Source: Psococerastis gibbosa
Taxonomy: Eukaryota > Arthropoda > Insecta > Psocodea > Psocidae
Length of the DNA stretch: 64,000 nt
Assembly: GCA_963971405.1 (NCBI GenBank)
Contig: OZ020488.1
Span: 3,658,001-3,722,000 of the forward strand
Direction of reading: 5' to 3'
Part shown: piece after piece, positions 1 through 64,000 of the stretch
Position numbering within the stretch: position 1 is the stretch's first letter
How the letters are laid out: the number at the start of each line of letters is the position of its first letter
Position numbers and translations under genes: made by a program
The notes under the pieces: generated by a model
Databases searched by the model: none
What the model was told of the DNA's origin: nothing
What the model saw: only the letters and a program-made list of their open reading frames with translations

Positions 1-162
1 GTACTATAACATGGTGTATTTTATTTTACAGTAGAATTTGGAATATTATTTTAAATACCGTATAATGAACAAGCCCATCACACAAAGGTGGCGAAATATT
101 GCTTACAAAAAAATGTATGCAAACATAACTGTTTTATTTTATTATTATTATTTTATTTACAG
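1..162 (+). other. piggyBac 5' flank, probable intron
   Basis: This AT-rich stretch precedes the piggyBac exon. It ends in a pyrimidine-rich run and an AG at 161-162, a good splice acceptor. The transposase frame continues sensibly only downstream of that AG, so I infer that this is the 3' part of an intron and that the first coding exon and left end of the element lie before the window. Confidence 0.5.
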
Positions 163-1574
163 GTCCAAAGAGATGGGCAGAGCGACAATGCAAGACAGTT
201 TCTGATGCTTTTTTTATATTTTTTCGTCAATCTTTTATAGAAGAAATCTGTAAGTGGACCAATAAGGAAGGAACATTAGCACTTGGTGAAGGTTGGAAGA
301 AGTTGACAGCAGAGGAGTTCAAGAAGTATTTAGGCTTACTTCTCCTGATGGGTGCCTATAAAGCGAAAAATGAAGACATCGACGAAATGTACTCAATTAA
401 TGGTGGTCGGCCAATTTTTGGACAAGTGATGAGTCGCAATCGGTTCAAAGAAATAACGCGTGCTTTGAGATTTGATGACGCAGAAAATAGGAGAAAACAC
501 CGCTCGCCCGATAAGTTGGAGCCTATAAGACACATTTTTGATACTTGGAACGCAAACCTAAAGGAAGCCTATGTACCAGGATGGAGTATGACTGTGGATG
601 AACAGTTGGTTACGTTTAGAGGCCGATGTGATTTTCGACAGTACATCCCTTCCAAGCCTGGGAAATTCGGAATAAAATTTTGGGCTATATGCGACTCTGC
701 AAATGGGTTTGTGTGGAAATTACAAGTGTATACAGGGAAGGAGCCAGGTGGCACAAGAGAAAAAAATCAAGGCGAGCGCGTTGTACGATCTTTGGTAACA
801 GAAATTGAAAATAGTGGAAGAAACGTCACCTGTGACAATTTCTTTACTAGTCTACCACTAGCTCGTTACCTGCTTTCCAAAAACTTGACATTGGTAGGGA
901 CCATTAAAAAAAATAAAGGAGCGCTTCCTCTAGAATTCATTAATCCAAAATATAGAACGGAAAACTCTACTTTATTTGGGTTCCAAGAAGACGTGATGAT
1001 TGCCTCTTACTGCCCTAAAAAAAACAAGGTTGTCACTCTACTCAGCACACTGCACGACAAGCCAGAAATCTCCGACACATCAGAGAGAGAAAAACCGGAT
1101 CTGATTATTACCTATAACGAAACTAAAGCTGGGGTAGACAGGGCAGATCAAAAACTGAGGAACTACTCAGTAAAAAGGAAGACACGGCGTTGGCCAATGG
1201 TAGTTTTCGCAAACATGGTGGACGTTAGCGCTCTCAATGCCTTCATTATCTATTTATACACCCATGGAAATGAATTGGGAAGGAGAAGCGGGAAAAGACG
1301 CAAGTTCTTAATACAGCTGGGAAAACAACTGGCCGGGCTGGTGGCTGAACGCTCAGAACAGGATGTGAGAATTGGTGCGGTTGGACATCAGGATGGTTCC
1401 CAACCTGATGTTGCCCCTGATGATAACCCAGAAAAAACGTCAGGATCCAATAAAAAAAAAAGATGTTCCGTCTGCCCAAATAACTTAGGGAGAACGACGA
1501 AAACATGCTGCGAAAAATGTGACAAAAATATATGTAAAGAGCATAGCTCAGTAATTTGCTGTAATTGTAATTAA
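163..1574 (+). CDS. piggyBac-family transposase, last exon
   Basis: This is the catalytic and C-terminal part of a piggyBac (PGBD-type) transposase, which cuts and pastes its element at TTAA sites. The frame is open from the probable acceptor at 161-162. The stretch before the TTG at 303 (for example WAERQCKTV, then CKWTNKEGT) also reads as protein, so the true start is in an upstream exon outside the window. Family hallmarks are visible. The first catalytic Asp is in MTVDEQLVTFRGR, the second in NVTCDNFFTSLPLARYL and the third in KAGVDRADQ. The C-terminus is a cysteine-rich domain (CSVCPNN..CCEKCDKNICKEH..CCNC), the zinc-binding DNA-recognition tail of this family. No stop interrupts 1.4 kb, so this copy is fairly young or constrained. 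It could be a domesticated PGBD gene, but the nearby TTAA end argues for a transposon. Confidence 0.9.
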
Positions 1575-1760
1575 AAAAAACAAATAAAATTGTCTGTTTA
1601 TAAAAAAACAACCCCCTACCTAACAGATTCAATCAAATGAATGGAAAAAGCTATCAGGACTGAGTATATTTGTGAAAAGACAATAGGAAATCCCATAAGT
1701 GTCCAATGGACACTGACGGCCGTTAACGTAGGTCAGATTCTCCGGCCGGCACAGTGTTAA
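1575..1760 (+). mobile_element. piggyBac 3' end with TTAA
   Basis: The region holds the 3' UTR and right end of the piggyBac element. A short palindrome (AGTGTCC-aat-GGACACT, about 1699-1715) and two GGCCG motifs precede ..GGCACAGTG followed by TTAA at 1757-1760. Subterminal inverted repeats and a TTAA boundary are typical of piggyBac. The exact end is inferred, because the left end is outside the window for comparison. Confidence 0.5.
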
Positions 1761-2045
1761 TTGATTGAACCATGCCTTATGATATCGTACCGTCGATCCT
1801 GCGATACAATAAATAGTTCAGCAACTCCCTAACAGTAGCTAACAGTTGGTGGCAGTGTTTTTTTCGTAACCCAGTTTAATTATTTTACTGCACATGTTTA
1901 GGCTACTGTGATTTCGTAATTTAGACATCCATTAAGCGAATTTAATACGAATTAAGGTATACGCATCCAGAATAAATAGTTGTTAATTGGGAATTCTCTC
2001 CATCCCCAATTTTTTTTTTAAGTCACCCAAGTAATCAATAGCTTA
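1761..2045. other. no gene seen
   Basis: AT-rich spacer between the piggyBac end and a small ORF. I see no coding frame, tRNA or repeat here. Confidence 0.5.
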
Positions 2046-2102
2046 TTGCATATACAGTCGCAGGAATGGGTGTACTATATTGTATTTAATCGTAGTTGTA
2101 TT

Positions 2103-2474
2103 ATGAACTCTCCAGTTCCAACGCCTAAAGAGTTAATTGATTTACTCCATAACCCCCTAACTGATATAGCCAAGTTTGCCAGATACGCAGATAGTATAAA
2201 GCTGCTGTACAGGGTACACATTAATAATCTTTTAGGGTCAAGCAATACGCAGGTACATGGTGTTTTACAGGCTACTATTGACACGTTTGACGTAGTCTCT
2301 GCCTTTTACCGTAAGGCCCTAACTTTAAATAACGAGCGTGATCACTACCAAATCAGAGCCAAAAGGCATTTGTCATCTCTCTTAGACGCAGAAAAAGACA
2401 TGCATTTTATTCAGGTCTCCTTAACCTTTCCGGTTCTCCCAGGACCCTATGTCCGTGGGAGAATTATTGGATAA
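2103..2474 (+). CDS. unrecognised small ORF (MNSPVPTPKELIDLL)
   Basis: The frame is open from 2046, but the Met at 2103 (MNSPVPTPKELIDLLHNP) looks like the better start, giving about 123 residues. The protein is mostly helical in character, rich in Leu, Asp and basic residues, with no signal peptide or membrane segment. I recognise no domain. The codon pattern looks coding up to HFIQVSL. Its neighbours are other unrecognised small genes and transposon fragments, so it may belong to a virus-derived or otherwise foreign segment rather than a host gene. Confidence 0.35.
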   Translation: MNSPVPTPKELIDLLHNPLTDIAKFARYADSIKLLYRVHINNLLGSSNTQVHGVLQATIDTFDVVSAFYRKALTLNNERDHYQIRAKRHLSSLLDAEKDMHFIQVSLTFPVLPGPYVRGRIIG

Positions 2475-2607
2475 ATTCGCCACTGTGGCAAAAAATCAGA
2501 AATGGGCGGATCCCGAAAAATGTGATTACCAAAAATTTAAGTTAGTTGGTAAGGCCCTAGACATATTAAGGCAATTGGACAATGCCACGGCGACCGATTA
2601 CAATTAG
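2449..2607 (+). CDS. unrecognised 52-residue ORF
   Basis: A second small open frame starts inside the end of the previous one (MSVGELLDKFATVAKNQKW..) and stops at 2605-2607, just before the mariner insertion at 2630. It is hydrophilic and probably helical, with no recognised motif. Close packing of two small frames is unusual for arthropod nuclear genes and would suit a compact foreign genome, but that is inference. Confidence 0.3.
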   Translation: MSVGELLDKFATVAKNQKWADPEKCDYQKFKLVGKALDILRQLDNATATDYN

Positions 2608-2629
2608 TCATGTACACTAACAATATTTA

Positions 2630-3110
2630 CGAGGCTCGTTCGAAAAGTCCGTGCAAAATCCGAGAGATGGCGCCACCGGTCATTGCCCTTTCTACAGCGT
2701 GTAGGTGGATGCCCTATTAGACATCAGTGCAAGTTTGAACCTGCTGCAGTCAATACTTTCATATCTGTGATTGTTTTAGTTCAGGCCCGTATGCAATTTT
2801 TAAGAAATGGACGAACGTGAATTTCGCGTGGTGATTAAACACTATTTTCTGAAGAAGAAAACCGCTCAGGAAACCAAATTAAAGCTTGACAAACATTATC
2901 GGGAATCTGCTCTTTCCATTAGAACAATTTACAAGTGGTTTGCACAATTTCGAAGTGGTCATATGAGCACTGATGATGGTGACCGTTCGGGTAGACCTAG
3001 TGACGTTACAACAGCAGAAAATGTCTCAAAAGTTGAGAAAATCTTATTAAATGACAAAATAGTGAAAGTGCGCGAGATAGCAGAAGTAGTTGGCATTTGT
3101 TTAACGTTTT
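2630..3110 (+). mobile_element. mariner fragment (5' TIR to N-terminal domain)
   Basis: A mariner TIR begins right after a TA at 2628-2629 (CGAGGCTCGTTCGAAAAGTCC). The transposase N-terminus runs 2807-3115 and carries the paired helix-turn-helix region: AQETKLKLDKHYRESALSIR, then IYKWFAQFRSGHMSTDDGD, GRPSDVTT and VREIAEVVGI. Homology stops at about 3103. The catalytic DDE half and the 3' TIR are missing, and the last residues of the frame are unrelated read-through. It is an inactive 5' fragment of about 0.48 kb that interrupts the unrecognised gene cluster. Confidence 0.85.
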
Positions 3111-3240
3111 TATAAAATTTCTTACAAAAAGTTTTTAAGAAAGATGATTTATTTTAAATTATTAAATGAAAGCTCTCTTTTATCATCATCCATAATTATG
3201 TATGTGTCATCACACTATCTTGTTTTTTTTTTTAGTTATA
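3111..3240. other. AT-rich spacer
   Basis: The spacer lies between the mariner break and copy A of the repeated gene family. A poly-T run sits at about 3221-3234. Nothing coding is seen. Confidence 0.4.
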
Positions 3241-3660
3241 GGACATCAGAAGTATCATACATAGATTGAATCGATTAAGGCAGATTCCTTTTAAGAGAAT
3301 TGACGAGTTAGATTTTTAATATAAAGTAAGAGATGCCTACGAAGAAACTGAAGGTATCTATAAGGGATTTCGCATTGAAATTACAGTCCCAAAATCTTGA
3401 CTAAATCAATTAGTGCGATGGTGGAGGAGTTTTATCATATTTCCCGGCATACAACACCTCCCGAGCCCCAAGGAGCGCTATATTTTTATAGAAGACACTA
3501 TGTGGATGAGGGCATAGAAGAAGATTTAGTGGATACGCGCACTATATTGTGTGAAAGCTGTGAGGTGCACCTTACCCCCGGGAAAAGCGTGTCTACGGTT
3601 ACCACGAATGCTGGGATGAGCGGATAAGACAAGGGCTCATACCAGAATATTGTTCATTTT
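3241..3660 (+). pseudogene. repeated unrecognised gene family, copy A (fossil)
   Basis: This segment matches copy B (5801-11200) over two blocks. Block 3318-3395 matches the tail of copy B, ending in a shared EITVPKS-like segment. Block 3397-3660 matches the head of copy B: a TKSIS..MVEEF start, a proline-rich PPEPQ stretch, YVDEGIEEDL, then TRTILCESCEVHLTP with a possible Cys/His zinc site. Tail precedes head, so this looks like the junction of two tandem units. The copy is broken. I do not recognise the family. A virus-derived origin is possible because neighbouring frames are small and compact, but nothing shown proves it. Confidence 0.5.
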
Positions 3661-4480
3661 AAGGACTCCCTTATGAATTAGGCAATCCCTTTCTTCCCAG
3701 TGGAACACCCTGGCACCCTTTCATCAGCCGACTTTACTTAAGTAACATTCTGCAATTAAAACAGTTAGAGCAATGCATCGTTTCATCCAAGATTCCCGAT
3801 CCCATGGACTTAATAACGCTGGAGACCTCCTCTCCATAAGCCATAGCGCCCCACCCCAATGCCATGTCCCAGTTATCCTTGGATAAAAAACCTTCCGAAG
3901 GGTCTCTGGACAGGACATTTTTTATATAATTTTCTAAAATGGATTTATCATATATTAATAATATGAATTTATACGTAAGAATGGAGGAGTGAGAGGAAAA
4001 GGGGTCTTCCCCCCGTAGGGGGCCTAGTGTGGCGAGATGTAACCAAAAAAATCCAGTCCTAATTGTGTTCGAAGGCCACTTGTATTCAACGTTACTACAT
4101 GTATGGGTTAATGTAATAATTATCTGAAGGATCGAAGGAGATTCCTTATTAAATGTCAGGTATACTATGCATAGTATAGGGGTTCTTTAAACTGTATTGT
4201 ATGACAATATTTTGTTGAGTATGTCAGTATTTCAATGATTCTTAAAATATAATCTCAGTTACATTTCGCACAACTCCTGCCTTGATACATATGACTACCT
4301 AGAACCTTGCAGGCTTAGACGGTAAATAAAATTCCCACGGCATTAGATTGAGCTAGTCGATGCACCGGCGAAACCTTAGCTAGGTTAGAATCGAAACCTA
4401 AAAAAACCTTCGCAAACAATGAGACACCCGACAACGGCGTCTCCAATACTTTTGATCACAATCATCACAAGGATGTAACG
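3661..4480. other. no gene seen
   Basis: There are no convincing coding frames on either strand. Short ORFs on the minus strand (3724-3918) look random. A CCCCCCGTAGGGGG near-palindrome lies at about 4010-4023. Confidence 0.4.
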
Positions 4481-4482
4481 CC

Positions 4483-4617
4483 GATTTGAAGTATCCAATT
4501 ATTTTAACTACAAGCCTGGTCACATTGTCAACATTGACGAATATTATGAAGAAAACGACGAAATTATGGATAACGATTATTACTCAGATAATCCTATACT
4601 CAACATTACTCAATGAT
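4483..4617 (+). pseudogene. C-terminal fragment, unrecognised acidic protein
   Basis: A short open stretch encodes FEVSNYFNYKPGHIVNIDEY followed by an Asp/Glu-rich end and a stop. It resembles the fragment at 45985-46136, which reads FEIRPNYHTNGGYIIDINDE. The two share the pattern F-E-[VI]..[NP]Y..[KN].G.I[VI][ND]I[DN][ED]. Two diverged copies of the same C-terminus suggest a multicopy gene or mobile element I cannot name. The upstream parts are missing or unreadable. Confidence 0.4.
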
Positions 4618-4985
4618 CTATACTCAACCTTATTCTATTAAAATCGTATACTCTTTTTATATAATGTATGTTATTAAATAAAAAATTTATTCTTTAATAT
4701 GCGATTCCACCTCTGAACTAGTTATGTTTTAAGAGGAGAGAAGTTCGCACAGTCATTGATTTTATGCTTGTCATAATTGTTTATTGAAAAAATCGACCAT
4801 GTATGTTTTTCACAGCTTCTGCAGTCTTTGATTTAACTGCCTCTGCATATCCATATTTTGAAAAAAAAAAATGTTATAACTGTTATATAGATATATTTAT
4901 AACCTTTGTTTATTTTTTATTGTGGAATCATTTCCACCAAGTCTGCCTGCCAGAGGTCTTATAATCCTCTAAGCGTAACAAGTCG
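4618..4985. other. no gene seen
   Basis: AT-rich spacer. A polyadenylation-like AATAAA lies at 4676-4681, just downstream of the acidic fragment. No coding frame is supported. Confidence 0.4.
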
Positions 4986-4989
4986 ACGA

Positions 4990-5500
4990 GAATGGTGACT
5001 CCTAGCTGGCCTATGAAACTATATCTAGAGCCGATGTCCAGACCCGGTATAAGTTTTATAGACAAGATTTCTGCAATTTCAGAAGCTTCCTTCAGCAAAG
5101 CGCTCTCTGACCAGAATTTAGCTCTCTTCCGGGCAAAAAAAGACATCAGTGAAACTTGTTTCAGCGATGAACAGAAAAATTTGAGTGCAGACGACTACAA
5201 TGCCCATTACATACTGAATCCGCAAGAAAACAGCGGCGAGAGATGAATTACAAAGGCAAATGTCTGATGAAAACGTTTTGGTTTTTACGATGGACTTACA
5301 GTCAGTTCTTATACCACCCAAATCGAACGTCTCATCAATGTACTACAAGATGGATTTTGTTGTACATAATTTTACTGTGGTCAATAACAAAACTAATGTG
5401 GGGTACTGTTACATTTGGAACAAGGCGGAAGGGACCTCTAAGCAAAATGAATTTGCAACCATAACCGTTTCATTCCTAAGAGACAAAGTTATTCCTTAGG
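4990..5500 (+). pseudogene. transposon-associated protein fragment (VFTMDLQSV family)
   Basis: The frame over 5150-5500 encodes FSDEQKNLSADDYNAHYILN, then VLVFTMDLQSVLIPPKSNVS, MYYKMDFVVHNFTVVNNKT and NVGYCYIWNKAEGTSKQNEF. This pattern (TMDLQSVL, YYK..L.VHNFT, CY.W.E..G..ANEF) matches a large family of uncharacterised proteins abundant in arthropod genomes and usually taken as transposon-borne. I recall the family from its motif signature and cannot name the element. The coding stretch shifts frame at about 5243-5260 and ends at 5499, so only a middle fragment survives. Confidence 0.55.
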
Positions 5501-5504
5501 GCAG

Positions 5505-5735
5505 TGATAGTAGCCGGCCGCCATACCAAGTTGAATCCAGCGGACCAGAGCAGGTTCAAAGCTGCAGATAACTTGGTCGTGTGCACAGTGCCGGTAGGGA
5601 AACATGCTAGGACATGTCCTGGTCACCTCCGAACTAATCGTGTGACTTCACTGTGTTTCCCAAGTGGTTCGGAATCCACTATAATCAGGAGGTCCACTGT
5701 CCTATGGCCCATATTGCTTTTTGTCTTAAGATAAG
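5505..5735 (+). repeat. dispersed repeat, copy 1
   Basis: The stretch shares an obvious series of blocks with 20290-20485: a TTGGT.GTGTGCACAG block, a GGGAAACATG-type block, CTGGTCACCTCCGA, AATCGTGTGACTT and AGTGGTTCGGAATCCACTAT followed by AATCA.GAGGTCCAC. The order and orientation are the same. The second block set has a small insertion. It is probably a non-autonomous repeat or an element UTR. No coding potential is seen. Confidence 0.6.
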
Positions 5736-6698
5736 TATAGCTGAGCTTTATGATAATAACTGGGTCGGTGGTTTCATTCCGTTCTTCGCTGTTATACCGT
5801 AATGTCTAAAACAATTAGTGAGTTGGTGGAGGAGTTCCATCTTATTTCCCGCCCTACACCACCTCCCGAGCCCCAAAGAGCGCTCTATTTTTTAAGAAGA
5901 CCCCATGTCGATGAGGGCTAGCGTTGCCAGGTTGGGCGGAATTCCGCCAATTGGGCGGGTTGAACCGACCAAGCGGCGGGCAAAATTCCCAAACGGCGGG
6001 CACCCGTCGGTAGGCGGGTCATCGGCGGGCTCAAGAATAATTAAAAATACTATTTAGAAAACAAATTCATTAAAAATTAAAAACTTTTTAAATGAAATTT
6101 TTTTTTGAAAATTCCGCCAAATCACCTAGTGTCGTATGTACCACATTGCTATCATAGACACTTCTCTTGAAATCGAGTTCGATTTCGATAATATCGAAAT
6201 GTATTTATAATAGACAACCAAGGATTATATAAAATAAGATGGATAGGGAACGTTGTTTTAATGTAGTATGTTAAGCATAGGCGGATTTTATTGACCACGA
6301 CTGCAGTACACCGCCAGTTTTCCCGCCATTTCTCCTATTTGTCATCCCTTGTCCGGACGTCCGGGAAGTTTTGGCGCTCTTTTGTGTCACTTTCACTCTT
6401 CGACTTTTTAATTGTCGGAAAGTTTATTTATCCATCTCTTCCCGGGCTCCTGGCACTGCCTTATAAGTTTGGAAATTTGTTAAGTTGTCCAATGTCCATT
6501 CCATTGTCCATTTTATTATTTTTGTTGGACTGCATTTCACCGCATGCATTCGAAAGTTTTCTCATTTGTATTGAATTTAATTTAATAATTTTAATTTTAA
6601 AATTGAATTAATATAGTACCGTTACCCTTTCAATCTCAATCTTGCATTTTTATTTCTTCTGCTCTATTAAAATTAATAATTTAACAACGAGTGTGAAG

Positions 6699-6783
6699 AT
6701 GCCAATGCCTAAAACAAAGGGGACTTGGACAAGATACCAGAAGCACTACAATACTAAGTGGGAGAGCGAAGACTTATTTAAAG
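6699..6783 (+). CDS. hAT transposase exon 1
   Basis: The exon reads MPMPKTKGTWTRYQKHYNTK and WESEDLFK, then a GTAAGC donor at 6784. Joining its last base to the acceptor at 7308-7309 keeps the frame and gives ..LFKGWLS, which is the usual BED-finger lead-in. The Met at 6699 starts the only sensible frame. A parallel first exon (MPKTTDKKKYRQKYSKAWET) exists in the second hAT at about 37599, which supports the gene model. Confidence 0.75.
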
Positions 6784-7309
6784 GTAAGCCTAGTGTGATA
6801 TTAAAAAATACAGTTGTTTATTATAAATGCTGCTTAGCCGCTGATTAACCTACAATTTTTTATTTAAAAAAAGAGAAAATCGTAGTTTGTTAACCATATA
6901 GGCTAATAATCTAATATTCTTATGAAAAATAAAATGTTACCGCGGCTTTAAATGGCAAAATTTACAATAAGCTCCTAATTTACGGAAATAGCCGAAGCCG
7001 GGAGGCGTCAATCCGAATGATTACGATGAGTCTATAGTTTTACTTAGCGGTATGTCTATGATCCTTCCAAACTCCAGCTTTCCTTTAAAGATTTTTTTTA
7101 GCCAACGCCCAACAGAACAGCACAAAAACATAAAATTAGTGCCACTTTTCCCCGCCAATTTCAAAAGTTTTAATAGTTATACTTTAGTCTATTTTTTTTC
7201 TTTTTGTTGAAATGTCAATGAGATTATTTATTGTGGTTGCATTTATTGTGGGTTTACTGTTTAATTTAATTTTGTATGTATTGTAATTGTTACTACTGCT
7301 TTGTTTTAG

Positions 7310-7525
7310 GTTGGCTCTCTCGGGCCCCCGAGGACTTGATAGCGGCTGGGCGTGGTGAAGGTTATTGTAATTTGTGCAAAGTGACTATACGAGCCCAAAA
7401 AAATGACTTAAAAGATCATGCGAATTCGAATGGCCACACGGCAAAGTTGGGATCACTGAATAAGACCAAGCAGAGGACCTTGACATCATTAGTTTTTCTC
7501 AATTCCCAAGTCACATTGCAGTAGG
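7310..7525 (+). CDS. hAT transposase exon 2 (BED-like zinc finger)
   Basis: The exon follows a TTGTTTTAG acceptor. It encodes GWLSRAPEDLIAAGRGEG, then YCNLCKVTIRAQKNDLKDH and NSNGHTAKLG. This is a C-x2-C..H-x5-H zinc finger of the BED/ZBED type that binds transposon ends. The frame closes at 7522-7524, so a donor must lie before that, probably after the KTKQRTLTSL segment. I could not place it with confidence. The next exon has an acceptor at about 7758. Confidence 0.65.
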
Positions 7526-7759
7526 CTATACCTTTCAGCAATGGTTTTCAACATTTCTATGAAATTTCAATTTTAAGTATGAAGTATTGTAAGCTACAAT
7601 AGTACACGGTTTTGCAGTTATAGCCCATCGGTAGTAATACTGCGATGGAAACATAACTTAATGCTATGTTGTGCCTTACGTATGGCTACGTATAGGCTAT
7701 AACGGCTGGCGTTAATGGCAATAGATGAATTTTCCCTATCATATGTATATATTTTTTCA

Positions 7760-9511
7760 GTAACGTCAACGAAGTCTGAGAAAACCAATGATCTGCTGCT
7801 TGCTGTATTTATCGCCAACCATTCGTCAACCAGAGCCATAGATCACCTGGGAGAATTAATCAAAGAAATGGGAAGTGGTAGCAGCTTGCAAAACTTACGC
7901 CTTCATCGGACTAAGTGCGCCAAATTAATCGAAAATTTTGTTTCACCGGCTTTGCTATATGAAGTAATCACCGATCTCGGCAACAAACCATTTTCCGTTG
8001 TTCTCGACGAGTCTACGGACATAGGCTGCGAGAAATACATGGCGTATGTCATAATCTATTTTAGTGCAGCAGAAAACCGACTGGTAAGTCACTTTTTGGG
8101 GTTTCAAGAAGTAGAACGAGCCACTGCTGAAGACCTGTTTACCCATTTCATGGACTTTATTGCTGCCATGAAGATAAATGTTGAGAATATGATTGCCATT
8201 GGCACAGACGGCGGTAGCAATCTATGTGGCGTAAACAATTCACTTTACACCAAATTGCGTGAAAGACTGCCTGGTCTCCTGCTGATTCGATGCGTTTGCC
8301 ATTCCCTGAACCGCTGCTCTCAAAGAGCTTGCGAGGAGCTGCCTACGGCTCTTGAATTTATTTTAAGGGAATCAAGAGACTGGTTTTCCCACAGCACACT
8401 TAGGTGCAAAGCCTATCAGCGCATATATGGTTTGATTAATGATGATAAGAAGCCTCCTAAGCTTACGGCGTTGTCGGCAACACGATGGCTGGCGCATTAT
8501 GCCGCTATTAAAAAGACTACAGAGCAGTGGCTAGAATTAAAGACGTTCTTTCAGATGATGGCAACAACGGAAAAGTGCTACACGGCAAAGACTCTGGCGC
8601 AGATGTACGCAGATGAAACTAATTTGCTTTATTTGCTATTTCTCCGGCAAGCCCTGAAAGATGTTACGGACTGTAACATAGCCTTTCAGGGTAGCAATTC
8701 AGATCCGAGCCATGTATACAGGGATATGAGAGGATTGCTCCTCTCATTTGCCCAGCGAATATTTAAGCCGGCATATCTCCAGAATAGGTGCGACCGGACC
8801 ACAGCTCATGGAATGTTGCAGGAGGATGACATAGACGTAGTTAGCATGGCTGTCAGCAAAGCTGGGAACACCTTTGACAACAGTTTGCTGAGTCTTACAG
8901 ATGTTAACTTCGGTGCAACGTTCCAAGAGCATGCGAAACTAAAAAAAGTCAGTCAGGAAGAGTTGACAACTGTAATGGAGAGGTGCTGCAGATTTATGCT
9001 CATCCTGTGTAAGGAGTTGGTACAACGCATGCCTGAAAATATCAAAATTGTGCAGGGTCTGCGACATTTGACTCCTGCAGATGCTTTATCGGTGTCTCAA
9101 GCTCCTTTTCGCGACCTTCCCATTAGTTTGGCGGGTAAAGGCCGTGACATGGAAGCTTTGGAGAGCCAATGGCGACTGCTGGGGACGATGCGTATGGTAG
9201 ACATAATTCCTGACGCTCCTCTTATTGCAACTGTTACAATGACACAATTTTGGGCTGCGATTGGTCAATTAAGAAATGCTGGCGGGAAACTCATGTTTAA
9301 AGATTTGGCTGAACTTGCACTGAGGGCGTTGTCTTTGCCAACCAGCAACGCTGTTGTTGAAAGGGTGTTTTCAGTAATGTCCGTCGTTAAATGCAAACTA
9401 CGAAATAGAATGCAGCATTCCATGCTCATTGCGATACTTACGGATCCGTCTCTACCACCAGGTAATGGGAGACTGCTGCAAAGGTTTTTCTCCCACTCCC
9501 AAAATGTTTGA
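7760..9511 (+). CDS. hAT transposase main exon
   Basis: A TTTTTTCAG acceptor at about 7750-7758 precedes a 580-codon open frame, the catalytic core and dimerisation domain of a hAT transposase. Visible landmarks are FSVVLDESTDIG (first Asp), MIAIGTDGGSNLCG (second Asp), IRCVCHSLNRC, LSATRWLAHYAAI, and the C-terminal hAT dimerisation signature LPTSNAVVERVFSVMS followed by KLRNRM. No internal stop is present, so this copy may be recent or still functional. The same family is seen in a truncated copy at 37454-41310. Similar host-domesticated ZBED genes exist, but the flanking TIRs and target duplication identify a transposon. Confidence 0.9.
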   Translation, partial: VTSTKSEKTNDLLLAVFIANHSSTRAIDHLGELIKEMGSGSSLQNLRLHRTKCAKLIENFVSPALLYEVITDLGNKPFSVVLDESTDIGCEKYMAYVIIYFSAAENRLVSHFLGFQEVERATAEDLFTHFMDFIAAMKINVENMIAIGTDGGSNLCGVNNSLYTKLRERLPGLLLIRCVCHSLNRCSQRACEELPTALEFILRESRDWFSHSTLRCKAYQRIYGLINDDKKPPKLTALSATRWLAHYAAIKKTTEQWLELKTFFQMMATTEKCYTAKTLAQMYADETNLLYLLFLRQALKDVTDCNIAFQGSNSDPSHVYRDMRGLLLSFAQRIFKPAYLQNRCDRTTAHGMLQEDDIDVVSMAVSKAGNTFDNSLLSLTDVNFGATFQEHAKLKKVSQEELTTVMERCCRFMLILCKELVQRMPENIKIVQGLRHLTPADALSVSQAPFRDLPISLAGKGRDMEALESQWRLLGTMRMVDIIPDAPLIATVTMTQFWAAIGQLRNAGGKLMFKDLAELALRALSLPTSNAVVERVFSVMSVVKCKLRNRMQHSMLIAILTDPSLPPGNGRLLQRFFSHSQNV

Positions 9512-9681
9512 ATTGTTCAACAATACCATGTACAATGACGCTGGGCCCAAAGACGATGTTTCGGGTGAGTCAATGTGACGAAGTTATAACATGGATTGAA
9601 ATTGAATAAAAAAAAAAATATTAGTTACCGTATTGGATTTTGCTTTCTATTGTATGTTGTTTTATTTCTGTGCTTAAGAGC

Positions 9682-9828
9682 GATCCGACGACTGATAGGT
9701 ATACTTATCATTTATGTATGACGCTTATTTTATTGTTATTATTGACACTACGTCAGCGGATTCAATAATAACAACAAAAAGCTAACAAGGTAAGCGTCGC
9801 TTAAATGATAAGTATCAGCCGTTGGATT
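9682..9828. repeat. imperfect hairpin within hAT 3' region
   Basis: The left arm GATCCGACGACTGATAGG..ACTTATCATTT pairs with the right arm AAATGATAAGTATCAGCC..GTTGGAT, and an AT-rich inverted stretch TTGTTATTATTGA / TCAATAATAACAA sits inside. It lies between the transposase stop and the right end of the hAT. It could be a small MITE nested in the element or a structural part of it. Confidence 0.6.
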
Positions 9829-9890
9829 TGGCCTTAATGTATAATGTTTAATGTTTTTGGTTGTCATTTTGGTGTAGTTGATCAAAGGAC

Positions 9891-10012
9891 CTTTCCGACC
9901 ATCGAAACTAATCCGCAGCCACTAAGTGTAGGGGGAGGTTATCTGAAAAGCTTTAGTGAGATAAGCTCCTCTTAAACTTTGTGCCTGCGGATTAGTTTCG
10001 ATGGTCGGAAAG
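9891..10012. repeat. 28-bp perfect inverted repeat in hAT 3' region
   Basis: The arm 9891-9918 (CTTTCCGACCATCGAAACTA..) is the exact reverse complement of 9985-10012, with partly complementary sequence in the 66-bp loop. It is a foldback unit of about 122 bp, probably a nested MITE, adjacent to another hairpin. Confidence 0.75.
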
Positions 10013-10536
10013 GCCCTTACGGTGTAAATTATGTAGCCTACTAAATGTTTTTTTGTTACTTTAATTATTAGGCATAATTTAACATGCCTTCTATCATATT
10101 AGTTCTTAGTGTGTTTCCTTTGTTCAAATGTGTAATTAACTAATTATAGTGTACCCTATTGTAAAATGTTAATGCTTACGGTATTTTTCTTTAACCCATT
10201 TGTTGAAGTTCAATTGTTTAATTTTTTCGAGTAGCCAAATTTATTGTAATTGAAGGTAGCTTTACTTTTTAATGCATCAATAAAAATGATGAGGGATCAA
10301 AATTAATTAGCCTATTCTCGAAAATCACTATAAAACTTGTGATTTCAGTGATTTTAAATTGGGCGGGTTGGCGCTCCTCTAGTGGCGGGTTGACGAATTA
10401 TTTTACTGGCAACACTGTGAGGGCATAGAAGAAGATTTGGATACGCGCACTATATTGTGTGAAGGGTGTGGGGTGCACCTTACTCCCCGGGAGAAGCGTG
10501 TCCACGGATACCACGAACGCTGGTATGAGCGGGTAA

Positions 10537-10920
10537 GGCGCCCATTCCACCGACCGGCTAGGGCTATTTACAAAAACGGTGACGTGGTAGCAGACATTCA
10601 AGACTTAGGTGGCGTTTCCACCGACCTCGCATTGCAGAATGCAAATGACATTGACGGAAATTACAATTTTTCTTTTTATAGAAATCTATTAAAATGTTTG
10701 TACGTAACATATCCCATGACGCCATTTTTTAATTTTAGTTTGTTTGTTTGTGTGTTTACTGTATGCTCATTGATCAATTTTAACTATGGCATAGAGGAAA
10801 ATAAACATTTCCGCCAATTCTGCAATGCGAGGTCGATGGAAACCCCGCCTAAGTCTTGAATGCCTGCTACCACGTCACTGTTTTTGTAAATAGCCCTAGC
10901 CGGTCGGTGGAATGGGCGCC
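10537..10920. mobile_element. PIF/Harbinger-type MITE, 384 bp
   Basis: The element has terminal inverted repeats of about 100 bp starting GGCGCCCATTCCACCGACCG. They are imperfect at only a few positions, and the AT-rich core is non-coding. A TAA precedes the left end (10534-10536) and follows the right end (10921-10923), matching the TWA target duplication of PIF/Harbinger. Copy A of the host gene at 3630-3645 shows the uninterrupted site. The high TIR identity suggests a fairly recent insertion. Confidence 0.8.
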
Positions 10921-11220
10921 TAAGGCGAGGGCTCTTACCAGATTATTATTTGGACGTACATGGTTTTGTAAACGATGTACGTCCTATACAACCGTTGCCG
11001 GAAGGGCTTTTCGTTAACCCTCCCGGCAGAGGTCGTGGACGTGGACGCGGGAGATTGGATTTAAATACAAAGTACGAAATGCATATGAAGAGAGAGATAG
11101 CTCATATAAAGGCTATCGTGTTACCATTAGTGATGGAAGGGGAAGTTTATTTGAAATAACAGTTCCCAAGTCTTACAGTACTTTGTTTACACCGGATGTA
11201 ATGCAATGAATAAAGGATAA

Positions 11221-11540
11221 TCAAATTTTTTTAACATTTACTTTTAAAAAGAAAATAAATGATAATTGAAATGTATACGTCTTTGAAAATGAATCTTCTA
11301 CTCCTCATCAATCTACTCAGACACAAACACCCCATTTGTACCGCTTCAAAATAAAAAGCGTCCACATCAATCATCAGTGATACAAGATACACCATCTACT
11401 TCACACGAAACCAAAAAGTGAACGACAAGAAAACAACTGTTTCAAACTCTGGAACCGATTGAAGATGAAAGGATATTGAACACCGATGACGAGGATGAGA
11501 TCGAATGCGCTCAACGCTTTCACTTTGAGAAATGTAAGTA
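11221..11540 (+). other. downstream part of copy B, unrecognised
   Basis: Short coding-like stretches continue, for example KQLFQTLEPIEDERILNTDD then an acidic run, ending at AAATGTAAGT, which could be a splice donor at about 11534. No family is recognised. The Asp/Glu-rich end recalls the acidic C-terminal fragments at 4483 and 12660, but similarity is only compositional. Confidence 0.3.
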
Positions 11541-11900
11541 AAAGATATGATTTACACTATTATCATTTTTATTTATTTTTCCGCAATTAAATTTCTTAAA
11601 AATTAATGGTGAAAGAACTGAACCTGACCAATACTTTTCACTCAGCGTTAAACAGTAACCGATAAACGGAAAGCAATGATCGGTTAACAGCAACCAATAA
11701 ACGGTAAACAAGTGTAACAATCTCTTTCAAATTATCAGTGTTAAGATAGGTGTAGTAAACTAAATAATGTAATGCTATTGTACTAAAACAATTTTTTTTT
11801 TTAGAACAGATTCGCAAGGAGTCGAATGAAGAATGTAACCTACCCACCATCAAGGATCCCACTAACACTAAATTCGGCGTAGTTGTAACCGTCATTAAGG
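11541..11900. other. AT-rich spacer with direct repeat
   Basis: The spacer contains a short direct repeat (AACCGATAAACGG at 11654 and AACCAATAAACGG at 11692). No gene is supported. The minus-strand ORFs here are low complexity. Confidence 0.4.
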
Positions 11901-11907
11901 AAGAGTG

Positions 11908-12378
11908 TAACCTCAATACCACTTTGTTCAACGGGCACGATTGGTGCTTCCAGCAAGAATCCAGTGCCTGCGTACAAAGCCAAAACCCTCCAGGAGTGGC
12001 TCAGAACCAAAACCCCGGATTTATTGCTACAGCAGACCGGCCCTCTGGTAGTCCAGACTTGAACCCCCTGGACCATTCATTGTGGTCAGTTTTGAAGGCC
12101 AAGGCCTGCTCAAAGCGTCACCCAAATTTGGATAGCTTGAAGCATTCCCTCATCATAGCAGCCCAAGATCTAACTCTGGAAACCGTCCGTGCCGCAATAG
12201 ATTAGTGGCCACAACGTCTTCTGGCTTGCGTTCAAAATGATGGTGGAAATTTTGAAATTTAGTATGTTTTATTACTTAAATAAGAATAATTCAATATAAA
12301 AAAAATAATCGAACCATATTAAACTTTCTGATTCCTTGCACCATGTCATAACCTTAGGGACAGAACTTACGGCAGGAC
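11908..12378 (+). mobile_element. maT-like mariner (DD37D) 3' fragment
   Basis: A 5'-truncated copy of the family seen complete at 38539-40746. The coding part (11918-12262) covers the second and third catalytic regions: NTTLFNGHDWCFQQ, SGSPDLNPLDHSLWS, SLKHSL and ETVRAAID. The first recognised catalytic position reads QQE where the other copy has QQD, and an in-frame stop follows RAAID, so the copy is inactive. The 3' TIR (TTAGGGACAGAACTTACGGCAGGAC) ends at 12378 and is followed by TA. It lies within the unrecognised gene patchwork. Confidence 0.85.
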
Positions 12379-12384
12379 TAGGCA

Positions 12385-12495
12385 CATGCCACTATTGGTT
12401 GGGAAACATACTGTACTTTCTGATTTAGGGTGTACTGTACTCCCATTGGTCGGGAAACATACTGTACTGCACCCCATTGGTCGGGACACATCCCA
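12385..12495 (+). repeat. short tandem repeats with CCAAT-type (ATTGG) cores
   Basis: Three imperfect units of CC[CA].ATTGGT[CT]GGGA..CAT plus ACTGTACT lie in a row. The units differ in spacing. ATTGG is the reverse complement of the CCAAT box, but no promoter context is evident. Confidence 0.5.
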
Positions 12496-12659
12496 CTACT
12501 AGCCTCTATACTTAGCTTATGGCCCTTATAAAGCTTATGGCGAGAACTATAGTGCAGACCCCTAACATATCTTACCTAACAACCCATCTTTGATCTTCTT
12601 ACAATAATAAGTTTTTTCAACCCCTCTTCATATAATACTAAACAATACTTAGCACATGA

Positions 12660-12896
12660 GGAACAAAACTACATAAAACCTACTACTGGGATGTCTATTC
12701 CATAACCCCCGTTGACTTACCTAGTGCGAGAAAAAGGCTCGCCACAGTCCCGGCTGAGGTCCTATCTCAGACACCAACGCCACTAATAATTGATGAGACA
12801 CCACTGAAAAAGGTTTACTCCACCACTATGAAGCCGGGGCGACTCTCCTACCTCCTAGAAGATGATGAAGAGGAAACAGAACCTCCCACTCTTTGA
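12660..12896 (+). CDS. unrecognised ORF with acidic C-terminus
   Basis: The frame is open from just after a stop at 12657 to the stop at 12894-12896, with no Met start. It encodes HKTYYWDVYSITPVDLPSAR, then LSQTPTPLIIDETPLKKVYS, then an acidic EDDEEETEPPTL end. The residue composition looks genuinely coding. It may be a last exon or the end of an older gene. I recognise no family. The neighbouring membrane-protein ORF follows after about 125 bp. Confidence 0.35.
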   Translation, partial: GTKLHKTYYWDVYSITPVDLPSARKRLATVPAEVLSQTPTPLIIDETPLKKVYSTTMKPGRLSYLLEDDEEETEPPTL

Positions 12897-13020
12897 ATGC
12901 AACTTTATGCATATTTTATGCGCTACTGACATCATTTAACCCCCACATAAACGATTAGTTTTATTTAACAAAAGATTAGTTGGACTTCAATTGCCTGTTG
13001 TGTTAATAGTTATTTGAGGC

Positions 13021-13455
13021 ATGGGTCTCATAGTCATAGAACGATTAGGGCGGAGCCTAATGTCAGGGGAAGGGGGCGACGTTTCGGGAGTGGGTGCTAT
13101 CATTAGGCTTAGTCCTGATTATTTTTACGTAATGTTAACCTTTGCTTCTCAGTCGTTCGACATTAATTCTAACGGAGTTTTGTGGGTCTGCATTGTCAGT
13201 GTGATATCCTTCTGCAGTTACTTTATTTTGTTGGTGTATATATTTTGCCACCGACAGAAACGCAGCTACTTGCTGGGTCAATTGAAAAAAATAGAAGGAG
13301 GCTTGAGCTTACTAATGGTCGCCATACTTCATGCTTGTGCATTTACCTTATGCGTTGTAGGTACGTTTCAGTACTACCCACAGAGTTTCAATTTGGGATT
13401 CGCTGCTCAAAGCAGTCAGAGGCCTTTTATTCTTCTTTTTGGGTACAGGCGATGA
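13021..13455 (+). CDS. unrecognised small membrane protein ORF
   Basis: 144 codons from a clear ATG. Hydrophobic segments lie at about residues 57-76 (LWVCIVSVISFCSYFILLVY) and 93-112 (LSLLMVAILHACAFTLCVVG), suggesting two membrane spans separated by a basic KKIEGG-type loop. No signature motif is recognised. An overlapping second frame (13182-13541) is also open, so the true frame is uncertain. It is not clear whether this is host, foreign or chance. Confidence 0.3.
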   Translation: MGLIVIERLGRSLMSGEGGDVSGVGAIIRLSPDYFYVMLTFASQSFDINSNGVLWVCIVSVISFCSYFILLVYIFCHRQKRSYLLGQLKKIEGGLSLLMVAILHACAFTLCVVGTFQYYPQSFNLGFAAQSSQRPFILLFGYRR

Positions 13456-13559
13456 GGCTTCGGAACTCTTTGCTGGACCCCATCAGAAACGAAAGAAGTT
13501 TAAGGACTATATTTTTAAGGGTATGTATGGTGTGTAAATAACCATTTATACGACGTGTA

Positions 13560-13995
13560 GGCAAGAGAATATTTGTGAAGTATTGGGGTTTCGAAAAACC
13601 AGAATACATACCCTCAATGGCGATCAAGTTTTGTGTAAAACTGGAGAAGAATGCTGCGGAAACCATTACAATGTAGAAGGCTTTCGGTCTTTCATATAGG
13701 CAAATTTTTCGTTGGCACAAGGCCTTCGCAGAAGGTCTTTCATATAGGCAAATTTTTGGTTGGCACAAGGCCTTCGCAGAAGGTCGGGAAGTCGCCAATG
13801 ACGTGCCCCGCGCTGGACGGCCATCAACCTCCACTACAGACGACAATGTGCAACGTGTGGCATGGCTTGTTGAACACTGACCGTCGTGTAAGTGACCGTT
13901 TAGTTTCCGATAAATTAAACATTACTAAAACCATTGTTTCCAAAATTGTGTCGGAGTATTTAGAAATGAGGAAGGTGTGCGAAATATAAAATAAA
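13560..13995 (+). mobile_element. mariner 5' fragment with internal duplication
   Basis: The coding part from 13617 reads MAIKFCVKLEKNAAETITM, a stop, then KAFGLSYRQIFRWHKAFAEG repeated as LSYRQIFGWHKAFAEG, then GRPSTSTTDDNVQRV, LNITKTIVSKIVSEY and LEMRKVC. This is the paired-HTH N-terminal domain of a mariner (SETMAR-like) transposase. A 48-bp unit (13688-13735) is repeated in frame at 13736-13783, duplicating one helix region. The catalytic domain is missing, with homology ending at LEMRKVC near 13980. Confidence 0.8.
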
Positions 13996-14079
13996 AATGT
14001 TTTCTTTAAAAAAATTAATGAAAAAATTCCATTGAATTTGATTTCATCATAAATTCTGTTATACTAAAAAGGCAACCAA

Positions 14080-14168
14080 AAAAAATGAGTGGGAGTCGAA
14101 CCCACAATCTTCGCGTTACTGTGACAACTTTTCCACCTCTACACTGGCTGACCGAACATCAGTTCAGC
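14080..14168 (-). repeat. tRNA-derived SINE, minus strand
   Basis: Read on the minus strand, a box B (GGGTTCGACTCCC) follows a box A-like CAGCCAGTGTAGAGG at normal tRNA spacing. A T-rich tail and the sequence GTTGCCTTTTTAG come next. The acceptor stem does not pair well, so this is a SINE head rather than a working tRNA. Confidence 0.6.
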
Positions 14169-14170
14169 TG

Positions 14171-14500
14171 GTCCGGACCTAGTACTGCCGCCAGAAAAAT
14201 AAAACTTTAAGCCGTACAGTGTAACAAACTGTACATACTGTATACCGTACGTATACAGGAGTTACACAATGTTGTGTGTGGTATAGACAGCCAGTCCATG
14301 AGGACAAACAAATGTCCGACCATTTCCTTGCCCATCTCAAAAAGGCCATCCATAGCCACTTCCACTTACTTATTGTACAAAAAGTTTTAATGGTAAGCAT
14401 TTCATCATCAGCCCGGCAGTGCAAGAAGATAGTTGCACGAGTGCAGCCACTGCGACTATAAGTCTGTATCACTTAGTAATGTAAAAACTAATATGGCTGT
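14171..14500. other. no gene seen
   Basis: Contains short overlapping inverted motifs (GTACAGTGTAAC.. / ..CTGTACATACTGTATACCGTACG). Small ORFs on both strands are judged to be chance. Confidence 0.4.
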
Positions 14501-14725
14501 AAAACATGGCGTACTGGGACAGCGGGCAGACGGGCATTTGCCCGGCGGGCCAGACCCAAAAATAGTTGTCCGGACGTCCAAAGGAAAAACATCAAATTGT
14601 GTTAACAACAAGCGTTACAACAGCATTTTGATTTCAAATGTAAACGCGCGTCTGCCATTCTGGGTCCAAAACACAGACGTGCTGGGTATAGAGGGCCCTG
14701 AAACACTATGTTAGCTGATGGTTTA
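14501..14725. repeat. CCCGG-rich repeat fragment
   Basis: GTACTGGGACAGCGGGCAGA followed by GGGCATTTGCCCGGCGGGCC resembles the short GC-rich ends of small DNA-transposon derivatives. No second end or target duplication was found. Otherwise non-coding. Confidence 0.3.
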
Positions 14726-15840
14726 CACAATACCTTACTCAGTGGCGATCCGATAGGTACTTTAATTATTGACGTCAAAGGCTACTTTCTCATTATATGT
14801 CAAGCTATGAACTCAGGGAAAAAGGTTTCACGAGAAGATCATCGCTAGTGCTAACAATTTTCCAATGCCACCAACATCATATCCGTGCCATTATTTTTAC
14901 TTGTTTAATTACGGAGTTAGTTTATTTACTATGAAGAAGTTTTACAAAGGAAATATTGAAAATATTACTGAAATATGCCAATAATTGCTACAGTAGCCCT
15001 GTCTCCCACAGTCCCAACACAACTTGAAAGTAATTGCTAATAAATACACTAGACGGCACCGCCGTCGACTTAGTCCTTCTTCCCAAGCGATAATGGAATC
15101 CACCCTTAGTGCATTGCAAGCAATTTACAAATAAAATTAGTTTTTTGCAAATGATACATTTTAAAATTACCTACATTTCAAGCGATATTATATCACTCTG
15201 TAATGAGTTAAATTCACGCATTAAACCATGATAAACATTACCAAATGTGCGATATCTTCTTGTTAGTAACAATGACATTTAGCTCAGTCTCAAGGGTGAC
15301 GTTATAACCGGAGTCAACGTAAAATTATATCTAAAAAATACATAGCCGAGTCGGCACTGCTCTTCCGTCACCTTTAACAGCGCAGCTGACAAGGTTTAGC
15401 CTGCACACCGCGACAAGGTAATACGCACCTGGGAGCCAAAAAAAACGACCGACAAAAAAAACTGTTGCAAGCTTCAGTAGTAGAAATAACGCCCAAGCAC
15501 GTAGGCAGCACCTAAGCTGGGGGTTCCTGGCATAGAAGCAAAGAAGTGGGAAACTCGTAGAAAATTTAAAAGGAAGGCGAAAATGTGTCCAAATTCTTAA
15601 TGACAATCACAATCATTCAGGATATGGTAAAATGTCACCTGAGTTCTTTTTTTTTAAAGAAAACTTAAAAATATTTGCGTATAATGGTTTTCCTAACCGA
15701 GTTCCACAGGAAACCCAAACTTGAGCAGGTTTGTTGTACTTTCGCAACAATTCGGGAAAGTACAGGTTTTTTAATTTTTATTATTTATTTTTTTACTTAA
15801 AATATTACAAAAGGCACACAAAACTATTCTAGAGTTCATG
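14726..15840. other. no gene seen
   Basis: AT-rich, with small ORFs on both strands that have no protein-like composition. Nothing supported. Confidence 0.4.
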
Positions 15841-17060
15841 TTCAACTGGAAGTAGATTCGCACGAAGGTACTGCAGATGGTATTTCGCCTCTTTGAAGGA
15901 GGTTGAATGTTACTTAATTAGGCAAACTTGAGGTGGCCACCGGACACAGGACTCAAGAGTTTCACTAAGAAATGTTCCGGATTTCTTTGAGGCCAGAACT
16001 GCGTCACGTCTATTGGGAATGTAATCGAGCCAGGCTGTGGAGGTTAGGATAGTCCAAGACGGAACTTCTTGCACAGCAATTCTGCAGCAGTCGAATCCAG
16101 CTGGAAACGCAATTTCATCCCTGTTGATGTTCAAAACTACTAGAAGACACAAGACTGAAATTTCACATAATTCCACGTGCTATGAGGTCAGAATGCCGAT
16201 ACGTCAATTGTAACCGTATTCGAACTAAAGGCACTGGTGGTTAAGCACAGTCAAGAAAGATGGGAATCGTTCCAATTAATTTTCTTTGTTGATTAATTTA
16301 CTGTTTATTCACATTTGGATAGGTAAATACGTACAAACTTCTTGTGTAGCAATTCTGGATTAGAGAATTTCATCTTATATAGTGGGGCTGAAATTTTCCA
16401 TTGTCCAAGCTGCTTTGAGGCCAGGATAGCGTCGCGTCAATAGTGAACCTCATCAATGCAGGAAGACTACAAGGAGGCGACGGCAGTTAGAGAGAAACAT
16501 TCCATGTTGTCCGGGGCATATTCCTAATTTGACTGATTTCACACGAAGGTACATGACAATATCTTCGTAAAATTGGCACCGCTTGACACCATATGTTAAG
16601 ATGCAGGAGGGCCATTGTAGATGACTGATGACACGAAGAAATTTTCCACCAAAAGTTTACCTGAAAACCTCCCGGGTTTCTTAATATCCACCAAATATTT
16701 TCAGTGGAAATCGCTAGTGAATTTCAAAATTTTCATTAGTGATTGAATTTCTTCAAACTCATCGATGATTTCTCGTATAGTTCCTCAGGTACATTTAAGA
16801 ATTCACCAATAGCAGTACCACAGTCCACAGTCAGGATAAGTGCGGCGTCGCAGGCTTGTAAAGTAGAGCAGAAACCACGCCTATAACAACAGCTCGGAGA
16901 ACATCGAAGTAGTACATCATTTGTATCGTACAGCAAGGCTGCATCGCAGAATTTATCAGTAGTCAAGATAACTGGCTCAGGAGGATTTGAAAAAAATCAG
17001 CGTCAGTGAAATGCATCTAAGACTGCGAATTCGGAAAGGCCACCTCAAATTTCCGGATAG
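15841..17060. repeat. old local duplications
   Basis: Diverged direct repeats occur. TTTGAGGCCAGAACTGCGTC at about 15989 corresponds to TTTGAGGCCAGGATAGCGTC at about 16414. CTTCTTGCACAGCAATTCTG at about 16063 corresponds to CTTCTTGTGTAGCAATTCTG at about 16339. The order differs between the copies, so at least one rearrangement followed. No coding content is recognised. Confidence 0.45.
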
Positions 17061-18300
17061 TAACACCCAACCTGAAGTAGGCACGACGTAAACCAATGCC
17101 GCGGCGATGTCGTTATATTAACACAATGTCCAATTTCACTTTACAATCACAAAAGATTGGTTACAACACTATGAGGGGTCCCCACCGACTTCCAGTAATC
17201 ATTCTGCGTGCAAACTTTCAAAAGATTAAACAATTATCAACAAAAAAATATCAAATGCTATGGTACGATTGAAATGCAGTCAGGATGAGCTTCCATGAAG
17301 AAATAGTGTTTAATGTTGATAGGACCACCAAGCTGTTTCTGGGTGTCAAATTTACTACAAGCAATAATTTATGGAAATTGGTGGAAACCACTCGTACGGC
17401 TCGTAAAGCACTGCTACTTTTACTCCATGTAATTATATCACGTATGAAAAATAAAGACAAGTGCACGGCATACGCAAAAAGTAATGGCGTAGCTTAGGTG
17501 ATTTTACTTCCGTTATTTTTTAACACATGTATCTTAATATTAAAAAAGACTCATCATTTCAGTGTAACTGTTTATAAACTATCAATCAATGGTAGCTAAT
17601 AAATAACAATGAATACAGACAACAACACCGGCAAACTAACTACAAACCAGAAAGCACGTTTACCCACACGGGTCTGGCGCTTATAATTAAAAAAAAAAAA
17701 ACTATAATTGAAAAATCATTTAAATTACAAACATAGCAATTAATTATCATGGTGTTGTGCGTTTAACTCAGTGGAGCAATATTGTAGCAGGATCATTTAA
17801 AACTTGAAACGAATGTACGCGGAAGATTTAAAGCACTCCGCTGCGTAAGATAACTAACTCAGTAGTCAGTTGTGAGTATTTGGGCGCACAGAATGGTTCA
17901 AATCAAAACAGGATCTCATATTTATTGGCTATCATAGAAAACCCAAGGAGTAAAGGAGAGATGACTGCATACTATTTGTAAATAATATTCCCAAAGGGGT
18001 GGTTACCGCGGGGGCCGAGACATAGCTCAGGAATGTAAAAATTATGGACATATTTCGATCTGTGTAGAAAAAATTTGAGTTGCCGCTCGTACTGCAAGTC
18101 AGACGAAAGGGACGTAGTTAGTATTGAAAAGGCAATGAGAACTAAATTTTAGAAGCCCAGGAGACTTACGAAATATAGCTGGGTATTTATGGAGACGGGG
18201 GGGGGGGGGGGGGGAAACTTCATTCTCTAAGAAAACAGTATCTGATCTACAAAACTTGTGTTCATGTACTGAATATAATTATTGTGATCGACGCCAGCGG
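17061..18300. other. no gene seen; 18-base G run
   Basis: There is no supported gene. An uninterrupted run of 18 G lies at 18197-18214. A (A)11 run is at about 17690. Confidence 0.4.
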
Positions 18301-18505
18301 ATTCACTGTTGATTAATAATGGATGCATTGGATTCTCTTTATGATACAGATTTTTAGGGGAAAACTATGTTGGCATATCGGAAAACACAATTTTATAAAC
18401 GCGGAGGTCCAAGAACTTTTGCGTAGAAGGGAAGGGACAGCAAGGAGGAATAGAAGGACTAAATTTGAAGTCAGGACACCTGAGTTACAGCATATAAAGC
18501 TATCG
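18301..18505 (+). pseudogene. degenerate duplicate of the 18611 exon
   Basis: The segment repeats, with many changes, the sequence at about 18820-19000 (TTCACTGTTGAT.AAT.., ATTCTCTTTATGATACAGAT, AACTATGTTGGCATATCGGA, ..AGGACACCTGAGTTACAGCA). The reading frame is lost. It lies 0.5 kb upstream in the same orientation, so this is a local tandem duplication of part of the exon. Confidence 0.7.
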
Positions 18506-18610
18506 CATTCATTATTGTTTTAAGATTTGTTTTGTTGCGCAATGTAAACATTGAAAGCAACACTGATAATAGAACTGCTTCACTAATTCCACACTCTTTT
18601 CTTGTTGCAG

Positions 18611-19021
18611 TTCAACAAGTTGTTGGAAGACACTAGGGAGGGAAGCGCAGTTTTGGCAGCTTGTTGCCGACTAACCAACAAGGGACAAACCTTTCCAGAA
18701 CAATTGAAGAAGATACTTTGCGATGAGTTGATGAAGAAATACGCTCCATTACCTGCATTAGAGAAAGCAGAGGAATTATCCGTCGATATTCCACTGTGTA
18801 TACACTTCAGGGAATTCACTGTTGATAAATTAATAGAAGGATTGTATTCTCTTTATGATACAGATAATATACGAGGAAACTATGTTGGCATATCGGAAAA
18901 CACTATTTTATACAAGCAGATGTCCAAGAACTTTTACGTGGAAGAGACGGGACAGCAAGGACTAAATCAAGACACCTGGGTTACAGCATATGAAGCAATG
19001 ATCGATGCCTCGTTAGCTTAA
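18611..19021 (+). CDS. exon-like ORF, unrecognised protein C-terminus
   Basis: A good acceptor (TCTTTTCTTGTTGCAG, ending 18610) leads into 136 codons ending in a stop at 19019-19021. The protein is hydrophilic and helix-forming: FNKLLEDTREGSAVLAACCR, FPEQLKKILCDELMKKYAPL, IPLCIHFREFTVDKLIEGLY and WVTAYEAMIDASL. No motif is known to me. The acceptor, codon-like composition and local duplication of the same segment support a real last exon. No upstream exon is identified. It could belong to a host gene or an intron-bearing transposon. Confidence 0.45.
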   Translation, partial: FNKLLEDTREGSAVLAACCRLTNKGQTFPEQLKKILCDELMKKYAPLPALEKAEELSVDIPLCIHFREFTVDKLIEGLYSLYDTDNIRGNYVGISENTILYKQMSKNFYVEETGQQGLNQDTWVTAYEAMIDASLA

Positions 19022-19235
19022 CTTCCATACTAGTCGAAGAGCTGATGGGGAGAAGAAAACGCATGTCTGGGTACCCAATTTTTTGTGGCTGGGTCGTGAA
19101 GAGGACCATAAAAAAGTAAAAAAAAAACGGTCTCTTGCACTCGTCAGACTGGATCCCCTATTTTTTACGAAGGCGTAAAGACATTTTTTTTTATTTTTGT
19201 GAATTTTTTAGTATCAGCGCAAGAACACTCCCAAA
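19022..19235. other. 3' flank of the exon
   Basis: T-rich sequence including TTTTTTTTATTTTTGTGAATTTTTT. No AATAAA signal is obvious near the stop, and nothing is coding. Confidence 0.35.
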
Positions 19236-19385
19236 AGAAATTTGGCATGTGGGTTCAAAAAAATAATACCTCGGGACCATTTTTTAAATTTTGGGCTAAC
19301 TCAATTTTGGGGGGTTTTATTTTCAACAAACTCCCAAAAAACGCCTAAATAAATTATTTCTCAAAAACGGCTCCAACTATTTCTT
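19236..19385 (+). repeat. dispersed repeat, copy 1 (inverted partner at 59938)
   Basis: A block containing GGCATGTGGGTTCAAAAAAA, CCTCGGGACCATTTTT, GGGCTAACTCAATTTTGGGG and TTTCTCAAAAACGGCTCCAAC reappears in reverse complement at 59938-60085. The copies differ at many positions. No coding content. Confidence 0.7.
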
Positions 19386-19599
19386 TTAAAATCACATACT
19401 GTATATTGTAGACGTTAATGTCTACAAAACGAGGTGCATGTTACCCCCACCCCTAAAAAAGCCACAAGAAGTTCCACACATGATGCTTTCCCACGAATAC
19501 CGATGTTACAAATTTCCAAAAAATATCTCATTACTCATTTCGGGGTACCACTTTGAAACCGATCTCAAACTACTCCCTGTAAATAGACATTTCATTCTA

Positions 19600-19900
19600 T
19601 ACACTTCTTGCTCGGTTGTGCCAAGGCTTTTCTCCCGGCAGAAGCCTTTTTTGAAAAAACTTCATGCGTCCAACCTATCGCGTACCAGAGCAAGAACCCT
19701 CGCAAAATTTACTGAATGTTCTCTCAACACTTAATCGGGCTGCAAGAAGTTGTCCATTTGAAGTTTTTTGTGTTAAGCCAAGGGTTTTCCCCCGACAGAA
19801 GCCTTTTTTTGCAGAAGAGCTGCAACAATTTGGGGGGGAGGGGCATAAGTCAACAAGTCAGGCACTGTCCAACATCATGTCCGAGCTCCCGGGTTCAGGG
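19600..19900 (+). repeat. two related ~130-bp units
   Basis: GTGCCAAGGCTTTTCTCCCGGCAGAAGCCTTTTTT at about 19618 and GTTAAGCCAAGGGTTTTCCCCCGACAGAAGCCTTTTTT at about 19772 are diverged direct copies. Both are followed by TTCATG or GAAGAGCTGC-type sequence. No gene is supported. Confidence 0.5.
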
Positions 19901-19986
19901 AGTTAATCATCCCCAACGTTAAGGAACATTATCGACGGATAACAATCACTATGATATCAACAGTGGTAACTTATCTGTACTAATGG

Positions 19987-20108
19987 AAATATTGTGATGG
20001 TATAGTACTAAACCATAATATTTCTTTATTTGCAGTCTCCACTGAAAATGAAAATATTGTGATGGTATAGTACTAAACCACAATATTTCTTTATTTGCAG
20101 TCTCCACT
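19987..20108 (+). repeat. 65-bp tandem duplication with hairpin and acceptor-like end
   Basis: Two copies with period 65 begin at 19987 and 20052. Each holds AAATATTGTG and its inverse near its end, giving a 10-bp stem that is perfect in the second copy. Each ends in TTTCTTTATTTGCAG, a strong acceptor-like sequence. The duplicated acceptors have no recognisable exon after them. Confidence 0.7.
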
Positions 20109-20289
20109 ATGCAGCTATTGACCAGATCGAAAATATATTATAATCTCATTTTGAAAGCATCGGTATGATATTGACATTGTTTTTTTCAAATGCAAAAGAT
20201 CTCTTGGCCAATCCGAACAAAGAAATCAAGCTTCCTTGATCACATGTGCTTACTCTATATTATTGTGCCAACGGCCTTACCATGTTGAT

Positions 20290-20485
20290 TCCATGAAAGC
20301 AGAACATGTTTCAAACTGTTGCAAACTTGGTAGTGTGCACAGCGTTGGCAGGGGAACATGGTGGCACATGATGAGACTTTACGTGCGTGTCGAGTCCTGG
20401 TCACCTCCGATTTAATCGTGTGACTTTACCATGTTCCCCACCCCAAGTGGTTCGGAATCCACTATAATCAAGAGGTCCACCCTGT
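20290..20485 (+). repeat. dispersed repeat, copy 2
   Basis: Same-orientation partner of 5505-5735, sharing the GTGTGCACAG, CTGGTCACCTCCGA, AATCGTGTGACTT and GTGGTTCGGAATCCACTATA blocks. It differs by a short insertion carrying GATGAGACTTTACGTGCGTG. Non-coding. Confidence 0.6.
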
Positions 20486-20882
20486 CAGTCAACTCCCCTT
20501 TCCCCCGAGGTGAAGGAGTCTGCCTTTAGGATGCCTGAAGTTAACAAACAGACTCACTCCCCCCGCCAGGCTGACAGGGTTGCTTAAAGCAGAAATGCTG
20601 AAAGCAGGCGTTGGAAACAACAACAACAACTCTATACTATTGTAACAGTGATATGTCTTAGTGAGAGTCCCAAACATAAATATTATTGTATATTCAGCAT
20701 TTGTCTGAAATACGCACAAATGGAATAAATTTTCCAATAGCTATTAATCAAATTGATCGTTTGCAGAGTAATATTATTCATCATAACAGCAATTAATGTA
20801 TCTACCGATGGTAAGGAACTCTTTCCAATCAGAATAAGTGAGCACTCCCTATGAAGTGGCTTCAAAAATGTAAAAATATATA

Positions 20883-21030
20883 TATACAAGCGGAGCTTGG
20901 GACCGCTTCGCGGCCCCGCCCCCCTTGCGCCTGCCGCGGGCGGCAGCTCGCCCCTGCGGGGCCTCGCATTAACGTGGTTCCATTTGGCATTACGCAGCTC
21001 GCCCCTTCGGGGCTCGCATGACTTATGTGA
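20883..21030. repeat. GC-rich island with direct repeats
   Basis: A sharp GC-rich patch in AT-rich DNA. It contains CGCTTCGCGGCCCCGCC, GCTCGCCCCTGCGGGGCCTCGCAT and GCTCGCCCCTTCGGGGCTCGCAT, the last two being an imperfect direct repeat. Each has a CCCC..GGGG hairpin. This may be the end of a GC-rich repeat or a local CpG patch. Confidence 0.5.
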
Positions 21031-21069
21031 ATGCCCCCAAACCCAAACGAAGCAGTTAACAACTATGAA

Positions 21070-22160
21070 AATTGGTTAATTTATACTGCTTCTAATGAGA
21101 CATTAACAAATGATTTTGGTGGAAGAGGTCAGGCTGTGGAATCCTGTTACTCTATGCATGTAATTTCAAAGGTACACTTTAGACCTGTATTCCGTCAAAA
21201 CGCTGATGGCTATGGCTTACCAAATCACTTGAGCCCGAACGAAGAGGCGGATAGTTAAACTGAATATATCTCTGGAAAGAGTAAGACAGGAGGAAGAGAA
21301 CTAAAGTAGTTTAAAGTTTTCAAAATGATATCAAGACCTCCGAAAACGCGGCCGAAAAAGCCTATTTTCGCTGAAAATCGAAAAATTTGGGCGCACCCCG
21401 TCACGTTTCCACCCCCCAAAGCCGAACCTCTTGCTTGATCACGACAAATTTGGCATGACCTAAAAGAAGAAGAGCGGACAAAGACACTGATATAATTTAA
21501 ATTAACATAGGCCTTCCACATCTGCCCAAAATATTGCTTTAAACCCACCCATGCAATTTAAATGGGATTGCTAGAAATGCAGTTTTTTTCGCGTCATTTT
21601 TAAAAACTTTGTGTTCCACTCGTGATTAAGGGGGGAAGGGGTGAATTTGAAATTATGTATTTATACTCGTTTTAAAGCTTATTTCATACTGCTTCTAATG
21701 AGAGATTAAAAATTAATTTCGATGGAAAATTGCAGGCTGTGGAATTTTTTTACTCTATGCATGTATTTGGAAATATACCCTTTAAACCGGTTTTTCGGCA
21801 AAACAGGGACTGCTTACCAACTCAACTGAACCCGATCGAAAAGGCGCATAGCAAAACTGAATATATGACTGAAAAGAATAAGAACAGTGGAAAAGAACAA
21901 AAGTAGTTTGAAGTTTTCGAATTGATATTAACACCCCCAAAAACGCAGCCCAAAAAGGCCTATTTTCGCTGAAAATCGGAAAATTTGGGCGCACCCCCTC
22001 ACGTTTCCACCCCCCAAAGTCGAACCCCTTGCCCCATCACATCATGTATAGCATGGCATGAAAGAGGAAGAATGGACGAAGGCAGTGATATAATTTAAAT
22101 TGAGGTAGGTTCAAAGGTCTGGCTAAGGCATTGCGTTGAACCCTCCAATGCTTTCTTATG
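21070..22160 (+). repeat. two ~0.5-0.6-kb direct tandem units
   Basis: Unit 1 (about 21080-21560) and unit 2 (about 21685-22145) share many blocks: ATACTGCTTCTAATGAGA, GGCTGTGGAAT, ACTCTATGCATGTA, AAACTGAATATAT, AGCCTATTTTCGCTGAAAATCG and TTGGGCGCACCCC.TCACGTTTCCACCCCCCAAAG. They are well diverged. No protein frame is conserved between the two units, so I regard this as a non-coding element or satellite-like dimer. Confidence 0.75.
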
Positions 22161-22321
22161 GGATTTTTCGAACCGATTATCGCTCCTGTACCTGATCAGG
22201 TTCACTTTTTCAGGTTCGGACCTACAGGAAAACCATGTCCCGATTTTTCTCTAAATTTTGAGTGTATCCGCAAGTTTCTGGTGCCAGTGGGTCCCGAGTT
22301 ATGGCGAGTCAAAAAAGTGTC

Positions 22322-22365
22322 CACATACATACATACATACATACATACATACATACATACATACT
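22322..22365 (+). repeat. (ACAT)n microsatellite
   Basis: About eleven tandem tetranucleotide units of ACAT. Confidence 0.95.
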
Positions 22366-24500
22366 CACGCGGGAAAGTGGTTTGATTTTTATAAAGATAG
22401 ATTATATATATTATATATTATTATAGTATGTATATGTATATTATTATTGGGATATACATTTACTATACAAATTATTCAACTTCATTATTATAATTATACT
22501 TTTATTATATTTCGTCTCCAGAAGTGGAGTTATTATTGTCATATTGCTGTTGCGCTGACTATTATTTATCGGAACTTGTGTTTCCTAAGGGAGTTACGTC
22601 GAGAATGAAGTGGAGTCTTCTGATGAGGGAGAAGCTTCGTAGGCCTGCAGAGGGCAGACCTATGACCAGTACGATGCACATGGGCTAAGGAAATGGGCTA
22701 GGACCAAGGGATCCTTGGTCAATTGATCCTCCGCTTCACTTCTCATATCATGCTGCATTGTCAAGAAATTGTGAGAAGGACGGCGTCGCTGTTCAGGGGG
22801 TGGAGGATGGGATTCGGTTGGTGAAGGGAGCGGGTCGCTCTTCTTCACGATCCGGGGCCATAATCCATTCCCTGAAGAGATGGGCGTCCAGTCCTCTGGA
22901 TAGGGAAAATTTATTAAATTATCGGGAGAAACTGTCGGCTGGCACCGTTAAATTCTTTAGCTTGTTTTACAAAAGACCAACCTTCAGTTGTTCTCTGTTG
23001 TTTTTGCGTCGTGTTAAATTTGGATGATCGTGGGTTCGGTGACGGTGTGACGGGTTTTTTTCTCCGTCCCAGTTGCTAAAATATCTGAGGAGCTCCGAAT
23101 TTTAGGGTTGGAAGTTTAAATTGTTGGCCAGGTCTCGTATGATGCTTAGGAGGTTAGAAGGGAAGAGTGGTGTCCAACGGAAATCAGTTTCTTCAGTTGT
23201 AAGTTAAGAAATCGTAAGAAATAAAAAGTCCTAAAAGTTTTGAATTTCCCATTTGCGCGCGCTCGTCTCTCATTGGTCATCTGTCAAAGTCATATGGTTT
23301 TGGACATATCAGCTGTGGTCTATTATAGTTTACGTGGTAAGAGATCCTGTCGTTGTGGGGACACTTTTGTCTTGAAATTCGGTGAAGAATCACCTTTTAT
23401 CTAATTTTAAAAGAGACCTCTGTCTAATGAGTGTTTAGTGCACCTTTTCACAGGTGAGTGTCTGTTAGGACTCTGTAAAATTTTCTTGCTTTCAGACCTA
23501 ACCTATAGTGGTTGGACCTCATGCAAATCAAATGAATTTTCTAAATTATAATACATATTTTAAAAAGAAGCAATTTAAATCTTTAAGAATTTCAGAAGTG
23601 AATTATTCCTGAGTTATTGGAAATATTTAATACGGAATAAATCCTTAAGTTGTCTGAGTGAGGGTGTCTATCCATGACGCCCTGCAGGCTATAAGAATTA
23701 AAAGGAATAGCTAATAAAGATACAGCAATCGAGTCCCTAAAAAGATGAGCTGGAATAAGATCGTTGCAGATCAGGAACTTTCCAGTAGAGGGTAGTGTGG
23801 CAAAGCATAAAGTTAGGTGTTTTCTGAAGTCGTCTGGTATATATATATCAAAGAATAATCCAGAATTTTGAAAGAATGGATATAGGAAAATTTTCTGTTG
23901 GAAATGCTGTTGTCCTGACTTGTCGGCTGCAGGATCAGACAGGAGCAGGAAAGAAAATTTTCTCTCAGGATGAAGTGCTTTTGAAATAATAAAATGGAAG
24001 TAATGTAGGTTGGTGATTATTAAATTTCTTTTTTCACAGGGGTTTCTTTCTTCTTTCTTTTTTTTTTTTACTGGGTTCAATTCTTCTTTTTCTTCAATTC
24101 CACCCTTTCGGGTTTTCTACGGTCGGCTACTTTCCTGTTGGTCTCTACTTTCTTTTCGTTCTACTTTGTCGCCGACGAGAATAGCTGTCGTCTGAGTGTT
24201 TAACCGAGTCTATCCAATCCCCACATGAGGCTGGAAGTTTCCAATCAAGGCGACATCAGCAAAAGGATGTAGAAGTTTTCAAGTTGGGGCAGGGCGTTGC
24301 CTTGTTTCCCCCGTCACGTCAGTTTCCCCAGGTGAGCGTTGTCCCCAGGATGAGCGTGGCGAAGAGAGTCAGTACTATGTATTAGTGAAAGACGTTGGAA
24401 GGTGATAATGGAAAAATTTAAATAAATAAAAGATGAAAAGTGTGAGAAATGCAATGAATATAATGTAAGGGGTACTCGGAATCTTTGGAAACCCGAGATT
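22366..24500. other. no gene seen
   Basis: Short ORFs lack protein-like composition. A CACAG/GTGAGT donor-like site lies at about 23454, and pyrimidine-rich tracts lie at about 24040-24110. No exon could be built from them. Short TATATATATA at about 23838. Confidence 0.35.
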
Positions 24501-24504
24501 TTTA

Positions 24505-25905
24505 TAAAACATCAGAAAACTAACTTTCCTGTTGGTCAGTGTGAGAACTTGTCATGTGCCAGTAGGTACCAGTTCAGGAGTTGGGTTAAGTATGGTGCCA
24601 TAGTGCGGCTTAACCAAGTCTTCTAATCGATAAAAATTTGGAATGCAGGAAAGAATAGTTATGAAAAGTATAATGTCTTGTGGTCTAAATAGTCTACGAC
24701 AAGAGAGAACGTGGGTTCTCTGAGAAGTGCCTGAATGCAGCTCAGGACCCCGGATTGTTCAAATGAGTTACTAATTTCTTTATTTCAGTTGTGTAGTCGA
24801 GACTCGAACACCTGGAATGTGTTTGACTTGCATTTTATTAAATTGATTTATATGATTGATAGTGGTGGGAGCGGCCCCTGGAATGCTGATGTGTGCGCCA
24901 GACGCAACCCACAGATGTATTCTTTATGGGACGGCATCCGTTACCAAAGTCAATTGTAAGAGTATGCTGTTAGGCTAAATAGCCCAGATATTCTTTGTTC
25001 ATTTTATCGACCTCCGTACCGAATCGCAGGCGATATTCTTATTTTTTTCACTTAGAGGAAAACATATTTTCCGGGTGTTCGAGTCTCGACATGAATTGAG
25101 ATTGTTGAAACGTGAACATGACTTGTCATGTGCAAGTACATCTTGTCCAAGGGCGATGTCCATAGCAATGAGGAACTTAGTCCTAAAATCTTGTAATATG
25201 GTACAACCATTCTAATATTCTATGAAAATATTTTATTCAATATGGCGCTCATTCGAGCTACCAATTTATACTTAAACTTTAACGAACTTCTAAAATTTTA
25301 TTAGGTATGTGATGACACGGTTATCAAAGTTTTTCCCTTTTGTCGGCGTCCTAGTGACTACCAGTATTATACATTCTGATATCCCACTATCACACCTTCC
25401 CTGTTAAGGGTTTTATTTTCTTGTTACTGCTGGTTGTTTCTTGTGTTTTCAGTGGCTACATGGATGGAGCCAGAGGCAAGCAGGCAACTACGGAACGAGT
25501 GTGAGATCAACGAGAATAGCAGTGTGAGTGCCTGGCCGTTCCTGAGGTCACTGGGAACACAGGAAGCAACCACGCGGGAATGAGGACGGCAAGGAGCCGT
25601 ACCTTCCTACATTTTGCTGTTGTGCTGTCTCTTTAGTCACCGGAAATGATAAGTAGAATATATTTCTATCTTTATTTATTCAACGTATTCTGTGGTATCT
25701 TCTTTTCTGCCTACTTCGTGAGTCTTCAGGAGTTGGGATGTTCTGTGAGGAGGATGCCATATCGATATTTTATTTTAATTAAAGTAAATGTAATGTGAAT
25801 GCATATTATTTTAAATTGAGTTTCTAAATACACTGGACCCATCTATCGAATTCTTACTGAGCAAAAGATATGGCAGGCCTTCCTTGGAGAGCATCTTAAC
25901 TCTTA
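24505..25905 (+). repeat. 1.4-kb dispersed repeat, copy 1
   Basis: Collinear with 44205-45632 over its whole length, in the same orientation, with scattered changes and small indels. Shared landmarks are AACTTTCCTGTTGG.., TGTCATGTGCCAGTA, CGACAAG.G.GAACGTGGGTTC, TTGTGTAGTCGAGA.TCGAAC, CTACATGGATGG.GCCAGAGG and the right edge ACTGGACCCATCTATCGAAT. It holds several acceptor-like sites (TTTATTTCAG at about 24788, TGTTTTCAG at about 25451). A conserved protein frame across both copies was not found. It may be an LTR, a UTR-rich element or a segmental duplication. Confidence 0.8.
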
Positions 25906-26280
25906 AGTCTAATTTGAATTTTCTGCATTTTTTTTCAAAAGAAGTGACTAAAATCAAAATTGCAACGTTAACGCAGAATGGAGAAACATTTTAAATTTTG
26001 AGGCATTTATTATTTATTAATTAATTTTATTCTTTTTTTGGTAGGACAATGCATTGTCCGGTTCATCAACAAATTATCAGCCGGACAAATCATTGAAAAA
26101 CCCCAGCCCGTGTAAATTTATTTCTTGTGAATTCAATTGTATCTAGTGTATTCTTTAGAGGTTATTGTGTGTTACTCGCATATGTATGAAAGCCTAGAAA
26201 ATTTATTAGAGGTTTTAGCTTCGGTGCGAACACAGGCTTATAATATTTTGTGGACATGCGGAATAAATTGCTTTTAACCC
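25906..26280. other. no gene seen
   Basis: AT-rich. A short inverted pair around GGACAATGCATTGTCCGG (26044-26061) is a near-palindrome. Confidence 0.4.
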
Positions 26281-26720
26281 AAAGAGGGGGGCCCGGGGGT
26301 TGTGGAAAAATTTGAAAATATAAGTGCAAAATAGCGGGGTTTTATGCATTTTAACAGCAGTAAAGTATGGATTTTACAAAGCTTACAAAAGAATTCTTCT
26401 TCATAAAAATAATATTGCATTTACCTCAAAAAGGGGGGCACGAGGGTCTCCCCCGGGGGAAAAATTTGAAAATGTAAGTGCTAAATAGTGGGGGTTTACA
26501 GCAGAAGGGGCCTCCCCCTGGGGGAAAATTTGAAAATGTAAGTGCTAAACAGTGGGATTTTACAGCAGAAAAGCTTGCAAAGGAATGCATATTGATATTG
26601 CTCCAAACAAGGGTACCGGGGGTCTTCCCCGGGGGAGATGTTTTGAAAAAATAAGTCCAAAATAGTGAGATTTTACGATTTAAACAGCAGTAAAGTTTAT
26701 AATTTACTGAGGAAGACACA
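26281..26720 (+). repeat. degenerate tandem array
   Basis: Four units of the pattern CCC.GGGGGA.AAATTTGAAAATGTAAGTGCTAAATAGTGGG.TTTTA lie at about 26293, 26446, 26513 and 26625, at uneven spacing. Some units include AAACAGCAGTAAAG. The array is non-coding and resembles the internal repeat tails of some transposons. Confidence 0.65.
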
Positions 26721-26854
26721 TTCATGTTACCGAACTAGATTTATTTAATTCTGAACTTTTCATTTCGGGGTTGCAGCCCCCCCCCCCTGGCTATGGCCTT
26801 CGAAAAACCGGATCTGGCAGCCTTGCTCTTCTTATATGTCAGAAGCTACACTGA

Positions 26855-26930
26855 CTGCATTTTCTGGCCATGCTTTGGAGGGCATGTAAAGTAGGCGGTC
26901 CCGGGCTCTCCTAGTTGAGTGTTGAGATAG
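26855..26930 (+). repeat. dispersed repeat pair (partner 50172)
   Basis: TTTTCTGGCCATGCTTTGGA, then GGGCATGTAAAGTAGGCGGT, CCCGGGCTCTCCTAGTTGAGT recurs at 50172-50245 with few changes and in the same orientation. Only about 75 bp match. Family unknown. Confidence 0.6.
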
Positions 26931-27809
26931 GGCTTTATAGCCCTAACTCCGCTAGATTAGCTGATAATAGCAATTTTCTATTTTTTTAAACCAAGCCACG
27001 AGGTGACTAACGACTTAGGTACAGTGCAGTTACTGACTTACTAACTACTGTAGCGGATAATCCACAGTCCATGTCCATAAGTTAAGCCCAGGGGATAGTT
27101 CCAGAGGGGCGGAGCGAGGCCTGGCCAGGTACTCTTATGAATGGGGGTTGCGTGACCTTGTTTGGCTTTGTATTGTGTGCAGACTGCTGAGTGCAGACCC
27201 CACAATACCATTTTAAATATTACCACCGGCGCCAAATTTTAAATTGCACGTGATTGCAAGAAAAGCAATTAAAGCATTAAATTAAAAATTAAAAAATTAA
27301 AATTATATCGAAAACCCCTCAAAAAAGTAACTAATAGTAACCAAATATTAATAAAGTAACCAAAAAGTTACCTGCCTTGAAAAAAGTAACCAATAGTTGA
27401 AAAAGTGACCAAGTGGAGGCCCTGCATATCTTGGTAGATATTTTGAGTTTTGAGTTTTGAGTTTTTTTTTTAGTATTTTGAGTTTCCGTCAACCCAGACG
27501 GATATGAAGCTTTTGTCCACTGCAAGTAGGTACCTTGCGCTGGTCTTCTTTTGAAACTTTGACGTTCTTTGTCGTAACGGGACTCGAACGTGAGTGAACC
27601 TGTATTGTAATACATGCACTGTACTTGTAAAATGAAATGTTCGGTAGGAGAAAGCCAATTGCCAAACATAATGTGAACAAATTGAAACCATATATCATCT
27701 AATTAATTAATTAAATAAATCGCCTGGTGATGGTTGTACGTAGTGGGGGGGTTATGCATTGTCTTGCCCCAAGATTTTATATATAATTTAGCTATTGATT
27801 GGGTAGTGA
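26931..27809. other. leader region of Gypsy or older repeat
   Basis: No gene. A short GAGTTTT tandem repeat lies at about 27441-27462. An AATTAATTAATTAAATAAAT stretch at about 27700 resembles sequence after the pol gene at 35140. I could not identify a 5' LTR. Confidence 0.3.
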
Positions 27810-28775
27810 ATGAGTCAGCCCCATACTCCGTCGATTTTGACTGAGATTCGTGACCTTTGGCATCTCACCAAGGTCCAATTGGAAAAGGTAGCTAGCGTAC
27901 TTGGTTTAGCAGTATCTGGGTCTCGTCAGGAATATCTTCGTGTACTTAGTATTTATTTTCGCAGTCACCCAGAGGATTGGGTACTGGTAGAGCATTTTTG
28001 TACCGTTTTAGAAAGAGTAAGGCCACCTTTAGCAATGAGTGATGTGGAAGATGAGGGAGCGGACGCTTCCGTGGGTGATGGTACTGTGTCTAATGTTGAG
28101 AATGATTTGGTTGATGTAATTCCACCACCTGGGAACACCAGAGTATTGTATACACCGCAAATTCCTAGACCTGAATCCCCTATTTTAAATGATCAGAGAA
28201 ATGAGGAGGTAGTTCCTTCTACTAATGTTGTACCTTCCAGACCGAGTGTACCGCTCGAGAGAGTATTAGGGAGACCGCCTGATCGGTCTACTGTATTACC
28301 TGATTTTCGTTTATATTCTCACGTGAATGCAGCACAACCTCAGGGTGTTGATACCCCTAGTGCGAATCCAGAAGTAAAGGGGGATAATGGGGAAAATGAA
28401 GGACGGCCATGGCGCCAAGAGAGGCCGCTAGGGTTGCATGTAAATTGGTCCGAACCTATGCTACCTGCAAATATTCATGTAAGAGAAGAGAGGGGGGATC
28501 CGGTGAGACACGAAGAGCCGAGAGATCAGCCAGAGATACCACCTCATTCTTTTAACTGGAGGAACCAGGCACCTACTGTATCTCCCGTAATGCTGACTGA
28601 AAGGAATCTAGCAGATATACTTGCGAACTCTAATCAACAAGTGGCTAGGATTTTTAGCTCCACTCTGAATGAGTTTAATGCTAATTTAGGGGCATCTTTC
28701 GCCAGCTTTTCGCTTCATAATTCAAGTGCACCCTTAGTTTCACACCTATCTCAATTTCTTGAAACCGCGATTAAG
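27810..28775 (+). CDS. Gypsy gag-like region (fossil)
   Basis: The open frame starts MSQPHTPSILTEIRDLWHLT and contains a short helical N-terminus, a long proline- and charge-rich linker, then a helix-rich part (LADILANSNQQVARIFSSTL). Its position upstream of the knuckle and protease identifies it as gag-like. I do not see a standard capsid signature by eye. Homology to the element stops near 28775, where foreign sequence begins. It acted, in the living element, as the structural protein. Confidence 0.6.
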
Positions 28776-30640
28776 GCTGAGATTTCAATATTTAATCAAA
28801 CGAAAATATTCCTAAATAAACAAAGTTGCATTATATTTATAATTATTACTGACCTGTGCAAGATATATTTTGTAAACCGACGGAAAAACTTAGAGACCGG
28901 CAACATTGAGCTCGACACGGCACATTTGTAATGGGAACAATCCATAAACTACCGATTAACGCGAAAAACTAAGCAGACAAATTTTTTTTCACATACCTGA
29001 GCTGTCTGTGGGTGGACCTCTAATAACTAAAATATTAAGAATATCAATGAGAAATGGAATTAAAAATGACAAAGCACTGAAAAATGGAACCATGTTTGTT
29101 GTCAGTTGGTTGATGTTATTACTTGGCGCTTTCGCCAGTAGAGTTCGCCCCACGTTTTTGTAATAATTGTTTTTTTCATGTTGGCGTTCCCAAATGTAAA
29201 CAAATAAACAAAAACTGATTACTAAACATAACATAAATCATTTTTTTATTGAATGTCTTTTTATTGTGTATTATACTTGTTATAAGAAATGGGTAACAAG
29301 TCATTACCAAGAAAAAAGAGGCGATCATTGAAAAAATTGTTCAAGGCGAAAGGTATCTTATTACAGAAAGCTTCACAAGAGAAGAAAAAGTTGTAAGTAA
29401 TATAGTAGTATTTTTGATGTGTAGGGCCTATGGCTTGTTATTGAATTACCTTGCTTATAAAATTAGCTTAGATATTACAATATGCATATTTGTCATGGAT
29501 TCAGGCTTTGGATAGTGAAAGGGAAGTTAAGGTTGCTAAACAGGACGAAGTTGTTATTGAAAATTAGTTTGTAACAACAGCATCCACAGCAAGTCTCATT
29601 AGTCAGTTATCAGTTACGAGTATATTCTCAGTCAGGGGAACATCATCCATCCTTAATAATGGGCTCCTTTCAACAGGCTCCCTACCAAGTCAATTGTTAT
29701 AGGTCTTCATGTGGGGCTTTACAATTATTGTATTTAAATTGTTCTATATTTAATACATTCATTCATTCATTCATTCATTATGTTTCATTAAACATAAACT
29801 AACGTTAAACGAGACATAAAACTTGATCTGAAGTGGTACGCGTAGCATGCGCTTGAGGTTAACGAAAACTATGGGTAAGCCAAAACAGTGGCTAAACGCG
29901 TGAGCTCGCAAGCTTCTCCCTCGAGGCCGCAACATACTATACGGCAGGCCCGTCGCCAAGGGGGTCTGCAGCACCCCCGACATTTCTTTGCTTTGCACAA
30001 GATAGAATATAATTGCCAGACGCACGACCTATTTGTAGCGAGTTGACGTCTCAGCACCCCCCGAAATGAAAGCCTAGCTACAGGCCTGCGGCACGGCATA
30101 AAACACAGCGTTATATCTAGTTTTTGTTAACCTAGGCATATGCTACCACTGTTGTTTGTACTGTCTAGAAATTTCTTGACAATTCTCAATTGACTTATAT
30201 AGGGGAAGTACAACCATTTCAATCCATTGTGAGAGTGAAGAATTTGTATTAAGCCCTATTGGCCAAGAAGTCATTTGCGAGACTCTTCCGCTCCCTTCTG
30301 CCTCGGAAGAATCAAATTTTAAAATCGCGGTGCTACTACCTAAGAGAAGGTCCACACCAAGCAGGTATGCATTTCTATGAAGTATACTGTTGATGCGTTA
30401 TAGGCGTAATATATTTTGGTGTTCTGTGATAAGCGTATAGCATATGAAATTATATACTGTAATATAACCATGGTGAGCTGTTGGGTAATGAAGTTACACC
30501 AAAAAAAATTTAAAAATATATACAGTATGTAAACTGTCATTTATTTCCATTGGTTAATTCAATCCTACTTTATATCATTGGATTGCTGAAAATGCAAGAA
30601 ATAACTAAATGAAATCGTCTCCTTTGTAACTTTGAAATAT
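28776..30640. mobile_element. foreign insertion inside Gypsy gag region
   Basis: About 1.9 kb without Gypsy similarity. It contains a short ORF at 29289-29391 (MGNKSLPRKKRRSLKKLFKA..) that ends at a GTAAGT donor-like site, so it could be a first exon. An (ATTC)n repeat lies at 29757-29780, and a small hAT-like MITE at 29943-30087. The outer ends were not recognised, so the element type is unknown and its limits are approximate. Confidence 0.45.
29943..30087. mobile_element. hAT-like MITE remnant
   Basis: Imperfect inverted ends CAGGCCCGTCGCCAAGGGGG and, read inward from the right, CAGGCCTGTAGCTAGGCTTT, each followed by a GCACCCCC..GAAAT-type block. CAGGCC ends with this subterminal block fit small hAT derivatives. 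No clear 8-bp target duplication was found. Confidence 0.5.
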
Positions 30641-30869
30641 TTGGAACACATCCGCTGAAAGGGTGGATCCGCTGTACGGGGATGCATCTTACAAGGAAAC
30701 TCAGTTTGGGGGAAGGAAAGTGGTTAATATGGCAGTGCAGGTGCAACCAGTCGTAAGGGAGAGCCCGAGGCAGAACAAAAATCAGGAGAGTACTAAAATC
30801 ACCCCTGAGGGTTGAAGGACATCTACACCTCAAGAAGTAAAGAGTAAACCGGGAGCTCCGGGTAGCTCC

Positions 30870-31075
30870 AAGATCTATTGTTATAAATGTGGAAAACCAG
30901 GGGTGATTTTAAGGAATTGTCCCAAGTGCTCCCCTGATTTTTGTTCTAAGGGTACTGTCGCCAAGGACGAAATGTTGAGGGATGAAGTCAATCAACTTAA
31001 GAAAAATATGGCCGAATTAACAAGTTTGGTAAAGGAAGGGTTTGCCGCAGCAAACAGGAAAGGGAATTTAAACTA
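30870..31075 (+). pseudogene. Gypsy nucleocapsid knuckle region (fossil)
   Basis: CYKCGKPGVILRNCPKC is a zinc-knuckle-like motif, followed by a helical tail (EVNQLKKNMAELTSLVKEG). This is the usual end of gag, just upstream of the protease. Treated as part of the fossil element. Confidence 0.6.
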
Positions 31076-31231
31076 AGTGGGACCGATGATGCACCCCGTT
31101 CATCGGGTCCAGCCTTTCCTAGGCGTGGTAAGGGGGATGATGTTGGTCAAGGTCAGAAACCTAACGTAAGGGACGGTGGTTTCACTACCCCGTATAAATA
31201 TTTTAGGAGATACCCAAAGATTAAGTACCCT

Positions 31232-32293
31232 GTGTTATTAGAATTAAAACCAGTAAGGAAGACGGAAGGAGGACAGAGAGTCTATTTACCTTGTACCCTA
31301 GGGGATAATTTGAAGGTGGATGCTTTTGTGGATTGTGGTAGCAGCCATGTGACTGTAGCCAGTTATTTATGGACCGATTTGATAGCTGCAGGATTCAGCG
31401 TACGTCCTTGTGTTGGGAAAGCTCTGTTAGCTGACTCGAAAACGGCGGAAATAGTGGGAACCGCCCGGGGTGAGATAAAATTTGAAAACGAGGGAAACAG
31501 TAAGATTTGGCGGGGGGTTATTTTATTAGTTAAAAACCTTCCTTTTAAGCTTTTACTGGGCATGAACCTTATGCAGGATTTGAAAATGAATATTCAATTT
31601 GAACAAGATAATACCATTGTGTCGATACCTGGTTTTGGAGGTCCTACGCTGTATCCTGAAGTTAAATATTGTGATTCATCAGAGAATCAGGAAATTGTTG
31701 CAAATTTAATTATATTCGATGCATCTAAGCATACTTCTTTATATCCTAAGAAATTGGAAGTAAACCTTGAGCGGTGTCTTACTTTGACTGCAATTTTAGA
31801 TTCAGGTTGTGTACCTACGTTAATAAGCAGCAGTTATTTAAAGGTACTGGAAGATAGGGGGATCCCATTGATGTATACTACTAAGAGAATTCGGTTGGCG
31901 AATGGTGAAAATGCTCAAGTTGAGGGCGAGGTGTTTATTAATTTTAGATTTTATAATGGGTGTGAGTACCAGAGATGGAGTGGATTCGTACTAGTGGTAA
32001 AGGAGTTAACTTACCCGATGGTTTTAGGGGTAGAGTTTTTAAGAGAATCGCATATAGCTTTAGAATTCGGAACGAAACAAGAAGAATCCGGCACACAGCT
32101 CAGACTGCCGAAGGAGGAACGGGACCTTATTGATTTCAGCGAAGGGTGTTGGACGCCAGCAGAGGCCGAGGAGGAAGTCTCAAGTTGGGCGCCGCTCGGG
32201 GAGGAAAAATTTTCCAAGGAAAAAGAGTTAGAAACAGATTTGATTTCATTCGAGGAGTCAGGTTCGGGGCATAAGGAAGAAGTATTGCCGTAG
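31232..32293 (+). CDS. Gypsy protease region with two aspartyl-protease-like units (fossil)
   Basis: The 353-residue frame contains two retropepsin-like units in tandem. Unit 1 (about residues 20-130) has VDAFVDCGSSHVTVAS and later LLLGMNLMQD. Unit 2 (about residues 172-280) has LTAILDSGCVPTLISSSYL and later MVLGVEFLRES. Each has the D-x-G active-site turn and the hydrophobic-G strand of the fold. A C-terminal acidic linker follows. Family knowledge: retropepsins normally supply one unit per chain and act as dimers. A tandem pair would be unusual. Fold assignment is by motif only. Confidence 0.65.
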   Translation: MLLELKPVRKTEGGQRVYLPCTLGDNLKVDAFVDCGSSHVTVASYLWTDLIAAGFSVRPCVGKALLADSKTAEIVGTARGEIKFENEGNSKIWRGVILLVKNLPFKLLLGMNLMQDLKMNIQFEQDNTIVSIPGFGGPTLYPEVKYCDSSENQEIVANLIIFDASKHTSLYPKKLEVNLERCLTLTAILDSGCVPTLISSSYLKVLEDRGIPLMYTTKRIRLANGENAQVEGEVFINFRFYNGCEYQRWSGFVLVVKELTYPMVLGVEFLRESHIALEFGTKQEESGTQLRLPKEERDLIDFSEGCWTPAEAEEEVSSWAPLGEEKFSKEKELETDLISFEESGSGHKEEVLP

Positions 32294-32299
32294 GACCAA

Positions 32300-32632
32300 T
32301 TGGAGCGGATGATGAGAGGCAAGGAGGACCCTCCAATCAAGAATCAAGAACTAGAGGGAGTGCAGTTGATGCAAGTCTCCGCTTGTGAAGAAGGGGAAGA
32401 GTTTTGTGAGGAGAGTTTGAGGGCCTGGGAGTGGAATCCAGACGTACCTAATCAAGAGGAATTCATCCCCGTTTTTGACCATGAGAAACTGGATGAAAAT
32501 ACCAAAAGGGAATTTGAGAAGAAGATCCGCCAGTGGTTGGAGAAATTTAGTTCGAATACAGGAAAGTGTGAGACGGAAGAGCATGTGTTATATTTAAAAC
32601 CAGGGGTGGCCCCTTTTAGACATAAGCCTTGA
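32300..32632 (+). pseudogene. Gypsy pol linker and start of RT (fossil)
   Basis: An acidic linker leads into the segment before the RT palm (..EEHVLYLKPGVAPFRHKP), which is the typical HxxxLxPGxxPxR-type entry of Gypsy RT. It precedes the main RT frame at 32714. Part of the fossil element. Confidence 0.6.
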
Positions 32633-32713
32633 TACTACAACCCTACGCAGAAGGATTTTATCGCCAAAGAGGTTCAACGACTAGAAGAAGCCGGAATTAT
32701 AGAAGATTCAAAC

Positions 32714-34861
32714 TTGGACTACGCGTCTGCGATAACCCTCGCCCCCAAGCATGAGTCATGGCGAATTTGTATTGATTATCGCGATTTAAATAGTAGACTG
32801 CATACTTTAGCTTATCCACTGAATAATATACGAGATATAATAGATAGCCTGAGGGGTGCTGCATTCATGTGTGTATTGGATATCAAAAATGCATTCAATG
32901 GGTTGAAACTGAATGAGGCTAGTAGACACCTGACGAGTTTTATAGTACCGGGGGGGCTGAAACAGTTTAAATATTGCCCTTATGGCATAAACTCAATACC
33001 AGCTGCTTATACGAAATTTTTAACAAAGATCCTTAGAGGTACCGAGGACTTTTGCAAACACTATATAGACGATGTAATTATTTATGCTGATTCAGCTAAG
33101 TCCCTTATGGATAAGATAGATATTGTACTATCAAAATTATATAATGCAAATCTCCAGATTCAATGGAGAAAAACGGTATGGTGCGCCAGTCATGTGACAT
33201 ACTGCGGTATGCGGGTGGGGCAAAACGAACTTCAGCTCACTGATGATCGAGTGGTGGCCATTAGCAAACTACAACCCCCGAGGACAGTACATGAGGTCCG
33301 TAGTTGTTTGGGAATTTTTAGCTATGTTAGGAGGTTTGTAACTCAGTTCGCAAAGATCTCGGTACCTCTAACGAGGCTTCTAAAGAAAGATGTACCTTTT
33401 GTTTGGGGGGAGGTGGAACAAACCGCTTTTGACACCCTTAAAGAAATTTTGTCATCCCCTCCTGTGTTAAAATTGCCTGATTGGGATTTGGGGTTTTCAT
33501 TGAAAACGGACGCGTCCACGACCGCTGTTGCAGCTGAGTTATTTCAGGTGGTAGATGGTAAACATCAGATCTGTGCTTTCGCTTCTAAGGTCTTATCCGA
33601 GGCCCAGCGGAAATACAGTATTTGTGAATTGGAAATGTACGCTTTAATTTTTGGTATTAAGACATTTGAGCACTATCTTTTAAACAAACCAGGACCCTTT
33701 ACAGTCTGGAGCGATAGCACAGGGCTGGTGTTTAACAAAGGGATGCAATCGAGTAGCGGAAGGATGGCCCGCTGGACTAACTTTTTACAAGCTTATGAAT
33801 TTAACATAAAGCATATCCCTGCTGACCAGATGATGTTGCCTGATGCACTCAGTCGGATTAGGATAGCGGCGTTGTCGTGCGCAGAGGAGACAGAGTCGTT
33901 GCCCTCATTCGACTCAATGCAAGATCCTTGGTACTTGGACTTGTGTGAGAAGGTTTCTCGGTTGCCTGAAAGCTTCCCTGCCATCACATCAGAGGGAAAG
34001 AGATTATTTAAAATTGGGAAAGGTCAGAAGCCTAACTTCGAGTGGGTGAAGTATTTGGTGGTACCGAAAGAATTTAGGAATCTAGTATTAAAGAACGCCC
34101 ACGACCATCCTAGTGCAGCACATGGAGGGTTTTATAAGACACTAAAGAGGGTGCAATCCCAATTTTGGTGGAAACAAATGAGGACCGATGTCTCAATGTA
34201 TGTAAGAAAATGCCTGGTGTGTCAAAAATTTAAGCCAAGAAACCTTGCTCCTGCAGGTTTAATGAAGGTGAAGGAACCTAATGTTAAGGTGGGGCGGATT
34301 TGGGCAACCGACTTCCTCACCATGTCCCGTTCTAAGGAGGGGTATAATCAAATATTAATTTTCCATGAAACATGTTCAAAATGGACTATTGGGATACCTG
34401 TAAGGAAGGCCACTGGACGTTCCTTGGTGGAGGCGTTACACAGACATATTGTCACTGAATATGGTCCCCCTACGGTACTATTGAGCGACTCAGGTCCCCA
34501 GTATACGAGCCGAGAGTATGTAAAGTATTGTAACCAAATGAAGATACGAATTGCCCGTTGGCCGCTTTATAGCCCGTCTCAGAATGTAGCTGAATACTAT
34601 GTGGGAAGAGTGAAGCGAAGTATCTCCTTTTGTCTAACTAAGAATCAATCAGAATGGCCTAAGTACCTAAGGTATGCGCTTTTTGCTTTAAATAGTGGGG
34701 TGTCGGAAGTAACCGGGTATTCTGCAGCGAAATTATTTTTGGGTAGAGAGCTACAAAATTTTTTTGAACCATGTACACCTGAGAGGGAGGGAAGTGCCGT
34801 GCCGTTTGATCCACTGTCTTATCAGGGTGATTTAGCTGGGGGAATTTGGTACTATTCTTAA
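32714..34861 (+). CDS. Gypsy RT, RNase H and integrase (fossil)
   Basis: The 715-residue frame holds in order: RT fingers (SWRICIDYRDLNSR), palm (CVLDIKNAFNGLKL, then HYIDDVIIYADS at about 116-127), RNase H (LKTDASTTAVAAEL at about 263, LEMYALIFGIKTFEHYL, SDSTGLV), the H2C2 integrase finger (HDHPSAAHGG..CLVCQKFKPRN, about 460-507) and the DDE core (WATDFL at about 530, LLSDSGPQYTS at about 588, then a catalytic-helix region near 625). In life it copies RNA into DNA and integrates it. YIDD and gene order place it in Ty3/Gypsy. Confidence 0.9.
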   Translation: MDYASAITLAPKHESWRICIDYRDLNSRLHTLAYPLNNIRDIIDSLRGAAFMCVLDIKNAFNGLKLNEASRHLTSFIVPGGLKQFKYCPYGINSIPAAYTKFLTKILRGTEDFCKHYIDDVIIYADSAKSLMDKIDIVLSKLYNANLQIQWRKTVWCASHVTYCGMRVGQNELQLTDDRVVAISKLQPPRTVHEVRSCLGIFSYVRRFVTQFAKISVPLTRLLKKDVPFVWGEVEQTAFDTLKEILSSPPVLKLPDWDLGFSLKTDASTTAVAAELFQVVDGKHQICAFASKVLSEAQRKYSICELEMYALIFGIKTFEHYLLNKPGPFTVWSDSTGLVFNKGMQSSSGRMARWTNFLQAYEFNIKHIPADQMMLPDALSRIRIAALSCAEETESLPSFDSMQDPWYLDLCEKVSRLPESFPAITSEGKRLFKIGKGQKPNFEWVKYLVVPKEFRNLVLKNAHDHPSAAHGGFYKTLKRVQSQFWWKQMRTDVSMYVRKCLVCQKFKPRNLAPAGLMKVKEPNVKVGRIWATDFLTMSRSKEGYNQILIFHETCSKWTIGIPVRKATGRSLVEALHRHIVTEYGPPTVLLSDSGPQYTSREYVKYCNQMKIRIARWPLYSPSQNVAEYYVGRVKRSISFCLTKNQSEWPKYLRYALFALNSGVSEVTGYSAAKLFLGRELQNFFEPCTPEREGSAVPFDPLSYQGDLAGGIWYYS

Positions 34862-34943
34862 AGACATACAGATAGCCCATAGGAAGGCAAAGGAGACCCA
34901 GTCCCATCGGTATAATCTAAGAAGAAGAGATGTAAGTTATAAA

Positions 34944-35144
34944 GTGGGAGATTTAGTTTGGAAAAGGGCATACGGTCAATCACAGTTAATTCATAATTTT
35001 AATGCAAAGCTAGCTTCGGCATGTGATGGTCCTTTCAAGGTGGAGAAACGACACGGTACGTCCAACCAGTACGAATTGGGTACGGTAGAAGGAAAGTTGA
35101 TTGGTAAATATCATGTGGATCAGTTAAAGCCATACATTACCTAA
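34944..35144 (+). pseudogene. Gypsy integrase C-terminal segment (fossil)
   Basis: MGDLVWKRAYGQSQLIHNFN, then FKVEKRHGTSNQYELG and GKYHVDQLKPYI, match the GDLV..R....KL...GPF.V.......Y.L....G....H.D.LKP pattern at the end of Gypsy integrases. It closes the pol region. Confidence 0.75.
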
Positions 35145-35605
35145 TTAATAATTAATTAAATAAATAAATAAATTTTTCTCTTTGAATGGGAGGGGAGGGA
35201 TAGGATCGCGAAGTTTTTCGAGAAATCTGCGTACACCCGATTATCGTAATCGGAAACAGCTTGAGAACATAAAAGTTCAAAATATTATTAAGAACAATTG
35301 GTAGAGTGTACTCCCAAAATACTTGTGTATAATTATGGGTAAGAGGTGAAATGGATAAGAAATCTGGTGGGGTAAATAATGTATACGATAGAGTTCGTGA
35401 CCCGAGAGCCAAGTATGGCTTATGGCAATGATGTGGGAGGTTGAATCTTTAAGGGTACTCCCGGGTTATTAAATTTTGTGTTGAGTAAATGAATGGCATT
35501 GTAAATTGTCCTGTGGTTGTGGAATCGTACCAGGATAATCTAATATATATTAAATGGCCGTTGTGTTATATTACAGCTGCTTCCACATGATAGAGGAAGG
35601 GGGAG

Positions 35606-36080
35606 CTGTAGGTTACCATTTGGGCGTGTTGACAAAGGTCTCACGTACCGGGGAACGTGGTGGTAGTTGTGTGTTTTAGACTCGAGTAGAAGTCTATGAA
35701 CAGAGTAGTGATTCTGAGTAAGAATGCTCTGTGTAACCATTGTCCGGCTTAGGAAGTTACGGAATGGGTTTTTGGTCCTATGGGTATAGGTCAAAATTTG
35801 TAACCTTTGGCTACAAGTTAGCAAAGGCTGGTCATTATTGTAATTATTATATTGTTAAAAGTTGTGGAAGAGATGGAGCTTTCCTCCTTCTTCTACCATG
35901 TGGAGGTAGTATACCAGGGCAGTGGAGCCGTGGTCAGAACATTAATTTTCGTGACCCCAGGAAGGGGGAGTTGTATTTGTATTTGAATTCATTAAGAATT
36001 ATTGCATTTTGGTGGGACAGGTTATACCGTGATAGCACGGGCACTCAGTGCACTGCCGTGACTATTACTTAGGTAGGCCT
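35606..36080 (+). repeat. candidate 3' LTR (fossil)
   Basis: A purine-rich tract (AGAGGAAGGGGGAGC, about 35591-35605) is followed by TGTAGGTTACC, the arrangement expected for a Gypsy polypurine tract and LTR start. No second copy of this sequence was found upstream, so it is inference from position and motif. The right edge is uncertain. Confidence 0.35.
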
Positions 36081-36101
36081 AGGCCGATACCAGTGTGGCG
36101 T

Positions 36102-36121
36102 AAAAAAAAAAAAAAAAAAAA
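36102..36121 (+). repeat. poly(A) run
   Basis: About 20 consecutive A after GTGTGGCGT. It may be the tail of a retroposed sequence or the boundary between the Gypsy fossil and the next segment. Confidence 0.6.
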
Positions 36122-36353
36122 TTATGTATCTTATAATCAGTTGTGAAACTGGAGCCTGCAGATAGCCAGGAGGGTTAGGTTAGGTATATTGAACCCTAGC
36201 CTATGTCGAGTGTTAATGTGATGGCGCTGAGATGAGGTGACTATCATATCACTCTCTGAGAGACCGTTTGCGAAAATCAACAGCCTGGTAGAGTGAGTTT
36301 GTAGAAAAGTAGGTAAATTCATTGAAGATCAATTCGGTCGGGTATCTGCGGGG

Positions 36354-37335
36354 ATGCAACAACGCAACTCTTATGATACAATTAATGGTACTTCTAAGCA
36401 GATAAAGATTACTCTGCTAACCCTGGAACTCGCAAACGGATCAACGAACATAAAAGGAAATGAGAAGACGACTGCCAAGCCCGAAAAGCAAGGGAGCCCT
36501 GGAGATGAGGAAGACACCAACTGCGCCAAGTATGAGGAGGACTGGAGAGTCACCCAATGCGCATCTAGCCTGAGGCAAACCGACTTAATAACCAAGTATG
36601 TTTTCAACAACTACCTGGATGTATAGCCAAAGCCAAAGGAACACCAACTGTGCAGTACTACTCTATGGGTTTTACTACTGGTGCCGACCACAAAGTGATG
36701 GTTGGGAGGATCGACGACCCGAAGCTCGCAGCAGGTTATGCATACGAATATTCCTTGAAAAGTTGGTACTTCCAAAAAGTACTGATTGACCTGGGTAAGG
36801 AGTTTGACAAACCTGTCACCCTGTACACTACAACTGAATTAACCGGACTACCTAAATGGGAAGGCGATTTCATGACTGGGCGTCAATGAACTGGATACGG
36901 AGAACTCTATGCCGCCTACCAATCGGACACTGCTGGCAAGATGGACCTCGCCTTAATGACCAGTGAAAACTGCGGCAGATACGAAAAGTGGGTGAAGGAG
37001 AACTTGGCCACAACTATGAAAGGAGTGGTCATTGTTTTTGGACCCAATAGTTGGTGCCCTGTATTAAAGGATGGCGTTATGGACATAGTGGTCGCCGATA
37101 TGGTTGAAGTAGACACTATATCCACCAGCGGTGAGAGGGTTAAAGCCTACACCACTAAGAACGCTGTGTGGAAGGACGGCTACTTTGGCTCCCCAAGCAA
37201 TACCATGAAATCGGTTTTTCAGTAAGGCGGGCCGAAAATCCCCAACCCGCCGCGAAAGGATATCAGCGCCGAGCTTGGGAACAGAACATGACCGACGAAG
37301 AACAGGCAAAGGCAAATGAACGCGAAGAAGAACTA
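36354..37335 (+). pseudogene. unrecognised gene-like segment, 5' part
   Basis: The segment begins MQQRNSYDTINGTSKQIKIT and continues as coding-like sequence in several stretches: YYSMGFTTGADHKVMVGRID, WYFQKVLIDLGKEFDKPVTL, LMTSENCGRYEKWVKENL and TTKNAVWKDGYFGSPSNTMK. Composition is protein-like throughout but the segment is not a single clean frame. No family is recognised. The absence of long introns, and a small membrane-type ORF close behind its other half, would suit a virus-derived or other compact foreign segment. A host gene is not excluded. A mariner inserted after its EEEL segment at 37336 separates it from 42461. Confidence 0.4.
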
Positions 37336-38262
37336 CGAGGTGAGTCTGATAAGTTCGGTAAACTCGGTATTTTGAATGACCCAGCAAAAATGCACGTTGT
37401 TGTTTTAAAACCAGGCGTCCTTGAACACCATAACGGTAGAATATCACCCGCTCAGGGTTACCAACTTAGGGGTTTTCCCCCTAAATTTAGGGATTAAAAA
37501 AGTCGAATGGGATTTTTTTAGGGGTGTTATATTTTTAGGGGTATTTTGAGGGATTTTTTTCAAAATTTCTGATTGTCATTCATTATTTGCTTATTAAAAT
37601 GCCTAAAACTACAGATAAGAAAAAATATCGACAAAAATACTCTAAGGCTTGGGAAACAGATTCAGACTTGAAAGGTAAAGTTATTCTATTTTATTTTTAT
37701 AATTTATAGAAAGGACTAGGATGTTCGCAGTTAGTTGAATGACCACTTAAATGTTTAACTTTGAATTTGAATAGAGAATACGTTATTTTTAACCTCCTGG
37801 TCCTGTTTATAATAAATTACGTTAAACGATATTAAATTTAAAACATTTAATTCAAAATTCATAATCGTTTACCATAGAATTGCCGACGTCGTCGAATTGC
37901 AGCCGTAATTGTTCTTCAATAAAGTTCAAAAAAGGTATTTTCATTTTATTTCGGTAAATAATCTACCACCTCTGTTATAACTACATGCACGTTTGTTGGA
38001 TTTCTGGTGTGAACTTCTATATACATTTACTATTTACTATAAAAAATTATGTGGCATTGGTTTTATCATGTTAAGAGTTATTTTTTCAGGTTTTTAATAA
38101 GTTACTTGGTCTCTGGTGTGGATATGCTGATATTTATACTATAAATTACTTGTTAAATATTGTGTTTTGTTATGATTAATACTTTTCTTACTGTGAATTG
38201 CTGTATCTGCAAAGTTACTCAAGTCATGTATCGTTATTTACAATTTATTCTTTTATTGCAGG

Positions 38263-38537
38263 TTGGTTGGGACCTGACAATACGGATGCTAACTTGGCCT
38301 ATTGTCGCTATTGTCATGCGACTTTAAAAGCTCACAAAAAGGATTTAATTAGTCATGCGAAGACTGACAAACATAAAAAATTTACGCAATGGGAAAAATC
38401 AGCCAAATCAACTACATCGATAACAAAAATCTATAAACCAGAGTTGGCAGAAAGTACGAAAGTTGCCGAATTGAAAATATCTGCCTTTATCGCTGAACAT
38501 TGTTCTTTGTTAACAGTTGATCACTTAATAAGTACCT
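38263..38537 (+). pseudogene. hAT transposase exon 2 (BED finger), second family member
   Basis: GWLGPDNTDANLAYCRYCHA..KAHKKDLISHAKTDKHKK gives the C-x2-C..H-x5-H finger in the same position as in the 7310 exon. It continues SAFIAEHCSLLTVDHL, which matches the start of the other element's main exon (AVFIANHSSTRAIDHL), so here no intron separates the two. The frame is cut by the maT insertion. Confidence 0.75.
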
Positions 38538-38659
38538 AGTCATGCCATAAGTTCTGTCCCTAGTGCATTTTGGCCACCCCTGACGAAATGTCAAGGACAA
38601 TGGTTTGGCCACCCTAGCAATTGCTTACAGTAGTCACGTAGGTAGTGCAATAACATCAG

Positions 38660-39204
38660 TTGCGGTTGATCCGTCGATTTATTATGATGGATTGGGGTGC
38701 TAGCGAAAACCGTGTTACTGTAATGTCGGCATCGGACATTTTCAAAACTCTGAAAAACCTAAAAATAACTCAAAAGTTTGTGTACCGTACCATTAAACGT
38801 TACCGTGAGAACTTTGCTGTTGATGACAGACCAAGATCTGGACGTCCGAGGACTGTAAGAACTTCTCATGCGATTAAAGCCGTGAGGGAGCGAATTCGCA
38901 GAAATCCCCTCCGAAAACAGAAAGTCATGAGCAGGGAACTCGATATGTCCACGCGATCAATATCGAGACTAATCCGTGATGACCTACAGATGAAGGCCTA
39001 CCGTAGATCCACAGGACATCTTCTTACTCCAGCCCTACGAGCCATTAGGAAGGAAAGAGCCAAGGCACTACTAGCGTGGCACGCCGTCCATGGCCACGAA
39101 TGGATACTCTTCACAGATGAGAAAATTTTCACGATCGAGGAGTCCTATAACCGCCAAAATGATAAAGTATACGCACACACCTCCCAGCAAGCCAGAGAAG
39201 TTTA
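38660..39204 (+). CDS. maT transposase, N-terminal part
   Basis: A 183-residue frame. HTH segments are FKTLKNLKITQKFVYRTIKR and MSRELDMSTRSISRLIRDDL, with the linker GRPRTVRTSHAI between them. The first catalytic Asp is in WILFTDEKIFTIEE. The frame reaches YAHTSQQAREVYP and stops where the virus-like segment begins. The matching C-terminal part resumes at about 40113. The Met at 38660 or 38684 could be the start. Confidence 0.85.
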
Positions 39205-40112
39205 TCCTTGAGCGCCGAGATGTCGGACGTCTCTGCGAGGGTATACGCGCTTTTGCGCGACTTAGAGCAATATTTGGTGGCGCCAAGGGCGCAGTATTCA
39301 AATGAGGCGAATTGTTCGCGTGTGTTTTGTGCGCAGAACGGGCTTGACCCAATCGGCACTAGACAGGAAAGGGTAGCCGCCTTTCGTGCTTTTGCATCAA
39401 TGGTGGTTTACGTTGTACGTCTCCAGGGATCAAGGGTTGTGTATCCGAATTCGGTCGGGATTGGTCAGACAAATGAATTGCTTGACCAACTACGTAGGAA
39501 TTATAGAGTGGACACCACATTTTTAAATTTGTTGATGCACTTGGAAAGAACCGGTGGGAATACTATCTCACAGGTCATCGAAGCAACCCTTGAACCATCA
39601 CCTTACCCATTCCTACCGCCCGCGTCTGGCATTTACTACATCTCGCAGAATACTTTTCTGATGTATGTAAATGCCGGCGGCCAGGCTGTAATCAACCTAC
39701 CCCCCACGCTTCGCTTTGCGCGCGTAAATTATCATTTTTTAAATGAGATGTATGGCTCTACGATAACACTCCCTAATATTGATGCTTTCAATATAGGGGC
39801 TGGAAGTATAAGGCTGCAAGCTGCCGTTATTCCTAACGGAGCTATTATCTCAGGTGGTGGCGCGTTTTCACTGCGCGCTCCTGGGATGGGTCGCAGTGCA
39901 TGCGTCGTGCAGTTTAACGACGTTCGTATCGTAGAGCCAGGGGCCGGGTTCCTTGATCTGCTAACGCCCGATAACTGGGCCAACTTGACGGATCGTGACC
40001 CGTTCGCCTATGATATGGCGATAATAGAGGTCATAACAGCATTAAGACTGACTGAGGTTTATGACTTGAGAGCCACCCCTGAAAGAGTGGTTCCCAGAGC
40101 AAAACTGCTCTC
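39205..40112 (+). CDS. virus-like protein segment inside maT (fossil), family unassigned
   Basis: An uninterrupted frame of about 300 codons, higher in GC than its surroundings and unrelated to transposases. It starts MSDVSARVYALLRDLEQYLV at 39220 (the open frame begins at 39208). The first third is helical (RVAAFRAFASMVVYVVRLQG, ELLDQLRRNYRVDTTFLNLL). A strand- and glycine-rich middle follows (GIYYISQNTFLMYVNAGG, IPNGAIISGGGAFSLRAPG), then a final helix (DMAIIEVITALRL). Size and composition recall nucleoproteins or capsids of RNA viruses that are often endogenised in arthropods. I cannot name a family, and a captured host gene is possible. The part present looks whole in frame. Confidence 0.5.
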
Positions 40113-40629
40113 AATTTTGATACACGTTGGATACCACCGAGGACACCACCCGTCTTCAGTGATGGTCTGGTGGGGTGTGTCGTACCAGGGGGTGACTTCC
40201 TTGCATTTTTGCGAAAAAGGGGTGAAAACGGGAGCAAAAGTGTACCAGGCGGATGTGTTAGAAGGTGTAGTGAAGCCCCTGAACACTACCTTGTTCAATG
40301 GACACGATTGGTGTTTCCAGCAAGACTCTGCGCCAGCCCATAAGGCCAAAACCACACAAGAGTGGCTCAGGACACACGTACCGGACTTCATAGCGGCCGA
40401 AAATTGGCCTTCGGGTAGCCCAGACCTCAACCCACTGGACTATGCCTTGTGGTCTGTTTTGGAGGCCACAGCCTTCTCTACTCGTCACCCCAATTTGGAC
40501 AGCCTAAAAAAATCTTTGACGAAAGCAGTCGAGCAGATGCCCATCCAAACCGTGCGTGCCGCCATAGATGCATGGCCCGACCGTCTTCGCGCTTGTGTGG
40601 AAGCTGATGGCGGCCATTTTGAATTGTAA
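40113..40629 (+). CDS. maT transposase, C-terminal part
   Basis: The transposase resumes as GYHRGHHPSSVMVWWGVSYQ, ..GHDWCFQQDSAPAHKAKT (second Asp), SGSPDLNPLDYALWSVLE (third Asp) and RAAIDAWPDRLRACVEADGG. These are textbook landmarks of the catalytic domain. The upstream virus-like frame runs straight into it without a stop, so a read-through fusion ORF of 473 codons exists. This is probably chance. Separation from its N-terminus makes the transposase non-functional. Confidence 0.9.
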
Positions 40630-40746
40630 TGATTTTTTTGAATTGCCAATTAGTTACTTGATTTAATAAAAAAAGAACTAACCCGATATCATCTTTCGTT
40701 TTCTCTTAGCATAGGAAAGTGTTAGGGACAGAAGTTATGGCAGGAC

Positions 40747-41310
40747 TAGGTATACTGCCACAACTAGATCCATCGTCGGACGCTTTAAAGAACCTAAAGC
40801 TTCATCGAACTAAGTGTTCAATGTTGATAAAAAAATGTGCTTGGGCCATCAATGCTGGAAGATCTGATAGAAGAGATCGGAGATTCTCCCTACTCAATAA
40901 TAATTGATGAAAGTACTGATTTATCAACGCTCAAAGTTTTATGCATTATGGTACGTTTTTTTCTCACAAAAAAAGACAAGTTGTAACAACTTTTTACCGA
41001 ATCTTAAAAATAATAAAGTGTGACGCGGAAAGTGTACACCAAGTAATTGTGGATCAATTTAAAAAAGATGGCCTAAAGCTTGAAAATCATATCGGAATCG
41101 GGGTTGATGGAGCTAATGTGATGATTGGAAAGTACAATTCTGTTACTGCTTTATTGAAAAAAGAACTGCCTGATTTGATTGTTGTTAAATGTGTTAGTCA
41201 CTCCTTACATTTATGCGCGGAAAAAGCATCGGAATTACTACCTCGCCAACTTGAGTTTCTTGTTAGAGAAACACATAACTGGTATCATACAGCCCGAAAC
41301 GATTGGCTCC
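40747..41310 (+). pseudogene. hAT transposase core fragments after maT
   Basis: GILPQLDPSSDALKNLKLHR corresponds to the LQNLRLHRTKCAKLI region of the intact hAT. YSIIIDESTDLSTLKVLCIM holds the first Asp. HIGIGVDGANVMIGKYNSVT holds the second, then LIVVKCVSHSLHLCAEKAS, then LEFLVRETHNWYHTA. Frames change between the first and second stretches, and the sequence ends abruptly at about 41310. The fragment is inactive. Confidence 0.8.
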
Positions 41311-41339
41311 ACCTAGTGTGACCATGTCTACCCTCACCG

Positions 41340-42395
41340 ACCACGATAGGAATATTGAAGCACCGAGCTGTTATAAAATTCTTTTCTAAAACCGGAAAAA
41401 ATCCCACAGAAATCCATAATTTGATTTTGCCCGTATACGGTGAACAGTGCCCATCATATAAAACAGTTACTAAGTGGTGTAGGCTGTTTAACCAGGGTAG
41501 AGAGTCCCTGGAGGATGATGCACGTGCTGGACGGCCTGTTACTGCAGTTTCTCCGGAAAATATTGATGCTGTGAGGAAGAAGGTGTTAGAAGATCGACGG
41601 CTCAAGATTTGGCAGATGGCAGAGATCCTAGGGATCAGCAAGGAACGAATCGGGATCATTTTACATTATCATTTGGGGATGTCCAAGGTTTCAGCGCGTT
41701 GGGTTCCTAAAATGTTGACGCCATTTGACAAGGAGCGGCGTGTCGTGACTTCAGAGGCGTTTTTGGAGTTGTTAGAGGAAGAGGGTGACGAACTTTTTAA
41801 TAGAATCATAACTGTTGACGAAACGTACGTCCACCAGTATGATCCCGAATCGAAAAGGGAAAGTATGCAGTGGATTTCAAAGGGGGAAACGGCCCCAAGG
41901 AAGTTCAAAGCTTCAAGGTCGTCTCTGAAGGTCATGATGACAATTTTTTGAGACTCGGAAGGAGTAATTTTTAAGGACGCGCTGCCAAGAGGAACTACAA
42001 TGAATGCCTGTTATTATAGCCAACTCTTGGAAAAGCTACGGGACGAGGTGAAGACCAAGCGGAGGGGGAAACTTAGCCGTGGAATTCTTTTCCTCCAGGA
42101 CAATGCCCCCGTGCACACAGCCCGTATTGCGAAGGCAGCACTCGCCGCGACAGGGTTCCAGGAGCTCGACCACCCTCCCTATAGCCCAGATTTGGCCCCG
42201 TCCGACTATTTCCTATTCAAAAATCTGAAGGCAGAGTTAAGGGGGAGGCGGTTTGAAGGCATCACTGAGATGACGTCAGCTGTGGAGGCCCATTTCGACT
42301 CCAAGGACGGAAATTCTTTTTTAGGGGGTTTAAAATTGTTGGAGCGGAGATGTAGGAAGTGTATTGAGGTAACAGGAGATTATATTGAAAAATAA
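41340..42395 (+). CDS. mariner DD34D transposase
   Basis: The transposase starts near 41355 (LKHRAVIKFFSKTGKNPTEI, upstream residues not clear because of the hAT insertion). HTH segments are YKTVTKWCRLFNQG and IWQMAEILGISKERIGIILH. WVPKMLT is the WVPHEL-type linker. First Asp in IITVDETYVHQYDPESK, second in FLQDNAPVHTA, third in PYSPDLAPSDYFLF at the DD34D spacing. A stop at 41949-41951 interrupts it between the first and second Asp. Downstream the frame is open again to 42395. Otherwise full length for the family (about 345 residues). Confidence 0.9.
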
Positions 42396-42460
42396 AAAAT
42401 AAATCATAGCTGTGGCCTTTATTTTTATATCGAGTTTACCGAACTTATCAGACTCACCTC

Positions 42461-42840
42461 TACGTTATGAGAAGGCTAAGGCCATGCAGTCCGTAAACTG
42501 AACAACGTGAGGCGATACACCATACCAATAGTGCCACAGCCAATTAACGACGCTGTTTTCGAACTCACTTGGGACCACCTATCTTTGAAGGCAAGGGCAC
42601 TTGGCTTTGATGAGGAGTTCGTCGCAGCAATAGTGATTACGCTAACAACAGCAGGCATAATGGTGATTGCCCATTTGTTATAAAAAATCAGTGGGTTCCT
42701 AGTACCCATCTACTTTTGCTTTATGTGGTACTACTCTGAAGGTAAGAAGATCTACCTGGCCCTCATGCTGCTGTGGATGCTCAACTTTTCTTACAAGGGT
42801 CGAAGCAACAAGTTCACCGCATTTAACCCTTTATAGTCCA
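42461..42840 (+). pseudogene. unrecognised gene-like segment, 3' part, with membrane-type ORF
   Basis: The first bases continue the segment cut at 37335, ending after AKAMQSVN. A small frame at about 42480-42681 encodes VPQPINDAVFELTWDHLSLK, then FVAAIVITLTTAGIMVIAHL (one membrane span). Another hydrophobic stretch follows (VPIYFCFMWYYSEG, LALMLLWMLNF). Two closely packed small membrane frames after a larger soluble one recall compact viral gene layouts, by inference. No family recognised. Confidence 0.35.
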
Positions 42841-43260
42841 AATTAATTGTCTTCGACGGATTTTATTGTAATTTTATTTGGGGGCAGTATTTTGCTCACT
42901 TAACAATGATCTGTAATGATTTTTTTTTTTGTAACTTTTTGAGATATAAGGCGTTACCAAATGGTATCACTGGGCGGAGGAATGCACTCAATACACTCAC
43001 ATACAGCTACCGTTTCCAACAGAAAAGGATCAGTTCTTAAGTGCAGTTACGAAATTGAAATCGCTATGGCATGCGGACTTTTTTAATTATTTCAGTAAAT
43101 GCCTTGAAAACGATCTGAAAATTTCTTATAAGGGTCGAAGCAAAAGTGCGCAAGTTTTAATAGTCAAATTAAAAAGCATACAAACTGGAAGGAACAACAA
43201 ATGTTGCAGTCGTGAAACAACAGCTACTTTAGTGGTACTATTTTAGTGTTAACGTTTGGT
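42841..43260. other. no gene seen
   Basis: The sequence AAGGGTCGAAGCAA at about 43128 repeats part of 42794-42812, suggesting a small local duplication. Otherwise AT-rich and non-coding. Confidence 0.4.
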
Positions 43261-43261
43261 G

Positions 43262-43570
43262 CGGGCTCATTGGTAAAAGATTGATTGGTCCGTGGATGCA
43301 TCATGGAACAGCCCAACAATGTTTGGACTTTATGTGAGATGATCTCAACGAATTGTTGGAAGACGGAGCGCCAGCACATAACTCCAGACTTGCGATGAAC
43401 TATCTCCGGCAAGAGTTTCCCGGGGGGGGGGGGGGGGGCAGCTAATTGCGACTCACGGACCAGTGGACTGGCTAGCTGGAAGTCCAGACCTGACACCATT
43501 GGATTTTTATCTTTTGAGGAAATTAAAAGATTTGATTCGGAGGTTTGATTTATTGCGGAGGTACATAAGG
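43262..43570 (+). pseudogene. Tc1/mariner-superfamily DDE remnant
   Basis: The stretches LEDGAPAHNSRLAMNYLRQE, then THGPVDWLAGSPDLTPLDFY and LLRKLKDLIRRF, match the last catalytic block of a widespread arthropod DDE family (..DGAPAH..NYL...FPGRWIG..GP..WPARSPDLTPLDFFLWG..K). A run of 17 G at 43422-43438 replaces the FPGRWIG segment. No TIRs or N-terminal domain are visible. The fragment is old and inactive. Confidence 0.7.
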
Positions 43571-44200
43571 TTAATTGTTTACCATTCATTTACATTCAGT
43601 GTGAAGCAAAGAACATGCGAATAGTTACAATAACGAATCACCATAATTAGAGTGAAATTATCGGCTCTAAGGCACAAAGTAAATAATGTTAAAATTTCAC
43701 GTTGAAACCGAGAATAATTCATTCTTCATCCATGGATATGCTAGTTACGATGTCGCGTGGAAGACAAGTCGCCTCTAGCGGACTTGAATTTCTTCTCGCG
43801 TACGGCTGATCCTCTTGTGCAATTTACCGCTATTTCCAGTTGATTCTATATAGTTCTACTGGTCTTTATAAACTCACAGAGAGGGTCTGCAGGAGTCAGT
43901 GTTATTCGGTCACGCTTTCTCACTATCAGTGCCTTTTATTCAGGTTTGTTGCGTTTATACTAAATTCTAGTATCGTATTGTCCCGGACTAAAGAAACTAT
44001 TGTGCAACCGCCTATCTCATTGCGCATGCGCGGCAACTCATAAGTCTGTGAAGTGACACTTTTCCACCCAAACGGTGAGGAAGCGACATTATCATTATCA
44101 TCGAAGGTTAGTTTTTCAACACCTAGGTATGTCTGCTTTAATTGTCGTACATTATATAAGCGTATGTAGATACTAGATTTGTGAATATTGGGATTTTAAT
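43571..44200. other. possible promoter-like region
   Basis: No coding frame is supported. TTGCGCATGCGCGGC at about 44020-44034 contains the palindromic NRF-1 core GCGCATGCGC. A donor-like ATCGAAG/GTTAGT lies at about 44106. These could mark a 5' untranslated exon, but no downstream coding exon is identified. Confidence 0.25.
44022..44033. promoter_or_regulatory. NRF-1-type palindromic site
   Basis: TTGCGCATGCGC with GCGCATGCGC at its core matches the known NRF-1 recognition palindrome, rare in AT-rich DNA. Function here is unproven. Confidence 0.3.
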
Positions 44201-44204
44201 GAAA

Positions 44205-45632
44205 TATTAGAAAACCAACTTTCCTGTTGGGTAGTGTGTGAGCTTGTCATGTGCCAGTAAGTACCGGTAAAGTAGTTGGTTTAAGTATGGTGCCTTAGTG
44301 CGACTTAACCAAGTACTCCCCATTGGTGAATAAGAGTGTAAAATAATGCAGGAAAGAAGGATTATGAAAAGTTATGATAACAGATTTAAGGGTGATGCTT
44401 ATGGCAATGTAATGTCTTGTGGTCTGAATTGTTCTACGACAAGTGTGAACGTGGGTTCACTGAGAAGTGCCTAAGTGAAGCTCGGGACACCAGACTGTTC
44501 AAATGATTTACTGATTTCTTTATTTCAGTTGTGTAGTCGAGATTCGAACACCTGGAATGTGTTTGACTCGATCTTTATTAAATTAATTTATATGATTGAT
44601 AGTGGTGGGAGCGGCCCTGGAATACTGATGTGTGCGCCAGACGCAACCCACAGATGTATTTTGATGGGACGGCATCCGTTACCAAAGTCAATTGTGAGAA
44701 TATGCTGTTAGGCTATAAAACCCAGATATTCTTTTCTTATTTTATCGACCTCCGTACCGAATCGTAGGCGATTTTCTTTTATTTTCTCTTAGAGGAAAAC
44801 TCACTTCCGGGTGTTCGAGTCTCGACAGGAATTGAGATTGTCGAAGCAGGAACATGACTTGTCATGTGCATGTACATCTTGTCCAAGGGCGATGTCCATA
44901 ACAATAAGGAACCTAGTCCTAAAATCTTGTAATGTGGTACAACCTTTCTAATATTTTATTTAAATAATTTATTCAATTATGGCGCTCATTCGAGCTACCA
45001 CTTAATACTTAAACTTTTAACGAACTTCTAAAATTTTATTAGGTATGTGATGACACGGTTATCAAAGTTTTTTTTTCTTTTGTCGGCGTCCTAGTGACTA
45101 CCAGTAATATACATTCTGATATCCCACTACCATGCCTTCCCTATTAAAGGTTTTATTTTCTTGTTACTGCTGGTTGTTTCTTGTGTTTTCAGTGACTACA
45201 TGGATGGGGCCAGAGGCAAGCAGTCAACTACGGAACGAGTGCGAGAACAACAAGAATAGCAGTGTGAGTGCCTGGCCGTTCCTAAGGTCACTGGGAACAC
45301 AGGGAGCAACCACGCGGGAATGAGGACGGCAAGGAGCCGTACCTTCCTACATAATGCTGTTGTGCTGTCTCTATGGTCACTGGAAATGATAAGTAGAATA
45401 TATTCATATATCTATTTATTCAACATATCCTGTGGTATCTTCTTTTCTGCCTACTTCGTGAGTCGTCAGGAGGATGTTCTCCGAGGGGATGCCATATTTT
45501 TAATAAAAGTTAATGTAATGCAAAAGCATATTATTTTAAATTGAGTTTCTATTATTTAAATAAACTGGACCCATCTATCGAATTCTTACTGAGCGAAATA
45601 TATGGCAAGCCTTCCTCGGAGAGTGTCTTAGC
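44205..45632 (+). repeat. 1.4-kb dispersed repeat, copy 2
   Basis: Partner of 24505-25905. In this copy a 63-codon ORF at 45132-45323 starts with a strong signal-peptide-like stretch (MPSLLKVLFSCYCWLFLVFS). The other copy lacks the ATG at that position, so the ORF is probably not the element's conserved product. Acceptor-like TTTATTTCAG and TGTTTTCAG sites are conserved in both copies. Confidence 0.8.
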
Positions 45633-45984
45633 TCTTGGTTGGCTGGTGTGTGGTCTGCTGCTGAAGCGTGAAGCCTCCTCTGTTTCCAAACTAGCCAGTA
45701 GCTCATACCGTAACGGATACAAAAGGGAACTCAATGGTAATAAAATAAATAAATAAATTATAGCGAAAGTATCCGAATCCCAAAACTACAAAATGTTAAA
45801 ACATGTGACATTAAATGGCGAACCTCGTCATTTTGGTTAAATGTTGGGACATGTTCAGAAATATCATTTTTTTCCGGAGTGGAGGGATAGTAATCTAGTG
45901 CATAAGGGCATTTTAGCCCTCCCCTTACTTCGCGAAAGGGCTTTGTTCGTTTTCAAATTTAAAATAGCTACATCCCATCACTAG
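45633..45984. other. no gene seen
   Basis: Spacer with a (AAATA)n-like stretch at about 45742-45757. Nothing supported. Confidence 0.4.
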
Positions 45985-46136
45985 ATAATCATAATAAGTG
46001 GACAGAACATTTAAAAAGATACACCGAAAATAACTTCGAAATAAGACCAAATTATCATACCAACGGCGGGTACATTATTGACATTAATGATGAATATGAT
46101 AGTGCTCAGTCCAATTTCTTATTAGTTAAACAATAG
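45985..46136 (+). pseudogene. C-terminal fragment, unrecognised acidic protein (second copy)
   Basis: The stretch encodes NNKWTEHLKRYTENNFEIRP, then NYHTNGGYIIDINDEYDSAQ and a stop at 46134-46136. It resembles 4483-4617, which supports a repeated family. Upstream sequence (RYTENNF) gives slightly more of the protein than the first copy. Confidence 0.4.
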
Positions 46137-46243
46137 ATGTAGTGTTAGGATTATTTTATTTACGTTTTTAATTAATTAATTTTCTGGTGAGATGTTTGAA
46201 TAAACTTGGTCAAATACCTCACTCATTGTTAAAATTAACTTTG

Positions 46244-46853
46244 TATAGTTTTACGCAATAAAATAAAATTAAAAAATACACAACCGGTTTCGGCTCACGC
46301 CATCGCTGAAAACAGATAAAACAAAAACGGTATGCAAGCTGAACCAAAAAAAAAAAACTCATTGTTAATTATTAAAATGCTCTAAAAGTTTGTCTAATTG
46401 ACGGTCGCTACCTCGAAAAATGAGAAAAATATCATAATTCTCATTTTTCGGAAAACCCGTCACTCAGTCCGCCTTTGCCCAACATATGAACACCCACAGC
46501 CATGCCTGTGATTTCGATAATTTCAAGATCTTACGTGTAGCCAACAAGGGGAAACTTCTTGATAAGTTAGAAACCATTGAGATTAGGGAAGCTATGGTTA
46601 GAAACAAAACGTTACTTAATGACATAACCTTTTTAAGTAGTTCCCCCTTGTTGGCGCTTCCATTGGTTAATGTTTAATTGTTCAATTTATATTGTTTAGT
46701 TTATGCGATGCTGTGTGTTATCCTGACAATGCGTTTTGATTTGTTTTAGCTTGCACACCGTTTTTGTTTTATCTGTTTTCAATCGCACTTGACGATGGCG
46801 TGAGCCGAAACCGGTTGTGCATTTTTTAATTTTATTTTATTACGTAAAACTAT
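46244..46853 (+). mobile_element. Penelope-like element 3' end between inverted repeats
   Basis: Two ~100-bp inverted repeats (46244-46340 and 46748-46853) flank a short coding remnant. The repeats contain CCGGTTTCGGCTCACGCCAT or its complement. The centre encodes the end of a GIY-YIG endonuclease. Penelope-like elements carry such terminal repeats (pLTRs) in direct or inverted orientation, and their copies are often heavily 5' truncated, as here. Confidence 0.7.
46450..46677 (+). pseudogene. Penelope-like GIY-YIG endonuclease C-terminus
   Basis: KPVTQSAFAQHMNTHSHACD, then FDNFKILRVANKGKLLDKLE, TIEIREAMVRNKTLLNDIT. The S.[FV]A.H....H..DF.N.KIL......L...E...I pattern is the well-known end of the Penelope endonuclease, including the conserved His and catalytic Glu. 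The RT and the start of the endonuclease are missing. A perfect 13-bp hairpin (46414-46426 / 46438-46450) lies just upstream and marks where homology begins. Confidence 0.7.
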
Positions 46854-46861
46854 ACTATTTT

Positions 46862-48883
46862 GTAGAGCATGTTGAAGAGTGTTTCATGGAGATGAACGAC
46901 TCCTGGAACTGCTCCACAACAAACAATGTTTGGAACCATTTTCAAAACTGCGTGCTCAGTGCAGGGGATGAAGTGCTAGGAAAGACAAAAGGAGGAAAGA
47001 AGCCTGAAAAAGAAGCCTGGTGGTGGAACGAGAATGTACAGACTGCCCTAAGAGAAAAGAAGATATCCTTCAAAAAATGGCAAATGGATAGGCTAGACCA
47101 AGAAAAACACGAAGCATACAAAGATCTGAAAAGAGCTGCAAGGCGAGCGGTAAGAGTAGCCAGAGATACGGCAACTGAGAGATTCTACGAAGAGCTAAAC
47201 ACGAAAGAGGGAGAGAGAAAAATTTTTGAAATCGCCAAAAATAGAGCAAGACAGCAGCAGGATATGGAGGCGGTAGTTTGCATCAAGGACGAACAAAATA
47301 GAGTTCTCACTAACGCGCCAGACATTTCAGAAAGGTGGAAGAATTACTTCGATGAAATCATGAACCAAGGAGGAAACCGGGTCAGCCAAGACACAAATAA
47401 GAACTCAGGCCCAGTGCAGGAGTTCACGAAAGAAGAGGTAAAGAAAGCCCTGCAGAAGATGGCTAGAGGAAAGGCCGTAGGACCTGATATGATACCCATT
47501 GAAGCGATATATGTACTAGGAGATGCTGGCGTACGGTTTATGACTAAACTAGCGAATAAAATAATGACAAGCAGCCAAATCCCTGACGCATGGAGGGAAA
47601 GTACCACTGTCCCGATATATAAAAGAAAGGGTGATGCTCAGCACTGTAACAACTACAGGCCGATTAAGCTGATGAGCCACTGCATGAAATGGTACGAACG
47701 GCTTATCGAAACTAGGCTGAGAACCCAACTGGAGGGCGATATAACTGAAAATCAGCTCGGGTTTATGAAAGGCCACGGCACCTCAGACGGTATCTACATA
47801 GTAAGAACAATGCTTGAAAAGTATAGAGAATTCCAAACCCCACTGCATTTTACCTTCATCGACCTAGAAAAGGCATACGACAGAATACCAAGAGAACTTA
47901 TATGGGAATGCCTTCGCAAGCGAGGAGTCGTAGAGGACTACATCCGCACTGTCCAGGACATGTATGAAAATTGCACCACGAAAGTGAGAAGTGCGGCGGG
48001 CCTCAGTGACAGCTTTACGGTAAAGTATGGCCTACACCAAGGATCAGCACTTAGCCCCTTCATATTCGTCATAATTATGGACACGCTGACCCGTGACATC
48101 CAGGGTGAAGCACCAACCAGCCTCCTATTTGCAGATGACATTGTCATAATAGCACAAAACCGAAATGAGGCTGAAGAAGAGCTAGCGAAATGGGTTGAAG
48201 CACTAGAAAGAGAGGGACTGAAAGTGAATCGTGCTAAAACGGAGTACATGGAATGTGTACAACAAGAACCAGGTTCCATTAGTATTGGAAACCAACCCCT
48301 AAATAAAGCAGACAAATTTAAATACTTGGGAAGTGTGATAGAACAAAACGGCGGTTGCAAAGAAGATGTAAGAAATCGAATAAAATCTGGCTGGGCGAAG
48401 TTTCGAGACATGTCCGGGATTTTAACAGACCGAAAAATGCCAAAGAAGCTAAAAGGACGCATATACAAGCAAGTGGTGCGTCCCTGCATGGTGTATGGGT
48501 CTGAGTGCTGGGCCGTGCGAAAACGCGAAGAAGACATGATGCACGCAGCAGAAATGCGAATGCTCAGAAAATCCTGCGGTGTAACATTGAAAGACCGACG
48601 CAGAAACGAGGACATAAGGCAGGAGATGAGAACGTGTTGCGTGCAAGAAAAACTGAGGGAAAAGAGGCTGAACTGGTGGGGACACTTACTACGTAGAGAC
48701 GAAGACCACCTAGACAGAAGAGTAATGGAACTGGAGATGCCAGGAAGAAGACTACCAGGGAGGCCGAAACTAACACTGGATAGAAAGATCGCCGAAGACA
48801 TGAAAAGATTGGGGCTCTCAACTGAAGAAGCACAGGACAGGACCATGTGGAAACGACGCTGCCGTGCCGCCGACCCTCCATGA
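46862..48883 (+). CDS. RTE-clade LINE reverse transcriptase, 5'-truncated
   Basis: An open frame of about 670 codons with no stop. In order: the connector (EAWWWNENVQTALREKKISF), RT block GKAVGPDMIPIEAIY, the IYKRKGDAQHCNNYRPIKLM block, FTFIDLEKAYDRIPRELIWE, GLHQGSALSPFIFVIIMDTL, LLFADDIVIIAQNRNEAEEE (catalytic FADD), KFKYLGSVIEQNGG, and the C-terminal WWGHLLRRDEDHLDRRVMEL. The AP endonuclease domain is absent, so the copy is 5' truncated as LINEs often are. The frame is open further upstream into the Penelope repeat (46817), but that part is not homologous. Confidence 0.9.
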   Translation, partial: VEHVEECFMEMNDSWNCSTTNNVWNHFQNCVLSAGDEVLGKTKGGKKPEKEAWWWNENVQTALREKKISFKKWQMDRLDQEKHEAYKDLKRAARRAVRVARDTATERFYEELNTKEGERKIFEIAKNRARQQQDMEAVVCIKDEQNRVLTNAPDISERWKNYFDEIMNQGGNRVSQDTNKNSGPVQEFTKEEVKKALQKMARGKAVGPDMIPIEAIYVLGDAGVRFMTKLANKIMTSSQIPDAWRESTTVPIYKRKGDAQHCNNYRPIKLMSHCMKWYERLIETRLRTQLEGDITENQLGFMKGHGTSDGIYIVRTMLEKYREFQTPLHFTFIDLEKAYDRIPRELIWECLRKRGVVEDYIRTVQDMYENCTTKVRSAAGLSDSFTVKYGLHQGSALSPFIFVIIMDTLTRDIQGEAPTSLLFADDIVIIAQNRNEAEEELAKWVEALEREGLKVNRAKTEYMECVQQEPGSISIGNQPLNKADKFKYLGSVIEQNGGCKEDVRNRIKSGWAKFRDMSGILTDRKMPKKLKGRIYKQVVRPCMVYGSECWAVRKREEDMMHAAEMRMLRKSCGVTLKDRRRNEDIRQEMRTCCVQEKLREKRLNWWGHLLRRDEDHLDRRVMELEMPGRRLPGRPKLTLDRKIAEDMKRLGLSTEEAQDRTMWKRRCRAADPP

Positions 48884-48925
48884 GGAAAAGGCGTAGTAAA
48901 AGTAAAAGTAAAAGTAAGTATACAA
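48884..48925 (+). repeat. RTE 3' microsatellite tail
   Basis: After the stop, GTAAAA repeats (GTAGTAAAAGTAAAAGTAAA..) form a short simple-repeat tail, which is how RTE-type LINEs end instead of poly(A). Confidence 0.75.
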
Positions 48926-50290
48926 AGTTAATTTTAACAATGAGTGGCAGCAAGTTTTACAAAGTTACTAAGGAGACCATTATGTTTATTGGTCAAATAC
49001 CATCCGCGGGACGGACGCCGACTGTTTTTTTTTTAATAGATGAACATCTCCCCTTAGCGATATACTCCATCGGTGTGGCGATGGACCTGAACATCGTTAG
49101 CGATGTACCTCAATGGTTTAGCGATGAACCTGAGCATCGTGAGCGATGTACCTCAATGGTGTAGCGACTAGCGATCTTAATTTTAAAGCTTCCACCCTTT
49201 AGATTCTATCCCCCAACGGTCAACTGAACACTCCAGTGCCATCCCTAGCTGACTTAGTGGCTTGACAAATAGGTAAACTTGGTTCTTCTCCTCATTAAGA
49301 TTTTCTATCCATATGCAGTTCTGCATAAAAAAATTGCGAGGGGGACTGAAAAGGCCGACAACCTTACACACTCCAATGTATAAAAACTGGAAAATAAATA
49401 TGCCCGGCAGAGGCAGCCGCGCTGTTGTGGCGTCATTCCAGGGTCGGAGACTATGCCGTCGTGTGCAGGGTCGGATACTTGTGGCTATGGTGATAGTGGG
49501 TAAAAATAACTCCCGACTAGTCAGTGGAAAAACAAAAATGACCGTCTAGACAGCAAAAAAAACTTCACCTCGCAGAGTGGCCGGTTTGGCTACATCCTCC
49601 CAGAGTGGCTGGATTGGCAACGTACCTAACTACTCATAAGTGCAGCAACGACCAAATGAAACAAAAATGAAAAATAGCCCCTAGACACTCACCGGGCACC
49701 ATCGTCTTCGAGCCCTGCTCAGCAGCCTCCAGAAGAACCACGAGAACCGCACGAAGTTGGAGCCCTCGAAGAACCCCATGATATTGCACAAGGTGGGCCC
49801 ACCCATTCCATATCCATATCCATGAATGGAGTTTCATTAGAAGTCCAAGAGTTCGCACTACACCATTACGTCAATGTCGTCTGCTAGGCCCCGACAGCAT
49901 GGCCACTGAAAGACAGATTGTTACATTTATTAGTGATATCTGTTGTTATATACATTTCAATGGATTTCAAATGATAATCGAGACGCAGTCATGAGGATAT
50001 GAAAAGTGGCCTTCCGTGATATAACCCAATGGTGAAGAAGCTAGAGAGAACAAGAGATTTAACAGGCCAGCGCTCGGGAGTTAAGGAACCGAACCCGGAA
50101 ATGTCAGGACATTTAGAGTAGTGACACAGACTCCGACTTTCATCCGAAAGGTTATTGTTGGAGTCCTGCACTTATTACATTTTCTGGCCATACTTCGGAG
50201 TGCATGTAAAGCAGGCGGTCCCGGGTCTTCCTAGTTGAGTTTAAGCTAGGTTGACTTAGTGATAGAACAAAAAGTCAATAATAGTCAGCC
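48926..50290. other. no gene seen; repeat fragments
   Basis: CGATGTACCTCAATGG occurs twice at about 49100 and 49150 in a small tandem repeat. Block 50107-50140 (AGGACATTTAGAGTAGTG..) matches the window end, and block 50172-50245 matches 26855. No coding frame is supported. Confidence 0.4.
50172..50245 (+). repeat. dispersed repeat pair (partner 26855)
   Basis: TTTTCTGGCCATACTTCGGA, GTGCATGTAAAGCAGGCGGT and CCCGGGTCTTCCTAGTTGAG match 26855-26930. Same orientation. Confidence 0.6.
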
Positions 50291-50375
50291 AGCAGGTTTG
50301 GTACGGAGTACAGAATACTATGCTGAAACCAAACTCATTGAGTTCCTCCACCTTTGACGACAGGGCAAGAGTGGC

Positions 50376-50633
50376 TTGCACAGAAAAGAAGTGTTTTTCG
50401 CTTGCCCCGGCTCAAGCTTGGTCCCCTATCAGCTCAATCATCGCTTCTATCTTAACCGCGAAGAGGCACAGAATAGGGATGTTTGTGTCTTTACCTCCGA
50501 GACCATAAGGCTTACTCAGAAACTCAGCTACTTTGAAGACCACAACCACCCAGATAGAGTTAAAACAGATTTCTCTTCTACCTCTACTCAGGCCTGGACC
50601 TTAAATGTGTTGTCGCTCCGAGGAATTTGCTGA
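50376..50633 (+). CDS. unrecognised ORF, doubtful
   Basis: 85 codons with protein-like composition in the middle (YQLNHRFYLNREEAQNRDVC, then IRLTQKLSYFEDHNHPDRVK). No domain recognised and no splice context convincing. May be part of an older element. Confidence 0.2.
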   Translation: MHRKEVFFACPGSSLVPYQLNHRFYLNREEAQNRDVCVFTSETIRLTQKLSYFEDHNHPDRVKTDFSSTSTQAWTLNVLSLRGIC

Positions 50634-50754
50634 GATCATAGCAGTCACTCCGAAATCTGGCACATTGCAGTTGTTTTAAACATACTACTGAAGTGATAAA
50701 AATATAAGCCGAAGCAACTTGGAATCTTACCTAAAAACGACGCCAACTAACTGC

Positions 50755-51075
50755 AAGTATTGGAAAGGAAGACGATAAGGAGAATCATTGGACCCCTATC
50801 CCGAAAACAGTGTGTGGCGTATAAGAAACAACCCCAAAATAGACGCAATACACAATGGAGAAGACGTAGTACGTTTAGTAAAAGCACCGCGTCTAAGCTG
50901 GCGACGTAACACTTTCAGGGGACCCCAAGTCAGGAAGATGACTGCAGAGACGTCCACGAAACTGCTGGAAGGACGACCTTGAGACTGACCTCCTTAGGAG
51001 TCCGTAGATGTCTGGAGGAGTGTTGTTGAGCAGGTCAAAGCCCATCAAGGGCTGCGAAGCCCGAAGGAGAACCCT
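50755..51075 (+). pseudogene. LINE reverse-transcriptase C-terminal remnant
   Basis: NSVWRIRNNPKIDAIHNGED followed by VVRLVKAPRLSW and, after a frame change, an ending WRSVVEQVKAHQGL. This corresponds to the WRIR.N.EL...Y.GEDIV..IK..RL.W.GH segment and the VV.QAK.H.GL end of many arthropod LINE ORF2 proteins. It lacks the RT core. Frames change and stops are present. Confidence 0.7.
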
Positions 51076-52130
51076 AAGTTTTAGATTATTTTATATATTG
51101 ATTGAGTTCTAATTTTAATTAAGAAATTTAATTCTTAATTTAAGTGATTTTTCTTTTTAAAAAAATAGAAATTTAATTTTTTTAAAAATACTGAACCAAA
51201 CATTAAAGCACTTTATTATTCAATATGTAAAATAGTTCACACAACTTAGGCTCCTTGCATTTTTTGAAAATTTCGTGGCTTTTTTAAACAATTAATATTA
51301 TATGCATAAGATTTTGGAGTGCACGCAGTAGCTTGACAACTAACTGGGGGGTCTGAGCCTGAGGCCTGGTAGAGGATCCTTTCTTGACCACGGCTCTATT
51401 TAAGATGTTGTAGTCAATAACATGTCTGGCAGCCGCATTTCCCCCACCGATGATAGGTTATGGTACCTATACCCAGAACACTTGCAACATTGCCCCTTCC
51501 GTTTGTTGGTGCAGTTCACTACTACCTCCAGAGCCACCTCCACAAAATAGGCCTCATAGGATCGGCAAGGAGGGTACCTGTAGAACAGCCAATGACGATA
51601 AAGACACCTTTCAGCAACGATTGAGGCTTGAGAAATGTCACAGACTAACACTCGATTAGTACTTCGAATGTACTTTTCAAAACCACCTACAGTACAATAC
51701 TGGAGTAAAAGCTACAATAAAAGATAACTTACCAGCCTAGACTTGTCGACATAGAAAGATAGCGACAGGATAGCAACGAGTAGCAGCCTTAAGTAGCATC
51801 AGTATTTGATACATGGTCCCAGGAACCTGAAAACAATCATCCCAGTGAAATACAATGCAAAAAATGTATATAAATCATATCAAGAAGTGTATCCAATAAC
51901 TTTATTTCATTACCTTACGTTCCTAAAGCCCACCTTTAAGAGGAAGCGACGTTTATGGATCCCAGAATCAGTACCGCTATGGCTGGATACATTCCGCTCG
52001 TACAACAGGGATCGAAGTGGAGTGGTGAAGGAGCCAAATGGGTTATAAATAATAATAATAAATAAATAAATAAATATCGTCAAAATCAGCTAGTTCTGCC
52101 ATTGTCATTGTGCTAGTGCATCAGTGACAG
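51076..52130. other. no gene seen
   Basis: AT-rich with (AATA)n-like stretch at 52048-52075. The small ORFs are not convincing. Confidence 0.4.
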
Positions 52131-52136
52131 TATAGA

Positions 52137-52209
52137 AAGCTTGTGGTCCAGCGGTTAAGACGACGCCCCGGTTAGACGTAGATCGTGGGTTCGAATCCCG
52201 CCAAGCCCA
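52137..52209 (+). repeat. tRNA-like unit 1
   Basis: GGTCCAGCGGTTAAGAC (box A region), ACGCC-CCGGTTA-GGCGT (anticodon-like arm) and GTGGGTTCGAATCCCGC (box B, T-arm) in tRNA order. The acceptor stem pairs 5 of 7. The loop lacks U33, so a functional tRNA is unlikely. Followed by the family tail CAGTTTTTTCCATATCCTCT.. Confidence 0.65.
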
Positions 52210-52439
52210 GTTTTTTCCATATCCTCTAATTTCGGTTATAACCTCTTCAACCAAAGTTAATTTAATGTCAGTGTTATATATACCATATCATACTACAATG
52301 TATTGAATAGAGCATTTCCTTTATGCAATTAAGTAAGCTCACAGACCTGTTCGGTTAGATAGTTGTGTAGAGTTGTGCTAACCTGTCTAGCAACACGAAT
52401 CATGTCAATTGGAGCATAAGTAGAGGATTTGGCGATTAC

Positions 52440-52514
52440 TGGACTTATGGTCCATCGGCTAAGACGACGCCCCGGTTAGGCCTAGATCGTTGGTTCGATT
52501 CCCGCCAAGTCCAG
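52440..52514 (+). repeat. tRNA-like unit 2
   Basis: Same family as unit 1, 303 bp downstream. The acceptor stem TGGACTT/AAGTCCA is a perfect 7 bp, and box B is GGTTCGATTCC. The anticodon stem has one mismatch and position 33 is not U. The same CAGTTTTTTCCATATCC tail follows. The spacer between the units recurs at 57.7 kb. Confidence 0.65.
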
Positions 52515-54060
52515 TTTTTTCCATATCCTCTAATTTTGGTTAGAAAGATTTCTCTAAGAGATGATTTCTAAGCAATTTAGGGAAGTTAGAAGCCTTTCTT
52601 TTCCACGAAGTCACGAGAGAAACCCTACATTCGTTTCTTTTGGTAGGCGAAGCCTTTTAGATTTAGCCCACAATTTGTGCAATCTTTGATATTCCGCGCT
52701 GATCCTACATCGAAACATCACCGTTGATCAGTTCATTCTGTTTTCCATTCAAATTCAAAAGTTTACTGACACGTTTCGCAGCAGAGATCGGGAAATGAAA
52801 GGAGAAATCACCATTGGGTGTGAAGACTTTATATTTTATTGTTACACCTGTCAAGTAGCCTCGTGATAGAGGACTATTTCAGTCACTATAATTATAAGGT
52901 GCTTCTCAGTAAAGTCCATGATTATCACGGTTGATTACCTTTCCTTACATTAAATTATCTACAAAAGTTGAAAATAAACAATTTGGAATTAAATGTTACA
53001 CCTGTGCCTCCATACCTGAAATAATTCAAACTTTCAGCAGCGACAGCGTTGACATCCCAGATCTAGATTTCGACTTGGTTTCCATTCCTATTTAGCTGTA
53101 TTCCACATGAGGATGCCAGAGGATCGAGCTCGGAATCTGGATTTCTGTAAGAAATAGCAAAATTATTTGGAGCCATCCAGAACATCAGTAGGAATGCTGA
53201 AGCTTTATGATTATGTCTATATATAACTTTTTTACATGAAAAAAGTAACTTATGTTGATTTTGTAAATAAAAAATAGGTTAGCTGGTAGAGTAGCCCTTC
53301 GGGGCTAAATCGTGCTTACCCTTGACATTGTAACAGGTGCTAGCTCAACTCGAATCAGTACATGGTTAAGTCATGCTTAAGCCTAATACAATATGTAATT
53401 GTTAGCATATCCATTATCGCTTGCAACTGGTGTAGGTTTACATCGAGAACGTGTACCAATCAGCCAAATTTAATAAGTGGAAACAATGCCAACAATGTCT
53501 GAATATTCATGGGATCGTTGGGAGGGCAAGGTTCAATCAGCTGTTTTAAGTAGGCCTATATATATGTACGAATCAATGCGAATGCCGCCAGATAGGAAGA
53601 TAAAAGCCAGGCTCGATACAAAAGGTGTGCTGACTCGGTTGTTTCAATTTAATAAAACATTTAACGTAGCACTATAGCAATGTCTTCATCATAACTAAAG
53701 ATGGGTCATAAAACTCCTCAGTGGGAAAAAAATACATTCATAGCCTGTCAAATTAAATAAATAAAAATAGCTACCCAAACATTTTGATTTCAGTTTTCTA
53801 TTCGTAGTCATGTAAATTATACTGAATACTTTTTTTATATTATACGATAATACACAGGCCTACATACGGTATTTTTAATCCAACTCAAAATTGCATCTTG
53901 TAAATTTACGCTTAAGGAAATATTTTGAGTTATCAGTTTTCTATGCCAAGTCATGTAAATTATACTGAATATTTATTTATTTATTTTAATACAAAAGTAT
54001 ACGATATTTTTAATACAACCCAAAATTGCATCTTGCAGATTTACGCTTAAAAAACTAAAA
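52515..54060. other. no gene seen
   Basis: Non-coding. A duplicated block (AGTTTTCTATTCGTAGTCATGTAAATTATACTGAATA at about 53791 and AGTTTTCTATGCCAAGTCATGTAAATTATACTGAATA at about 53935) shows a local direct duplication of about 150 bp that also includes CAAAATTGCATCTTG. Confidence 0.5.
53791..54055 (+). repeat. local tandem duplication, ~145 bp units
   Basis: Shared blocks are TCATGTAAATTATACTGAATA, ATACGATA.TTTTTAAT.CAAC and AAAATTGCATCTTG.A.ATTTACGCTTAA. Unit 1 is about 53791-53915 and unit 2 about 53935-54052. It lies just 3' of the THAP gene (minus strand). Confidence 0.7.
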
Positions 54061-54111
54061 AGCTTACCCATTGAGCTGAACTGATCTCATCCTCCTAGTG
54101 AGTCAAGTGAC

Positions 54112-55032
54112 TCACTGCTTTAAATCTTTCGTTGGCAACTCCTGCTGACGATTTTCACTCTCCTCCGTCCGAACAGCTTTCTTTTTCCGTAAGTTCAACA
54201 TTGGCGAGACCTCCTTGAGTAAGTTCAAATGAGACTGCCTCTCCAGAACTTTCAATCTCATTACCAAATTCTGCATATCGGTCTGTGTCTTCGTAAGAGC
54301 ACTTCTCAAACTCTTGATAACTTTATACAATTTCGAGCGCGTCTGCGCCTTTCTTGCCTTATCCCGACGTTTCAAAAGTCTCGATCCTTTCCCAGTGCGC
54401 TTCTTCCGCGGTAGCTTACGTTTTTTGGGTGGCGGTTCCGGTGAAGGTGCTGGGTCTGGTTCCATCCAATCCTCATTGATTTCATTCCTCGGCACGTACA
54501 CACAGTATGGTGTCGTGACAGGGGCGTTGCTTAAATTGGTACCAGAAACACTGTAGCCATGGTCAATGTATTCAGCAGGGGCTTCGTTAGAACTGACAAC
54601 AGAAATCTCCTTATTCTCATTTATGTCATCATCCTCGTCCGTTGCATGATCATAAACATTATAATCGTGATCGTGATATGGAAGATCGGCTATTAAGTTT
54701 ACAAGAGGGGGGGCATCCTTAATTTTGTCTAAAACATCGCTGTTTGACCCCAACTCCTCATAACCAGACACTCCATTATAGGTTACCTTCGAGGGCAACG
54801 CTATAGATGGTAAAGCCCCCCTCACAAGTGTTTTCATTTTCATCATTCCCTTGTCAACAAAACATTGATCTGTATAATGTTTGGAGCATATATGAATTCT
54901 TTTGGGAGATATAGGCACGTGCAGCAGCCCCGACAGAAGATGGTCTCTGACAACGATGCTATGCATACTAACTCCTTCTGTGCGAAATGAATTATAGCAC
55001 CCATCAATATGGCAAACGCGTCGCTGGGCCAT
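54112..55032 (-). CDS. THAP-domain protein
   Basis: 306 codons, one exon, on the minus strand. The N-terminus is a THAP zinc finger (C2CH): RRVCHIDGCYNSF gives the first two Cys, HICSKHYTDQCF gives the last Cys-His, and RGALPSIALP is the terminal proline motif. The expected Trp/Phe-type core residues are partly changed. A Ser/acidic middle follows, then a basic nuclear-localisation stretch (PPPKKRKLPRKKRTGKGSRL) and a coiled-coil segment (LYKVIKSLRSALTKTQTDMQ..). THAP proteins are sequence-specific DNA binders, many descended from P-element transposases. No catalytic domain follows, so a host transcription regulator is most likely. ATGGCGG motifs lie just upstream. The clean frame supports an active gene. 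Confidence 0.85.
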   Translation of the reverse strand: MAQRRVCHIDGCYNSFRTEGVSMHSIVVRDHLLSGLLHVPISPKRIHICSKHYTDQCFVDKGMMKMKTLVRGALPSIALPSKVTYNGVSGYEELGSNSDVLDKIKDAPPLVNLIADLPYHDHDYNVYDHATDEDDDINENKEISVVSSNEAPAEYIDHGYSVSGTNLSNAPVTTPYCVYVPRNEINEDWMEPDPAPSPEPPPKKRKLPRKKRTGKGSRLLKRRDKARKAQTRSKLYKVIKSLRSALTKTQTDMQNLVMRLKVLERQSHLNLLKEVSPMLNLRKKKAVRTEESENRQQELPTKDLKQ

Positions 55033-55099
55033 TACTATAGATTTAGATTTAGAAATAATAAATATTTCGTAATTACTGCGTTTTGTCAGTTAAGCTTAC

Positions 55100-55128
55100 A
55101 ACATGGCGGCGTTGTAGTTAATGGCGGG
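55100..55128. promoter_or_regulatory. two ATGGCGG (YY1/Pho-like) motifs upstream of THAP gene
   Basis: AACATGGCGGCG at 55100-55111 and TAATGGCGGG at 55119-55128 lie 68-96 bp upstream of the THAP start codon. AA.ATGGCGGC is the extended YY1 site known from promoters and 5' UTRs. Regulatory role is inferred from sequence and position. Confidence 0.4.
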
Positions 55129-56115
55129 ATTCACCAACACTTTGCCGAAAGATATCTTCTTCGCTGAAATTCAACATACTTATGCAGTTTAGTCTGTATT
55201 TGAAGTCCCCGGGCATTTCACACACACAGACACCTTCACTCCGTCACAGACAAGTGGGCCTGCTCAGCCTGAGCCGTGAGGGAACTTGGTAAGGGCGTTT
55301 TCTAACATTTTGAAAACTTTGAAAACTTTGAAACCTTTGAAATAGCATTAGCGTAGTAAATAATCGTGTTTTGGGATCTCTAGTCGTGGCTTTAGAGTAA
55401 GAGACGTATTCCTGATTCCAAATAATAATATTGTTCTGGATTTTAGCAATCTTGAATCTACCACAATCACATTGGCTTTACTACCATTATTATTAATTAA
55501 ATTAATTATTTATAGACCTATATTGAAATATATACGCACTAATCTGAATTGATTAAAGAAATGGATTTGAATGGAAATATAGCAATATGCAACATAGCAA
55601 GTTACAATCATGTGAGTTGCCTAAATTAACTTCCAATAATATGTAGCTTCTAGCTTGTAACATTTGTCTGTAGTGCTGTTAGGGACCACTAATGGTTGCT
55701 GTGTTGGGATCATTTATTTCAATCCATTATGGGTTCAAGAATTGAAATTGAACCAGGAAGCTTACCAATTGAATAGGCTTAGGTTCACTGACAGTATTAT
55801 GCCAATGGACGTAGCTATATTAATAGCTCTCTTGCAGAACATGGGTATCTGCGACTTCCATACATTAAAATCAAGTGAAATCAAAAATTTCGACCGTTAA
55901 TAAGCATTCCTTATACTACGTATACATAGGGAAGCAAAAGAAGGTCCTGTTAATGTCAATTCGTCTTGGTTTCATTAAAGGTTAAAAGACTTGCTGTTCC
56001 CTCCAGATTAGAGCCCCGAACGCGGAGAGTGATTGTGTGAAGCTGTTGGGCTTAATAGTGGACTCAAGTTAAATTGGACTGCTTACTCATAGCATTTTTG
56101 AAATAAAAATGTCAA
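55129..56115. other. no gene seen
   Basis: Contains a GAAAACTTTGAAA-type short tandem (55310-55340). The ORF at 55664-55900 has ordinary composition but no recognised motif and no splice context. Confidence 0.35.
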
Positions 56116-56376
56116 AAGTACCAAAAAGTATCTGCTAATGGCATATCATGCTCCTTTCCATAGACACATTAATTACGACTTACTTCTATGGGGTCATTCT
56201 CCAAGGGTGGTTAATTTTCTTCTATTGCAGAAGAAGGCTGTCAGGATTGTGGTGTTCCCAGCAGTCTTGCTATTAAAAAAAAATTCAGGATTCAAGCCCG
56301 TTGTCACGAGGAGGATGAAGGAATGTCCACTCCACAGCATGGATGAGTTCAGGGAACTGGGATACATAACTCATTA
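56116..56376 (+). pseudogene. LINE reverse-transcriptase C-terminal remnant
   Basis: KKYLLMAYHAPFHRHINYDL, LLWGHSPRVVNFLLLQKKAV and RIVV match the AYHA.FHSH..YG..LWG......L.LQKKA.R.I segment, a signature of Jockey-type arthropod LINEs. The rest of the element, including the catalytic core, is missing. Confidence 0.75.
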
Positions 56377-57154
56377 AACATGACAGAGCATTCAGCAATG
56401 CGTACATGAGGGAGCTGCCGGCCATTTTTTCATATACTGTAAGTTATAATGAGAAAAAGTTTTGAGATAAACTGGAACATTCCAACTACAAACTATAATA
56501 CCTATTATATATTGACACTTCACTGATTCACCGCTAATACCAGAGTACTTAAGTTCTTAATGAAGGGCGGTAGGCAGATAATATTGTTTTTTTGACGAAC
56601 CCTATAAATAGTAAAAGTGGGTCAACTCGCCACGACGGCCTGATAAGAACGTTTAACTGAGCTGAACCATTTTCTATGTCTGCATCATGTCTGTCTTTAC
56701 ATGAATTAGGCTGAGATGCGAATGCTAACAACTAAAAACCCAGTCAAATAACTTTAGTGGAGTGAGGCATCGGCATGACACAGTCATAATTTTTTATGAT
56801 TTAAAATTCGGCATGACGTGGACCTATTCAAATGGAAAATATTTTGAATTGCTACTTTTGTATTAGCAATACTTCCTGAATCACATAACCACCAGTTCCT
56901 ACCCACAACTCAATTTTGGAAGCTAAATATGAGATTCAGGAGTAGCAATGTAATGCTAACGAATTTGATTTTAGTTTAGCTTATCTTTTTATTGCGAAAA
57001 AAAATAGAATCGAGACAATAGATATGTTGTTTCCACGAAAACATTAATTTGAAGGCCCAATAGTTTGACAAATTCATCTATGCTGGTTATATAGTATTTC
57101 TCTCTCTCTTGGCTTGTAGATCACCTTTTATTCAGCCTTACATGATTTGAATTG

Positions 57155-57189
<35 letters not shown>

Positions 57190-57540
57190 CTTAAAAGTTC
57201 TAGCAACCGACCACGCATTAGATTCTACTCGCCACTATTCGCAAGGGGAGAGTCCGAAACTAATACCTGCTAACCTATTCAGCATTGAATTAAACGCTTC
57301 AAATCAGCAACATAGTAGTTCATTACTGTGACGTCAGGTTAAATGGAATAAGGAGAAGCTCCTTCAATCGTACCTGATTTTCGTAAGTTAGTTTAATAAT
57401 TATTTTATGTTTTACGCAGAAACAAATGTAACCTGACCTAGAATGTGTCTTAACATCATGAGTGGGCAACTTACCCAATCTTATCAAGAATGGTAAATTC
57501 ACATTATATTGTTGTATTAAATGGTGTATATAACACTAAA
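56377..57540. other. no gene seen; (TA)n at 57156-57186
   Basis: Non-coding AT-rich DNA with a 31-bp TA dinucleotide repeat. Confidence 0.5.
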
Positions 57541-57592
57541 TTAACTTTGGTTGAAGAGATAACCCCCACGAAATTAGAGGATATAGAAAAAC

Positions 57593-57666
57593 TGAGCTTG
57601 ACGGGATTCGAGCCCATGATCTACGCCTAGCCGGAGCGTCGTCTTAACCCCTGGACCAGAAGCCCC
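57593..57666 (-). repeat. tRNA-like unit 3, minus strand
   Basis: On the minus strand: GGGGCTTCTGGTCCAGGGGT.., ACGCTCCGGCTAGGCGT, GGGCTCGAATCCC and AAGCTCA, then the family tail CAGTTTTTCTATATCCTCT. Imperfect acceptor stem. Spacer sequence (57667-57850) matches the spacer between units 1 and 2 in reverse complement. Confidence 0.65.
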
Positions 57667-57929
57667 GACAAGAACAGTTGATGTACTTATATGCTCGAAT
57701 TGACATGATTCGTATTGTCAGTCAGGTTAGCACAGCTACCGAACTAGTCTGTGAGCTTCCTTAATGCTATAAAGGCAATGCTTTACATATTATATTGAAG
57801 TATTATATGGTTTATATAACACTGGTCTTAATTTAACTTTGTGTTAACCTGGATAACATTACGAATCATGTCAATACGAGGTTATAACTTGAAGGTATAC
57901 ATCAGTTACTGTTCTTGTGCGGTCTTACG

Positions 57930-57996
57930 TTCTTGTGCAGTTAAGACGACTCCCTGGTTAGGCGTAGATCATGTGTTCGAATCCCGTCAAGCCCAG
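57930..57996 (+). repeat. tRNA-like unit 4
   Basis: GTTAAGACGACTCCCTGGTTAGGCGTAGATC then GTGTTCGAATCCCG and TCAAGCCCAG, followed by the same tail. The 5' part is degraded. It faces away from unit 3, so the two units lie head to head. Confidence 0.6.
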
Positions 57997-58647
57997 TTTT
58001 TTTATATCCTCTAATTTTGGTGAACTTCACATTTTTAATCGCATGTTAAGACTTTATAAAATTGCCATAGTATGCCCGCAGGTAGCCTATATGCCATAAG
58101 TGAGTACCAACGGCCACCAGGTTCCCCACTCTCCCTGTCGATATCTATAAGAACCCTGCAACGTTTCGGAAAAAGGGAGATAGCAAACTCTTTAACTGGA
58201 CAAGCATAGCATCTGAATTTGAAACCCCGAGCCGGTCCAGAAGGCATAATTTGCATTGGATTTGGCTTTATGTTATGTGTCATATTGTCTCGCCAATTAG
58301 TGACTGGACGTCATACCATGAAATTTGTCCTTACTACGTTTACTATACATGCGTACAATGGTTATTATTGCTCTATATTTATGTATTATTATAATTTTCA
58401 GGATGTCTCAATGTTGGTGATATTTGAGAAGGATCTGTAGAATCAGGAGGACCCATTACGCCATCCTGCCCTTCAGTTTATTCAGGAGAAGCTGCGAGAA
58501 AAGTTGTATGTGCTGAAAAGGACTGGCACTTGTTAAAATTCAGACCATCATTGTTATATATTTAAAATTAAATAACTAAGTCTGGAATGTAGAAACACAC
58601 AGTTCATAAATTTTGCAATTGTACGAAGAAACCATCAATCGCAATTT
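57997..58647. other. no gene seen
   Basis: The ORFs on both strands at 58035-58440 are not protein-like. Nothing supported. Confidence 0.35.
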
Positions 58648-58771
58648 TGTGCACGGGTTATACATACCTAATTTTATTGCTTTTATACCCAGAAATAAGA
58701 AAAGAATTTTGTTTCTTTTCTTATTTCTGGGTATAAAAGCAATAAAATTAGGTATGTATAACCCGTGCACA
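58648..58771. repeat. perfect palindrome, 59-bp arms, 6-bp loop
   Basis: 58648-58706 is the exact reverse complement of 58713-58771, with TTTTGT between them. The sequence begins TGTGCACGGGTTATACATAC. Arms with no mismatch point to a very recent origin or to gene conversion. No TIR-transposon signature or target duplication was found at its edges. Confidence 0.9.
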
Positions 58772-59935
58772 TTGTTCTTAATTTGCTTTTATATGTAAAA
58801 AATGGAAAAGTTCCAATAAATGAAAATATATATATAAGAAGTGGACGTAGAGATAATTTATCTTATATGATTATGATGATTTTTAATATTTTCATCCGTT
58901 GATGGAAAAACTCGTAATCATGTCAGTTATCATTCATAATTTTCAGCTCTATGGTTTCCAATAAAATAATGTACTAGGCCTACTGCCTGAAAACATTTCC
59001 AGGCTTTTTTCTACTCATTGCTAAGCAAGTCCGGGAAAATATCACAATCCATAATTTTTAAGACCGCCATTAATTATACGCGAAAGTAAATAATGCTATG
59101 TACAAATTCTTAAGAGTGTACGACCCGTGGGAAATTAACAGTCCAAAATTTAATAGGCCTACTTATCTTTTATTTAATTTAATAATAACCTCTATTTTCA
59201 TTATATAAATGTAATGGGATAACTAAGCAAGTTATTAAAATATTAGTTCATTTAAGTAATTGTAGAAGACTACTTTAAGCATAATATACGATAATAGGGT
59301 ATTATTAATTTTTTGTTTGTATTTTTTTCATGTTATCTATTTTATGAGAAATTTTAGCCCTCAATAATTTTTATGAAAAAGCTACAGTAGGTACCAATGA
59401 AGTAGTCTTCTGCAACTTAAAGAACCGGTCCGAGTTTACTCGAAAATGCTTTCCAATTTATCAAAATTTGTAGATAGAGAAAATGAGTAATTTCATAGTA
59501 AATAATTTTCCTATGGTTAAATTTCCGATGTGCCGGGGGGGGGGGGGGGGGGGGGATTGTCCACCTGACGTCACTGGAGGTGAGGTAAATTCTAGATAGG
59601 TCCGACCAACACATTAACACAGAGCAATACTGGCAGGGCACGCAATGCGTTTGAGCGTGAATTTTCTATAATTTTTTTTTTAAAAAAATTTTTTGTACAA
59701 AACCAAATACTTTTCTGGGAAAACAACCTGTCCGATTTCTTTACTCAACACCTAAAACATACCTGAAGGTAGAAATCATCGATAGAAAGGTTTCGCAGAA
59801 AAATTATTTTTTAGTCATTTTTCATTAAAATTTAGTTGTTTTTTTACCCCCAGAAGCAAACTATCAAGGGGCAAGCGACCCCCCGCATTTTATCAATATT
59901 AATAGCAACTACAATACATGTGAATTTAATAGAAA
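58772..59935. other. no gene seen; 21-base G run
   Basis: Non-coding. An uninterrupted run of 21 G lies at 59535-59555. Confidence 0.45.
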
Positions 59936-59937
59936 TC

Positions 59938-60085
59938 GTTGGAGCCGTTTTTGGGAGATAATTTTTTTTAGAGTTTTTTTTGGAGTTTTTTGAGAATAAA
60001 ACCCCCCCAAATTGAGTTAGCCCCAAATAAAAAAAACTGTCCCGAGGTTTAATAATTTTTGTGAACCTACATGCCGAATTTCATC
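59938..60085 (-). repeat. dispersed repeat, copy 2 (inverted partner of 19236)
   Basis: GTTGGAGCCGTTTTTGGGAGA, CCCCCCAAATTGAGTTAGCC, TGTCCCGAGG and GTGAACCTACATGCCGAATTT are the complement of 19236-19385. The following TCATCAAAATCGACCGGGTA is typical of the same type of repeat but lies beyond the matched part. Confidence 0.7.
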
Positions 60086-61398
60086 AAAATCGACCGGGTA
60101 GTTTGCCCGGAAATCGACGCACAGACAGACAGACAGACATTTCGTAAAAAACACTTTTGGGTTCCTGGCACCTTAAAACGTGTAAAATTGTTGAAATCTC
60201 GGAATCGAAAATTTCGGCCGTCACAAAGCTTACCTTATACTAGCCTACGTATAAATTGGAAAGCAATGAACATAATTTTTAATAACTTGAGAGTTAATTA
60301 AATAAAAAATTAGGACCGTATTAAATTTCGGGCTGCCAATTTCCTGCGGGACGTTAGGACGTAGGCTATACTCAGTAAAGCAAATATTTTCGATACGTGA
60401 TCGCAATTTTTTAAACATACCTACTTGTTTACGTAATTACAATATATATAGTATTTCAATGGGTTTCAACTTATTAAAGTTTAGACTAAAACCCTCATAA
60501 ATGGGTTTCCTGCTTTTAGTATTTAGGCTTTAGCTAGCTTCTTGGGCCCCTTTGATAGAGATACTTGATACTCCCCTAAGCAGCTGCATTTTTTCCTAGC
60601 TGGAAAAGGCAGTATGCACCTATAAGTGATTAGTGAGGTAATTATAGCTAGGCGATCGACACCAGGCCTACTATAAGTTGGATCATGGTCTAGCTAATAA
60701 TAATATAAGTAAAAGAACAATACCTATTATAGCCTCCCAAAATTCAGTTATGCAACCTAGGCCTTTAATTCTATCATGACAAGGCTACCTACGTAACCTA
60801 ACTGAATTTACTATACAATTGGATACGAATATGCACCTAGTGTAACTATTCGTGCCAAAAGACTCGTTAAAAAAGTTTTAAATGAGTTCAGTTGTGGAAT
60901 CAAGTGGGTATAACATCTTCTGAATTAGTAAGACCAGTAAGTCTGTCGAACATTGAAAAAGGGTAAACTTCCAAGGTCTCATCCAAAAAAATTCAGCACC
61001 AATTTGATATCCTATGGTAAAAACATTGTATTTGACATCCGTCTATTGCTATTTACAATAAATGTGCTATTTTTTGGCCTGCTTAATAAGCATACTTTAG
61101 TTGTATTAATTTTCACTGTTTTAAAAGACCAACAATATTAGCGCGGATCTGTTCAAACTTCAATCTGTTGACACGATAGATAAGTAGATAACCTCAAATA
61201 TAGGTTAACAACCGCGTCGGTCAACAAGGCAGAAGAAAAATCAAGAAAGGTAAGTTCTAATATAGTTTTGCATACTGTGTACTACTTAAATAGATTGTTT
61301 TTGTTGGCAGAGCTTAAATTAAGATATTATGCAGGTTACTTTGACAAGATTTGTATGAATTTCTCCAATTGAGGGGTGTTGTATTTCATTGTTTTTAT
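60086..61398. other. no gene seen
   Basis: (ACAG)n-like AGACAGACAGACAGACA at about 60122. A donor-like AAGAAAG/GTAAGTTC at about 61248 could belong with the acceptor TTTGTTTTAG at about 61800, but no coding exon is visible. Confidence 0.35.
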
Positions 61399-61399
61399 T

Positions 61400-61505
61400 A
61401 AAAAGACGTGGCAGTAGCTTTTTTAAATTAAAGCGGGAAGAATGTGGAGGGGCCACGTGACAGCTAGAACCACGTCTTTTTCAAAATTAAAGCGGGAAGA
61501 ACAGG
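61400..61505. repeat. small inverted and direct repeat cluster
   Basis: AAAAAGACGTGG (61400-61411) and its complement CCACGTCTTTTT (61470-61481) form a stem. A direct repeat AAATTAAAGCGGGAAGAA follows each arm. GCGGGAA is an E2F-like core, of unknown meaning here. Confidence 0.6.
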
Positions 61506-62560
61506 TATTTTAGCACTCAGATTGACACTGGATTCCCATGCTCACAATACGAACATGCCACCTCGTTTCAATTTTTGTACATAGGCCAATCAATAGCTTA
61601 ATAATTTACTTGGCAATAATATCATTACTCCCTAGTTTTATATTAATTAGGCTAGGTCACTTTAATCATTTTAATGTCTTTCAATGAGCGGAAAGCGCAT
61701 ACCTGAAAAATATTTAATGTGCTGGCTTAACAGTACCGCATTACTCTTACTATTATCTAACTAAAGGTGTAGCTTACTTCATTGTCTTCTTTGTTTTAGG
61801 AAAGAAAAAGGAGACACTGTGGAAGCTTAATATCAACTTACAATATTAAAACATCTTCATAAAATGAATAATAATGCACTAATCCAAATCCAACTTTTTG
61901 CTACTGAGATATACATTTTCGAAGTCAACGTGGTGCCACAGAAGATGCCAACTGCAGCTGGAACAATTTGGAAATCAGCGACGATCCATTAGCCTGGATT
62001 CTTCAGGTCCATTAAAATTTTGTCTAGTTTCGAATTTGTCTTTGTTTTTCATTCAGCCGGCCCTCCTTCCGTAGATATATGCTAATGCTATTCTCGGATA
62101 AATGCGTTTCTTTAATTAGTTTACAACACAAATGACTAACGATTTACCCTGATATTGTTATAGAGGGCTATTTCAAGCATTTTTAATTTTCAGCGTGCGA
62201 CTTTTCCATGAATTTTACTATGTGTTAAATTTTATGCTCCAGTAATTTTCATTAATTAAATTACAGCTCCAAAATTTAGAAATCCCTCATGATATTATGA
62301 TATTAGGGTGTATGGAAGCCTTCTACACCTTTAGTCTACAATACTATACCTAAAACTGACAGAAAAAATAAAGGCAAGCATAGGTAGTGTATGTAGTGTA
62401 ATACGAATAAACATAATAGTCTCCTTGGTAACTTTGTAAAACTTGCTGTCATTCATTGTTAAAAATAAGTGTAATACGAGATAATCCATAATGGAAGAAC
62501 ATCCGGGTTCTAATGTTCTATTATTAAAATTATAGCGTTGATGATATCTTTCAACTCAAA
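61506..62560. other. no gene seen
   Basis: AT-rich. Nothing supported. Confidence 0.4.
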
Positions 62561-62719
62561 ATAACGTACCAGCATGGAAAATACTACATTTTTACGTCCC
62601 AAATAATGCTTTTCTACATTTCCCGTCAGCTACAGTCTTTTTTTGCAGTTTTTCTCAGCTGGTCGCTCACGTTTACACTTGCTTTAACATAAGTAGCCCT
62701 GATTTATGAAATTAGGCGC

Positions 62720-63030
62720 TACTGACTTATGGCCTTCTTTACACCAAGACCTAGATTAATAGCTGCAACGACGTTAGCGACAGTGTTGCTCACCGCCGCA
62801 ATTACTTTTTCCTCCTGGATGATTCCTGAGGATTCCATGATCTTCTTTAGACATTTCCACAAGTTTTCAGCTGTATGTGTGATGCATCTATTTCTTTCGT
62901 TGCGATGTTAACGCAATGACGACAACCAACTGAAAAGAATTCAAAATAATTATGAAAACCATTGAAGTGAAAACCATTTCTGAAACGTTGGGCTCTGTGT
63001 GCACTAAGAATACAGCAATTTGCAGCCAAA
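62720..63030 (-). pseudogene. unrecognised coding-like stretch, minus strand
   Basis: The minus strand reads AQRFRNGFHFNGFHNYFEFF, VGCRHCVNIATKEIDASHIQ, LKTCGNV, then a stop, then in the same frame KIMESSGIIQEEKVIAAVSN and TVANVVAAINLGLGVKKAIS. Both parts look protein-like. Either an old coding sequence has one stop, or a short intron lies between. I do not recognise the family. Confidence 0.3.
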
Positions 63031-64000
63031 ATATATGACTCAACACATTAGGTATAGACCTACATAATACGTATTTCTGTAAAATTATTATAAATCGTTA
63101 TTTAATCGCCCATTGAAGACAGATATTAAAATAAAGTGTAGGCCTATACGTTTCAGACCTATTATACGTATATTTTGCAGCATAACCTACATAAAAATTT
63201 AATTATTTTTTAAAAAGTTTACTATTCAGAGCTTACAGATCAGCAATCAGAAAAACGATGTGCACGTTTAATAAACTCTGCTGGAAACCATAGATTCGCT
63301 TTTGTAAAAAAAAAACTTTCCATAATGGATTTTACCATTTACCTAATTTTGAATAATCATGCATTCTTAATTTTTTAGTGCAAACGTTCAACTAGGCGTG
63401 GCTTGCTAAAATACTACATTAGGTTACATAAAAAAATTGACTTTAAAATAATACCTTTAAATGCTGCAATATTGAATGAAACGTGTCTATGTCTAAATTG
63501 AGCTTGAGGTTGACTTGACTTGACGCTGGTGAAAACGGTTGTTCATCAAGTGCAAAGACGATTTGGTGGAAACAGAGTTGTAAAGAATCTATATGGACAA
63601 CAATAGAACGCCTATACAGCGCCACATTGCTGTTCTGTGACACGTCATCATCCAGCCAATAGATGTCAAACATCCAGTCTTTTTTCTGAAATCATAGAAA
63701 ATACTACAATACATACTATAATCAACAAGAGCGTGCACTCATAACTAGACTAACGCTCTTCCGATTTGGATGTTAATAGATTCGTGGCGGCTCATTCCTG
63801 CTTGGCTGATCCATAGGATAAGTGTGAAAAATGTTTTGCTCGTTTCACTATTGATTCCCAAGTTATTGCATAAGGGGGTTGGAACCCCATCGTAAAAAAA
63901 AACAAGCCTTTTACTCGAGGAAATGTCAATTCTATAAAAATATTATAGTAGGCTACATAAAACACAGGACATGTAGAGTAGTGGTACAGACTTCAACAAT
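63031..64000. other. no gene seen; repeat at window end
   Basis: The minus-strand ORF at 63443-63673 is not convincing. The last bases (63966-64000, AGGACATGTAGAGTAGTGGT..) match 50107-50140, so the window ends inside a dispersed repeat. Confidence 0.4.

Follow-up and report, generated by a model that had tools for sequence, protein, structure and literature searches.

In the window, by which we mean the whole 64,000-nt stretch of the Psococerastis gibbosa genome analysed here, one copy of a maT transposon is interrupted by a 931-bp segment that we read as a molecular fossil left by an infection and not as a novel type of mobile element. We consider it likely, if well short of certain, that this insert is an endogenous viral element in which almost the entire coding part of a single RNA-virus segment or messenger is present as DNA, most likely that of the T=13 capsid gene of a hitherto unknown reovirus (the class of orbivirus VP7, seadornavirus VP8 and phytoreovirus P8). 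The features of the insert and of the element that holds it are as follows.

38533..40752, + strand: maT copy (DD37D, Tc1/mariner superfamily) with terminal inverted repeats and TA at both ends, holding the insert; its sister elements are empty
38533..38562, + strand: left terminal inverted repeat of maT, which matches the far end of the sisters over 30 bp with 29 or 28 identities
38654..39211, + strand: N-terminal half of the maT transposase, closed by a stop shortly after the insert begins; helix-turn-helix families match below the Pfam cut-off
39203..40133, + strand: the insert, with 931 bp in place of 11 bp of maT, delimited by comparison with empty sister copies
39203..39219, + strand: candidate remnant of a viral 5' untranslated end (probable; relatives reach 25-27 nt before the ATG)
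39220..40134, + strand: virus-like coding sequence of about 305 codons; two relatives extend five residues to a shared stop
39220..40629, + strand: continuous frame from the insert ATG into the C-terminal half of the transposase, 469 codons and a stop, without the first catalytic D
40134..40629, + strand: C-terminal half of the maT transposase, including catalytic D residues two and three
40723..40752, + strand: right terminal inverted repeat of maT

The host element has the inverted repeats and TA target of a maT element, and its DD37D class is apparent by eye in the translation of a sister copy, where D, D and D are found with 37 residues between the second and third. That sister (L017, C15 7.99 Mb) is empty and encodes a 358-codon transposase frame; its left end is missing or unrecognised. 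In the window copy, the C-terminal part of the transposase matches DDE_3 with an E value of 8.2e-6, at 26.2 bits against a curated cut-off of 28.6 and thus below it. The N-terminal half lies in a frame other than that of the insert, stops at 39209-39211, and carries a 21-bp deletion private to this copy. The whole element seems, judging from weak BED zinc-finger and DUF4371/DUF659-like matches at 38180-38539 and 40920-41321 (all below cut-off), to be located inside a broken hAT-like element. A mariner copy at 41322-42395 (Mos1-type HTH and Transposase_1, the frame split by one stop) adjoins the hAT-like remnant.

Across the 409-Mb assembly of 68 contigs, three sister maT copies, on C15, C3 and C19, are uninterrupted at the place where the window copy holds the insert; two sister elements without the insert are L018, of 1313 bp, and L019, of 1303 bp. 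The maT sequence of the window copy ends at 39202 and restarts at 40134 or 40138, so the target lost 11 bp, or up to 15 bp because one base beside the right junction differs. In the sisters the site reads GTT-GTTCCCAGGGT-CCAGCGAGG, and in the window GTT-insert-CCACCGAGG. Neither a target-site duplication nor a poly(A) tract was seen at the insert junctions. The site is therefore occupied in the window and empty in sister sequences, as is expected of an endogenous element. In our judgement, such near-identical empty sister transposons, which mark the insertion site cleanly and limit the age of the insertion, are rarely available for fossils of this kind.

The sisters also date the event. Pairwise, the window copy differs from the three of them at 7 of 1177, 12 of 1281 and 7 of 1271 sites, so that it lies 0.6-0.9% apart from them by substitutions; small deletions bring the identity of the left half to 93-96% in the flank search. 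Six changes in the 1151 columns aligned in four maT copies are private to the window copy, one of them beside the junction. Because the insertion can be no older than the maT copy that carries it, and these copies are less than 1% diverged, the insertion is recent. An earlier note on this DNA had described a foreign open segment between two DD37D transposase halves, which the empty sisters and the frame analysis bear out. It had also proposed a recent arrival, and this stands on the low divergence of maT rather than on the absence of stops from which the note had argued. The note's statement that the segment is richer in GC than its neighbours needs narrowing: at 49.0%, the insert is richer than the DNA around maT (30.0% and 35.5%) but not than maT itself, whose halves have 46.3% and 49.4%.

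The longest frame of the insert, 309 codons, exceeds those of all 2000 mononucleotide shuffles (mean 96, maximum 208). A stop-to-stop frame of 487 codons (39166-40626) spans the insert and continues in frame into the C-terminal half of the transposase, an arrangement that would arise by accident one time in three. Two relatives of the insert elsewhere in the genome (L011 and L012) end at a common stop five residues past the end of the window insert, which implies a full protein of about 310 residues. As read by eye against the L017 translation, two of the catalytic residues, the second and third D, are retained in the fusion frame and the first is missing, which makes an active transposase an unlikely product. 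The insert copy is probably inert as a protein.

A protein search of the whole genome returned seven matches at six loci including the window, and the six other matches are 47-75% identical to the insert. All five other loci hold broken or partial relatives, as listed here.

L011, C3 4.329 Mb: nearly complete, with one stop and a frame change
L012, C3 4.307 Mb: frame-shifted, first codons missing
L013, C19 31.70 Mb: first third
L014, C19 31.34 Mb: first quarter to third
L015, C2 49.12 Mb: short decayed piece

Searches of the whole genome with two of the relatives as query, at E values up to 10, added no new place. The insert is thus not the unique endogenised fragment that the earlier note had offered as one alternative, and the other part of that alternative, a virus-derived segment captured in maT, fits what we found. 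Four of the five relative-bearing loci cluster in two stretches, C3 4.30-4.33 Mb (about 20 kb) and C19 31.34-31.70 Mb (about 350 kb), and such clusters may be piRNA-producing regions. The C19 stretch also includes an empty maT sister at 31.61 Mb. L013 sits among PIF1-helicase and pogo-type transposase frames. At L012 (positions 4550-4906) the relative directly abuts a gag-like frame of a retrotransposon (DUF7041, E 3.4e-4, below the Pfam cut-off), a junction that would fit template switching by a reverse transcriptase.

The divergence among these copies bears on where the donor gene evolved. Compared with one another, they show saturation at synonymous sites (pS 0.73-0.99) and constraint at nonsynonymous sites (pN 0.08-0.35) in all 19 comparisons that cover more than 40 codons. 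Since the carrying maT copy is less than 1% diverged, the synonymous divergence between insert copies cannot postdate the insertion. Saturation combined with constraint, and no close donor found in the assembly, place the evolution of the donor outside this genome and under protein constraint, as is expected for the source of an endogenous viral element. The pattern is best read as what an RNA virus would leave, and it could also stem from a gene of some other organism or from one that the assembly lacks. Searches by sequence and profile found no virus match in Pfam, PHROGs, PDB sequences, phage records or IMG/VR. PDB gave one chance-level match by sequence (E 1.7) and none with a profile or two relatives as query; peptide-pattern scans of bacterial and archaeal genomes, which detect close relatives only, gave no match either. 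Given the lack of matches in phages, IMG/VR, PHROGs and those genomes, we rejected a bacterial or phage origin. Profile and sequence searches of the kind that the earlier note had called for yielded no viral match in these libraries, and the viral reading rests instead on the evolutionary pattern, the fold layout and the segment ends.

Several explanations other than a captured viral gene have to be weighed against these observations. The note had raised the prospect of a cargo-bearing maT family, in which the segment would be carried from place to place by the transposon; the ends and TA of the window element are intact, and a sister copy retains its 358-codon transposase frame. We fetched 58 other maT loci through two flank searches, in which 40 of 85 and 40 of 192 candidates were scored. 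By coordinates, 12 of the 58 are second views, which leaves 46 copies; an overlap test gave the same 12 pairs and also grouped five further near-identical copies at other places. Among the 58 loci fetched from the candidates scored, none had a match to the insert. Both maT halves were present in all of them, with 11-28 bp between the matched ends in 56 and 147 bp in one; the gap in the remaining locus could not be measured. For the 22 copies common to both coordinate lists, the halves were separated by 13-18 bp in every case. The three closest sisters are likewise empty, and the relatives of the insert lie outside maT: the 8.5-9.5 kb stretches around the five relative-bearing loci contained no maT sequence, while the positive control matched. 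We therefore rejected a cargo-bearing family, and transport of the segment by maT is barely credible. Six maT-related copies on six different contigs (L050, L052, L054, L055, L057 and L058) share identical stretches of at least about 1.5 kb, which suggests a very recent burst or duplicated surroundings.

A retrocopied host gene would explain the silence of the virus searches, and it would agree with an intronless frame that was under past constraint. A recent host donor should, however, be present, as the maT host is less than 1% diverged, and no close copy was found in the 409-Mb assembly, the six other matches being 47-75% identical and all broken or partial. The contrast between the divergence of these relatives and that of the maT copy makes a host gene very improbable. 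A different proposal is that the host expresses the viral-transposase fusion and has retained it as a protein of its own, perhaps a capsid-like one that interferes with infection. There are 469 open codons from the insert ATG; against this, the maT copy is too young, at less than 1% divergence, for a test of selection, and the first catalytic D is missing, so that we give this proposal hardly any credence. In a bolder composite, the T=13 capsid gene of a reovirus lineage not yet sampled would have been endogenised again and again in this animal, and the youngest copy, within a maT element whose ends are intact, would make a capsid-transposase fusion that interferes with infection; this strikes us as very improbable.

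Having set these aside, we return to the captured viral gene and to the question of which virus supplied it. An AlphaFold2 model, built from eight rows taken from the same genome, was poor (mean pLDDT 42, pTM 0.37). Within the limits of such a model, the predicted layout consists of helices at residues 3-111, strands at 137-237 and helices at 244-302, an order that we take to be that of the parts of orbivirus VP7. RNA-virus nucleoproteins are typically helical. The predicted centre of the insert protein (from the same poor model) is rich in strands, and no nucleoprotein profile matched. Of the viral nucleoprotein or capsid suggested in the earlier note, the capsid is thus the part that we retain, with a nucleoprotein less likely. 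In a fold search of BFVD, orbivirus VP7 supplied five of the best 50 of 1354 matches (E up to 10), at ranks 5, 9, 18, 24 and 49: Kammavanpettai, a California mosquito pool, Changuinola twice and Heramatsu, aligned over 170-315 columns. These alignments had E values of 3.2e-3 to 2.3e-2, TM-scores of 0.21-0.34 and rmsd of 15-27 A, that is, a bad superposition, and the two best BFVD matches were phage tail proteins. A fold search of PDB placed a glycosidase first and the rice dwarf virus chain 1uf2_C at rank 14 (E 0.041, probability 0.15, 310 columns), directly below a satellite tobacco mosaic virus capsid at rank 13. We take 1uf2_C to be P8, the T13 protein of rice dwarf virus. As a weak control, VP7 was absent from the best 50 of 91 fold matches of an unrelated, mostly helical model. 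The orbivirus VP7 profile (Pfam PF00897) did not match the protein; the Orbi_VP7 and Orbi_VP1 profiles found nothing in the whole genome, and control genomes were equally silent.

The segment ends provide a separate indication. The 17 nt at 39203..39219 are by themselves too short for a similarity beyond chance. The sequences ahead of the ATG in L011 and L014 coincide as far as (G)GTAAAAAT, at 26-27 nt from it, and L013 shares them as far as TAAAAAT, at 25 nt; further upstream the three look unrelated. A 5' limit shared by copies that lie at separate sites is suggestive of a viral RNA terminus, in which case the RNA would start (G)GUAAAAAU. The likeness of L011 and L012 in the 3' untranslated region falls within that of shuffles (score 32 against a shuffle maximum of 45). 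In the available text of PMC4667914, the segments of Mangshi virus (Seadornavirus) start with GUAAAGAWW in the table and GUAAAA in the running text, 7 of the 12 segments have leaders of 23-31 nt, and the T13 protein, 298 aa long, is encoded by a segment of 1122 bp. Against the table consensus, the 5' identity amounts to GUAAA only, with a different sixth base. The T13 segments of Banna virus and of two EHDV isolates are 1119 and 1162 bp long, and neighbour-joining or maximum-likelihood trees of T13 across two genera could not be built, according to the part of PMC9145729 available to us. This failure across genera fits the silence of our sequence searches.

Taken together, the fold layout, the size of the protein and segment, and the 5' limit make a reovirus the probable source; with a model of pLDDT 42 and other folds ranked higher, the family is probable and not proven. 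The main competitor, which we hold to be doubtful and yet far more plausible than a host gene, is an endogenous element from a different RNA virus, with a non-reovirus capsid of helical ends and a beta domain. Birna-, tetra- or toti-like capsids are candidates. It draws on the facts that no sequence match fixes the family and that other folds outrank VP7 in a poor model; moreover, a 649-codon frame lies 2.3 kb from one of the relatives, and more than one virus may have been endogenised. What counts against a different virus is the recurrence of five orbivirus VP7 among the best 50 BFVD matches, one over 315 columns, with rice dwarf virus over 310, and the GTAAA-type limit 25-27 nt before the ATG.

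The 649-codon frame is uninterrupted and lies at C3 4.3248-4.3267 Mb (L011:284-2233), about 2.3 kb from the L011 relative. It has no Pfam, PDB or IMG/VR match. There are 27 further matches to it in the genome, 25 of them in repeated arrays on C20 around 15.39 and 15.74 Mb. Its model, the one that served as the control above, is useless (pLDDT 28) and mostly helical, and we treated mycoreovirus VP5, at rank 41 of the best 50 of 91 weak fold matches (E 3.4), as noise. This frame is possibly a second endogenised viral gene.

As to how the insert arose, a viral RNA would have been reverse-transcribed in the germ line by the enzyme of a retrotransposon, and end joining would then have sealed the cDNA into a break in the DNA of maT. 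Without a duplication or poly(A), priming of the LINE type would not apply. Viral DNA of such a reverse-transcribed kind has been described in infected mosquitoes and insect cells, as stated in the accessible part of PMC5497376. Like other endogenous viral elements, the insert copy may serve as a source for the piRNA pathway.

If the reovirus reading is true, a capsid gene joins what appear, from the sources available in part, to be few described reovirus fossils, and the copies are a record of recurrent infection by a lineage that is missing from the libraries that we searched. The titles and abstract openings that we searched contained no T13-like endogenous element, and we do not claim that such elements are unreported. 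The window copy resembles maT elements (DD37D) in its DD37D spacing, inverted repeats and TA ends, and differs from them by the interruption. The reovirus T=13 capsid proteins (orbivirus VP7, seadornavirus VP8/VP7, phytoreovirus P8) are similar to the insert protein in length, which is about 310 aa as compared with 298 aa for the Mangshi virus protein, and further likenesses are the predicted helix-beta-helix order, the weak fold matches, the putative GUAAA 5' end and the short leader; the insert differs in having no sequence or Pfam match. As far as the available parts of the sources go, Liaoning virus segment 5 in Aedes aegypti (PMC2987831) and the VP5- and VP1-like Reoviridae integrations of mosquitoes (PMC5497376) are, like the insert, single-segment copies of double-stranded RNA viruses in animal genomes. 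Those mosquito elements derive from other genes (VP5 and VP1; PMC2987831, PMC5497376), in contrast to the T13-like gene here, and at most one Reoviridae integration per mosquito species is given in the portion of PMC5497376 at hand, compared with six T13-like loci in the present genome. The same portion of PMC5497376 describes AeBunya1, which is, like the insert, a virus segment within a transposable element, a full-length Pao-Bel; its host is an LTR retrotransposon, whereas the host here is a DNA transposon with empty sister copies.
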